Below are positions 1 through 37,467 of a stretch of 37,467 bases of DNA, in pieces. The notes below the pieces were generated by a model. That model was not told the origin of the DNA, did no database searches, and saw only the letters and a list, made by a program, of their open reading frames with translations. How positions within the stretch are numbered: position 1 is the first letter of the stretch; each line of letters opens with the position of its first letter. The DNA is from a virus. The stretch is from positions 1-37,467 of IMG/VR virus record IMGVR_UViG_3300048672_000343, one strand, 5' to 3'. The position numbers were made by a program, and so were the translations under genes.

Positions 1-167
1 CTACTATAGCTTAATAATGTATGATTATATTAGTATTTTGGTTATTAATTAGGACATTCAAGCACTTGCTGGTAACCAAAAAACTCAGAATACCTTTTTA
101 AAATCCGTTTTTACCTATATTTGCTTAACACCTATATCACACCTTTCTAATATACTACTAGTAAGAC

Positions 168-227
168 AATTTAACATAATCTGGAATTTTTGAGAAAAAT
201 TTAACATAATCTGGAATTTGTGAGCAA
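168..227. repeat. Two tandem copies of a 30-bp direct repeat
   Basis: Units at 168-197 and 198-227 match at 28 of 30 positions by direct comparison. The core AATTTAACATAATCTGGAAT is exact in both. They lie in the non-coding stretch after the stop of the leftward 111-aa gene. Two head-to-tail copies in an otherwise unique AT-rich stretch suggest a protein-binding iteron or part of a packaging or origin region. That role is inferred. Confidence 0.85.
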
Positions 228-237
228 AAAACACGCA

Positions 238-270
238 TTTTTGTTGAAAAATAGTGTTTTTCAGCAAAAA
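238..270. terminator. AT-rich 14-bp hairpin after the 111-aa leftward gene
   Basis: Positions 238-251 pair with 257-270 around a 5-nt loop, with one G-T pair in the DNA-RNA sense. The stem is mostly A-T with a G/C-containing middle. It starts 14 bases beyond the stop of the leftward gene at 284-619, and it has A/T runs on both sides, so it could end transcription in either direction. The low GC content makes it weaker than a textbook intrinsic terminator. Confidence 0.4.
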
Positions 271-283
271 AATACCTGTTTTG

Positions 284-619
284 TTACTCTAATTTCAGTA
301 TCAAAGTCGACGATTTTTTACCGTCTTTGACCTCAATTGGTCTTATGTCTGGTAGTGCTTTTTTAAGCACCGTGTTTAAAATCTCAAATTCAAAACGTGC
401 CGAAGTTATCGCCAGTAACTTACTTTCATCGGGGGTGTTTTTTACGTCATCTATAAGTGATAACATGCGCTCCAAAATCGCCTGGCTATCGATAGACTCC
501 CTCACCTGTTCGGCGTTTAATTTATTCTGGTAGCGCTTTTCTTTTAAGACGATGTTTTTTGTGCTCTCAATTACCTGTTGGTAATCAATATCAGCGGGCA
601 AATCGGTGTCGTTAATCAT
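284..619 (-). CDS. Hypothetical 111-aa protein, candidate small terminase subunit
   Basis: A 111-aa, charged, largely alpha-helical protein. The first part (about residues 15-60) is rich in Lys/Glu/Gln, followed by a helix ending in a KKALPD motif at about 87-92 and a short beta-like C-terminal tail (STLILKLE). No signal peptide or membrane segment is visible. It is read leftward, opposite to the replication genes but on the same strand as the late genes. If the DNA is circular or permuted, transcription would run across the window ends into the large terminase gene, the usual place for a small terminase. Helical DNA-binding and oligomerisation segments with a beta C-terminus would fit that family, but I see no diagnostic motif, so the assignment rests mainly on position. 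It could equally be an early regulator. Confidence 0.5.
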   Translation of the reverse strand: MINDTDLPADIDYQQVIESTKNIVLKEKRYQNKLNAEQVRESIDSQAILERMLSLIDDVKNTPDESKLLAITSARFEFEILNTVLKKALPDIRPIEVKDGKKSSTLILKLE

Positions 620-858
620 GGTAGTACCTGTTTTTTAAGTCTGAAAAACGCTAGTCTACACTGTTTTGTATGTTTATAGCATACAATCAGCTTGATAAAC
701 TTACCAACATCTGTCATACTACACATAACACTTGTCATGGTGTTGCTTGTTAGACCAACTCTGCCCATACAGCGACTTTATCAACCGCTCCCTGTGGGCT
801 TTTTGGTGTACACTGATAATGTACTGCCGATAATAACTTGCCTAACGGAGCAAATCAC
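620..858. promoter_or_regulatory. Divergent intergenic control region
   Basis: A 239-bp gap separates the leftward 111-aa gene from the rightward PrimPol gene, so it should hold divergent promoters. On the + strand a sigma-70-like pair is visible: TTGATA at 692-697, a 17-bp spacer and CATACT at 715-720 (5/6 and 4/6 matches). An inverted repeat lies just upstream at 666-686. I do not see a convincing leftward promoter. Confidence 0.45.
666..686. promoter_or_regulatory. Operator-like inverted repeat TTGTATG-N7-CATACAA
   Basis: Perfect 7-bp arms at 666-672 and 680-686 are separated by 7 bp, giving a 21-bp dyad with roughly two-turn spacing typical of dimeric helix-turn-helix regulators. It sits in the divergent intergenic region just upstream of a candidate rightward promoter. 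The right half, ATAGCATACAA, is repeated exactly at 37132-37142 upstream of the large terminase gene. No obvious repressor gene is present, so the regulator could be a host protein. Confidence 0.45.
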
Positions 859-3069
859 ATGACAAAGTTTTCAACACCTGCTAATAAAACGCAACAAGAA
901 CAAGAACAAGAACAAGAAAAAATCGTCTCAGTCATGCCGCCTGTCATACCATTTAATCCAAATGGTATACCACAAGAGCTTAAAAATAGTCCAAACTGGG
1001 TGTTATGGGCTAACGTAACCACCACAAAAAACCCAAAACCGACTAAAAGACCTGTAGGGATTACCAAATCACGTCACACGCTGCATCTTGCAAGGTGGGC
1101 ATCACGGCAAAATCATCACACATTCAATGACGCGCTAAACCTCCTTGCACTAAAACCCGACGAACTGGGAGGGCTTGGCTTCGTCCTTACACCTGCGTCA
1201 AACATTGTCCTTATAGACTATGACAAAGTGCTGGACCAGAACCAACAGCTGTACCCCGACGACCCGCGCAATCAACACCTCCAATCACTAAGCACCAAAA
1301 CATTTGTCGAACTATCACAGTCTGGTAAGGGTGCACATGTGTTCTGCATGGGCAACCTCACTGACCGCTTTAACGCCTCTGTCCAGCATGGTGTCGAATT
1401 GTACCCAGGGCAAAAATCGTCCTTTGTGGCAATGACAGGACAACCGTACAATAACGCGCCTCTACAGCTGGTAAACTGCCAGGCAGACATAGACGCACAC
1501 CTTAGACAATTCTGTGGCATAGACACCGCCTCATCACACGATTCAAAGCCCGCATACACACCACCTGAATCCCTCTCAGAGGGTGAACGCAACTCAGGCA
1601 TGGCGCAATATGTCGGACACCTGTTGGCACAAAACCTGTCAAAGGAGCAGGTGGTAAGGGAGGCGTTTCTATTCAATCTCACCCGCGTACACCCACCATT
1701 GGACAACCACGAGCTGATATCAATAATCGAGTCCATAGCGTCACGGCACAAGGACAAATTCGCGCATATCGCCCAGGACGTGGTATTCATCAAAACAGGC
1801 AACCAGTGGTTCGACTTCTCGTGTCGCACGGTCATGTGCAAAGAAGCGGTCAACACCAGCTACTACAATCAAGGCTTCCACGGCAAAAAAGAGGGTATGC
1901 CTACCGTATCCCAATGGCTGAAGCAGCACCCCGACTTCAGGCAGGTGGACAACCTCAGTTGGCTGCCGTGCCGATACGGTGACGACTCGCGCATTTTTGA
2001 CGCGGACGGCAAGACTTTTGCCAACTCGTGGGCAGGCTACCAGACATCACCCGTACCCGCACAGTCACCGTGCGACATACAACCGTGGTTGACACACCTG
2101 GCACACGTCATACCCGAGCAACAATATCGTGACGCGCTCATATACTGGCTTGCCTACACCCTGCAACACCCTGACGTTAAGATAGCGTGGTGTCCTATCA
2201 TTCTGGGCATCAGCGGTGCAGGCAAAGACGCGCTGTTCAGACCTGTCGCCCAAATCCTTGGACAGTCTTATAAAATCGTCGGCAACCGAGAGATAAAAGG
2301 CGACTACGACGACGGGCTGTGGCAGACCAAACTATTGCAAATATCCGAGGCGCGCCTGCGTGGTGGTGCCATAGAGTTCTTCAAACGCATTACCGCACCT
2401 GAGTCCACGGGCATGATGCTCCTCAACATCAAGGGTCAACCCAAGAGGGAGCAACTTAACCTGTGCAATGTGGTAGTCATCACCAACAATTTCGACGCGC
2501 TGAAACTAGACGCTACCGACCGCCGTGCGTTCGTGCTGTACGCGCCGGAGGTTATGACACCCGAGCAGACCATGACCTATTTTGCATGGGTAAAGGCAAA
2601 CGGTGCAGCACACCTGTTTCGCTACCTGCTGGACTACGACCTCAACGCATCACCTTACTCGCCTACCGAGCTGCCTTACCGCACCTCGCACTTTCTCAGC
2701 ATGGTAGACCTGACACAGAGTGACGAGGAGAACTCACTTGATGCTTTTTTTGGTATCGACAACGTGTTTCCGTTTGATGCAATAACCCCCAAGCAGGCTA
2801 TCGAGCTGTGCGCACTCAAGAAGTTCGGCTACTACTCAGAGTCCCAAGCCGCTAAATGGCTGCTGACAAATGGTTGGACACGCTGGGACGGCAATAACCC
2901 CAACTTACAAATCCAGGCAAACATTAACGGCACAGTCAACAAGAAAACCCGCAAATACTACGTCAAAAAGTCGTCCCCTACTAAAAGCATGAACGCCACC
3001 GCCATGTGGCACTATTGCAACGAGGTGGAGGCATGGCTCACCCTTCAGTCACAATACAAGTTCGGCTAG
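859..3069 (+). CDS. Primase-polymerase / DUF5906-type replicative helicase
   Basis: A 736-aa two-part replication protein. The N-terminal half resembles NrS-1-type PrimPol domains: a WVLWAN start, GLGFVLT followed by the acidic LIDYD motif, the ELSQSGKGAH motif and a VELYPG...MTGQ segment. The C-terminal half resembles the DUF5906 phage/plasmid helicase. It has Walker A GISGAGKD (from about residue 450), then ISEARL and VVVITNNFD motifs and an arginine-finger-like DRRAF. It should make primers and unwind the fork for the phage polymerase. Walker A has Asp where most P-loops have Thr/Ser. An upstream in-frame TTG at 838 exists, but the ATG at 859 has a GGAG 8 bases before it, so I chose 859. 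A Gln/Glu repeat (QEQEQEQEK) follows the first residues. It is the first gene of the rightward unit. Confidence 0.88.
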   Translation: MTKFSTPANKTQQEQEQEQEKIVSVMPPVIPFNPNGIPQELKNSPNWVLWANVTTTKNPKPTKRPVGITKSRHTLHLARWASRQNHHTFNDALNLLALKPDELGGLGFVLTPASNIVLIDYDKVLDQNQQLYPDDPRNQHLQSLSTKTFVELSQSGKGAHVFCMGNLTDRFNASVQHGVELYPGQKSSFVAMTGQPYNNAPLQLVNCQADIDAHLRQFCGIDTASSHDSKPAYTPPESLSEGERNSGMAQYVGHLLAQNLSKEQVVREAFLFNLTRVHPPLDNHELISIIESIASRHKDKFAHIAQDVVFIKTGNQWFDFSCRTVMCKEAVNTSYYNQGFHGKKEGMPTVSQWLKQHPDFRQVDNLSWLPCRYGDDSRIFDADGKTFANSWAGYQTSPVPAQSPCDIQPWLTHLAHVIPEQQYRDALIYWLAYTLQHPDVKIAWCPIILGISGAGKDALFRPVAQILGQSYKIVGNREIKGDYDDGLWQTKLLQISEARLRGGAIEFFKRITAPESTGMMLLNIKGQPKREQLNLCNVVVITNNFDALKLDATDRRAFVLYAPEVMTPEQTMTYFAWVKANGAAHLFRYLLDYDLNASPYSPTELPYRTSHFLSMVDLTQSDEENSLDAFFGIDNVFPFDAITPKQAIELCALKKFGYYSESQAAKWLLTNGWTRWDGNNPNLQIQANINGTVNKKTRKYYVKKSSPTKSMNATAMWHYCNEVEAWLTLQSQYKFG

Positions 3070-3112
3070 CAGACCAGCTACGGACAAACAAGGATAAACA
3101 AGGATAAGCACA

Positions 3113-3535
3113 ATGAAAAGAAAGGCTCTCAGCTTGACACAGGACAAGCTTAAAACACTGATACACTACGACCCCACCACAGGTGAGTTACGCAAGCGGT
3201 CTAACGACATGGTATACCGTTCGCTTGACTCATCGGGCTATGTCCGTGTGTCACTGGGTGAGTATGGCGCGTTCAATGCCCAAACACTTATCTGGCTGTA
3301 CATGACAGGCAAATGGGCTACAACGCCCATACGCCGCAAAAACGGCATACGCACAGACAACAGGTTAGACAACCTGTATGTACCGACCGCCAACATCATA
3401 TTCTGGGGCATACAGACCAAACGCGGCAGCTATTATGCAAAGATAGAGCATGACGGTGTGTTCAAAGACCTGGGACCGTTCGGCAGCAGGGAGGATGCAG
3501 ACCTTGCGCGCAATGCTTATCGTGACAGTCAGTAA
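3113..3535 (+). CDS. Degenerate HNH/AP2-like DNA-binding protein
   Basis: A 140-aa protein with the architecture of phage HNH_3 homing endonucleases: an N-terminal segment with DPTTGELR, a central block ending in NGIRTDNRLDNLYV, and an AP2-like C-terminus (YYAKIEHDGV...LGPFGSREDAD). In active members the central block carries His residues in HRLAW- and IDH-like positions. Here those positions read AQTLIW and IRR, so the catalytic metal-binding His residues appear lost, while the Asn-rich NRLDNL part remains. It may survive as a DNA-binding protein or be a decaying homing nuclease. It follows the PrimPol gene by 43 bp, with AAGGATAA shortly before the start. The fold call comes from motif spacing only. 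Confidence 0.65.
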   Translation: MKRKALSLTQDKLKTLIHYDPTTGELRKRSNDMVYRSLDSSGYVRVSLGEYGAFNAQTLIWLYMTGKWATTPIRRKNGIRTDNRLDNLYVPTANIIFWGIQTKRGSYYAKIEHDGVFKDLGPFGSREDADLARNAYRDSQ

Positions 3536-3543
3536 AATAATTG

Positions 3544-3572
3544 TTGACAACAACACAAACAAATGCTAAATT
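3544..3572 (+). promoter_or_regulatory. Sigma-70-like promoter TTGACA-N17-TAAATT
   Basis: The -35 box TTGACA at 3544-3549 is a perfect consensus. A 17-bp spacer leads to TAAATT at 3567-3572 (4/6 match). A strong Shine-Dalgarno AGGAGG follows at 3587-3592, 7 bases before the ATG at 3600. The arrangement suggests an internal promoter raising expression of the 228-aa gene and those after it. Confidence 0.65.
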
Positions 3573-3599
3573 AACACATACTTTTTAGGAGGACAAAAA

Positions 3600-4286
3600 A
3601 TGACTAAAGAAGAACAACTCATCAAAACAGGTATTGAAACAGGTACTTTAAACGCTATTAAAGAGCATAAAGCACTTAGTCTGCGTGCTAAAGACATGAT
3701 AACAACCTGTGTGGCATTAATATCACAGCTTGGTCTTGAGCATAGTGCTACACAATCGGCATTCAAGGTATTGCACGACTTCAAGTCTGACAAAGAGACA
3801 ATTAAAAGAGAGAAATCATTCTCTGAGAAAGTCGCAATCCGTGATGCGCTCGATGACGATGACAAACTGCGCAGTTTGTTGGATGATGACCGTATAAGCC
3901 AGTTAGCACAGGACTGTATAGTCACTTATCTGACTATCAAAAACCTTGATGGTATCGACAGTGCAATCAACTACGCATTGTTAAACCTCAAGGCGTTGAC
4001 AGTACGTCAACGCAACGTGTTGCCAGAGGACAAAAGACCAAGATTGTACACAAAGACAATAACTTCAGGTATCGCAAACAGCACACCTGAGTTTTTCAAC
4101 AGTCTGTCCAAAGCTATAAAAGAGCATGGGTTTTCTGAGAAAATGGCACCACCTTTAAACAGCAAGTATAAAAATTTGTACAACCATGCTTGGCATACAA
4201 TCAACCCTGCCTTTAAAACCTCACCTGTCACTATTGGAGACGTAACATTCACATCAATAACAGAAGAAGAATATAAAAACGCTTAA
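3600..4286 (+). CDS. Hypothetical 228-aa protein with its own promoter
   Basis: I do not recognise this protein. It is 228 aa and mostly helical, with a Lys/Asp/Glu-rich middle containing LDDDDKL and LLDDD acidic runs (about residues 80-100) and a more polar C-terminal third rich in Asn/Lys/Tyr. No signal peptide, membrane helix, Cys cluster or nucleotide-binding motif is visible, so it is probably cytoplasmic. It is preceded by a sigma-70-like promoter and a perfect AGGAGG ribosome site, the strongest translation signal in this half, so it is likely made in quantity. It is followed after 33 bp by the Cys-cluster protein. That position between helicase-primase and polymerase suggests an accessory replication, recombination or host-takeover role, without direct evidence. 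Confidence 0.8.
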   Translation: MTKEEQLIKTGIETGTLNAIKEHKALSLRAKDMITTCVALISQLGLEHSATQSAFKVLHDFKSDKETIKREKSFSEKVAIRDALDDDDKLRSLLDDDRISQLAQDCIVTYLTIKNLDGIDSAINYALLNLKALTVRQRNVLPEDKRPRLYTKTITSGIANSTPEFFNSLSKAIKEHGFSEKMAPPLNSKYKNLYNHAWHTINPAFKTSPVTIGDVTFTSITEEEYKNA

Positions 4287-4319
4287 CAACCAACAACAAA
4301 TAAATCGGAGAAATTTAAA

Positions 4320-5099
4320 ATGAACACTAAAACCACTGAAAACACTGAAAACACTGAAATCGCAGCCCCAACAGCACTACCACCTGAGGTACAGGCATTG
4401 ATTGATGCTGCCGCACAGCAGGTATCAAACAAAGAACAAATCGGTATCCCAACTATCTCTTTGCGCGGCAAAAAATTCGTTATGAACGAGGAAAAAATAG
4501 GATTTCGTGACGAGAAGCTAGGCTTATGCCTGGATGTGGTAATACTGGCAACGGTCTATGAACACGCATACTACGACCGTCCATTTAATCCAGATGAGGT
4601 AACACCGCCCGCCTGTTTTTCCATAGGGCAGGACTTACCATCAATGGTACATCACGAATCCACACCTGTTCCGCAATGGGAGAATTGCGAGTCATGCCCA
4701 AAGAACCAGTTCAAAAGTTCCGCAAACGGCAAAGGCAAAGCTTGCCGCAATGGTAGACGTTTGCTGGTAGCACCGATAGACGAGAACGGCGTAGACCTTG
4801 AACAACTGGCAATCATCAATCTGTCACCCACCGCACTACGCACGTTCAGTGCCTATGCAAAAAAATTAGCGTCAATTAAACGCCTGCCTTTATGGGCAGT
4901 CAACACGCGTGTCAGTTTCGACCTTGACACGGACTTTCCAAGCGTTATATGCAGTTACAACGGCAACGTAAACGATGCAGACATCATCGACATTACACAG
5001 CGTCTTGAGGAGTTTTTGGACTCAGTATCGCAACCGCTTGACGTGTCGGGCTACATTCCCCTTGGAACAGAACCTGCCAAAAAAAGCAAAATGAGCTAG
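4320..5099 (+). CDS. Cys-cluster phage protein, possible ssDNA-binding protein
   Basis: A 259-aa protein with a Thr/Asn/Glu-rich N-terminus, then a beta-rich core. Four Cys fit a zinc-ribbon spacing: one in ACFSIG, then C-x2-C in ENCESCPKN, and one in GKACRNGRR about 15 residues later. A basic NGRRLLVAP strand follows. This CxxCPKNQ...GKGKACRN signature is familiar from uncharacterised phage proteins next to replication genes, some annotated as ssDNA-binding. The C-terminus ends in a Lys-rich KKSKMS, whereas T7 gp2.5-like SSBs end in an acidic tail, so that comparison is weak. CGGAG lies ahead of the ATG. The short stretch after the stop carries a fragment of the pentapeptide-gene junction repeat. 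Confidence 0.6.
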   Translation: MNTKTTENTENTEIAAPTALPPEVQALIDAAAQQVSNKEQIGIPTISLRGKKFVMNEEKIGFRDEKLGLCLDVVILATVYEHAYYDRPFNPDEVTPPACFSIGQDLPSMVHHESTPVPQWENCESCPKNQFKSSANGKGKACRNGRRLLVAPIDENGVDLEQLAIINLSPTALRTFSAYAKKLASIKRLPLWAVNTRVSFDLDTDFPSVICSYNGNVNDADIIDITQRLEEFLDSVSQPLDVSGYIPLGTEPAKKSKMS

Positions 5100-5130
5100 A
5101 CGACCCACCACGCCAAGGACGGCAACCAAC

Positions 5131-5147
5131 AACTCAAAGTTAAGAGG
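5131..5147. repeat. Junction repeat copy 1 of 4
   Basis: The 17-mer AACTCAAAGTTAAGAGG occurs exactly at 5131, 6051, 6850 and 7755. In the last three it encodes the end of a pentapeptide gene (Thr-Gln-Ser-stop) plus the next ribosome site. This first copy is non-coding, after the Cys-cluster gene. It marks the left edge of a tandemly duplicated unit and probably a recombination scar. Confidence 0.85.
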
Positions 5148-5154
5148 TTTAAAG

Positions 5155-6063
5155 ATGAAAATTGAAATAAAAAATAAGTTGGATTTAAGCGTAATTTTTA
5201 GCCACGAATGTGACAATAACTCGATAAAAATCACACTTGAAAAAGCTATAGAACTAGAAGCTGCTCTAAGCAATGCAGACCTAAGAAATGCAGACCTGAG
5301 CAATGCAGACCTAAGTTGGGCAGACCTAAGTTGGGCAGACCTAAGCAACGCAAACCTAAGCAATGCATGTCTAAGCGGGGCAATACTATGTGATGCAGAC
5401 CTAAGAGGGGCAGACCTAAGCGATGCATGTCTAAGCAGTGCGACTCTAAGCGGTGCAGACCTAAGCAGTGCAACTCTAAGCGATGCAGACCTAAGCAGTG
5501 CAACTCTAAGCAGTGCAACTCTAAGCGATGCAGACCTAAGCAATGCAGACCTAAGCGGGGCAGACCTGCGCAGTACAAACCTAAGTAGAGCAGTACTGCG
5601 CAGAGCAGACCTAAGCAATGCAACTCTAAGCAATGCAGACCTAAGCGGTGCATTTTTAAGCAGAGCAAACCTAAGCGTGGCAAACCTAAGCAACGCAGAC
5701 CTAAGAAATGCAGACCTAAGAAATGCAGACCTAAGCGGTGCAGACCTATGTGGTGCAGACCTATGTGATGCAGACCTAAGAGGGGCAGACCTAAGCGATG
5801 CATGTCTAAGCAGTGCTTTTTTAAGTGGTGTAGACATGCGTTGTAGTGTGGGCAATATGAAAGAAATAAAAAACATATCTCTCGAAAAATGGCGGGTGGT
5901 TTTTACTAAAGATATTATGGCAATAGGATGTCAACAGCACTCTATAGACAAATGGAAAAATTTTGACGAAGATGAAATATGTGAAATGAGTACCCATGCC
6001 CTTTCGTGGTGGAAAAAATGGAGGGAATTTATTTTTATGGCGATTAAACTAACTCAAAGTTAA
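5155..6063 (+). CDS. Pentapeptide-repeat protein, paralog 1
   Basis: A 302-aa protein in three parts. An N-terminal cap (residues 1-35, IEIKNKLDLSVIFSHE) is followed by about 38 pentapeptide repeats of the A(D/N)LSx type (about 36-227), then a 75-aa C-terminal domain with CSVGNM, AIGCQQH and SWWKKWREF motifs. Pentapeptide repeats fold into a right-handed quadrilateral beta-helix; some (Qnr, MfpA) mimic DNA and bind gyrase. The cap and C-terminal domain are shared with pentapeptide proteins I recognise from other phages, whose function is unknown to me. It is the first of three tandem paralogs between the Cys-cluster protein and DNA polymerase, so a role with DNA or topoisomerases during replication is a reasonable but unproven inference. 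GAGG lies 8 bases before the start. Confidence 0.9.
   Translation: MKIEIKNKLDLSVIFSHECDNNSIKITLEKAIELEAALSNADLRNADLSNADLSWADLSWADLSNANLSNACLSGAILCDADLRGADLSDACLSSATLSGADLSSATLSDADLSSATLSSATLSDADLSNADLSGADLRSTNLSRAVLRRADLSNATLSNADLSGAFLSRANLSVANLSNADLRNADLRNADLSGADLCGADLCDADLRGADLSDACLSSAFLSGVDMRCSVGNMKEIKNISLEKWRVVFTKDIMAIGCQQHSIDKWKNFDEDEICEMSTHALSWWKKWREFIFMAIKLTQS
5260..5835. repeat. 15-bp-period repeat tract in paralog 1
   Basis: The DNA encoding the pentapeptides is itself repetitive, with a 15-bp unit resembling GCAGACCTAAGCAAT and third positions strongly conserved. Because the unit is a multiple of three, slippage or recombination adds or removes whole pentapeptides without a frameshift. 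Similar tracts lie in the next two genes. Confidence 0.85.
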
Positions 6064-6067
6064 GAGG
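6051..6067. repeat. Junction repeat copy 2 of 4
   Basis: An exact copy of AACTCAAAGTTAAGAGG. It encodes the last residues and stop of paralog 1 and the ribosome site of paralog 2. Confidence 0.85.
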
Positions 6068-6073
6068 TTAAAG

Positions 6074-6862
6074 ATGAAAATTGAAATAAAAAATAAGTTG
6101 GATTTCAGCGTAATTTTTACTCATGAATGTGACAATAACTCGATAAAAATCACACTTGAAAAAGCTATAGAACTAAAAACTGTTCTAAGCAGAGCAAACC
6201 TAAGCGGGGCAGACCTAAGTAGAGCAATCCTGTGTGATGCAGACCTAAGCGGGGCAATACTACGCAGAGCAGACCTAAGAGGTGCATTTTTAAGCAGAGC
6301 AATCCTATGTGATGCAGACCTAAGCGGTGCATTTTTAAGCGGTGCAGACCTAAGAGGTGCATTTTTAAGCGGTGCAGACCTAAGCGGTGCTTTTTTAAGC
6401 GGTGCAGACCTAAGAAATGCAGACCTAAGCAATGCAAACCTAAGCTTGGCAATCCTCTGTGATGCAGACCTAAGCGGTGCAACTCTAAGCGATGCAACTC
6501 TAAGCAATGCAGACCTAAGCAATGCAACTCTAAGCAATGCAGACCTAAGCAATGCAGACCTAAGCAATGTAGACCTACGCAGAGCAGACCTAAGCGATGC
6601 ATGTCTAAGCGGTACAAACATAAACGGCGCAAATCTGCGTTGTAGTGTGGGCAATATGAAAGAAATAAAAAACATAATGCTAGACAAGTGGCGGGTGGTT
6701 TTTACTAAAAATATTATGGCAATAGGATGTCAACAGCACACTATCGACGAATGGAAAAATTTTGACGAAGATGAAATATGTGGAATGAGTACCCATGCCT
6801 TGTCGTGGTGGAAAAAATGGAGAGAATTTATTTTTACCGCTATTGAACTAACTCAAAGTTAA
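6074..6862 (+). CDS. Pentapeptide-repeat protein, paralog 2
   Basis: A 262-aa protein with the same three-part plan as its neighbours: a 35-residue cap, about 30 pentapeptides and the 75-residue C-terminal domain. The first 117 bases of the gene look identical to those of paralog 3, while the C-terminal domain is close to paralog 1 (KNIMLDKWRVVFTKNIMAIGCQQH). It therefore looks like a mosaic of the two, or the most recent duplicate. The shorter repeat tract would give a shorter beta-helix, about 7-8 coils against 9-10. It starts 10 bases after the paralog 1 stop with GAGG in between, so it should be co-translated. Function is unknown; DNA mimicry or gyrase modulation is possible. Confidence 0.9.
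   Translation: MKIEIKNKLDFSVIFTHECDNNSIKITLEKAIELKTVLSRANLSGADLSRAILCDADLSGAILRRADLRGAFLSRAILCDADLSGAFLSGADLRGAFLSGADLSGAFLSGADLRNADLSNANLSLAILCDADLSGATLSDATLSNADLSNATLSNADLSNADLSNVDLRRADLSDACLSGTNINGANLRCSVGNMKEIKNIMLDKWRVVFTKNIMAIGCQQHTIDEWKNFDEDEICGMSTHALSWWKKWREFIFTAIELTQS
6190..6635. repeat. 15-bp-period repeat tract in paralog 2
   Basis: The same 15-bp coding repeat as in paralog 1, with an alternating block in which Ala-Phe-Leu units (GCATTTTTAAGC) recur every 30 bp between about 6285 and 6410. This indicates local amplification of a two-pentapeptide unit. Confidence 0.8.
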
Positions 6863-6866
6863 GAGG
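6850..6866. repeat. Junction repeat copy 3 of 4
   Basis: An exact copy of AACTCAAAGTTAAGAGG at the end of paralog 2. It again supplies the Thr-Gln-Ser-stop and the Shine-Dalgarno of the next gene. Confidence 0.85.
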
Positions 6867-6873
6867 GTTAAAG

Positions 6874-7767
6874 ATGAAAATTGAAATAAAAAATAAGTTG
6901 GATTTCAGCGTAATTTTTACTCATGAATGTGACAATAACTCGATAAAAATCACACTTGAAAAAGCTATAGAACTAAAAACTGTTCTAAGCGGGGCAATAC
7001 TGCGCAGAGCAGACCTAAGCAGAGCAAACCTAAGCGGGGCAGACCTAAGCAATGCAGACCTAAGCAATGCAAACCTAAGCAATGCAGACCTAAGAGGCGC
7101 ATTTTTAAGCGGTGTAGACCTAATAGGCGCAAACATGCGCTGGACAAGCATAAGCAGTGCATGTCTAAGCGGAGCAGACCTAAGAAATGCAGACCTAAGA
7201 AATGCAGACCTGCGCAGTACAAACCTAATCAGTGCAACTCTAAGCAGAGCAATCCTATGTGACGCAGACCTAAGCGAGGCAAAACTTGATGGTGCAGACC
7301 TGCGCAGAGCAATCCTATGTGATGCAGACCTAAGAGGGGCAGACCTGCGCAGAGCAGATTTAAGTAGAGCAGACCTGCGCAGTACAAACCTAAGTAGAGC
7401 AGTACTGCGCAGAGCAGACCTAAGCGGGGCAAATCTAAGCAGGGCAGACCTAAGCAATGCAGACCTAAGTAGAGCAAACCTAAGCAATGTAGACCTACGC
7501 TGGACAAGTATAAGCGGTACAAACATAAACGGCGCAAATCTGCGTTGTAGCGTAGGCAATATGAGCGACATTTTTTCAGTGCAACTTGAAAATTGGGAGA
7601 TTTCTTTTACTAATAATGTTTTAGCTATTGGTTGCCAACAGCACTCTATAGATAAATGGAAAGAATTCACCGATAAAGAAGTTTCAGAGATGGATATTGA
7701 CTCGCTTGTATGGTGGAAAAAATGGAGAGAATTTATTTTTACCGCTATTGAACTAACTCAAAGTTAA
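6874..7767 (+). CDS. Pentapeptide-repeat protein, paralog 3
   Basis: A 297-aa protein with the 35-residue cap, about 37 pentapeptides and a 75-residue C-terminal domain. The cap DNA is identical to paralog 2, and the last stretch (WWKKWREFIFTAIELTQS) is also the paralog 2 version. Between them the C-terminal domain is clearly diverged (SDIFSVQLENWEISF...EMDIDSLV). The repeats include non-standard units such as MRWTS and LRWTS that add Trp/Arg to the helix surface, and several Ser-Thr-Asn units. This suggests an older, functionally distinct paralog whose ends have been homogenised by gene conversion. It lies directly before DNA polymerase, with the shared junction sequence providing the polymerase ribosome site. 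Confidence 0.9.
   Translation: MKIEIKNKLDFSVIFTHECDNNSIKITLEKAIELKTVLSGAILRRADLSRANLSGADLSNADLSNANLSNADLRGAFLSGVDLIGANMRWTSISSACLSGADLRNADLRNADLRSTNLISATLSRAILCDADLSEAKLDGADLRRAILCDADLRGADLRRADLSRADLRSTNLSRAVLRRADLSGANLSRADLSNADLSRANLSNVDLRWTSISGTNINGANLRCSVGNMSDIFSVQLENWEISFTNNVLAIGCQQHSIDKWKEFTDKEVSEMDIDSLVWWKKWREFIFTAIELTQS
6985..7545. repeat. 15-bp-period repeat tract in paralog 3
   Basis: A third copy of the pentapeptide-coding repeat tract, less uniform than the other two, with more CGC-AGA (Arg-Arg) units. It includes a roughly 45-base block, TGCGCAGTACAAACCTAAG and following, that also occurs in paralog 1 at about 5575. Confidence 0.8.
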
Positions 7768-7771
7768 GAGG
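7755..7771. repeat. Junction repeat copy 4 of 4
   Basis: An exact copy of AACTCAAAGTTAAGAGG at the end of paralog 3. Here it provides the GAGG ribosome site for the DNA polymerase gene starting at 7779, so the pentapeptide cassette is seamlessly joined to the polymerase gene. Confidence 0.85.
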
Positions 7772-7778
7772 ACATATC

Positions 7779-9587
7779 ATGGAAACAATATCAGAACCAA
7801 CATCACTTCCTGTGACAGGTATTGTCACAATCGACTTCGAGACAAAGCCTATCATCAACGGCAGCGACTCAACACCTGAGCCGGTAGGCGTATCAATTAA
7901 GCATGATAATACGCTAAGCAAATACCTTGCTTTCGGGCATTCAATAGGCAACAACTCTACGCCGATGTTTGCAAGGAACGCCGTTCAAAACTGCGCAGGT
8001 CAAACCATACTTTGTCACAACGTGAAATTCGACATGAGGATAGCTTGGGAGCATTGGGACATTTCTTTGCCGTTACGCATGGCTGACACAATGATTATGG
8101 CGTATTTGCTTGACCCAAGAGAGGCATCTTTAGGTCTCAAAGAACTGGCGTTAAAGTATCTTGACATAAAACCTTTGGCAAAGGACAAACTGGACAACTG
8201 GCTTAAAGACCACAAACTGAGACCTGGTGCTGACATATGGAAAGCACCTGGAGACATGGTAGGCGAGTACGCAGAGTCTGACACCGACATGACATACGCA
8301 TTGTACAAGTACTTTGTTGCTCGGTTTGAACAGGAAAGACCGTTTATCTATGGGGCTCTTGAACGTGAAATGCGCCTGATACCGATAGTTATCAAAATGG
8401 AACAGAACGGTTTGCGGTTACGCAATGACATCGTTGATGAGTACAATAAATGGCAAAAAGAGTTCGATGAGATAGACGCAAAACTGCTGTCTTACGGTAT
8501 CAGTGAAAAGCCCGGCAGCAAAGCCATGTTCAAGGCATTTGCTGACAAAGGTCTTTTGGACAAGTCTAAGTACCAGTACACCGACAAAGGCAACGTTAAG
8601 TACGGTGCAGAGCAGTTGGAAACGTACATCAAGGACAAAGACCTGCTGTACACGTTCAAGCGTCGTAGCAAATTGCAGAAAATGATAGGAACGTATCTTC
8701 GCCCGTTTGCGGAGTCTGCTAAAAAATACGACGGCAGGCTATATCCTTATTACAACCAGACAAGGAACGAGAACGACTTCGGTACTCGTAGCGGCAGATT
8801 CAGCTCAAACATTCAACAACTGCCAAAGAAAGGTATCATGGAATCTAACGAAGCAGGGAGCCACGTTGCAGACTTACCCAACCCACGCTCTTTGATTGTA
8901 GCAGAACTAGGGCATACTTTCGTTAAACGCGATTTTAGTTCACAGGAAGTCAGAGTATTAGCGCATTATGCAGAAGGTGCGCTGTTAGATGGATACAACA
9001 GCGGAACAATGCAGGACGTACATGAGTTCGTGGCAGACCTAATATATGAGCGTACTGGGCTTAGATACGCACGGTCGTTTGTTAAGACTATCAGCTTTCT
9101 AAAAATCTACGGTGGCGGAGCAAAACTGTTGGCAAAGAATCTTAATATAACACTTGATGAGGCGTATCAGTTGTTCAACGCCTACGATACCGCACTGCCT
9201 GAACCAAAGCGGTTGATGAAAGAGATAGAGCAACTCATACGCAACGGCAAGAAGATATACACTTGGGGCGGTCGTTCTTACAGTGTGGAGATAGACAAGG
9301 ACGGAAAGCCGCTTTACTACAAGATGCTTAACCTGCTTATCCAAGGCTCGTCTGCCGATATGACCAAAGAAGCAATGATACGCTACCACTATCACCCTGA
9401 CCGTAAAGGTCGTATTGCTATGCAGGTACATGACGAGATAGTGTTGGAAGTGCCTGATAAATGGGTACGTCACGATATGGCGATACTAAAATGGGCAATG
9501 GATGATATGCCGGGATGGGACGTTAAGCTGGAATCAGACGGCGAGACAGGCAAAAACCTTTATGAGATGGTGAAATACAATGACTAA
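7779..9587 (+). CDS. Family-A DNA polymerase with 3'-5' exonuclease domain
   Basis: A 602-aa replicative polymerase. The N-terminal third is a DEDD 3'-5' proofreading exonuclease: TIDFETK (Exo I), HNVKFDMR (Exo II) and EYAESDTDM (Exo III). The polymerase domain carries motif A (RDFSSQEVRVLAHY, Asp at about 385), motif B (R-x3-K-x3-F-x3-YG from about residue 432) and motif C (QVHDE at about 549-553). No 5'-3' exonuclease domain is present, as is usual for phage Pol A. Motif A reads DFSSQEVRVL rather than the classical DYSQIELRVL, so the usual Tyr is Phe and the spacing carries an extra Ser. It overlaps the next gene by 8 bases (ATGACTAA), indicating translational coupling. Confidence 0.95.
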   Translation: METISEPTSLPVTGIVTIDFETKPIINGSDSTPEPVGVSIKHDNTLSKYLAFGHSIGNNSTPMFARNAVQNCAGQTILCHNVKFDMRIAWEHWDISLPLRMADTMIMAYLLDPREASLGLKELALKYLDIKPLAKDKLDNWLKDHKLRPGADIWKAPGDMVGEYAESDTDMTYALYKYFVARFEQERPFIYGALEREMRLIPIVIKMEQNGLRLRNDIVDEYNKWQKEFDEIDAKLLSYGISEKPGSKAMFKAFADKGLLDKSKYQYTDKGNVKYGAEQLETYIKDKDLLYTFKRRSKLQKMIGTYLRPFAESAKKYDGRLYPYYNQTRNENDFGTRSGRFSSNIQQLPKKGIMESNEAGSHVADLPNPRSLIVAELGHTFVKRDFSSQEVRVLAHYAEGALLDGYNSGTMQDVHEFVADLIYERTGLRYARSFVKTISFLKIYGGGAKLLAKNLNITLDEAYQLFNAYDTALPEPKRLMKEIEQLIRNGKKIYTWGGRSYSVEIDKDGKPLYYKMLNLLIQGSSADMTKEAMIRYHYHPDRKGRIAMQVHDEIVLEVPDKWVRHDMAILKWAMDDMPGWDVKLESDGETGKNLYEMVKYND

Positions 9588-10215
9588 ACCAACAACATGG
9601 TCGTACTCAAGTCTGTCAGCTTACAAGCAGTGTCCTCATAAGTGGATGTACCAGAAAGTATTAAAGCATAAAGAGCCACAGTCAATCCATCTAACACGCG
9701 GCAACGACATACATAAAACCGCAGAGGATTATGTAAACAAGGTGATGACCAAACTGCCTCCTGTGTTGGCACACTTCGGGCATGAGTTCAACAATCTGGT
9801 TAGACTTGGTGCCAAAGCAGAAGAAGAACTGGTGCTTGATAGACACTGGAAACAACTTGATGATTGGAATCACCCTGATACATGGTTGCGATTAAAACTT
9901 GATGCGCGTATCGATAACTATCTTATCGACTACAAGACAGGCAAGCCGTATGACACACACGTTGACCAAGCAAGACTGTACGCTAACGCATGGATGATGC
10001 TACATCCTGACGTTCAGGAGGTCGATGTTGAGTTCTGGTATCTTGACTCAGGTAATGTTAAAGGGTGGACGTTTTACCGTACAGACCTTGATGAGCATGT
10101 GCAGAACTGGGAGTTGCAGGTCAAGGCAATGATGGAAGATGAGCTGTACGAACCTCGCATAAACCAGTACTGCAAGTACTGCTATGTCAAAGACCTTTGC
10201 AACGCATACAAGTAG
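9580..10215 (+). CDS. RecB/Cas4-like PD-(D/E)XK exonuclease with Fe-S-type cysteines
   Basis: A 211-aa nuclease of the PDDEXK_1 (RecB C-terminal/Cas4) type. Motifs in order are SYSSLSAYKQCPHKW at the N-terminus, the RGNDIH helix, LKLDARID with the metal-binding Asp, LIDYKTGK with the catalytic Asp-x-Lys, and VDQARLYA (QxxxY). Cys18 and the C-terminal trio Cys198-x2-Cys201-x5-Cys207 match the split four-Cys pattern that holds a 4Fe-4S cluster in Cas4, AddB and Dna2. It probably resects or trims DNA during phage recombination or replication, or helps degrade host DNA. It overlaps the end of the polymerase gene and is followed by a second small nuclease. Confidence 0.88.
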   Translation: MTKPTTWSYSSLSAYKQCPHKWMYQKVLKHKEPQSIHLTRGNDIHKTAEDYVNKVMTKLPPVLAHFGHEFNNLVRLGAKAEEELVLDRHWKQLDDWNHPDTWLRLKLDARIDNYLIDYKTGKPYDTHVDQARLYANAWMMLHPDVQEVDVEFWYLDSGNVKGWTFYRTDLDEHVQNWELQVKAMMEDELYEPRINQYCKYCYVKDLCNAYK

Positions 10216-10223
10216 GTGATGTC

Positions 10224-10505
10224 ATGAGAGAATCGAAAATAGAGGCACACCTACGTAAACAGGTGGTTAATTACGACCCTGACGGTATGTGCTACAAATG
10301 GAAGTCGCCTAGTAACAAAGGTGTAACAGACAGAATTGTGATGATGAATAGACAAGTATGGTTTGTAGAACTTAAGTCAACCTATGGCGAACTGTCTGCC
10401 ATACAAGGCTATGTAGGTAAAAAGATTAAAAGACAGACTGATAACTACCGCGTTATATCCAGTAAAAAAGGAGTTGACGCATTTATCGAAGAGGTGATGA
10501 AATGA
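10224..10505 (+). CDS. VRR-NUC domain nuclease
   Basis: A 93-aa stand-alone VRR-NUC protein. It has RESKIEAHL at the start, a KWKSPSNKGVTDRIV segment with the metal-binding Asp, then WFVELKSTYGELSAIQ carrying the catalytic Glu-x-Lys and downstream Gln, and an ending KKGVDAFIEEV. Members of this family are small PD-(D/E)XK nucleases, common in phages and related to Holliday-junction or flap nucleases such as FAN1. I chose the ATG at 10224: it follows the stop of the RecB-like gene at 10215 by 8 bases with AGGTG just upstream. An in-frame extension to 10197 would overlap that gene for no gain. Its stop overlaps the next start (ATGA). Confidence 0.9.
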   Translation: MRESKIEAHLRKQVVNYDPDGMCYKWKSPSNKGVTDRIVMMNRQVWFVELKSTYGELSAIQGYVGKKIKRQTDNYRVISSKKGVDAFIEEVMK

Positions 10506-10660
10506 AATTAATGATGTTTATAGTTATTTTGTTTTTAGCATGGAACATGCAAAAAATGAAAATTGAACTTGAGGAACGTGCTAGTGAAATTCAGCAATTA
10601 CAGGCTGACTACGCCCAATGCGTTATTGAAAAAGGTCTTGGAGAGGACAATGACCAATAG
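10502..10660 (+). CDS. Small 52-aa protein with one membrane helix and a helical tail
   Basis: A 52-aa gene squeezed between the VRR-NUC and helicase genes. Its ATG overlaps the previous TGA (ATGA), and its end overlaps the helicase start by 11 bases. The N-terminus (MKLMMFIVILFLAW) is a plausible membrane anchor or uncleaved signal. The rest is a Glu/Gln-rich amphipathic helix containing one Cys. The layout (short membrane anchor, then coiled-coil-like tail) resembles small i-spanin-like or membrane-tethering phage proteins, but its place among DNA enzymes argues against lysis. I do not recognise a family; the overlaps at both ends are the main support. Confidence 0.6.
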   Translation: MKLMMFIVILFLAWNMQKMKIELEERASEIQQLQADYAQCVIEKGLGEDNDQ

Positions 10661-11987
10661 CTTCATTCCTCATGATTTCCAACAGGACGGTATCAACTGG
10701 ATACTGTCACGACTTGGAGCAGGTCTGTTCCTACCGCCAGGTCTTGGCAAAACCGCTACTACGTTGTCTGCTATAAAACTGCTTTTGCAGTCAGGTGACA
10801 TTGAGCGGGTACTGGTTGTAGCACCGCTTCGAGTGGCACAGCTTGTATGGGCGCAGGAGGCTAAAAAATGGGAGGAGTTCAAAGACCTTAAGGTGGTTAC
10901 ACTGCACGGTAAGGACAAGGATAATCTGGTGCGTAACGGCGCTGATATTTACGTCATTAATCCAGAAGGGCTTGAGTGGTTCTTTCGCGTTCATATTGGA
11001 CTAATACGTTCCTTTAATTTCATGTTGGTGTGTGATGAGTCTACGTTGTTTAAAAACCATTCGTCGCTACGCTTCAAAATGATTAAGTACCATCTCAAGT
11101 ACTTCAAACGGCGTGTGATACTGACAGGTACGCCAGCACCGAACGGCTTGATGCAACTATGGTCTCAAATGTATATCCTTGATGAAGGAGACGCATTAGG
11201 AAAGTTCATCACCCATTTTCGCAACAAGTTCTTTATCAAGTCTTTCGATGGGTTCAGTTATTTGATGAGAGACGGCTCAGAGCAGGAGATATACGACGCG
11301 GTAAAGCATCTTGTCATGCACAAAAGCTCTGACGAAATAGAACTGCCCGGTATACACTACAACAACATCAACGTAATACTGCCCGACAAAGCAATGCGAC
11401 AGTATAAGGACATGAAAGACTCGTTTATAGCCACGCATGAAGGCAGTACTGTAGCCGCGTTCAGTGCCGCGTCACAGGGCTTTAAACTCAAGCAGATAGC
11501 TAATGGCATGGTTTATGACGAAAACCAGAAGCCTGTGCGTATTCACAGCAAGAAACTTGACGCTTTGGAAGAACTTGTCTCAGAGCTGGGAGGTAGACCT
11601 TTACTGGTGGTGTATGAGTACAACCACGACCTGAACGAGATAAAGACCCGCATCAATGCACCGCATATAGGCGGCGGCGTACAGGCAGGAGACATTATAA
11701 CCAAGTGGAACAACGGACAGTTGCCCGTATTACTTCTGCAACCTTTGGCAGGTGGGCATGGGCTTAACTTGCAAACAGGCGGTTGTCATGACGTTGTATG
11801 GTACTCGATAACTTACGACCTTGAGCTGTACTTGCAGGTCAACGCAAGGGTGTACAGACAGGGCGTTAAAAACCCTGTGACCATACACCATATTGTTGCA
11901 TTGAACACCATTGATGAGAGCATTGCTCTTGCACTGGAGGGCAAGGCAGACGTTCAGAACGCATTAATGCAGGCGGTATTGAGATGA
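10650..11987 (+). CDS. SNF2-type superfamily 2 DNA helicase/translocase
   Basis: A 445-aa SF2 ATPase. Motifs in order are a Q-motif-like HDFQQDGINW, Walker A PPGLGKT (about residues 29-35), motif Ia VVAPLRVAQLVW, motif II VCDEST (Asp-Glu at 129-130), motif III LTGTPAPN, motif V LNLQTGG, and motif VI QVNARVYRQGV with two arginine fingers. This is the SNF2-like group commonly placed in phage replication clusters with VRR-NUC nucleases. It probably remodels or unwinds recombination and replication intermediates. The ATG at 10650 has GGAGAGGA just upstream and is preferred over an in-frame TTG at 10563, which would overlap the preceding small gene entirely. The stop overlaps the next gene by ATGA. 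Confidence 0.92.
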   Translation: MTNSFIPHDFQQDGINWILSRLGAGLFLPPGLGKTATTLSAIKLLLQSGDIERVLVVAPLRVAQLVWAQEAKKWEEFKDLKVVTLHGKDKDNLVRNGADIYVINPEGLEWFFRVHIGLIRSFNFMLVCDESTLFKNHSSLRFKMIKYHLKYFKRRVILTGTPAPNGLMQLWSQMYILDEGDALGKFITHFRNKFFIKSFDGFSYLMRDGSEQEIYDAVKHLVMHKSSDEIELPGIHYNNINVILPDKAMRQYKDMKDSFIATHEGSTVAAFSAASQGFKLKQIANGMVYDENQKPVRIHSKKLDALEELVSELGGRPLLVVYEYNHDLNEIKTRINAPHIGGGVQAGDIITKWNNGQLPVLLLQPLAGGHGLNLQTGGCHDVVWYSITYDLELYLQVNARVYRQGVKNPVTIHHIVALNTIDESIALALEGKADVQNALMQAVLR

Positions 11988-12139
11988 AAGACCATGAGAT
12001 AAGAGACTTGATAACAGCAGTTACCAATCATCTACACCGTACCCTTGCAGGACATGGACTGCCGAACTGTTTGCGTATGCTGGTACATGATGCGGTGATT
12101 AAATACCTTGATGAAAACAACCTTAGGAGCAGAAAATGA
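11984..12139 (+). CDS. Hypothetical 51-aa protein
   Basis: A 51-aa helical protein (start MKDHEIRDLI, end ENNLRSRK) that exactly fills the gap between the helicase and DUF6378-like genes, with ATGA overlaps at both ends. That double coupling is the reason for calling it real. It is His- and Leu-rich, with no signal peptide, membrane segment or known motif. Function unknown. Confidence 0.6.
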   Translation: MKDHEIRDLITAVTNHLHRTLAGHGLPNCLRMLVHDAVIKYLDENNLRSRK

Positions 12140-12405
12140 ATGTGAATGAAACTTTAAACGACCGTGAAGAAATCTATGGAGACTACGGTCATAATGTGGC
12201 AACCCGCTGTGCGGTTATGAACGCCTTGTCACAGCTTCGATATAAAAAAGCAGGCACGGTATTCACCGAAGAGGAACGTGTGATGATTCAAGACCTAGTG
12301 TTCAAGTTGGTGCGTTTTGCCGCATCACCCGACCATGTTGACAGTGTGCATGACATTGCAGGCTACGCCACTTTGATTGAACGAGAACTACGTAAGGTGG
12401 GTTAA
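12136..12405 (+). CDS. DUF6378-like phage protein
   Basis: An 89-aa all-helical protein with the pattern of DUF6378: REEIYGDYGHN near the start, a central Leu/Arg helix, then FKLVRFAASPDHVDSVHDIAGYATLIE, where the D..HD..GY motif is the family hallmark. These proteins are frequent in phage nucleotide-metabolism clusters and are often compared with MazG/dUTPase-type all-alpha pyrophosphatases, although I know of no demonstrated activity. Its place directly before a dCMP deaminase supports a nucleotide-pool role. AGGAGC lies ahead of the ATG. Confidence 0.78.
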   Translation: MNVNETLNDREEIYGDYGHNVATRCAVMNALSQLRYKKAGTVFTEEERVMIQDLVFKLVRFAASPDHVDSVHDIAGYATLIERELRKVG

Positions 12406-12407
12406 AA

Positions 12408-13025
12408 ATGTCCAAACGTGAATCAAAAAACCTGACATTTCTTAAAATGGCAAAAGTTCTGTCAGCTCAGGCAACCTGTGTGAGACGAAGTGTAGGGTGT
12501 ATTTTTACAGACGTGAACAATGTGATAATTGCGTCAGGGTATAACGGCAATGCCAAAGAATTACAACACTGCCTTGATGTACCCTGTGCAGGTGCAGGGT
12601 ATTCAAACGGGCAAGGTCTTGATGTATGTGAAGCTATCCATGCCGAGCAGAACGCAATTTTGATGTTAAAAAATACCTCAGAACTACATACATGCTATAC
12701 CACAACGTCACCGTGTCCTCATTGCCTAAAGATGTTGCTTAATACAGGATGTCAACGCATCGTGTTCAGTGAAGCACACGCCAGTGCGGCACAGTCTGAG
12801 GAGCTATGGAGACGTACAGGCAGGGCTTGGGTACACCTACCTTTGGAAGAAGACAACAGTCCGGTATATCGTGCAATTAAACAAGGCGGCTCTTATCAGG
12901 CTAGAGGTACAGTTATAAGCACCTTCACTACTTTGCAGGGCAAACAACGCGCTGTGTTCGAGTTTGACACACCCAGAGGTATGCTGCATATCCTCTCTCC
13001 TGACCAACTGGAGCGGTTATGTTAA
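12408..13025 (+). CDS. dCMP/CMP deaminase-family protein with C-terminal extension
   Basis: A 205-aa zinc-dependent deaminase. The core (residues 1-145) shows the ComEB/dCMP deaminase pattern: RRSVGCIFTD, SGYNG, the CEAIHAEQNAI helix with the His78 ligand and catalytic Glu80, and PCPHC with zinc ligands Cys103 and Cys106. It should deaminate dCMP to dUMP to feed dTMP synthesis. No phage thymidylate synthase or dUTPase is present, so the product would enter the host pathway. Residues about 165-205 (RGTVISTFTTL...LHILSPDQLE) form an extra beta-rich module not expected in the enzyme, possibly a fused small SH3-like domain. The gene ends overlapping the next ATG. Confidence 0.9.
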   Translation: MSKRESKNLTFLKMAKVLSAQATCVRRSVGCIFTDVNNVIIASGYNGNAKELQHCLDVPCAGAGYSNGQGLDVCEAIHAEQNAILMLKNTSELHTCYTTTSPCPHCLKMLLNTGCQRIVFSEAHASAAQSEELWRRTGRAWVHLPLEEDNSPVYRAIKQGGSYQARGTVISTFTTLQGKQRAVFEFDTPRGMLHILSPDQLERLC

Positions 13026-13201
13026 TCCGTATAATTATTGCCGTGTTTATTACCATAGTTTTGCTGGAATGCGAGGACGCTTCTGCGGCATTAAAGATGG
13101 TTGAATGCCGTATAAAGTCTAAGTATCACAGCGGGTATATTACTTACGGCAGAGTGATGCAAAAGACATGCGAAAAAATTAAGCGACATATCCCTAAATA
13201 A
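13019..13201 (+). CDS. Small exported basic protein
   Basis: A 60-aa protein with a clear N-terminal signal: MLIRIIIAVFITIVLLECEDASA, with a likely cleavage after ASA at about residue 23. The mature part would be about 37 aa, basic, with two Cys (VECR and KTCE) that could form a disulfide in the periplasm. The start overlaps the deaminase stop, giving translational coupling. No known family is recognised. Small exported phage proteins of this kind can act in superinfection exclusion or lysis, but nothing in the sequence decides this. Confidence 0.65.
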   Translation: MLIRIIIAVFITIVLLECEDASAALKMVECRIKSKYHSGYITYGRVMQKTCEKIKRHIPK

Positions 13202-13232
13202 ATTTGACAAACGTACCAACAAGGAGTAAATT

Positions 13233-13412
13233 ATGTCTAACGAAGCAAATTTAGAAGAAGTCCAATGGGAACAGGACTTGGAAAAATACGGCAAGGACGC
13301 ATATAAAAACTGGGAAGGTTGCGAAGAAAACTGTGTATACAGACCACTTGCCAACAACAATGAGTGGTACTTTGCAACACAAGTCAACCGACTACAAGAT
13401 TCTGGTGATTGA
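13233..13412 (+). CDS. Hypothetical 59-aa acidic protein
   Basis: A 59-aa acidic, aromatic-rich soluble protein (VQWEQDLEKYGKDAYKNWEGCEENC). Two Cys lie four residues apart, and the end is polar. A good AAGGAG ribosome site lies 6 bases before the ATG. It has no recognisable motif. Size and charge fit a small host-interaction protein or DNA mimic, but that is speculation. It lies between the exported 60-aa protein and the secreted 221-aa protein. Confidence 0.6.
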   Translation: MSNEANLEEVQWEQDLEKYGKDAYKNWEGCEENCVYRPLANNNEWYFATQVNRLQDSGD

Positions 13413-13493
13413 GGCATCACCCAAATAACCCTCAGATGTGGTCATGCCACCTTGCCGCAGACGCGGTATTAATTAACTAATAGAGGGTATAAA

Positions 13494-14159
13494 ATGAGAA
13501 ACATTACTTTAATGACAGTATTAATGCTTTCATCAACTATAGCAATGGCAACAGGGTATGGACACGAGTCGTCACAACCGCAATTTAGTCAACAGAAAAC
13601 GCAAAAACAGTACCAGTCAGCTAGTTCAAAAGCAGTATCTAATAGCTCGTCTAATCCTGTGGTTAACAGTTCTGGCGGTAATGTGGCTAATAGTATTCAA
13701 TCAACTGGAGGAACTTCCTACGGGAACCAAACGGAAAACGGTGGCAACAGCAACTACACCAGCACCCAGTACCCAAAGCAGTCACCTATGGCATGGTCGC
13801 CCAACATGGCAATGAACATGTCACCAGAGAATTGCAGCAACAGTGTATCATTCGGTGCATCGGCAGGGTTCGGGGCATTGTCTACTGGTGCGCCTATGGA
13901 CAGTGATGCCTGTAACCGTCGAATGGATGCCCGTATGTGGGTGGCACTTGGGCAGATAAAGGTTGCCTGTGAGCGCATGAAAGAAGATGAGGACAACCAG
14001 AAAGCAATGCAATCTGCTGGGATAACATGTAATAGCCTGGCACAGGCAGTTGCGCCAATTGTGCCAAAGCAGGTTTCAACACTACCGACTGACGACTATT
14101 GGTCAAAAGCGGCGGCAACTCGGGATGCGCAGTTGAACGTTATCAAAAAAGGTAAATAA
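13494..14159 (+). CDS. Secreted Ser/Asn/Gln-rich protein of unknown function
   Basis: A 221-aa protein with a Sec signal peptide (MRNITLMTVLMLSSTIAMA, cleavage at about residue 19). A low-complexity Ser/Asn/Gln/Gly segment follows (about 25-105). The compact C-terminal half has four Cys (ENCSN, DACNR, VACER, ITCNS) and the pattern RRMDARMWVALGQIKVACERM. I recognise the general type, an exported phage protein with a signal peptide and a C-terminal Cys-Arg-helix block encoded near lysis genes, but no function. A periplasmic or outer-membrane-facing role is likely, such as receptor masking, superinfection exclusion or lysis assistance. GAGGG precedes the start. Confidence 0.75.
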   Translation: MRNITLMTVLMLSSTIAMATGYGHESSQPQFSQQKTQKQYQSASSKAVSNSSSNPVVNSSGGNVANSIQSTGGTSYGNQTENGGNSNYTSTQYPKQSPMAWSPNMAMNMSPENCSNSVSFGASAGFGALSTGAPMDSDACNRRMDARMWVALGQIKVACERMKEDEDNQKAMQSAGITCNSLAQAVAPIVPKQVSTLPTDDYWSKAAATRDAQLNVIKKGK

Positions 14160-14198
14160 TCCGATACTTAACGAACTGATACTGGCAGGAGATTTGAT

Positions 14199-14324
14199 AT
14201 GTATGCCTTTGACTTAGAACTTTGGTTTAGAACAAGCAAGATATTTAAGTTTATTTTTTATACGGTAGTGTTTTGCATATCGGCACTCTTTGCTGTTTTT
14301 ATAGTAGCACTATCTAGGAGTTGA
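14199..14324 (+). CDS. 41-aa single-span membrane protein, candidate holin
   Basis: A 41-aa protein. A short polar and aromatic N-terminus (MYAFDLELWFRTSK) precedes a hydrophobic stretch from about residue 16 to 38 (IFKFIFYTVVFCISALFAVFIVA), then a two-residue tail. AGGAGA lies ahead of the ATG. The gene ends 2 bases before the endolysin start and carries the endolysin ribosome site within its end. A one-span membrane protein immediately before an endolysin is the classical place for a small holin or pinholin, but the class cannot be set from sequence, and two other membrane proteins in the window compete for the role. Confidence 0.6.
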   Translation: MYAFDLELWFRTSKIFKFIFYTVVFCISALFAVFIVALSRS

Positions 14325-14326
14325 AA

Positions 14327-14740
14327 ATGAAAAACAGTAGAGACATAGGTGACCTGCATCCGCAGGTAGCAAGTAAATGTCGTGACTTTATTCAAAGATG
14401 CAAAGATGCCGGTATTGATGTGATTATTACCAGCACCTACCGTGACAACGAGTCGCAGAACGCTTTGTATGCTCAAGGAAGAACAACACCAGGCAAGCGA
14501 GTTACTAATGCAAAAGCCGGACAGTCATTCCATAACTACCATGTGGCATTCGACTTTGTTCCTGTAGTACACGGCAAAGCAGACTGGAACAATTCAGCAG
14601 TTTTTATTAAATGCGGTGAGATAGCAGAGTCTATAGGACTTGAGTGGGCAGGTCGCTGGAGAACATTTAAAGAATTGGCGCACTGTCAGTACACAGGCGG
14701 TTTGACATTGAAGGATTTTCAGGCAGGTAAGCAGCTATGA
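14327..14740 (+). CDS. Endolysin, M15-family peptidoglycan L,D-endopeptidase
   Basis: A 137-aa cytoplasmic lysis enzyme of the M15C group (L-alanyl-D-glutamate endopeptidase, as in phage T5). Zinc ligands and active site are visible: Ser-Phe-His69, Ala-Phe-Asp76-Phe, and Glu116 with His119 in FKELAHCQYTGG. ITSTYRDNESQNALYAQGRT is the substrate-pocket segment. It lacks a signal peptide, so release needs a holin; the adjacent 41-aa membrane protein is the best candidate. I chose ATG 14327 because TAGGAG lies 7-8 bases upstream; an in-frame TTG at 14321 would add only two residues and overlap that site. Confidence 0.93.
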   Translation: MKNSRDIGDLHPQVASKCRDFIQRCKDAGIDVIITSTYRDNESQNALYAQGRTTPGKRVTNAKAGQSFHNYHVAFDFVPVVHGKADWNNSAVFIKCGEIAESIGLEWAGRWRTFKELAHCQYTGGLTLKDFQAGKQL

Positions 14741-14898
14741 AAATGTCAGCAGATGAGTTTTTAACCATTCTCAAGTCAAAGGACAGTGAGATTGAGTGGT
14801 TGAAAGATGAGATAGAGCAATTGTCAGACACGATTACCGATAAAGACAAAGAAATTGAATTGTTGAAAACGAATCTTCTTGTTAAGGAGGTGGTGTGA
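14737..14898 (+). CDS. 53-aa coiled-coil protein
   Basis: A 53-aa protein, almost entirely a heptad-like coiled coil (SKDSEIEWLKDEIEQLSDTI and a similar second half), with no membrane segment. It overlaps the endolysin stop by ATGA, so it is translated with the lysis genes. Coiled coils here can be i-spanin remnants, but the lack of a membrane anchor makes that doubtful. Function unknown. Confidence 0.65.
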   Translation: MKMSADEFLTILKSKDSEIEWLKDEIEQLSDTITDKDKEIELLKTNLLVKEVV

Positions 14899-15074
14899 CT
14901 GTTAAAAAAATGTTCGGCGTTACTAAAATGAAGAACGGCAAGCACATGGTGCAGGCGATTTATCCTAGAAGCGATTATATACCGAAGGAGTACCTCATCG
15001 GTGTATTCGATAGCGTTGAGATAGCAAATGAAGAATACAGACGTTCTGTACCTAATGGCATTCAAGCGAGATGA
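14895..15074 (+). CDS. 59-aa basic hypothetical protein with GTG start
   Basis: A 59-aa basic protein (TVKKMFGVTKMKNGKHMVQAIYP...). It starts at a GTG overlapping the previous TGA, with a near-perfect AAGGAGG just upstream, which fixes the start. It looks like a short beta-rich domain followed by a helix (FDSVEIANEEYRRSV), a pattern resembling small AP2-like or integrase-arm-type DNA-binding modules. That resemblance is weak. Function unknown. Confidence 0.6.
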   Translation: MTVKKMFGVTKMKNGKHMVQAIYPRSDYIPKEYLIGVFDSVEIANEEYRRSVPNGIQAR

Positions 15075-15105
15075 TTTATGGTAAAAACAAGAGAGGAGTA
15101 TCTAA

Positions 15106-15270
15106 ATGGCAAGTGAAAAGTACGCAACAATGAATCTTCTTAAAGAAGATTATGAACCGTTCAAGGTTTATTGCCTTGGCAACAATCTCATCATTAAAGA
15201 CGAATTGGCAAAAGCCTTGCAGGAGTATCTGGAGAACAAAAAAGCAGGGGATGCTACACAGACAGGGTAG
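15106..15270 (+). CDS. Hypothetical 54-aa protein, last gene of the rightward unit
   Basis: A 54-aa protein (MASEKYATMNLLKEDYEPFK...) with GAGAGGAG ahead of the ATG. It has a short helix-strand-helix look and ends in a polar tail. It is the last rightward gene before the convergent hairpin at 15294-15318. No family recognised. Confidence 0.5.
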   Translation: MASEKYATMNLLKEDYEPFKVYCLGNNLIIKDELAKALQEYLENKKAGDATQTG

Positions 15271-15293
15271 AACCGTATATCAATGATGCCAAC

Positions 15294-15318
15294 GACAGGC
15301 ACGGACAATGTGCCTGTC
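15294..15318. terminator. Convergent hairpin terminator
   Basis: A perfect 9-bp stem, GACAGGCAC at 15294-15302 pairing with GTGCCTGTC at 15310-15318, with a 7-nt loop. It sits in the 69-bp gap between the last rightward gene and the end of the leftward operon. The following T-run is short (CTTAAT on the + strand), so it may be a partly effective bidirectional terminator. Confidence 0.6.
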
Positions 15319-15339
15319 TTAATCTCAGCACAACCGCTG

Positions 15340-15543
15340 CTAATCATTAACCACAGTAATAGGCTTGGTCTCAGCAATGAAAAATCCCCCTAAACCAAGT
15401 ACAGTAGTGGCAACACCTGTCAATGTGGCTATGTCACCTGGGTTTATATGGTACTTGTCAGTCAGATAGGCTATAGCCAGTACACTTGACGGTTCTTTAA
15501 GCCGTGCTTTCAAATAAAGTAATGCCGAGTATATTCTATTCAT
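15340..15543 (-). CDS. 67-aa membrane protein, holin-like
   Basis: A 67-aa protein that is the last gene of the leftward late operon. The start MNRIYSALLYLKARLKEPSSV is a basic amphipathic segment of a type I recognise from small phage holin-like proteins (KARLKEPS). A hydrophobic stretch follows (about residues 43-57, GVATTVLGLGGFFIA) and a short tail. One clear membrane span, perhaps a second weak one at 20-30. AGGAG lies 7-9 bases ahead of the ATG. It is a plausible holin or late membrane protein, but it is on the opposite strand from the endolysin. Confidence 0.6.
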   Translation of the reverse strand: MNRIYSALLYLKARLKEPSSVLAIAYLTDKYHINPGDIATLTGVATTVLGLGGFFIAETKPITVVND

Positions 15544-15552
15544 TTTTATCTC

Positions 15553-18315
15553 CTATTGTCTTTGATTGACTAGTCTGTTTTTAGACGGTCTTTTGTCATC
15601 TTCTTTGTCTCTTGTCATTCTGTCTATAAGGTCACTGGTATACTGTATTGTGGACAGGTTGGGGTTAGCCTGTTGTGCCTGATACAAAGAATGTATTAAA
15701 TTTGCAGATGATAGATAACCTGAACGCGTTCTTCCATCAATGCCTTTGCCTTTATACGGTAGGTTCAACCAGCCTGTCTCCAATGGGTAGCCGCCATACA
15801 TTATCCTGTTAGCCTGTACGATGTCCTTTATTTTAGGCATGGTACTTGCAGGTGTACGGGTAAAACTATGCAGAATACTGTCAGGGCTTGCCTGTCCGCG
15901 TGAGTCCACACTAGGTTTTTTCTGCTTAGTATCTATCTCATGCAGTCTTGCGATATGTTGCAAGGTGGACTTTGCATCTTCTCTTGTACCAAACATATTT
16001 TTTTCAGTTTCACCTCTTAAACCGACACCTCGCAAGGCATCTCCAAGCATACCTTCTTTATCATTGCTTATAAAATTGTACAGACGTTTTTTGCTAACAT
16101 TGCCGCCCATGTCCAGTCCATGTTCTTCCAGTACCTTGTACATGGCGTACTGAGACTTAGCATTGTTTACGGTGTTGGTATCAAACGGACCGCCGCCTGC
16201 ATCAGTAGCTTTGTTAATCTCAGTCAGTATGTCGTCTAACGCACCTGCATAGTAAGTACTTTTTACACCCTGGTGTCCGTTACGATACTTTATGTCTTTT
16301 ATAGCACCGCTTAACTCGTCTCTCAGTTTTACAAGTCTTTGTCCTTCCAGAGTTGCAGGTTGGAATTTGCCTGTACCCGGTTCTCTAATGGATACCAGAT
16401 GGTCTTTCAATGGTGTTAAACTGTCTGCGACACCATTGTACAATTGTTTTAAATTGGCATCACCGCTCAGGTCTGCTTTTGACTTTAGTTTGCTGAGATG
16501 AAAATCTAACGTTCTTAATGTCTCAGGTTGCAACCTGCCGTCTTTCGCCGCCTGTTGTAGAATTTTTCCTATTGGGTTTATCTGAGTCGCATAAGTACTG
16601 GCATAGTCTTTGACTACTTCAGTTGTACCGTCATCAAGCTCTCTTGTCACCTTCGGTGCATCGTCTATAAGCGACTTTAGTTTCAATGTTATAGGTGCGT
16701 TTGTTTTACCACTGAAAGATTGCGGATTGAACCGCATGGCAGTCTCTCTATACCCCTGAATAGCCTGTCTGTAAGAGTCGGCTAATCTGTACGCACGTTT
16801 ACCTTCAGGAGTCTGGTTTCTTCCCAGCTCATCAACAACATTATTTATATTGTCCATATTCTCTTTTGAGAATCGTGCTACTGAGTTATTCTCTATGTTG
16901 TCAAATTGCTCTTTGAGAACTTTAAGACGGTCTGACATCACCTCAGGAGAAAGAGTGGTAATTTTATCAGCCGCTTCTTTGGGCATACCAAGCACATTTT
17001 TTGCTACTATTCTGTTTAATGCTATCTGATTATTAGCATCAAACGCAGCCACCTGGTCAAGTGTCTCAGGGCTTTGTCTGAATTTCCCCATATCAGCCTG
17101 CAATTTTGCATTGCCGTACTTCATACCTAATGGCGGCTGATAGCCACCTCTTTCAAGGAAACTTAGCGTCTCTCTATAGGCAGGACCTACGGAGTTTATC
17201 TTTGGATTATCCAGTCTGCTTAATCCAGGACCAATGGCAGCATTGGTACCACCTGCCATCAAACCTGCAAGCGCACCAACACCGGCAGTCATGTCAGGTC
17301 TTAGCCATCCTTCGCCTGCACCAAGTAGTGTGCTGCCTAAAATATTGTCCAGTGCGCCAACACGAGGGTCAAAGGCAACCGCTTTAACCGCATTTGCTGC
17401 CTTTAACGCTGCTGCCGCTTTCGGTATGGTGAACTCTGTGGCAACCTTTTTTCTGAACGCTTCTGTACCGAATTTGTTGGCAAGGAACTCAAACGATTTC
17501 GATGCCGCAGTGGAAGGCACTTCCACCGCCATCTCGGCAGCCGACTGTGCGGTGTCTGCAACGGTCTTACCTATTTTTGTTGTTATCTCTGAAGCATTGG
17601 GTCCTAAAGCAATATAAGGCAAAAAACTACCAAGAAATCCAGGTATTCCTACCTCTTTTTGAAGTGCCTGATTGTACGGCAGATTTTCTTCATAGTTATT
17701 GTCTCGTTCGTCTACTCTATTCAATGCCGCATCATACATCTCTGTCAGTTTTTTATTTGCTGTATCACTGTGAAATGGCATTAATCTGTTTATACCTGCT
17801 TCACCGGCTATGGCATAGTCGCCAAGATTTGCAAGTCCATGTCTTAGCATCTCTGTGGTGTATCCTGCACCGAGCATGTACTTGTTCTTTCTAATACTAT
17901 CAGATTTATATGGAGCAAGACTTAAAGAAGTATCTGTATCTGTAACTTCTCTTTTGTTCTTGCCATGACCGATAGTTCTTTTTATATACTCCGTGTTTCT
18001 GACAAATGGTGCAGGGTATGGGTTTGAACTTCTGACATCTTCTTTGGCATTGTAGTACGCATCCTGCTTATACAAAGGCAGTCCTTGCAAAGACATTTGT
18101 TCAGCAGAAATATCTTCATTTCGCATTGTTTCAGGGTCTTTAAAGACAGATTGTCTTGCAGTGTCGATTCTTTGCTGTGGTGATTGAATGACAGGAACGT
18201 CAGGCGAGACTAACTGTTGCTGTTGTGCTTTGTACTGTGCAAAAAGACGTGCCGCTTCTTCAGTATCACCATTTTGGTATGCTTCTACAGCCTGCTGTTG
18301 CAAATCATTTTCCAT
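15553..18315 (-). CDS. Large internal virion / DNA-ejection protein
   Basis: A 920-aa virion protein. The N-terminus (QAVEAYQNGDTEEAARLFAQYKAQQQ) is a helical TPR-like or coiled segment. Residues about 270-370 contain Ala/Gly-rich hydrophobic stretches (AAALKAANAVKAV, GALAGLMAGG) that could insert into membranes. The rest is long charged helices with a polar C-terminus (DKEDDKRPSKNR). Size, position at the end of the tail cluster after a lytic transglycosylase gene, and the mixed helical and membrane-active composition match the internal core proteins of podoviruses (T7 gp15/gp16, P22 gp16/gp20 types) that form the trans-envelope channel. No enzymatic motif was seen. The start overlaps the end of the transglycosylase gene by 11 bases. 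Confidence 0.72.
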   Translation of the reverse strand: MENDLQQQAVEAYQNGDTEEAARLFAQYKAQQQQLVSPDVPVIQSPQQRIDTARQSVFKDPETMRNEDISAEQMSLQGLPLYKQDAYYNAKEDVRSSNPYPAPFVRNTEYIKRTIGHGKNKREVTDTDTSLSLAPYKSDSIRKNKYMLGAGYTTEMLRHGLANLGDYAIAGEAGINRLMPFHSDTANKKLTEMYDAALNRVDERDNNYEENLPYNQALQKEVGIPGFLGSFLPYIALGPNASEITTKIGKTVADTAQSAAEMAVEVPSTAASKSFEFLANKFGTEAFRKKVATEFTIPKAAAALKAANAVKAVAFDPRVGALDNILGSTLLGAGEGWLRPDMTAGVGALAGLMAGGTNAAIGPGLSRLDNPKINSVGPAYRETLSFLERGGYQPPLGMKYGNAKLQADMGKFRQSPETLDQVAAFDANNQIALNRIVAKNVLGMPKEAADKITTLSPEVMSDRLKVLKEQFDNIENNSVARFSKENMDNINNVVDELGRNQTPEGKRAYRLADSYRQAIQGYRETAMRFNPQSFSGKTNAPITLKLKSLIDDAPKVTRELDDGTTEVVKDYASTYATQINPIGKILQQAAKDGRLQPETLRTLDFHLSKLKSKADLSGDANLKQLYNGVADSLTPLKDHLVSIREPGTGKFQPATLEGQRLVKLRDELSGAIKDIKYRNGHQGVKSTYYAGALDDILTEINKATDAGGGPFDTNTVNNAKSQYAMYKVLEEHGLDMGGNVSKKRLYNFISNDKEGMLGDALRGVGLRGETEKNMFGTREDAKSTLQHIARLHEIDTKQKKPSVDSRGQASPDSILHSFTRTPASTMPKIKDIVQANRIMYGGYPLETGWLNLPYKGKGIDGRTRSGYLSSANLIHSLYQAQQANPNLSTIQYTSDLIDRMTRDKEDDKRPSKNRLVNQRQ

Positions 18316-19879
18316 AACCTTTCTCCAACTCTTGAAGTATTTGTTCTTTAGTCATTGTCTTTGCACGAAGTCTATCTGCTGTTCTACGGGCAGCAACTAT
18401 GTCACCATTCACAGTATCTTTGGCATTTATTGTGTTAGCTACTTTAGGCACATAGTTCTGCGTCTCCTGCGGCATTTTTGAGATGTCGCCACCTTTACTG
18501 CTAAGACGTGAAGGACCACCATTGTATGCGGCTAACGCTTTATCCCATGAACCGAATGTATTGTATAAATGAGACAAATAATCTTCCGCACTGGCGCGAG
18601 AGTCATTAGGGTCGTTTACATTACCGCCATGTCCCCATTGCGACCATGTATCATCCATAAATTGATATGGTCCTTTAGCACCGGCAGGACTGACGGCATT
18701 GTTGTTGCCACCTGACTCTACATGCTTTACAGCATCGAGAATCTGAGGAGGTACTTTATTGTCTTTTGTAGGAGGAGGTAAACTATTTAATATTAAATTA
18801 CTATTGTCTAAAGGCTTGTTACCGGTACTTTGATTAATTTGTTCTAATGCTTTTGTTCTGGATTGACGTTTCTGTTCGATAATAGATGAGTCTTTTTCAT
18901 TCAAACCTGGGAAATAGGTTTGAATCTCTCTGTCCATTTCTTCGACAGGAATAGCCGCACCTGACTCTTTACGAAGTTTTGCCCTTACCCAATCTTCCTG
19001 TGCCTGACGCATACGCTGCATGGCAGGTGTTCGTAACATACCACCTATACCATAAGGTAAGACATTGGCTATAGCTTCTTTTGGAGTACCTGTTTCAAAA
19101 CCATTCTCCATTTCTTTAGATATATTTTCTTCAGCAGCAGTCATACGATTATAAAAACCTGCCGCCTGATTTTGTGCCTCTGAAAAATCATTCGGTTTTA
19201 TAAGTTCAGGCATACCCGATTTTTGATTTATTGCTATCGGTTGTTTAGGGTCAAGACCGGCACTCACTTTTTGTTCGGGGGTCATCCATACCACATCACT
19301 CGCACCTCTATCACCAGTCTGTACAACAACACCTGGTGAATGTTGGAATCCTTGATATAGTTTCTGTTCATCTGGCGTATAGTTCAAATAGTCTCTAAAA
19401 GTAACCTTGCCGCCATACTCTTTATCAGCCATTTTTTGAACGACATCATCCTGATTTTTTAGTGCAAGTGTCTGTAATGCAGGATTTTTTGATACTAATC
19501 CACGCAACTCATTATCATAGATAGCCGCTTTCTCTGGGTCTTCAGGACGTGGACCTAAATATGCCTCGGCAACTGTTGCCAATTGGTCGGCATCATCCTG
19601 TTGCATCTGTCTCTGTGCTTTAAGACGTGCTAACGGGTCGTCCTGTGCTGCTTTCATCCAGTCAAGACCTGAAGGCATCTGAGGCATCTGCACTTCACCT
19701 GACGGCAATGGTGCCATGTGTACAGTAGTGTCAGGCAATGGCTGCTGTGGATGATGCTGTTGCCCACCGTTCTGCATACCATTAGATAGAAACTGCAACA
19801 TAAGCGACAGACCCGCATTCGGGTCTGCCTGCTGTTGTTGAACCACTTTTGGTTTAAGCATTTCTTCTAGTAAGTTCAT
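18305..19879 (-). CDS. Internal virion protein with lytic transglycosylase domain
   Basis: A 524-aa virion protein. A Gln/Pro/His-rich N-terminus (about 10-70) and a helical middle lead to a C-terminal SLT-type lytic transglycosylase domain (about 375-495). Catalytic Glu388 lies in KHVESGGNN, followed by SPAGAKGPYQFMDDTW, then LAAYNGGPSRL and NYVPKVAN. The enzyme cuts peptidoglycan glycan strands during DNA entry, as in T7 gp16, but here it is a separate protein from the large 920-aa core protein. It is translationally coupled to the genes on both sides (TAATG with the 137-aa gene, 11-base overlap with the 920-aa gene). Confidence 0.88.
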   Translation of the reverse strand: MNLLEEMLKPKVVQQQQADPNAGLSLMLQFLSNGMQNGGQQHHPQQPLPDTTVHMAPLPSGEVQMPQMPSGLDWMKAAQDDPLARLKAQRQMQQDDADQLATVAEAYLGPRPEDPEKAAIYDNELRGLVSKNPALQTLALKNQDDVVQKMADKEYGGKVTFRDYLNYTPDEQKLYQGFQHSPGVVVQTGDRGASDVVWMTPEQKVSAGLDPKQPIAINQKSGMPELIKPNDFSEAQNQAAGFYNRMTAAEENISKEMENGFETGTPKEAIANVLPYGIGGMLRTPAMQRMRQAQEDWVRAKLRKESGAAIPVEEMDREIQTYFPGLNEKDSSIIEQKRQSRTKALEQINQSTGNKPLDNSNLILNSLPPPTKDNKVPPQILDAVKHVESGGNNNAVSPAGAKGPYQFMDDTWSQWGHGGNVNDPNDSRASAEDYLSHLYNTFGSWDKALAAYNGGPSRLSSKGGDISKMPQETQNYVPKVANTINAKDTVNGDIVAARRTADRLRAKTMTKEQILQELEKGYGK

Positions 19880-20292
19880 TAGAATTTCAACCCCATTTTC
19901 ATCATCATTGACATTAAGTCGTCTTGACCTGTTGGCATATGGTTGTCTTGACGTGTCATGTTCTGTATAGGTTGCGGACGTGACATATCAGGTGGCTGCA
20001 TCATTGGTGCGTTCATTTGAGACATACCCAACTGTGCAGAGGTAGCCGCCCCCGCCTGTGGTATGTTCTGTTGCCATGATGTCTTAGGTTTCTCATCAGT
20101 ATTTTTCTGAGACAACATATCAATCAGACCTGATTTTGCATTTCCGTTATCGACATTGGTTTTTACCGCACTTCCCAGATAGTCAGAAATTGAATTTCCC
20201 ATACTACCTGCCGCACTGCTGCCTATTGAACCTGTCGAACTGCCTAATGCGCTACCTATATAATCCGCTATTGCCGAAAATAAATCGCCCAT
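19879..20292 (-). CDS. Small internal virion protein candidate
   Basis: A 137-aa protein with a Gly/Ser-rich N-terminal half (about residues 13-45, IGSALGSSTGSIGSSAAGSMGNS) and a Met/Gln/Pro-rich C-terminal half (APMMQPPDMSRPQP) ending in MMMKMGLKF. The composition is typical of small DNA-ejection proteins that travel with the genome. It lies between the 317-aa Gly/Ser protein and the transglycosylase, sharing a start/stop base with the latter. I do not recognise a family. Confidence 0.6.
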   Translation of the reverse strand: MGDLFSAIADYIGSALGSSTGSIGSSAAGSMGNSISDYLGSAVKTNVDNGNAKSGLIDMLSQKNTDEKPKTSWQQNIPQAGAATSAQLGMSQMNAPMMQPPDMSRPQPIQNMTRQDNHMPTGQDDLMSMMMKMGLKF

Positions 20293-20293
20293 A

Positions 20294-21247
20294 CTATTTC
20301 CCCTTACCGCCGCCTACACCACCTGACAAACTGCTACCTTTGCCAGAAGAACTTCCACTGCCAGTACCAAAAGAACTGCCAAAGCTTCTATCAGTAGTAT
20401 TGGAATTACTGCTACCGCTGTTAAGAATAGTAGGACCTCCAACAACGCCTGCCATATTTTGTATGCTTTGCCACGGCATTTGCTGTGCGGCAAACTGTCC
20501 GAGTCCGAGGTTCTGTATTGCACTTGAGTTACCTACACCCTGATTAATGGTATTTTGTTGTTGTCCAAGCATATTGGACAACAAATTCTGACGGTTGAAT
20601 GTATTTGAGTCAGCCTGAGATGCTATGTTGAGTTTCTGTTGCAGGTCTTTGTCAAACGTGTCATAACCCGTTTTTGCCAGATTATTTTGCAAATTGCTGT
20701 TGATGTCACGATAACCCAATGCCTGTGCCACACCCTGCCGCGAACTGCCGCCCATGCCTGCTGCTGCCGCTCTTGTATCCAGAGCGGAGTTCATTGCTTC
20801 TGCTGTCTTGATGGCATCATTGGTATACGACTCTTTCATGGCATTGGCATAGCCATTACCTTCACCACCCATAATTTGCTGGTATAGACGTTGGGTACTT
20901 GATGGATTTGCCAACGACTCTGCCAAAGAGTTTTTCAGCATACCGGCATTGTCCATACTTTTATATACACCGCCCTGCATCTGGGAATTGTTAGCATTCA
21001 ATGCTTGATGAGACACATTGTTCATCAACTCCTGTGCGCCTGGTACTAATGAGTTTGCCACAGCGGTTCCATTACCCGACAGGGAATTTGCCTGTCCATA
21101 TAGACTACTTAGAAATGGTAGTTGCTGGTCTAAAACATTCTGATTGAATGTACTATTGGACGTACTGTCATAGACACTCTGGTTATTAGCAGAGTTCATT
21201 GATTGCTGTGAACTGTTGTTTTTTGATTTGCCTGCTGAAGCACCCAT
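20294..21247 (-). CDS. Asn/Ser/Gly-rich internal virion protein
   Basis: A 317-aa protein rich in Asn, Ser, Gln and Gly. An N-terminal Ser/Asn tract (SKNNSSQQSMNSANNQS) precedes a central helical region (about 75-240, with RAAAAGMGGSSRQGVAQALG), and the C-terminus is a Gly/Ser run ending GGGKGK. The pattern (flexible ends, Ala-rich helices) is common in podovirus internal or ejection proteins encoded just before the lytic transglycosylase. No catalytic motif. CAGGAGA lies ahead of the ATG. Confidence 0.6.
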   Translation of the reverse strand: MGASAGKSKNNSSQQSMNSANNQSVYDSTSNSTFNQNVLDQQLPFLSSLYGQANSLSGNGTAVANSLVPGAQELMNNVSHQALNANNSQMQGGVYKSMDNAGMLKNSLAESLANPSSTQRLYQQIMGGEGNGYANAMKESYTNDAIKTAEAMNSALDTRAAAAGMGGSSRQGVAQALGYRDINSNLQNNLAKTGYDTFDKDLQQKLNIASQADSNTFNRQNLLSNMLGQQQNTINQGVGNSSAIQNLGLGQFAAQQMPWQSIQNMAGVVGGPTILNSGSSNSNTTDRSFGSSFGTGSGSSSGKGSSLSGGVGGGKGK

Positions 21248-21249
21248 GT

Positions 21250-21699
21250 TTATTCTCCTGTCTTTAATTCATCTAATTGGCATGTCATAACAACATGTGC
21301 TTCTTTAAAACCTTTTGGTTCGAGCATTCTCATCCAACCTTTTCTGGTAGCAAAACCACGGAGTTCAGAACAGTTGTATTCAATAGCTAGATTTTTTGCT
21401 ACATTCAAAAACTGGTCTACCCATTCATGCGCCCTATGACCACCTATCATTGGAAAGACAAGGCAACGTAATCCTGATTCCATAACACGAATTTCCATCG
21501 TAAGAGTGGCAATTATTTTGTTATCTTCATCTATTACTGTCAGTAAAAGTACGTCACCGGACAATAAATTTCTTTTGACAGATTCGATGGTTGCTTCACC
21601 ATGTGCTGTATCAACGGCACGTTGCAGTTCTTTCTCTACGTCTTTCCAGACATATTCCAACATTGTTATTGGTATTGCTGCGATTTTAAAATTACTCAT
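21250..21699 (-). CDS. GNAT-like acetyltransferase fold protein of the tail cluster
   Basis: A 149-aa protein with the secondary-structure order of a GNAT N-acetyltransferase: helical start, strand GDVLLLTVIDEDNKIIATLTMEIR, then LVFPMIGGHRAHEWVDQFLNVAKNLAIEYNCSELRGFATRKGWMRMLEPKGF, where a strand, a helix and a late RKGWMRMLEPKGF segment fit the acetyl-CoA fold. The usual Q/RxxGxG/A loop is not clear (MIGGHRAH). Similar proteins occur among structural genes of BPP-1-like podoviruses. It may have a structural or modifying role. Its ATG overlaps the stop of the collagen-like protein (ATGA). Confidence 0.6.
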   Translation of the reverse strand: MSNFKIAAIPITMLEYVWKDVEKELQRAVDTAHGEATIESVKRNLLSGDVLLLTVIDEDNKIIATLTMEIRVMESGLRCLVFPMIGGHRAHEWVDQFLNVAKNLAIEYNCSELRGFATRKGWMRMLEPKGFKEAHVVMTCQLDELKTGE

Positions 21700-22283
21700 G
21701 CTATGTACTCTTTTACTTCAAGTGTTGTGACTAATGCGCCACCCAGTGTGTTGCTTGCATTGTTCTGATTGATGTATAAAGTGCCACTACCTGCGCCAAC
21801 TCTTAAAGATATAGTTCTTGCAGAAGTATTGACACAGGATATAGGTGCTGACTTTACTATTACATTCTGCATACCTGCTGCTGCTGGCGCGTAACAGGCA
21901 CTTGATGCCAAAGCATTTGAACCGCCATCAAATACACTTGCTATCATATTAACAAGACCAGAATTGCAACATTTGACGTTTGCTTCTATCACATAACTGT
22001 TTGCCGCATTGGTTGGAGTATAGCTAAGTGTTAGTACCTGAACACCTTCTGTAATTTGAGGTATTGAGGTATCAAAAGCAGGTGTTGTAACAGTATTGGA
22101 TGTAGCAGTTGATGTACTTGCAGAAACAGCATTTATAATCTTTCCTGACGGTCCTACGGGTCCTGTTGCACCAGTTGGTCCAACAGGACCAGGATTGGCA
22201 GCAATGGTAGCGTAAATTTTATTCAACTGTCTAAATAGATATTCAGACAATCTTGGCTCTGTGCCTGACGGTACCTGTTCCAT
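21696..22283 (-). CDS. Collagen-like virion protein with beta-rich C-terminus
   Basis: A 195-aa protein. Residues 1-30 form a short helix (RLSEYLFRQLNKIYATI). Residues about 31-49 are a collagen-like Gly-X-Y tract (GPVGPTGATGPVGPSGK), and about 50-195 form a Ser/Thr/Val-rich beta domain of C1q/TNF-like appearance with a few Cys. Collagen triplets plus a jelly-roll head suggest a trimeric fibre or knob on the tail or capsid. It overlaps the next gene by ATGA and shares one base with the previous stop (TAATG). Confidence 0.7.
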   Translation of the reverse strand: MEQVPSGTEPRLSEYLFRQLNKIYATIAANPGPVGPTGATGPVGPSGKIINAVSASTSTATSNTVTTPAFDTSIPQITEGVQVLTLSYTPTNAANSYVIEANVKCCNSGLVNMIASVFDGGSNALASSACYAPAAAGMQNVIVKSAPISCVNTSARTISLRVGAGSGTLYINQNNASNTLGGALVTTLEVKEYIA

Positions 22284-23860
22284 TATCGCCTGCCTGCATC
22301 TTCATATTCAATGTCGAATCCATTCATGCTGAACGGTACATTATTTCTACTCTCTATGCGCCATGAATGATACGAACCTGTAGTTCTTATATCAACTTTT
22401 TTCATTGTTCTTGGGTCAAATACCACAGGTGGCTTCCATAATATCGAGTTAGTGTCAGTACTTGCACCCATTTGAATTAAAACTGTACCTGCGGTATCTA
22501 TAAGAGGGTATAACGCTACGGCAGTAGTGACTTTTGTATGACCTTCCAATGGTACATTTATTCTCTCCAATGCAGTAGTATAAACACCATCCAAAGAGTT
22601 ATTATCTACAAGAGAATATATGGCACTTGTTGCCTTATCCAGTCCTACAAAAGACGCATTGAATGGTGAGTCAGGATTGTCAGACCATGTACCTGTACCG
22701 CCATCCCAACTATCTACCTCATTTGCCCATGTGTATGATGAGGTTTTTCGTGGACCTATGCTGGCATCTACGGCATTCATTGCTATATCACGCAAATATA
22801 CCTTATCCTCAAGCCAGTTGTATATTATGGCAATATTTGGATAAGTGTTGCCATTCTCAGGTATACATACCCACACCTCGGTATATATAGTATTTATGAC
22901 GACAAAAGAACGTGAGTAATAAGTGGAATCAATATTAGAAGATAATCTGTTTTTAAGTTTCTTTGTCAATATTGATGCCAGACTATTGCCGTCATTTATT
23001 AATATGTCGCCATCAGTCAGTATTAGGTGTTTGTTATAAAATTCTGCGACACAATTAGATGCTAGTACACCAGTGTCTGAGGTTAACTGTCTTGCCGACC
23101 ATATAAATTCACCTCCAACATAATCAAGTATATCTATGGATTTTCTTGAGTATATACACATTGAGTCTCTTAAAGAATAAGCATCAATAATATACCCGCC
23201 AGTAGCAGACAGATTGGAATTACCTGCAATAGCTGATAAATCCAATGGGTCCCATGTGAAAGGTAATCCGTTAATATCTGCTGCTGTTGACCACGCATAA
23301 GTATTTACTCCTAAGTCTCTTGCACCGAATACGGTAGTATCAAATATACCGAAAGCAAAAAGAAACTGTTTATGTGAACGTATGAATAAACAACTTTTAT
23401 TTAATGCCTGCCATGTATGTGTTGCATCCCAAGGTAGAGGTTCAAACTTAGTACCAGTAGGTGACAGATAGAACGGACCTGTCTGTGGATTATTGATAAT
23501 AACACAGTTACCGCTATTGCACATAGACCAGTTGTGTTCGTCAGGAGTTGCTATTGGAGTAGTTGCCAGTATGGTAGGAGTGACATCTATCCAGTTAATA
23601 CCATCATAGGTGTATACGGCAGTTTTACCGCATAGCACATAGAAGTCACCTGCCGAACTAACATGATTTATAATCTTGGTAGGATTAAAAGACACAGGTG
23701 CAGTGGACACAATACTTCTACCGAAGTATGTTTCTATGTTGCCGTTTCTCAACCTAAAATTTGTGGCGTAGGTAAAGTATTCAGGTGACAAATTCATAGA
23801 CGACAAATCGGTATTAAGACCAAAATCACCTAAATTTCTAACGCTAAATACCTTGGTCAT
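22283..23860 (-). CDS. Podovirus tail hub/stabilisation protein (beta-propeller-like)
   Basis: A 525-aa beta-rich protein. The opening (FSVRNLGDFGLNTDLSSMNLSPEYFTYATNFRLRNGNIETYFGR) matches the start of a widespread podovirus tail protein often annotated as tail stabilisation or tubular tail protein, whose members start with an 'LGxxGxNxDLpp..Lpp..wtdarNvRfrdG' pattern. The remaining strands, with repeated YTYDGINW and YVLCGKTAVY segments, suggest a propeller. It should lie in the tail tube below the adaptor. I chose ATG 23860: it forms TAATG with the tail-fibre stop and has AAGGA upstream. A TTG 18 bases earlier in frame is less likely. Confidence 0.72.
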   Translation of the reverse strand: MTKVFSVRNLGDFGLNTDLSSMNLSPEYFTYATNFRLRNGNIETYFGRSIVSTAPVSFNPTKIINHVSSAGDFYVLCGKTAVYTYDGINWIDVTPTILATTPIATPDEHNWSMCNSGNCVIINNPQTGPFYLSPTGTKFEPLPWDATHTWQALNKSCLFIRSHKQFLFAFGIFDTTVFGARDLGVNTYAWSTAADINGLPFTWDPLDLSAIAGNSNLSATGGYIIDAYSLRDSMCIYSRKSIDILDYVGGEFIWSARQLTSDTGVLASNCVAEFYNKHLILTDGDILINDGNSLASILTKKLKNRLSSNIDSTYYSRSFVVINTIYTEVWVCIPENGNTYPNIAIIYNWLEDKVYLRDIAMNAVDASIGPRKTSSYTWANEVDSWDGGTGTWSDNPDSPFNASFVGLDKATSAIYSLVDNNSLDGVYTTALERINVPLEGHTKVTTAVALYPLIDTAGTVLIQMGASTDTNSILWKPPVVFDPRTMKKVDIRTTGSYHSWRIESRNNVPFSMNGFDIEYEDAGRR

Positions 23861-24471
23861 TATGCAGTCCTTACCCAACGATATACAACAATATATGGTT
23901 GCAAGTTGTTGTGTGCCACTGACGCATCCAATGGTGTATTAGCTGCAACCGAGGTTGCCTGTATGGCAGGACCTGCACCATTTGCAACAGTAGAACCACC
24001 TGTGCCATAAAAACTGCCTGACGATGGCGTATGAACATGCGACCTTAACCCTGACTCATTCGAGGTCAACAGGTGTGTTTTTTCACCGCCTGTCTCGCTT
24101 ATTGTGTCAAAGTCTGTATCGCCTAAATCTATACCTACAGTAACTCTCCCTGTACCATATTGAGACCATGTGCCATAACCGTATAGTGTTGCAGGATTGG
24201 TCGCAACAGCCAGTTCGACTATACCACCTATAGGTATTTTTAGAGAATCTAACTGTTCCTGTATTGCAGATGTGACACCATGAACAAAATTAAGTTCTGC
24301 TTCCGTTGCAGTGATAGGTATGGCAAAACCGACACCTCCTGCACCTGGAAACTGTGATTTTAGAACAGCTTTAATCAGTCGTAAATGGTCGTCACCTTTG
24401 CTTCTCTCATCAGTCGATAACGGATTTGATGACTGTAAAGCCGATATTGTCGTACCTGTTTCTAGTCCCAT
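23860..24471 (-). CDS. Short tail fibre / receptor-binding protein
   Basis: A 203-aa fibre protein. The N-terminal attachment region (ISALQSSNPLSTDERSKGDDHLRLIKAVLKSQFPGA) is a widely shared phage fibre adaptor motif. A triple-coil-like segment (TEAELNFVHGVTSAIQEQLDSL) follows, then a C-terminal tail-collar-like domain (GYGTWSQYGTGRVTVGID, ETGGEKTHLLTSNE, GLRSHVHTP, HNNLQPYIVVYRWVRTA). The HxH in SHVH is typical of metal-coordinating fibre tips such as T4 gp12. It very likely contacts the host surface. It is short and contains no endorhamnosidase or other depolymerase motif. It lies between the adaptor fusion and the tail hub gene. Confidence 0.85.
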   Translation of the reverse strand: MGLETGTTISALQSSNPLSTDERSKGDDHLRLIKAVLKSQFPGAGGVGFAIPITATEAELNFVHGVTSAIQEQLDSLKIPIGGIVELAVATNPATLYGYGTWSQYGTGRVTVGIDLGDTDFDTISETGGEKTHLLTSNESGLRSHVHTPSSGSFYGTGGSTVANGAGPAIQATSVAANTPLDASVAHNNLQPYIVVYRWVRTA

Positions 24472-24475
24472 TTTA

Positions 24476-26686
24476 TTAACCTATTCTTATCTGTAAGGGT
24501 GTGCCACTTGTCTTGTATTCATGGTCTACCGCATTTAGTTCTTCTATCGCTTCTTTAAAGCGATTATCCCACATTTGTGCTGCTGCCGAATCTTTTACAT
24601 AAGCCGATATTTCAACCAGTAAGCCAAAGATATATGCGTTAGGATTGTAGTTACTTAACCAGTTGGTGTTCTCAGGTAATAACAAAGGAACTATTCTTGC
24701 GTTGTAAACTATTTCTAGTGTATAGGTGTCATCAAGAATAGGGAATATATTTAACTTGTTAGCCACAATACAATAAATAGGACCACCAAAACCGCTATAG
24801 CTCGCAACATTCATTTGTTCTGGATTAACTAATTGATAGGTTGTAGTACTACTTTTACTATCATTAGGATAACAGAATATTTCAGTTAGATTCATAAAAT
24901 CAATTGGTAAAACGTATCTGCCATCAGTTGGATTGGTGACGTAACTGAGACGACTTGAGGATGTTTCCAATTTAATAACATTGTTAATTCTATTCTCAAC
25001 CATTCGTATAAAAGACGGCATCAAATTAACCAGATTTGCATCCTGTCTATCTGCTATCTCAAGTGTCATGTCTATTAATTCTTGCTGGTTCATTTCTGTA
25101 AACCTGTCTAAAAATGTTTCATTGGTTAAAAGTGCTGTTGATGTAGCAGTACAATAAGAATTGCTGCTCCATGTTATAGACATACCGACAAATAAATCAC
25201 TTGTAGCTATTGCCTGTGCTATTGCAGAACTGCCAAGCTTTATCTGTGTCGTCATAGTGCTTGATGCACTTGCAACTGACGCGCTGTTGTTTGTAAATCT
25301 TATTGCAGTCGTTAAACTTTCCGTACTTGATGCAACAGACTGGCAGCTGCCTGTCAATGCCGCAAAATTTCCAAGTACGCTTGTTGCTGAGACTACGGAC
25401 TGTGCAGAACTATTTAACTTTATTGAAGTGGTTAAATTTGCAGTACTTGACGATACTGCTGAATACGCACCACTTAAACTCTTACCTGTAGTTAAAGAAG
25501 CAGACACTGCAACTACTGCGGTTGCTGCCATAGCAACAGTAATACTTGTAGTTAGGTTAGATGTTAACGTTACTATTGATTGTGCCGAACCATTCAGTGC
25601 TGTAGCAGACCCAGATAGGTTGCCTAATGTTGTTACTACAGCAGATGCAGAACCAGATAAAGATATGGAAGTAGTCAGGCTGCCTGTAACAGATACTGTA
25701 TTTGTATTAACAGAAGAAAGACTGATACCTGTTGTAATGTTGCCAGTAGAATTAACAGAAGCTGAAGATGTTGAACTTAATGGTATACCTGTAGTTAAAC
25801 TTGCTATTGCAGTCGTAGTATTTTGTACGGTTGCAAATAACTCTATAGATGCACTAGCATCAAAAAACCAGTCATTCCAAATCGTTTTTTCAGTGGTATC
25901 TAAGTCGCCCTGCTGAACCGACTGATATAACAGGGATGTACTTGACCTGCCGTTTGATTTTCTCTTTATTGCCCAACTGTTAAAACTGTCGCCTTTGCCC
26001 GTGATGTCGGTCGGTGTCGGTGGTGTCCATGATGACGGAGGAACATTGATTACAAAACCAGAATAACCCGACGATGCTGCCGCGCCTGTCGTAGCAGTTA
26101 CAGTGATTGCTCCCGTCGCACCCGCTGATACATTATCCTTTGTCTGTACCTCTGACGCTATCCATAACGCGGGGTCCGATGACGACTCTCTATCAGTAAA
26201 CCCTGTTGCCGCTGATATGGTCCATACGCTTGTTAATACAGTTTTATCAAGCTGTGTTGCCGCGATTAAATCGTCGCCGCTGCCCGCAATAACACCGTTA
26301 AGAGGGATAGTTATCGGCGGTGAGTTATAACTCCAATTTTGGGTTGAACCGATGGACGCGGGTGCTACATTGCTACGCCCTGAAAACGCCACACAGTGGA
26401 TTGTATAGTGGGCAGAGTAGTCACAGGTAAATGTATAAGACTCGCTGCCAGTGGCGTTTTTTATCTCATAGATTTGTAGTGAGGATGTATCTGGACTGTT
26501 TGGCGGATTGCCGTTAAATGCAATCTGCCGCCATGCCGAACCAGCGGGCGGGATAACACCCGCTAAAAACTGGTCTATGGATATAATTGCATAAAGCCTA
26601 TCGCCAGCCGTTACGCCAGCGGGTGCAGTACCGGCTATGGTAAAACTGTTTGAGCCGCTCCCTGTCGTGGACGAACGATAAGCCAC
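24476..26686 (-). CDS. Fusion of repeat-rich tail protein to head-tail adaptor
   Basis: A 736-aa protein starting at GTG (AAGGAT upstream). Residues 1-230 form a beta-sandwich-like domain (FTIAGTAPAGVTAGDRLYAI, VAFSGRSN, SGYSGFVINVPP) as in phage surface or carbohydrate-binding proteins. Residues about 285-524 are 11-12 repeats of 20 residues with consensus SxxVxxTxNLTTSIxLxGSA, probably a beta-solenoid. Residues 525-736 match the podovirus head-tail adaptor: QELIDMTLEIADRQDANLV, FIRMVENRINN, RYVLPIDFMNLTEI, YTLEIVYNARIVPLLLPENTNWL, AYIFGLLVEISAYVKD. Adaptors are normally separate proteins of about 200 aa bound under the portal, so the fusion is unusual. A possible internal ATG at residue 532 (about 25093) could yield a free adaptor. 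Confidence 0.75.
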   Translation of the reverse strand: MAYRSSTTGSGSNSFTIAGTAPAGVTAGDRLYAIISIDQFLAGVIPPAGSAWRQIAFNGNPPNSPDTSSLQIYEIKNATGSESYTFTCDYSAHYTIHCVAFSGRSNVAPASIGSTQNWSYNSPPITIPLNGVIAGSGDDLIAATQLDKTVLTSVWTISAATGFTDRESSSDPALWIASEVQTKDNVSAGATGAITVTATTGAAASSGYSGFVINVPPSSWTPPTPTDITGKGDSFNSWAIKRKSNGRSSTSLLYQSVQQGDLDTTEKTIWNDWFFDASASIELFATVQNTTTAIASLTTGIPLSSTSSASVNSTGNITTGISLSSVNTNTVSVTGSLTTSISLSGSASAVVTTLGNLSGSATALNGSAQSIVTLTSNLTTSITVAMAATAVVAVSASLTTGKSLSGAYSAVSSSTANLTTSIKLNSSAQSVVSATSVLGNFAALTGSCQSVASSTESLTTAIRFTNNSASVASASSTMTTQIKLGSSAIAQAIATSDLFVGMSITWSSNSYCTATSTALLTNETFLDRFTEMNQQELIDMTLEIADRQDANLVNLMPSFIRMVENRINNVIKLETSSSRLSYVTNPTDGRYVLPIDFMNLTEIFCYPNDSKSSTTTYQLVNPEQMNVASYSGFGGPIYCIVANKLNIFPILDDTYTLEIVYNARIVPLLLPENTNWLSNYNPNAYIFGLLVEISAYVKDSAAAQMWDNRFKEAIEELNAVDHEYKTSGTPLQIRIG
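25115..25834. repeat. 60-bp-period coding repeats in the fusion protein
   Basis: About 12 units of 60 bp encode 20-residue repeats (for example QSIVTLTSNLTTSITVAMAA, TAVVAVSASLTTGKSLSGAY, QSVVSATSVLGNFAALTGSC). Most are exactly 20 residues; one is 21. They diverge at DNA level, so the repeats are old. Confidence 0.8.
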
Positions 26687-26692
26687 GGCTTG

Positions 26693-27496
26693 CTATCCTT
26701 GCGTAACGGTAAAAGTACCCGAGATATTACTTGCTGTTGTGGTCGATGGAATAAAAATTAAAAACGGCACAGTATTATCGAACATGCGTGTAAAACCTGA
26801 CGTTAATGCATCTATAGCGTTCGGAATGTTACCGCTTGATAACTCCAGTCTAGCCAGCTCACGATATGCTACCAAAGAAGCCGCGCCCGATGTCCATGTT
26901 GCCGACAAAGTAAATGTCTGGATTGAACGAACGCCAGTATCACCTGCCGCAAGCCCCATTGGGTAAAATGCGCCGATTGCTGACGATGCTACGCCCGCTA
27001 AAATGCCCGCGCCAGTTTGTCCACTGGTATTTGATTGGTTTGTGTAACTCATTGACAGGTTCGGGGTTCCAGAACCTGTTGCGCCAGTTATCTCAAGCCC
27101 GACCAAAACCTGCGCACCGTTTGCCGTTCCGTCTGCGCATCGTGCTGGAAAAGCCGCGCTGTTGATAGTTTGTGCAGATGTGGAAGTCATTACAAGCCCT
27201 GAGTTATCCCAGAGCCTATCGCATAAAATCAGCGTTCCTGCAATTGTTGCGACACCAGAAAGCCTGCCTATATAGCTGTTGCCTGAAACAGGGTTGGTAA
27301 ATGCCAACTGCCCTGCTCGAGTTGTCAAAGCCGCGCCCGCCAGACCAGATGATGATGCAGTAGCCGCGCCAGGTGCGCCTGCGAGATAAAAAAGGCTGTG
27401 AGGTCTGCCGGCTACCAGCGTTGGCGTTGCCGCCTTGGTAAATGTGACAGGTGGCTGCATTCCTGCTAATGCGCCATCAAGCGTAGTAATAGCCAT
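26693..27496 (-). CDS. Phage virion protein of a widespread uncharacterised family
   Basis: A 267-aa beta-rich protein. It starts ITTLDGALAGMQPPVTFTK, contains HSLFYLAGAPGAA, LILCDRLWDNSG, NGAQVLVGLEITGATG and LSMSYTNQSN, then GDTGVRSIQTFTLSATW near residue 200. I recognise this combination (LDGLIAGMQPP, SLFYAAGRPGAA, CDRLWHNSG, TMSYTNQSG) as a common structural protein of siphoviruses and podoviruses, probably a tail or decoration protein of unknown role. Its DNA is richer in GCG/GCC codons than the neighbours, sharing that feature with the N-terminal half of the next gene, which suggests they were acquired together. It shares a base with the upstream stop (TAATG). Confidence 0.68.
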   Translation of the reverse strand: MAITTLDGALAGMQPPVTFTKAATPTLVAGRPHSLFYLAGAPGAATASSSGLAGAALTTRAGQLAFTNPVSGNSYIGRLSGVATIAGTLILCDRLWDNSGLVMTSTSAQTINSAAFPARCADGTANGAQVLVGLEITGATGSGTPNLSMSYTNQSNTSGQTGAGILAGVASSAIGAFYPMGLAAGDTGVRSIQTFTLSATWTSGAASLVAYRELARLELSSGNIPNAIDALTSGFTRMFDNTVPFLIFIPSTTTASNISGTFTVTQG

Positions 27497-27963
27497 TAGA
27501 TAGCCTCCAAGTATTTAGGGTCAAAAGAACGCCCATCAGAAAGTGATACTGCATTTACAGACGCGTCAAAACTTTCAATGATTAAAATTGAATTAGGTAT
27601 TGCTGACATGTCCTGATTTGAGTTCCCGTTTTTTATTGCTTTGTAAACTTCTTCAGAAACAGATGAAAAAGGCGGTAACACCATTACTGACTGCCCAATT
27701 GTGAACCCAGCGTAACTCTGGGCAATACCCAAAATTTCATCAGCACGACCTTCACCGATTAATCCTGCTTTTTCAAGAGCTTTCACACCTTCAATAGTCA
27801 ATGGGTCTTTCAATTCTATTGATGTACCATCATTATCAGGTGTCAATTTATCAAATCTAAATAACCATAGTTCGACATCAACTGACGTTTTAGCAGCAGT
27901 CAATATTGCTGACATTTCATCAGAATGAAATCTGTTTATTAATTGCTGCTTTGTCAGTCTCAT
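27496..27963 (-). CDS. Hypothetical tail-cluster protein
   Basis: A 155-aa soluble protein with a helical N-terminal half (LTKQQLINRFHSDEMSAILTAAKTSVDVELWLFRFDKLTPD, EGVKALEKAGLIGEGRADEIL). The C-terminus is beta-rich, with a VMVLPPFSSV loop and a final DGRSFDPKYLEAI. Proteins with this opening often sit beside the phage_tail_fib-type gene in phage tail clusters; function unknown. It could be a small tail-assembly or chaperone-like factor. Confidence 0.65.
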   Translation of the reverse strand: MRLTKQQLINRFHSDEMSAILTAAKTSVDVELWLFRFDKLTPDNDGTSIELKDPLTIEGVKALEKAGLIGEGRADEILGIAQSYAGFTIGQSVMVLPPFSSVSEEVYKAIKNGNSNQDMSAIPNSILIIESFDASVNAVSLSDGRSFDPKYLEAI

Positions 27964-27973
27964 GACAGATACC

Positions 27974-28447
27974 TTAGTTGTCTATCTGATAAGTCAACGC
28001 ACCTGCTGCAAATGATGGTGCAGGGTCGCCATTGTTTACAGTTTTACTTGGTGATTGTGCTGCCCAAAATAATAAATTACCTGCTGAACTCGCATCAAGT
28101 GCGCCTGTAGCTACAACTGTTCCCCAGTTCGCGGTTGGTGTAGGAAACGTGATTGCGTTGTTGTTGCTAGTAGTGCCGCTTGTGCCTGACGACGCAGTTG
28201 TACTACCTGCACTCTGAGTACCTGCCCAGTTTGCCATCGAACTGGTCACTGCTACACGGGCATAAGAACCACCTGATACTTCCGTACCTGCGGTTGAGTC
28301 TGTCGGTGCTACTGTGTACAAAGCAATGTATAAAGTTGCCGGACCAGTACCCGCTGCTGCTGTAGCGGTAGAAATACCAGTTAAAGCCTGCGCTCTGAAT
28401 ATGAAATCAATTAATTTATTCTCGAAAAAATCTGTATTAGCTGTCAT
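27974..28447 (-). CDS. Tail fibre-like protein (phage_tail_fib type)
   Basis: A 157-aa beta-rich protein. It starts DFFENKLIDFIFRAQAL, then LYIALYTVAPTDSTAGTEVSGGSYARVAV, ITFPTPTANWGTVVATGALDASSAGNLLFWAAQSPSKTVNNGDPAPSFAAGALTYQID. This order (ENKLLDHLFR, LYVALFT..PTD...GTEVSGGSYARV, ITFP.A...WG.V...LFDA..GNLL..G.L...K.VN.GD...F..G.L) is the signature of a common small phage tail-fibre or decoration family. A Ser/Thr/Gly stretch (about 80-95) is specific to this copy. Its start overlaps the end of the 84-aa membrane protein. Confidence 0.78.
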   Translation of the reverse strand: MTANTDFFENKLIDFIFRAQALTGISTATAAAGTGPATLYIALYTVAPTDSTAGTEVSGGSYARVAVTSSMANWAGTQSAGSTTASSGTSGTTSNNNAITFPTPTANWGTVVATGALDASSAGNLLFWAAQSPSKTVNNGDPAPSFAAGALTYQIDN

Positions 28448-28691
28448 CTTTTGTCCCTCTGCGTTTTTTAATCTGGAAAAATATGTTTGCTACGAATGAT
28501 GAAAAAGCGATTATGCACCCAATTGATGACGCATGAGTATCTATGCTGTCTAAGAATGATTCTACTCTACCTGTACAGTTAAGAGATGAAAAAGATATTT
28601 TCAACCTATTTACTGCGTTACCAAAAAGTGCTAAAAAACCACTAAGGAATAAAGTTACAAAATTAGTGAGTCCTATAGTTGTTCTTATCAT
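28437..28691 (-). CDS. 84-aa two-span membrane protein, holin-like
   Basis: An 84-aa protein with two hydrophobic segments, about residues 7-24 (GLTNFVTLFLSGFLALFG) and 52-71 (HASSIGCIIAFSSFVANIFF), and a highly charged C-terminus (QIKKRRGTKDDS). The second span followed by a basic tail resembles class II phage holins. It lies in the late operon between the PASTA protein and the fibre-like gene, overlapping both (ATGA on one side, 11 bases on the other). A holin timed with late genes is plausible. Membrane insertion during DNA entry is an alternative. Confidence 0.6.
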   Translation of the reverse strand: MIRTTIGLTNFVTLFLSGFLALFGNAVNRLKISFSSLNCTGRVESFLDSIDTHASSIGCIIAFSSFVANIFFQIKKRRGTKDDS

Positions 28692-28960
28692 GGTATCACT
28701 ACATTGACTGTGTACCCAAGACCTACCAATGTACCACTTGCAGGCGATTGTTCCGATACTATTCCACTGGTTTTATTAAAACTACCTGCAAGTCCAAGAC
28801 CTGTTAATGTTGATAATGCGGTTGCATAAGACATACCAACAAGATTAGGTATGGTAACAGTCAATAGATTAGCGTACTTTCTGGCAGGTTTTAATGCGCC
28901 ATTTTGTGGGTTTTTAGGACTTAGAATAAGTACTCTGTTGGTATTATCTATAAATCCCAT
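28688..28960 (-). CDS. Virion protein with a PASTA domain
   Basis: A 90-aa protein. A short polar N-terminus (GFIDNTNRVLILSPKNPQNGALKPARKY) is followed by a single PASTA domain (about residues 33-90): TIPNLVGMSYATALSTLTGLGL, then IVSEQSPASGTLVGLGYTVNVVIP. The PNLVGM...AL..L...GL and QSPA.GT.V..G motifs are diagnostic. PASTA domains usually bind muropeptides or stabilise bacterial surface proteins. In a phage late operon it may be a decoration protein or a peptidoglycan-contacting part. GGAG lies 10 bases upstream of the ATG. Confidence 0.8.
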   Translation of the reverse strand: MGFIDNTNRVLILSPKNPQNGALKPARKYANLLTVTIPNLVGMSYATALSTLTGLGLAGSFNKTSGIVSEQSPASGTLVGLGYTVNVVIP

Positions 28961-28965
28961 GACTG

Positions 28966-29022
28966 CTAATCTCCAAGTAGAGGTGCTTTTGCAAGACCAT
29001 CGTATTTGTTTTTATATGCCAT
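28966..29022 (-). CDS. Possible 18-aa mini-gene
   Basis: An ATG-led reading frame encoding MAYKNKYDGLAKAPLLGD fills the gap between two late genes, overlapping the previous gene end by 11 bases. The ribosome site is weak (GAAGGC). It may only be leader sequence for the PASTA gene. Included because this operon also holds a better-supported mini-gene at 34793-34861. Confidence 0.3.
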   Translation of the reverse strand: MAYKNKYDGLAKAPLLGD

Positions 29023-29338
29023 TTTTACTGCCTTCTTTAGTTGGTTGAACCATACAAGTTCTACCTATTGGAGTTTTCAAAAATCGCATCATTTCACGGT
29101 CGGCTATATCTTTGTCTCTGCTATTTAAAGCAAATCCTTGTCGTATAGCGTTATTATAAATAATAAAAGGAATGCTTGCCACCTGACGACCAAATGACAG
29201 GTCTTTTATAGCACCAGGATTTTTACGCAACTCTGCGTTTCTGTTGAGGATTATTTCTTCAGTCGGTTGGGTAGCGACATGAGTCAATGTCTCTGTATGG
29301 TTTTGATAATGGAAATCTGTTTTGATTACTTCATCCAT
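29012..29338 (-). CDS. Hypothetical late protein, 108 aa
   Basis: A 108-aa soluble charged protein (DEVIKTDFHYQNHTETLTHVATQPTEEIILNRNAELRKNPGAIKDLSFGRQVASIPFI...). It has an RNAELRKNPGAIKDLSFGRQ segment and a basic helical C-terminus. It is translationally coupled to the 63-aa gene just upstream. The ATG at 29338 is used; a GTG immediately before it would add one residue. Unknown function, probably structural by position after the capsid gene. Confidence 0.6.
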   Translation of the reverse strand: MDEVIKTDFHYQNHTETLTHVATQPTEEIILNRNAELRKNPGAIKDLSFGRQVASIPFIIYNNAIRQGFALNSRDKDIADREMMRFLKTPIGRTCMVQPTKEGSKNGI

Positions 29339-29522
29339 CACACTTCTCTAAATATATGTGTAAAGCACCAAGTTCAGCATAAGTAGCTGTACCTGTTTCA
29401 CCAGGGTTGATGATACCTTTTACCAGATGTAGTTTCTGTTTTGACTTATTTATTACTTCAATCAAGTCACTGGAGTGACGAGTATCAGTTTCTCCATCTT
29501 TTTTATCTGCTTTAACTGCCAT
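29331..29522 (-). CDS. Small hypothetical head-cluster protein
   Basis: A 63-aa protein with a charged N-terminus (MAVKADKKDGETDTRHSSD) and a beta-rich core (LIEVINKSKQKLHLVKGIINPGETGTATYAELGALHIYLEKC). The 'LHLVKGSI.PGE.G.AT..EL' pattern is familiar from small proteins downstream of phage capsid genes, where they may be decoration or connector proteins. AAAGGTG lies just ahead of the ATG. It is the first gene after the capsid-gene terminator. Confidence 0.62.
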   Translation of the reverse strand: MAVKADKKDGETDTRHSSDLIEVINKSKQKLHLVKGIINPGETGTATYAELGALHIYLEKCDG

Positions 29523-29532
29523 TTTATCACCT

Positions 29533-29565
29533 TTAAAAAAGCCGGTATACAGTGCATACCGGCTT
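29533..29565 (-). terminator. Intrinsic terminator after the capsid gene
   Basis: A perfect 10-bp stem, AAGCCGGTAT at 29539-29548 and ATACCGGCTT at 29556-29565, with a 7-nt loop. Read leftward, the GC-rich hairpin is followed by a run of T (complement of the A-run at 29535-29540). It lies 7 bases past the stop of the major capsid gene and inside the late operon, so it probably lets capsid and upstream head genes be expressed above the tail genes. Confidence 0.88.
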
Positions 29566-29572
29566 GTTTTTA

Positions 29573-30604
29573 CTACGCTGTTACAGTACCGGATGGGTTG
29601 ATGTCACCGATAATGGCATGAGCTTTCTCAGTACCTACAACCAGTGTCCAGTCTACAGACATCATGCGATTTTCCGCAAGACCTGTTTTAGCCAGTTCAT
29701 CAGTTTTGTAGTTTTTCAAATAACTTAATGCAAGATATGCAGGGTCAATGATAAACACGTCTGCAACAGTAGCAACACCACTGTCTGTATGAGTAGGTTG
29801 TAAACGGTTTGGAATCAATTTCAATGTACCGAAATCAGTTACAAATACGTTTACAGAACCCAATGCAACAGCAGCCTCCGCTGATTTACCTTGGTCTGAC
29901 ATCAGTGTTGCTACACGTGCAGAAGAACTGAACAGGTATTCACTGAATTTACGAACCAAGCCGGGTACAGTCATCATGATAGATGGGTCGCCGCCATCCT
30001 GATAACATGCCTGTGCGGCATCACGAACCAGTGTTTCGGTTAATACACGAGTAGCGGTAGGAGTACGCGCTACAGTTAAACCTGTAGATGTACTAAACCC
30101 GCCAGCAGTACCACCATAGTTGTGACTTGCCAACCATGATGGAAGACCACCTACTTTACCTGCGGTTGATGCACCGTCATCTGCTACAGATGCCTGATTG
30201 ACCATCATAATGGCTTCAACGTCACGTCTCAATTCTTGTTGACGACGTTGCAACTGGTAAGCCAGTTCTTTTGTTCTACCAATCAGGTCTGAGGCGTCAG
30301 CACGAAAAGATACTTTAACAACTTTGGTTGAGATTTGATGATGGTTACCTACACGAGTACCGACGACCGTATTGTTGCTACCTGCATCAGCACCATCGAC
30401 TGACGCATTAGATAAATTTACAGCAGACAAAGAATCTAATGTCCATTCTTTGTATTCTTGTTTAGAAGTCTCACTGCCAATCATGTCCGTCAATGGTAAT
30501 GGGATTTTACTAATATCCCAGATTTTATTCATGACATCTTCGCGGATTAACCCGCCTTTTAGTGCGCCTTTCAGGTCTGCACTGTCTAAATTAGTTGAAC
30601 TCAT
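29573..30604 (-). CDS. Major capsid protein (DUF5309 type)
   Basis: A 343-aa capsid protein of the HK97-fold DUF5309 group. The opening DLKGALKGGLIREDVMNKIWDISKIPLPLTDMIGSE is the family start. Typical segments follow: KEWTLDSLSAVNLSNASVDGADAG, an internal helix QLQRRQQELRRDVEAIMM, the glycine-rich GGLPSWLASHNYGG region, PGLVRKFSEYLFS, and DVFIIDPAYLALSYLKNYKTDELAKTGLAENR with the C-terminal strands. Position between scaffold and tail genes and the dedicated terminator agree. GAGGC lies before the ATG. No delta-domain protease site can be read from sequence. Confidence 0.9.
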   Translation of the reverse strand: MSSTNLDSADLKGALKGGLIREDVMNKIWDISKIPLPLTDMIGSETSKQEYKEWTLDSLSAVNLSNASVDGADAGSNNTVVGTRVGNHHQISTKVVKVSFRADASDLIGRTKELAYQLQRRQQELRRDVEAIMMVNQASVADDGASTAGKVGGLPSWLASHNYGGTAGGFSTSTGLTVARTPTATRVLTETLVRDAAQACYQDGGDPSIMMTVPGLVRKFSEYLFSSSARVATLMSDQGKSAEAAVALGSVNVFVTDFGTLKLIPNRLQPTHTDSGVATVADVFIIDPAYLALSYLKNYKTDELAKTGLAENRMMSVDWTLVVGTEKAHAIIGDINPSGTVTA

Positions 30605-30615
30605 TTTATTTGCCT

Positions 30616-31644
30616 CTAGCCGTTCATTAATAGCTCGGTGATAGCGTCTACTTCAAGTTTCTGCTTGTTGTAGCCAGTAGCACTTTTAGCTTTCTTGGTT
30701 AGTTGTTGTAGTTTAGAGACAGGTTTAGTTGATTGACCGCCTTTTAGAAAGGTAGGTTTTTTAACGTCGAGCTTCTCTTTTGCTATTTTAGTACCTTCAT
30801 GATACGCCATAGCATCTTTTACTATTTCCAATAAACGCGCGTCTTGAACTGTGTGAAACTCTTCTGGTGTAAAGCCGTATGCTTCTCCAAGAAACGTTTC
30901 CATTTTGTTTAACGTTTGTTTAAATACCTCAGGCTTTGCCCAAGATGGGTTTTTTTCCAGTGCGAAATTTACCTGATTTTGTAAGTATTCGCCATATTGT
31001 TTCTGCTGTTCTTCATTCATGGTTGACTGAATGTTTTGTTTCTCCTTTCCTACCGCCTGCTTGATGGTTTCTATCTCATTAATCTGACGTTGTAAGTCGG
31101 TAATAGTAGCCGCATACTCGCCTGGATTTTCCATACGGAATCTTTCCCAGTCGACATTCTCATAAGGTGCAAGAAGTTTTTTCTCAACGAAAGCTACCAG
31201 ATTATCGGCAGCCTGTAGTTTCTCGCCATAAGTTTGAATTGCTACTTGTTTAAAGGTATCAACTTCTTTTCTGGCTTCTGCCAGTGTTTTTGCCTTATTT
31301 GTATTGCTGGCATTATATTGGTAGCCTGCGATAAGGTCTTTTACACTTACAGTGGATGTGACACCATCAACTTTAACATTAATACCTGTCAGATTGCCGT
31401 CTTCGTCCAATACAACGTTGCGGTCATCAACACCTAGTGCATTTGCCCATGTGAGGTCTTCTTCTTTTTCTTCGCCCCCACTTTCTGATTCTACTTCGTT
31501 TTCTTCTACTGACTCATCAGAGGAGTCTTCAGCAGGTGTACCAACAACATCGTCGCCAGACTGGTCGTTATCTGCTGAGGACTCTTTTTCTGTAAGCAAA
31601 TCAGCAATAGCATTTAATTGACTGTCTTGATTTAATGGTTCCAT
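30616..31644 (-). CDS. Scaffolding protein
   Basis: A 342-aa acidic, helical protein immediately upstream of the capsid gene. The N-terminal third is a disordered acidic region (residues 20-65, SSADNDQSGDD...SDESVEENEVESESGGEEKEED). The middle contains long charged helices (about 120-240, e.g. EARKEVDTFKQ, QRQINEIETIKQ), and the basic C-terminus has KPTFLKGGQSTKPVSKLQQLTKKAK, as in scaffolds whose C-terminal helix-loop-helix docks on the capsid. It would direct procapsid assembly and then be expelled or cleaved. Assigned by composition and position. Confidence 0.85.
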   Translation of the reverse strand: MEPLNQDSQLNAIADLLTEKESSADNDQSGDDVVGTPAEDSSDESVEENEVESESGGEEKEEDLTWANALGVDDRNVVLDEDGNLTGINVKVDGVTSTVSVKDLIAGYQYNASNTNKAKTLAEARKEVDTFKQVAIQTYGEKLQAADNLVAFVEKKLLAPYENVDWERFRMENPGEYAATITDLQRQINEIETIKQAVGKEKQNIQSTMNEEQQKQYGEYLQNQVNFALEKNPSWAKPEVFKQTLNKMETFLGEAYGFTPEEFHTVQDARLLEIVKDAMAYHEGTKIAKEKLDVKKPTFLKGGQSTKPVSKLQQLTKKAKSATGYNKQKLEVDAITELLMNG

Positions 31645-31645
31645 T

Positions 31646-31894
31646 TTATTGTTTCTCTAAGTTGAGTTGTTGTTGGGCTAAATAGCCAGTCTCTATGTCA
31701 GTCTTGATAGACTGTTCAATATACTGGATTGCCTTAAGTCGATGACTTATCTCAACCAATGCTTCTGGCGATTCAGCATTTTTAAATTCTGTGTAGATTA
31801 TAGCAAATTGCTTGGCAATATACTTGTCAAAGTAACTGTCCCATACATTTTGGGCTACTCTGCCTATTCTTGCTTCTTCCTGTAAATCTGTCAT
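31646..31894 (-). CDS. Hypothetical 82-aa helical head-cluster protein
   Basis: An 82-aa helical protein (TDLQEEARIGRVAQNVWDSYFDKYIAKQFAIIYTEFKNAE...). Two-base gap to the scaffold gene, ATGA overlap with the zincin-like paralog upstream. Similar-sized helical proteins sit between portal and scaffold genes in many podoviruses and may help portal or procapsid assembly. No motif identifies it. Confidence 0.6.
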   Translation of the reverse strand: MTDLQEEARIGRVAQNVWDSYFDKYIAKQFAIIYTEFKNAESPEALVEISHRLKAIQYIEQSIKTDIETGYLAQQQLNLEKQ

Positions 31895-32655
31895 TGTGAC
31901 ACCATCGGTGGATAGTAAAAATTACGCCCTCTTTGCAGTAATTCATCTATTAAAGATTTACTGACAATTTTACGCGCTTGATTAGCGGAATTTTTCATAT
32001 GAGGTACTTTATCTTCCATTATGCCCATACGATAGGCAGCATTTTCATTGTTTCTACTATCATAAAGCTCCAATAATTTATTGTAATCAGATAGCTTTTT
32101 TTCTTTATCTTTTGAATTTGCAAACTTTTTTTCTGCCAGATTGCGAAGATAGTTTGTGTCATAATTTAAGTCTGACGTACTATTATCAGGGTACATCTGA
32201 GTATACGGATGTATCATATCAAGCAATCCAATCGGCATAACACTTCTATGTCCTGCCATTCTTGCCTGCATCTCACCTGGATGACTGTCATAGTCCTGTC
32301 TGGTAAGTTCTTTATTGTTATTTATAAACGGACCTACAGGAAGATTATTCTCTGCTTCATTTGAATGTTGAAGTTCATGGTTTAGTGCCATTAATTTGTC
32401 AGAATTGGTAAAAAGACTGTTTATCATTGTACCAGCAGATTTATCTTTTCTTTGTCTGAATATAGTTCCACCACCAAGGTTTAATGGAAGCACTTTTTCC
32501 ATAACACCACTTGGCATCTCTGGACCAAGAGTTCTATTAGACTCACCTTGCATGACCGTATTTCCAGCGTTATCTATCCAAGGATATTGTCTGTATCTAG
32601 CCCATAGTTCTTCTGGACTCATACCATTTTGATAGTCGTACAGTGCTTGAGACAT
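31891..32655 (-). CDS. Zincin-like metallopeptidase, paralog B (portal-downstream)
   Basis: A 254-aa protein. Residues 3-25 (QALYDYQNGMSPEELWARYRQYP) are almost identical to the start of the protein upstream of the portal. The central region has a zinc-peptidase signature: HELQH at 93-97 and a downstream conserved Glu in HPGEMQAR (E128) as third ligand. A charged helical segment (about 160-215) follows, then a C-terminal tag LIDELLQRGRNFYYPPMVS, also shared with the paralog. The HExxH and Glu pattern fits zincin metalloproteases, so it may be a virion or head-maturation peptidase. Activity is inferred, not shown. It lies between portal and the 82-aa gene. Confidence 0.6.
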   Translation of the reverse strand: MSQALYDYQNGMSPEELWARYRQYPWIDNAGNTVMQGESNRTLGPEMPSGVMEKVLPLNLGGGTIFRQRKDKSAGTMINSLFTNSDKLMALNHELQHSNEAENNLPVGPFINNNKELTRQDYDSHPGEMQARMAGHRSVMPIGLLDMIHPYTQMYPDNSTSDLNYDTNYLRNLAEKKFANSKDKEKKLSDYNKLLELYDSRNNENAAYRMGIMEDKVPHMKNSANQARKIVSKSLIDELLQRGRNFYYPPMVSQ

Positions 32656-32657
32656 TG

Positions 32658-34790
32658 TTAGTCATCTCCTGAAACTTCGTTCATGTTTTCTTCAAAGTTG
32701 TCGCTTTGTTCAGTACCAGTATTTGCTTCAATCTCGGTCAGTTTAAGACCTGCATCTATCAGCATCTTACGGTATTTATACTCCAACTCACCTACTTTTG
32801 CATCCGAATCTGCGGATGTTTTAGCTGCATCCAACTGAGTTTGTAATTCACCAATTCTAGCCTCATAGTTAAGCTTATCCATTTCGCGCTGCTGTTTAGC
32901 CAACTCTGCCTGTCCCTTGTACTCCACAGCTTTTGCCTGTGCCTCAGCAGTTGTTGTCGCTGATTTAGCAAGTTCTGCCTGTGCGCGCAATGTCTCGATT
33001 TGTACCTGCTCATTCTTTTGTTTCTCCTCCTGACTTGACTGACCTGCCTGTTGCGCCGCCTGTTGACCTTCTGGTGAGTTAGGGTCAACGAAGAACTTGT
33101 TCGCACTGTGTAAACCGGATAACTTGCAGAACTCGTCCAATGCGGCGTATGCCTTTATCGGATTTACCAGAGTTTGCCCCGGTACTGCCTGTATTAAACC
33201 TTGTGCCTGCATTATTTTCTCTACTGCGGCAAGACGACCTGACACATCACCGCTACCTGTTCCAACACGAACAGTGCATTTTGAACGTTCTCCCCATTCA
33301 GAAGGATTTACCTGTATCCACTGACCTTTAAACTTAAAGTTCTGGATAGAGTCTGTGTGCATTGTTACCAGGTCTCTTATTTTGAGACACAAAGGTTTGA
33401 TGGCAGTCTCACAAATGACTCTAATCATCAGTCCTACAAGTTCTTCCTTAGCATTCATCAGTCGGTCAACACCCTGTGAACCTACTCTATCACCTATGTT
33501 CTGCGGTGACGCGGAACCGTCTGAGGAGACACCGGTTCTACCAGCTCTAATTTCGTCTAAGTAGTTGAGCATGGTAAACCCGGCTTCCCCAATCATAGGT
33601 GTTACTAATGACTGTATTGCATCAAGACGTTTGACTCTGATAAGTCCTCCAGGTCTTGATACCATCATGTCATCAAGATTCACCTGTCCATCCAGCACTA
33701 TATTACGCTGGTTGTTTTGCAGATAAAGGTTGTCCATGATGTTTCTTATAAGGGCAATCTTGTTGTCCTGTATCTGTTTAAGGCGGTCGAATATGGACAG
33801 TCCCTTGAACTTGTGCGACATAAGAATAGCCGTGCCGCTAATCCACGGGCATGAGTCCAGAGGTTCTACCTTAAGCACTTTTGTAGGCGGTTCCATACCT
33901 GCAACAGTGACTTTATACAGTTGCGCTATACCTTTGCCGTCATAGTCCATACGAAGATAGCACTCGGCAATCTCGATAAGTTTTTGCGACTCATCGTCAG
34001 AAGACCAACTGGGTATGAGTGTTGACTCGTCCTGATAATTGAAACGATACGACGAACGAAGCAGGTCTGCCGACATCAATCCCTCAAGGTCTGACTCGCT
34101 GTACCCTTCCTCCATTAGTTCTGAAATTGTCTTGTTGACTATATGTGCAGAGAACCGTGCGCTATCAAGGAAGATAGAGTCATGCTGACTATTAACACGG
34201 AAGTTCTCGGGTGCAACACAGTCTACAACCACTTTACCAGTTGGATTGGTAACGGCAATCTCAACGTCATACAACATTGTCAGAGGATTTTGTTCTGCCG
34301 ACACAATCTCTGCGTTTTTGGCACTAAGTATTACGTTGAGTGCCTGTTCGCTTATGCCTGAATAGGAATAGGTTTTGATTTGTGTGGAGTCGTCATAGTA
34401 GACCTTTAGAAGACCGTTGCGCTGGATAAGCGCATCCTTTACCATCTCGTGTATCAGGGTAAACCCATTGTTCTGTTTCATCAGAACGTCATAAACGTAC
34501 TCTGACTCTATCTCCGCCTGCAACTCGTCCTCAGGACCCAGAGGGTCAAATGTCACCACCTCGTTGTTCTGGGTGAACGATTTCATTATCTGAGGAAGTA
34601 TCCACTCCACGGCATCGGCAACGTCGGTGGAAACCAACTGACTGCGCCCCTCAACCTCTGTGCCATTGGGTCTGCCAAGGTAGTATTCGAGCGGTTGTTG
34701 CAACGATGGCGAGGTATTGGTGGTAATGTCTGAATTTGATAGCTCATTGGCTATAATGGACAATACCTGCGAGTCAGTCAGTTTGCTCAT
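32658..34790 (-). CDS. Portal protein
   Basis: A 710-aa portal of the large P22/epsilon15/BPP-1 type. Recognisable segments are an N-terminal helix LTDSQVLSIIANEL, EYYLGRPNGTEVEGRSQLVSTDVADAVEWILPQIMKSF (typical of podovirus portals), NGFTLIHEMVKDALIQRNGLLKVYY, and CVAPENFRVN. The wing and stem region ends near residue 570, followed by a long Gln/Ala/Glu coiled-coil barrel (about 580-690) and an acidic tail (EENMNEVSGDD). It forms the dodecameric DNA gate between capsid and tail. ATG 34790 is preferred to the in-frame TTG three codons earlier. The start lies 2 bases after the stop of the 22-aa mini-gene. Confidence 0.9.
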   Translation of the reverse strand: MSKLTDSQVLSIIANELSNSDITTNTSPSLQQPLEYYLGRPNGTEVEGRSQLVSTDVADAVEWILPQIMKSFTQNNEVVTFDPLGPEDELQAEIESEYVYDVLMKQNNGFTLIHEMVKDALIQRNGLLKVYYDDSTQIKTYSYSGISEQALNVILSAKNAEIVSAEQNPLTMLYDVEIAVTNPTGKVVVDCVAPENFRVNSQHDSIFLDSARFSAHIVNKTISELMEEGYSESDLEGLMSADLLRSSYRFNYQDESTLIPSWSSDDESQKLIEIAECYLRMDYDGKGIAQLYKVTVAGMEPPTKVLKVEPLDSCPWISGTAILMSHKFKGLSIFDRLKQIQDNKIALIRNIMDNLYLQNNQRNIVLDGQVNLDDMMVSRPGGLIRVKRLDAIQSLVTPMIGEAGFTMLNYLDEIRAGRTGVSSDGSASPQNIGDRVGSQGVDRLMNAKEELVGLMIRVICETAIKPLCLKIRDLVTMHTDSIQNFKFKGQWIQVNPSEWGERSKCTVRVGTGSGDVSGRLAAVEKIMQAQGLIQAVPGQTLVNPIKAYAALDEFCKLSGLHSANKFFVDPNSPEGQQAAQQAGQSSQEEKQKNEQVQIETLRAQAELAKSATTTAEAQAKAVEYKGQAELAKQQREMDKLNYEARIGELQTQLDAAKTSADSDAKVGELEYKYRKMLIDAGLKLTEIEANTGTEQSDNFEENMNEVSGDD

Positions 34791-34792
34791 GT

Positions 34793-34861
34793 CTAGCAAC
34801 CTTTCTTTTTAGGCTTACCCGGCATAGGCATTTTTTTAGGTGGTGTCTTAGGCTTAGCCAT
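34793..34861 (-). CDS. 22-aa Lys/Pro-rich mini-protein
   Basis: An ATG-led frame of 22 codons: 8 Lys, 6 Pro, 3 Met, ending KKKGC. It begins at the TAATG shared with the stop of the zincin-like gene, has a strong AGGAGAC ribosome site 7-8 bases upstream, and ends 2 bases before the portal ATG. It fits the pattern of coupled translation in this operon, so I call it real despite its size. A strongly basic, Pro-rich peptide could contact DNA or the portal. It may be widespread but missed by gene finders. No homolog can be named from the sequence alone. Confidence 0.6.
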   Translation of the reverse strand: MAKPKTPPKKMPMPGKPKKKGC

Positions 34862-35529
34862 TATTTGTCTCCTGATATTAGTGGTGGATAGTAGAAATTA
34901 CGACCTGATTGTAGCAGGTCTATAAGACTTTGTTTAGGTGCCCATTTTTTTCTGCTGTTATTGAATTCTATAGCATCATTACTCTGCTCTTGCGGTATTG
35001 ATGCAAGTTTAATTATCTGTTCTATGATATTAACCTTCTTCTCAATAGGCAGGTCTGTTCTGTTGCCAAAATATCTCGCCGTTTTTGCTAGGTCTATACC
35101 TTGTACCGACCCATATTCCGCCATGTGTGCCAATGACAACGGATTAACCATGTCCTTTATTTTATCAGGAAAATAGCTCATATTCGAGACTATTCTTGCC
35201 TGCGCCTCCGCAGGATTGTCAATATACGGAGTATTGACGTGCATGTCACCACCATCTTTGTACTGTCTGTCATGTGTTGTCTCATGGTTGAGTGTCCTCA
35301 ACTGCAGCCCTCTGTCAAGCAGACTGTTTACCGTCACGTGACTCCCCGGTGTGTAGTAACCGCGTAAGTAGGGTATAAACTCCTGTAACTTGATATTATC
35401 AGGCATCACAGGACCTTTAATATGCTCAGGCTCAGAGTATAGTTTATCCTCCATAGGATATTGTCTGTATCTTGCCCACAGCTCCTCAGGACTCATGCCG
35501 TGCTGATAGTCATATAACGCCTGTGCCAT
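34861..35529 (-). CDS. Zincin-like metallopeptidase, paralog A (portal-upstream)
   Basis: A 222-aa protein. The start QALYDYQHGMSPEELWARYRQYP and the end SLIDLLQSGRNFYYPPLIS match the paralog downstream of the portal. The middle has HETTH at 82-86 with Glu108 in NPAEAQAR, the same spacing class as HELQH and HPGEMQAR in the paralog. Outside these three blocks the two proteins differ in sequence. The conserved metal-binding pattern plus shared end tags suggest a duplicated zincin peptidase that uses its ends to dock on the same partner, perhaps portal or scaffold. It shares a base with the terminase stop and precedes the 22-aa mini-gene. Confidence 0.6.
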   Translation of the reverse strand: MAQALYDYQHGMSPEELWARYRQYPMEDKLYSEPEHIKGPVMPDNIKLQEFIPYLRGYYTPGSHVTVNSLLDRGLQLRTLNHETTHDRQYKDGGDMHVNTPYIDNPAEAQARIVSNMSYFPDKIKDMVNPLSLAHMAEYGSVQGIDLAKTARYFGNRTDLPIEKKVNIIEQIIKLASIPQEQSNDAIEFNNSRKKWAPKQSLIDLLQSGRNFYYPPLISGDK

Positions 35530-37004
35530 TAGATTATACCTCTATTGTCGTAAGTGATTGCCTTATTGTCATAGCCACCTATTATACGCGCGTCACCGAC
35601 TGCACCGAGACACAAATACTGACAGGAGTCCGCTATATGACTGAATCTGCCTTTGTCTGGTTTGTCCATGTATCGCTCCTCGCCAGATACCTGCATACGT
35701 CTCATGGCATATCCACCAGAAAGAGCTTTGCGTAGTGTCGGCGCACCGTCAGTGACGGCAAAACTCGGACTGCCTGTGAAGTCAAGCCGCTGCATAAGGT
35801 CTGCCATGACCTCACGCCGTATGGTGAAATCGTTTGTGTAGGTAGGATATGCGTTGATGCCCTGCTCAGCCAGCACCATGTAGGGTGTGTTCTCATCGGT
35901 TTGTGCGCGTTGCTCGCCTGCCGGGTCACCATACACCTCTGCAGTGAAGTCCCGATACTTGGTGGACAGCCGTTGATGCAACAGACGACCGAACGATACA
36001 GCCCCCATGTTGAACGTCACCAGCTCGTCGAAGATAACCAGTCGCCCTGCGGGTGTGAACTGACCAATGGAAGCGGCAGGCGTAAGTCCGAAGTCTATAC
36101 CAACATAGAGCGGTAAGGTAGGTATAGGTGTAAATGACGGTATATGGTGTATGTCGTCGTTGTACTCAGGGAACACTGGTGCGCCGTTCATGACCAGACC
36201 GTATGTGCCGTGTATGTATACATTTATCCACTCCTGCTGTTTACCAATCATTAGATTGGTGTAGTAACCTGTCTTAAGGTTCTTTAAGTTCTCAGCCTCA
36301 GGCGATATGCCAGATGGTTGCCTGAACAGTATATGGTTTGACGGGCATGGTCTCCACTCGCCTGTTTTAGGACTTATATGCCCCTCGAACAGGTCATGCC
36401 ACCAGTGGTCTCTATCAGGTGGGTTGGTGTCCATTATAACACCATCGAATGTCGCCTCCTGGTGTATATCCACAGACGGATAACGCCCACAACGCCCCTG
36501 TATAGCTTCGACAATTGCTAGTGAAATCTCTCTTGCCTCATTAATCCATGCGGCAGTAATCTCAAGCGACAACACTTTACCAATATCGTCAGGTTTGTCC
36601 AATGCCCTGAACAGAAACTCAGCAAACATTACTGTACCGTCACTCAAATCCTGCTCAAGCGTGAATGTCATTGTCAGGTTAGAAAAGTGACCAGATTCTT
36701 TAGGTATCCAGTCAAAGAACGTATTAATTGTGGTGTCAAGCAGTTCACGATATGTATTTCTTACGACAGAAAAACGTGTCCTGCGTATAGGCTTGTTCAG
36801 GTAATACGGTATACCATCTCTATATTCCCTTTCATAACCTCTATCAGGTTCCTGATTCATTGCGATAAGCAGAAGTTCCATTACGCAGGTAACGGACTTT
36901 CCTGAACCGAACGGTCCCATAATACCTCTGACAAAACCAGTTGTTTTATCACGCGCATCGTGAAATTTCTTACCTGTTGGTGACGGTCTGTAAATCTTGT
37001 CCAT
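35529..37004 (-). CDS. Terminase large subunit (ATPase-nuclease)
   Basis: A 491-aa DNA-packaging motor. ATPase domain: Walker A GPFGSGKS (residues 30-37), and hydrophobic Walker B followed by Asn-Glu in LEITAAWINEARE. Nuclease domain (RNase H fold): LYVGIDFGLTPAASIGQF with the first Asp, VYGDPAGEQRAQTDENTPY with the second, and HIADSCQYLCLG near the C-terminus with the third. It would cut concatemers and pump DNA through the portal. It is the first gene of the leftward late operon. Upstream of the ATG at 37004 I see no clear Shine-Dalgarno (TATTTAACCAAAC), unusual for this operon. The small subunit gene is not adjacent in this window. Confidence 0.93.
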   Translation of the reverse strand: MDKIYRPSPTGKKFHDARDKTTGFVRGIMGPFGSGKSVTCVMELLLIAMNQEPDRGYEREYRDGIPYYLNKPIRRTRFSVVRNTYRELLDTTINTFFDWIPKESGHFSNLTMTFTLEQDLSDGTVMFAEFLFRALDKPDDIGKVLSLEITAAWINEAREISLAIVEAIQGRCGRYPSVDIHQEATFDGVIMDTNPPDRDHWWHDLFEGHISPKTGEWRPCPSNHILFRQPSGISPEAENLKNLKTGYYTNLMIGKQQEWINVYIHGTYGLVMNGAPVFPEYNDDIHHIPSFTPIPTLPLYVGIDFGLTPAASIGQFTPAGRLVIFDELVTFNMGAVSFGRLLHQRLSTKYRDFTAEVYGDPAGEQRAQTDENTPYMVLAEQGINAYPTYTNDFTIRREVMADLMQRLDFTGSPSFAVTDGAPTLRKALSGGYAMRRMQVSGEERYMDKPDKGRFSHIADSCQYLCLGAVGDARIIGGYDNKAITYDNRGII

Positions 37005-37036
37005 GTTTGGTTAAATAGAGTTTGTGTATTTCTATT

Positions 37037-37054
37037 ATGTTCCATGTGGAACAT
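37037..37054. promoter_or_regulatory. parS-like palindrome upstream of terminase
   Basis: ATGTTCC at 37037-37043 and GGAACAT at 37048-37054 are perfect 7-bp inverted arms around ATGT. The inner 16-mer TGTTCCATGTGGAACA differs from the chromosomal ParB-binding parS consensus TGTTnCACGTGnAACA only at the central C (T here). No parA/parB gene is present, so a host ParB is the natural candidate ligand. Alternatively it is a hairpin in the terminase mRNA leader or a regulator site. Confidence 0.55.
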
Positions 37055-37062
37055 TTTGCAAC

Positions 37063-37097
37063 ATTATCTTGAAAGACTGTTTTTATTATCTTGAAAG
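37063..37097. repeat. 13-bp direct repeat with 22-bp spacing
   Basis: ATTATCTTGAAAG occurs exactly at 37063-37075 and 37085-37097. The start-to-start distance of 22 bp is the same period as the adjacent A-tract array, which suggests phased binding on one DNA face. Confidence 0.8.
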
Positions 37098-37150
37098 TAC
37101 GATAAATACTTTTTGTAATTCAAATACATGAATAGCATACAAGATATTTA

Positions 37151-37279
37151 TTTCTGAAATCCAAAAAATTTTTTCTGAAATCCAAAAAATTTTTTTCTGA
37201 AATCCAAAAAATTTTTTTCTGAAATCCAAAAAATTTTTTTCTGAAATCCAAAAAATTTTTTTCTGAAATCCAAAAAATG
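37151..37279. repeat. Six 22-bp A-tract iterons
   Basis: The core CTGAAATCCAAAAAAT occurs six times, starting at 37154, 37175, 37197, 37219, 37241 and 37263 (spacings 21, 22, 22, 22, 22). Each is flanked by T-runs, so AAAAAATTTTTT blocks recur about every two helical turns. Such phased A-tracts give intrinsically curved DNA and repeated binding sites. Known analogues are phage packaging or origin iterons; which applies here is not shown. Confidence 0.92.
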
Positions 37280-37290
37280 TAGATACACGT

Positions 37291-37400
37291 CCCTCAGACT
37301 TAGCCCAACGCGTGCGCCCCCCACCCTATCTATAGCAAAAAGTGCATTCAGGGAACCTCAACTCCACGCGTGCGTTCAGGGAGCCTCAGCTCAACGCGTG
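37291..37400. repeat. GC-rich ACGCGTG repeat cluster
   Basis: ACGCGTG occurs at 37308, 37366 and 37394. The last two belong to imperfect 31-bp repeats starting at 37342 and 37370 (GTGCrTTCAGGGArCCTCArC followed by TCmACGCGTG). A more distant copy with CCCTCAGACTTAGCC lies at about 37291. This is a local GC-rich island in AT-rich flanks, directly before a strong promoter. Confidence 0.8.
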
Positions 37401-37417
37401 GGCGTGGCGTGCGAATG

Positions 37418-37446
37418 TTGACAAAGATACAAAAGTAGTGTATAAT
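37418..37446 (+). promoter_or_regulatory. Perfect sigma-70 promoter reading off the window end
   Basis: TTGACA at 37418-37423, a 17-bp spacer and TATAAT at 37441-37446: both hexamers are exact consensus. The start would be about 37453 and transcription runs rightward out of the window. If the genome is circular it would enter position 1 toward the early genes. This is the strongest promoter seen in the window. Confidence 0.85.
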
Positions 37447-37467
37447 ATACATTTTTAAACTTGAGGT

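Follow-up and report, generated by a model that had tools for sequence, protein, structure and literature searches.

Two paralogous genes on either side of the portal gene

The window analysed here is a whole IMG/VR virus record (IMGVR_UViG_3300048672_000343; 37,467 nucleotides) and carries the structural module of a LUZ24/SU10-type podovirus. On the minus strand, its genes follow in the order terminase, A (222 aa), portal, B (254 aa), a protein of 82 aa, scaffold and capsid. The portal protein matches the Pfam family SU10_portal (PF23899) with an E value of 5.6e-161, and Pfam or PHROG matches identified the capsid protein as SU10_MCP, the scaffold as phrog_3927 and the terminase as phrog_2. 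As an earlier note made from the sequence had described, A and B are two paralogs with common ends that flank the portal gene, and both open reading frames were confirmed on the minus strand. The features of this region are as follows.

35529-37004, minus strand: terminase large subunit, phrog_2 (PHROG match)
34861-35529, minus strand: protein A, 222 aa, divergent solo zincin in the gap between terminase large subunit and portal (open reading frame, paralogy, profile comparison)
35455-35529, minus strand: A residues 1-25, conserved N-terminal segment, LPD23-like element or 'tag' (alignment, codon comparison)
35272-35286, minus strand: A residues 82-86, HETTH (motif)
35194-35208, minus strand: A residues 108-112, EAQAR, with Glu108 as predicted third zinc ligand (alignment, motif)
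34873-34929, minus strand: A C-terminal tail, SLIDLLQSGRNFYYPPLIS (A/B comparison)
32658-34799, minus strand: portal protein, SU10_portal, phrog_1216, with A and B on either side (profile match)
31891-32655, minus strand: protein B, 254 aa, divergent solo zincin in the gap between portal and 82-aa protein (open reading frame, paralogy, profiles, model)
32581-32655, minus strand: B residues 1-25, conserved N-terminal segment; in the model, two helices and then a beta hairpin
32365-32379, minus strand: B residues 93-97, HELQH, within modelled helix 84-102 (motif, model)
32260-32274, minus strand: B residues 128-132, EMQAR, within modelled helix 126-137 (motif, model)
31897-31956, minus strand: B C-terminal tail, SLIDELLQRGRNFYYPPMVS, modelled at low confidence
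31646-31894, minus strand: small 82-aa protein, directly after the portal in relatives without B (comparison with relatives)

The stop codon of the terminase gene is overlapped by the start of A (TAATG), and the end of B overlaps by 4 bases the start of the gene for the 82-aa protein. Both genes therefore look translationally coupled to the packaging genes.

Elsewhere in the window, the protein encoded at 24476-26686 (minus strand) is a fusion in which a repeat-rich stretch of some 500 residues precedes an SU10 adaptor domain (residues 532-722). On the plus strand, three paralogous pentapeptide-repeat genes in tandem (5155-6063, 6074-6862 and 6874-7767) have their N- and C-terminal ends in common and contain 15/75-bp repeat arrays, and an AT-rich 22-bp tandem repeat (37146-37278, 6.1 copies, 97% match) lies close to the window end.

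Conservation of the shared ends

A and B are 31% identical (E = 1e-29). Their residues 1-25 are the same at 23 of 25 positions (92%) and their C-terminal tails are 76% identical, which bears out the near-identical start and end that had been claimed for them. The helices carrying HExxH and the glutamate are 32-33% identical, and the other regions 9-23%. The match of the tails includes a one-residue indel (SLIDLLQSGRNFYYPP in A, SLIDELLQRGRNFYYPP in B). When both proteins were aligned with two relatives, about a dozen of some 175 columns between the ends were invariant, including H82, E83, H86 and E108.

Among A, B and L016a, a homolog from a phage of the same type, the N-terminal segment is 80-92% identical and its synonymous sites have diverged. 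Over these 25 codons, A and B differ by 11 synonymous and 2 non-synonymous codons, and B and L016a by 15 and 3, respectively. This divergence indicates that the common start is kept by selection at the protein level, and it rules out a recent gene conversion of the A and B ends.

A six-frame search found neither end tag elsewhere in the window. The 920-aa protein encoded at 15553-18315 (minus strand) begins with QQAVEAYQNGDTEEAARLFAQYK, which resembles the N-terminal tag; it was rejected as a further copy because the shuffle p value of 0.01, obtained for one of 27 proteins, is not significant after correction. Pattern searches returned chance matches, of which 17 to the C-terminal pattern GRN[FY]YYPP in IMG/VR, in unrelated or tiny frames, and 3 to the N-terminal pattern in bacterial genomes.

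Relationship to LPD23-associated zincins

Neither A nor B has a Pfam match above the cut-off or any PHROG or NCBIfam match. Searches of named phages and IMG/VR with the single sequences found no relatives, and against the family HMM these sequences scored no better than shuffles. A search with the two-sequence alignment of A and B, however, led to L016 and L017, which belong to the same phage type. In these phages a homolog (L016a) lies directly before the portal gene, and in L016 also after the terminase gene. B is nearer to L016a (E = 4.6e-52) than to A, so that A is probably the faster-changing copy. Directly before its terminase gene, L016 encodes a 452-aa protein, L016b, with the same succession of motifs as A and B (GATTQDIWKKYKLYPWKDNSGNQV, LLHEITHAQQ and GEAQAR).

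The profile of A, B and L016a aligned with L016b from the N-terminal tag to GExQAR (hhalign E = 1.6e-9), and L016b aligned with a set of 58 LPD23-zincins (hhalign E = 3e-17; hmmsearch E = 4e-23). Compared directly with this family, the A/B/L016a profile aligned from HExxH to GExxAR (hhalign E = 2e-5), the glutamate motif of A and B falling on GEVEAR. Through L016b the N-terminal tag is aligned to the LPD23 segment; Pfam gave no PF18838 match on A or B. As the single-sequence scores stay at shuffle level and direct database matches are absent, membership rests on L016b and on profile comparison. L016b also matches large proteins of Pseudomonas phages AF and F116/H66, where Pfam places LPD23 just ahead of the zincin; according to its annotation, gp60 of H66 was detected in virions by mass spectrometry. 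IMG/VR yielded more than 500 related stretches. HExxH is present in 58/58 family members, a universality favoured by the partial use of the pattern HE[LV]QH to gather the set, and the glutamate motif in nearly all of them where this region is covered.

The HExxH and later E.QAR motifs reported by the earlier note are present in both proteins, as HETTH and EAQAR in A and HELQH and EMQAR in B, and correspond to the HExxH and GExxAR features of the LPD23-zincin. Despite an overall identity of about 30%, A, B, L016a and L016b all retain the zinc ligands and the HExxH glutamate. In phage polyvalent proteins this zincin is reported as the most frequent domain; HExxH lies in one helix, the glutamate that serves as third ligand in the next, and the role of the domain, processing or effector, has been left open (Iyer et al. 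2017, PMC5512222). Our literature search found no paper on LPD23 in phages, which is weak evidence given its limited coverage. Pfam revealed no further domain in A (222 aa) or B (254 aa), so that they lack the multi-domain make-up of polyvalent proteins. By profile comparison, A and B are relatives of the LPD23-associated zincin domain, not polyvalent proteins in the strict sense, and this relation is well supported. An undescribed kind of protein had been suspected; judged from sequence, the pair is instead a minimal, duplicated and tagged form of the known LPD23-type zincin, which is common in phage polyvalent proteins.

The pattern of conservation nevertheless sets A, B and L016a apart. In the LPD23-zincin set, the LPD23 and HExxH parts are conserved about equally (0.49 and 0.55), whereas in this subfamily conservation is much stronger at the start than in the HExxH helix (for A and B, 92% and 32% identity). 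LPD23 ancestry alone is therefore insufficient to account for the 'tag'. The segment appears to correspond, at least in part, to the LPD23 element, likely has a binding role, and may be a packing signal. Of the common docking tags proposed by the earlier note, the start may have a role in docking or head packing, given its strong conservation in the subfamily, but it also appears to be in part an LPD23 counterpart. The same contrast would be expected if A and B were pseudo-peptidases, in which the N-terminal segment does the work and the retained fold has an accessory function in binding or structure; we consider this improbable, all ligand residues and the HExxH glutamate being intact in A, B, L016a and L016b.

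Predicted structure

The model of B, built from 30 sequences, has a pLDDT of 72; confidence is good for residues 1-40 and for both catalytic helices but low for residues 208-254, which include the tail. From the N-terminus the model runs through two helices, a beta hairpin and another three strands to the HExxH helix (84-102), after which comes the glutamate helix (126-137). IrrE/PprI has a zinc peptidase fold with HExxH and a distal glutamate, and among the chains aligned with VIA-align it provided the four best alignments of the B model (93-96 residues, rmsd 4.0-4.7, within model residues 13-144), with Z scores of 5.7-6.0; a Z score near 6 to IrrE is not proof by itself and could reflect a common arrangement. 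Polyvalent-protein (LPD) entries are among the best BFVD matches. The topology of the B model fits a zincin, but Foldseek found no significant match in the PDB and the model of A, from four sequences, is not usable (pLDDT 40). Together with the profile-profile links and the catalytic residues kept in every relative examined, the B model supports the zincin call.

The likeness to IrrE/PprI raises the question of whether A and B are never packed and act inside the cell, as ImmA/IrrE-like regulators or counter-defence peptidases directed at a repressor or a defence protein. One relative, L079, passes the Pfam Peptidase_M78 cut-off, as this reading would have it. A and B themselves have no Peptidase_M78 match in Pfam, their genes sit in the packaging operon, and the best-documented members of the family are virion proteins. 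We regard an intracellular regulator as improbable.

The terminase/portal slot in related phages

In the nearest named phages (VA-RY-3, Ss1, PaP3 and tf), the genes for terminase, portal and small protein abut or nearly so, and both A and B are missing, which marks them as accessory genes. Other relatives carry LPD23-zincins in this region. In L091, such a gene lies between the terminase and a phrog_1216 portal, in the slot of A. It lies directly before a phrog_1216 portal in L117 and L118, before another portal in L079, and directly before the terminase in L077, L125 and EBPR podovirus 3 (gp3). Overall, a terminase or portal neighbour was found at 7/21 short-ORF loci examined, one of them a gene away; this is a lower bound, 20 neighbours having been scanned, and the loci were counted without correction for independence. 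The view that no zinc protease accompanies the head genes of such phages does not hold for these relatives.

The L091 protein also carries an ART-PolyVal domain (E = 2.4e-15), the ADP-ribosyltransferase of polyvalent proteins. This LPD23-zincin-ART-PolyVal fusion (L091:2731-4281) is likely an injected ADP-ribosyltransferase, and its presence in the slot of A is as expected of injected cargo. In L004, a different HExxH protein (AAHESIHPLQH; L004:6533-7693) is encoded just after an SU10-type portal; it was rejected as a family member, its match to the LPD23-zincin profile being weak and local.

The position of A and B, both inside the terminase-portal-scaffold operon, would also suit proteases that act during assembly on portal, scaffold, capsid or ejection proteins. 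Their common ends could bind one assembly partner, and Iyer et al. 2017 (PMC5512222) connect the processing of P1 DdrB with its zincin domain. The ends of capsid, scaffold and portal proteins are comparable in phages with and without the genes, however, with no extra cleavable propeptide in those that have them. As related head modules also do without both genes, the head-maturation system put forward by the earlier note is disfavoured, and the effector domain of the L091 protein in the slot of A weighs in the same direction. A study of the LUZ24-type structural module mentions no protease, which is weak evidence. We hold an assembly protease to be unlikely.

A proposed role as head-packed cargo

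We favour the reading that A and B are duplicated, minimal, divergent LPD23-type zincins of a single domain, probably carried in the head and delivered along with the DNA, with a probability of roughly 0.55. The two accessory genes sit in the terminase-portal-scaffold operon and would be expressed late, along with the packaging genes. Entry of their products into the head would depend on the conserved N-terminal segment and perhaps on the tail; the proteins would exit with the DNA and the ejection proteins, and then cleave either a host protein or phage proteins that had been ejected. From late expression to the choice of substrate, these steps are all inferred. The reference LPD23-zincins lie in large virion proteins, and in P1 DarB an N-terminal signal of fewer than 30 residues targets the protein to the head (PMC9024508).

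More tentatively, the terminase/portal spot in LUZ24/SU10-type podophages might be a loading site for head-delivered effectors based on LPD23-zincins. A and B would then be a minimal duplicated pair of two peptidases with two substrates, and their 25-residue start a portable head-targeting signal; this broader proposal is possible rather than probable. The role of the zincin in polyvalent proteins would become testable here, since the free-standing A and B are easier to express and delete than a virion protein of several thousand residues. Their common start offers a specific candidate head-targeting signal, and the recurrence of the slot provides a rule for finding further head-delivered cargo.

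Comparison with known systems

The closest described counterparts are the polyvalent proteins with LPD23 (PF18838) and a zincin metallopeptidase (Iyer et al. 2017, PMC5512222), such as gp60 of Pseudomonas phage H66 and gp16 of AF. Like A and B, they have HExxH and GExxAR in successive helices and are encoded with virion genes; the helices follow an LPD23 segment, of which the A/B start is a putative counterpart. In contrast, A and B are solo proteins of 222-254 aa, too divergent for the Pfam LPD23 family, with a shortened middle part and a start and C-terminal tail specific to their subfamily. The solo LPD23-zincins of EBPR podovirus 3 (gp3) and of the IMG/VR loci L091, L117, L118, L125, L077 and L079 share both family and slot with A and B; next to those of L091, L117 and L118 lies a portal gene of the same family (phrog_1216). 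They are longer (335-517 aa), with an N-terminal extension of about 90-165 residues ahead of LPD23, and none has the A/B tags; that of L091 has the extra ART domain. IrrE/PprI and ImmA (Peptidase_M78) resemble A and B in the modelled core, with HExxH and a distal glutamate, but A and B have no M78 match. The putative metallopeptidase DUF6782 (PF20573) gave weak partial matches near HExxH in A (E = 0.037) and L016b (E = 0.0045), all below the Pfam cut-off. Finally, P1 DarB and the T4 internal proteins, in which a short N-terminus directs the protein into the head, offer a possible parallel to the A/B start, one of function rather than of sequence.
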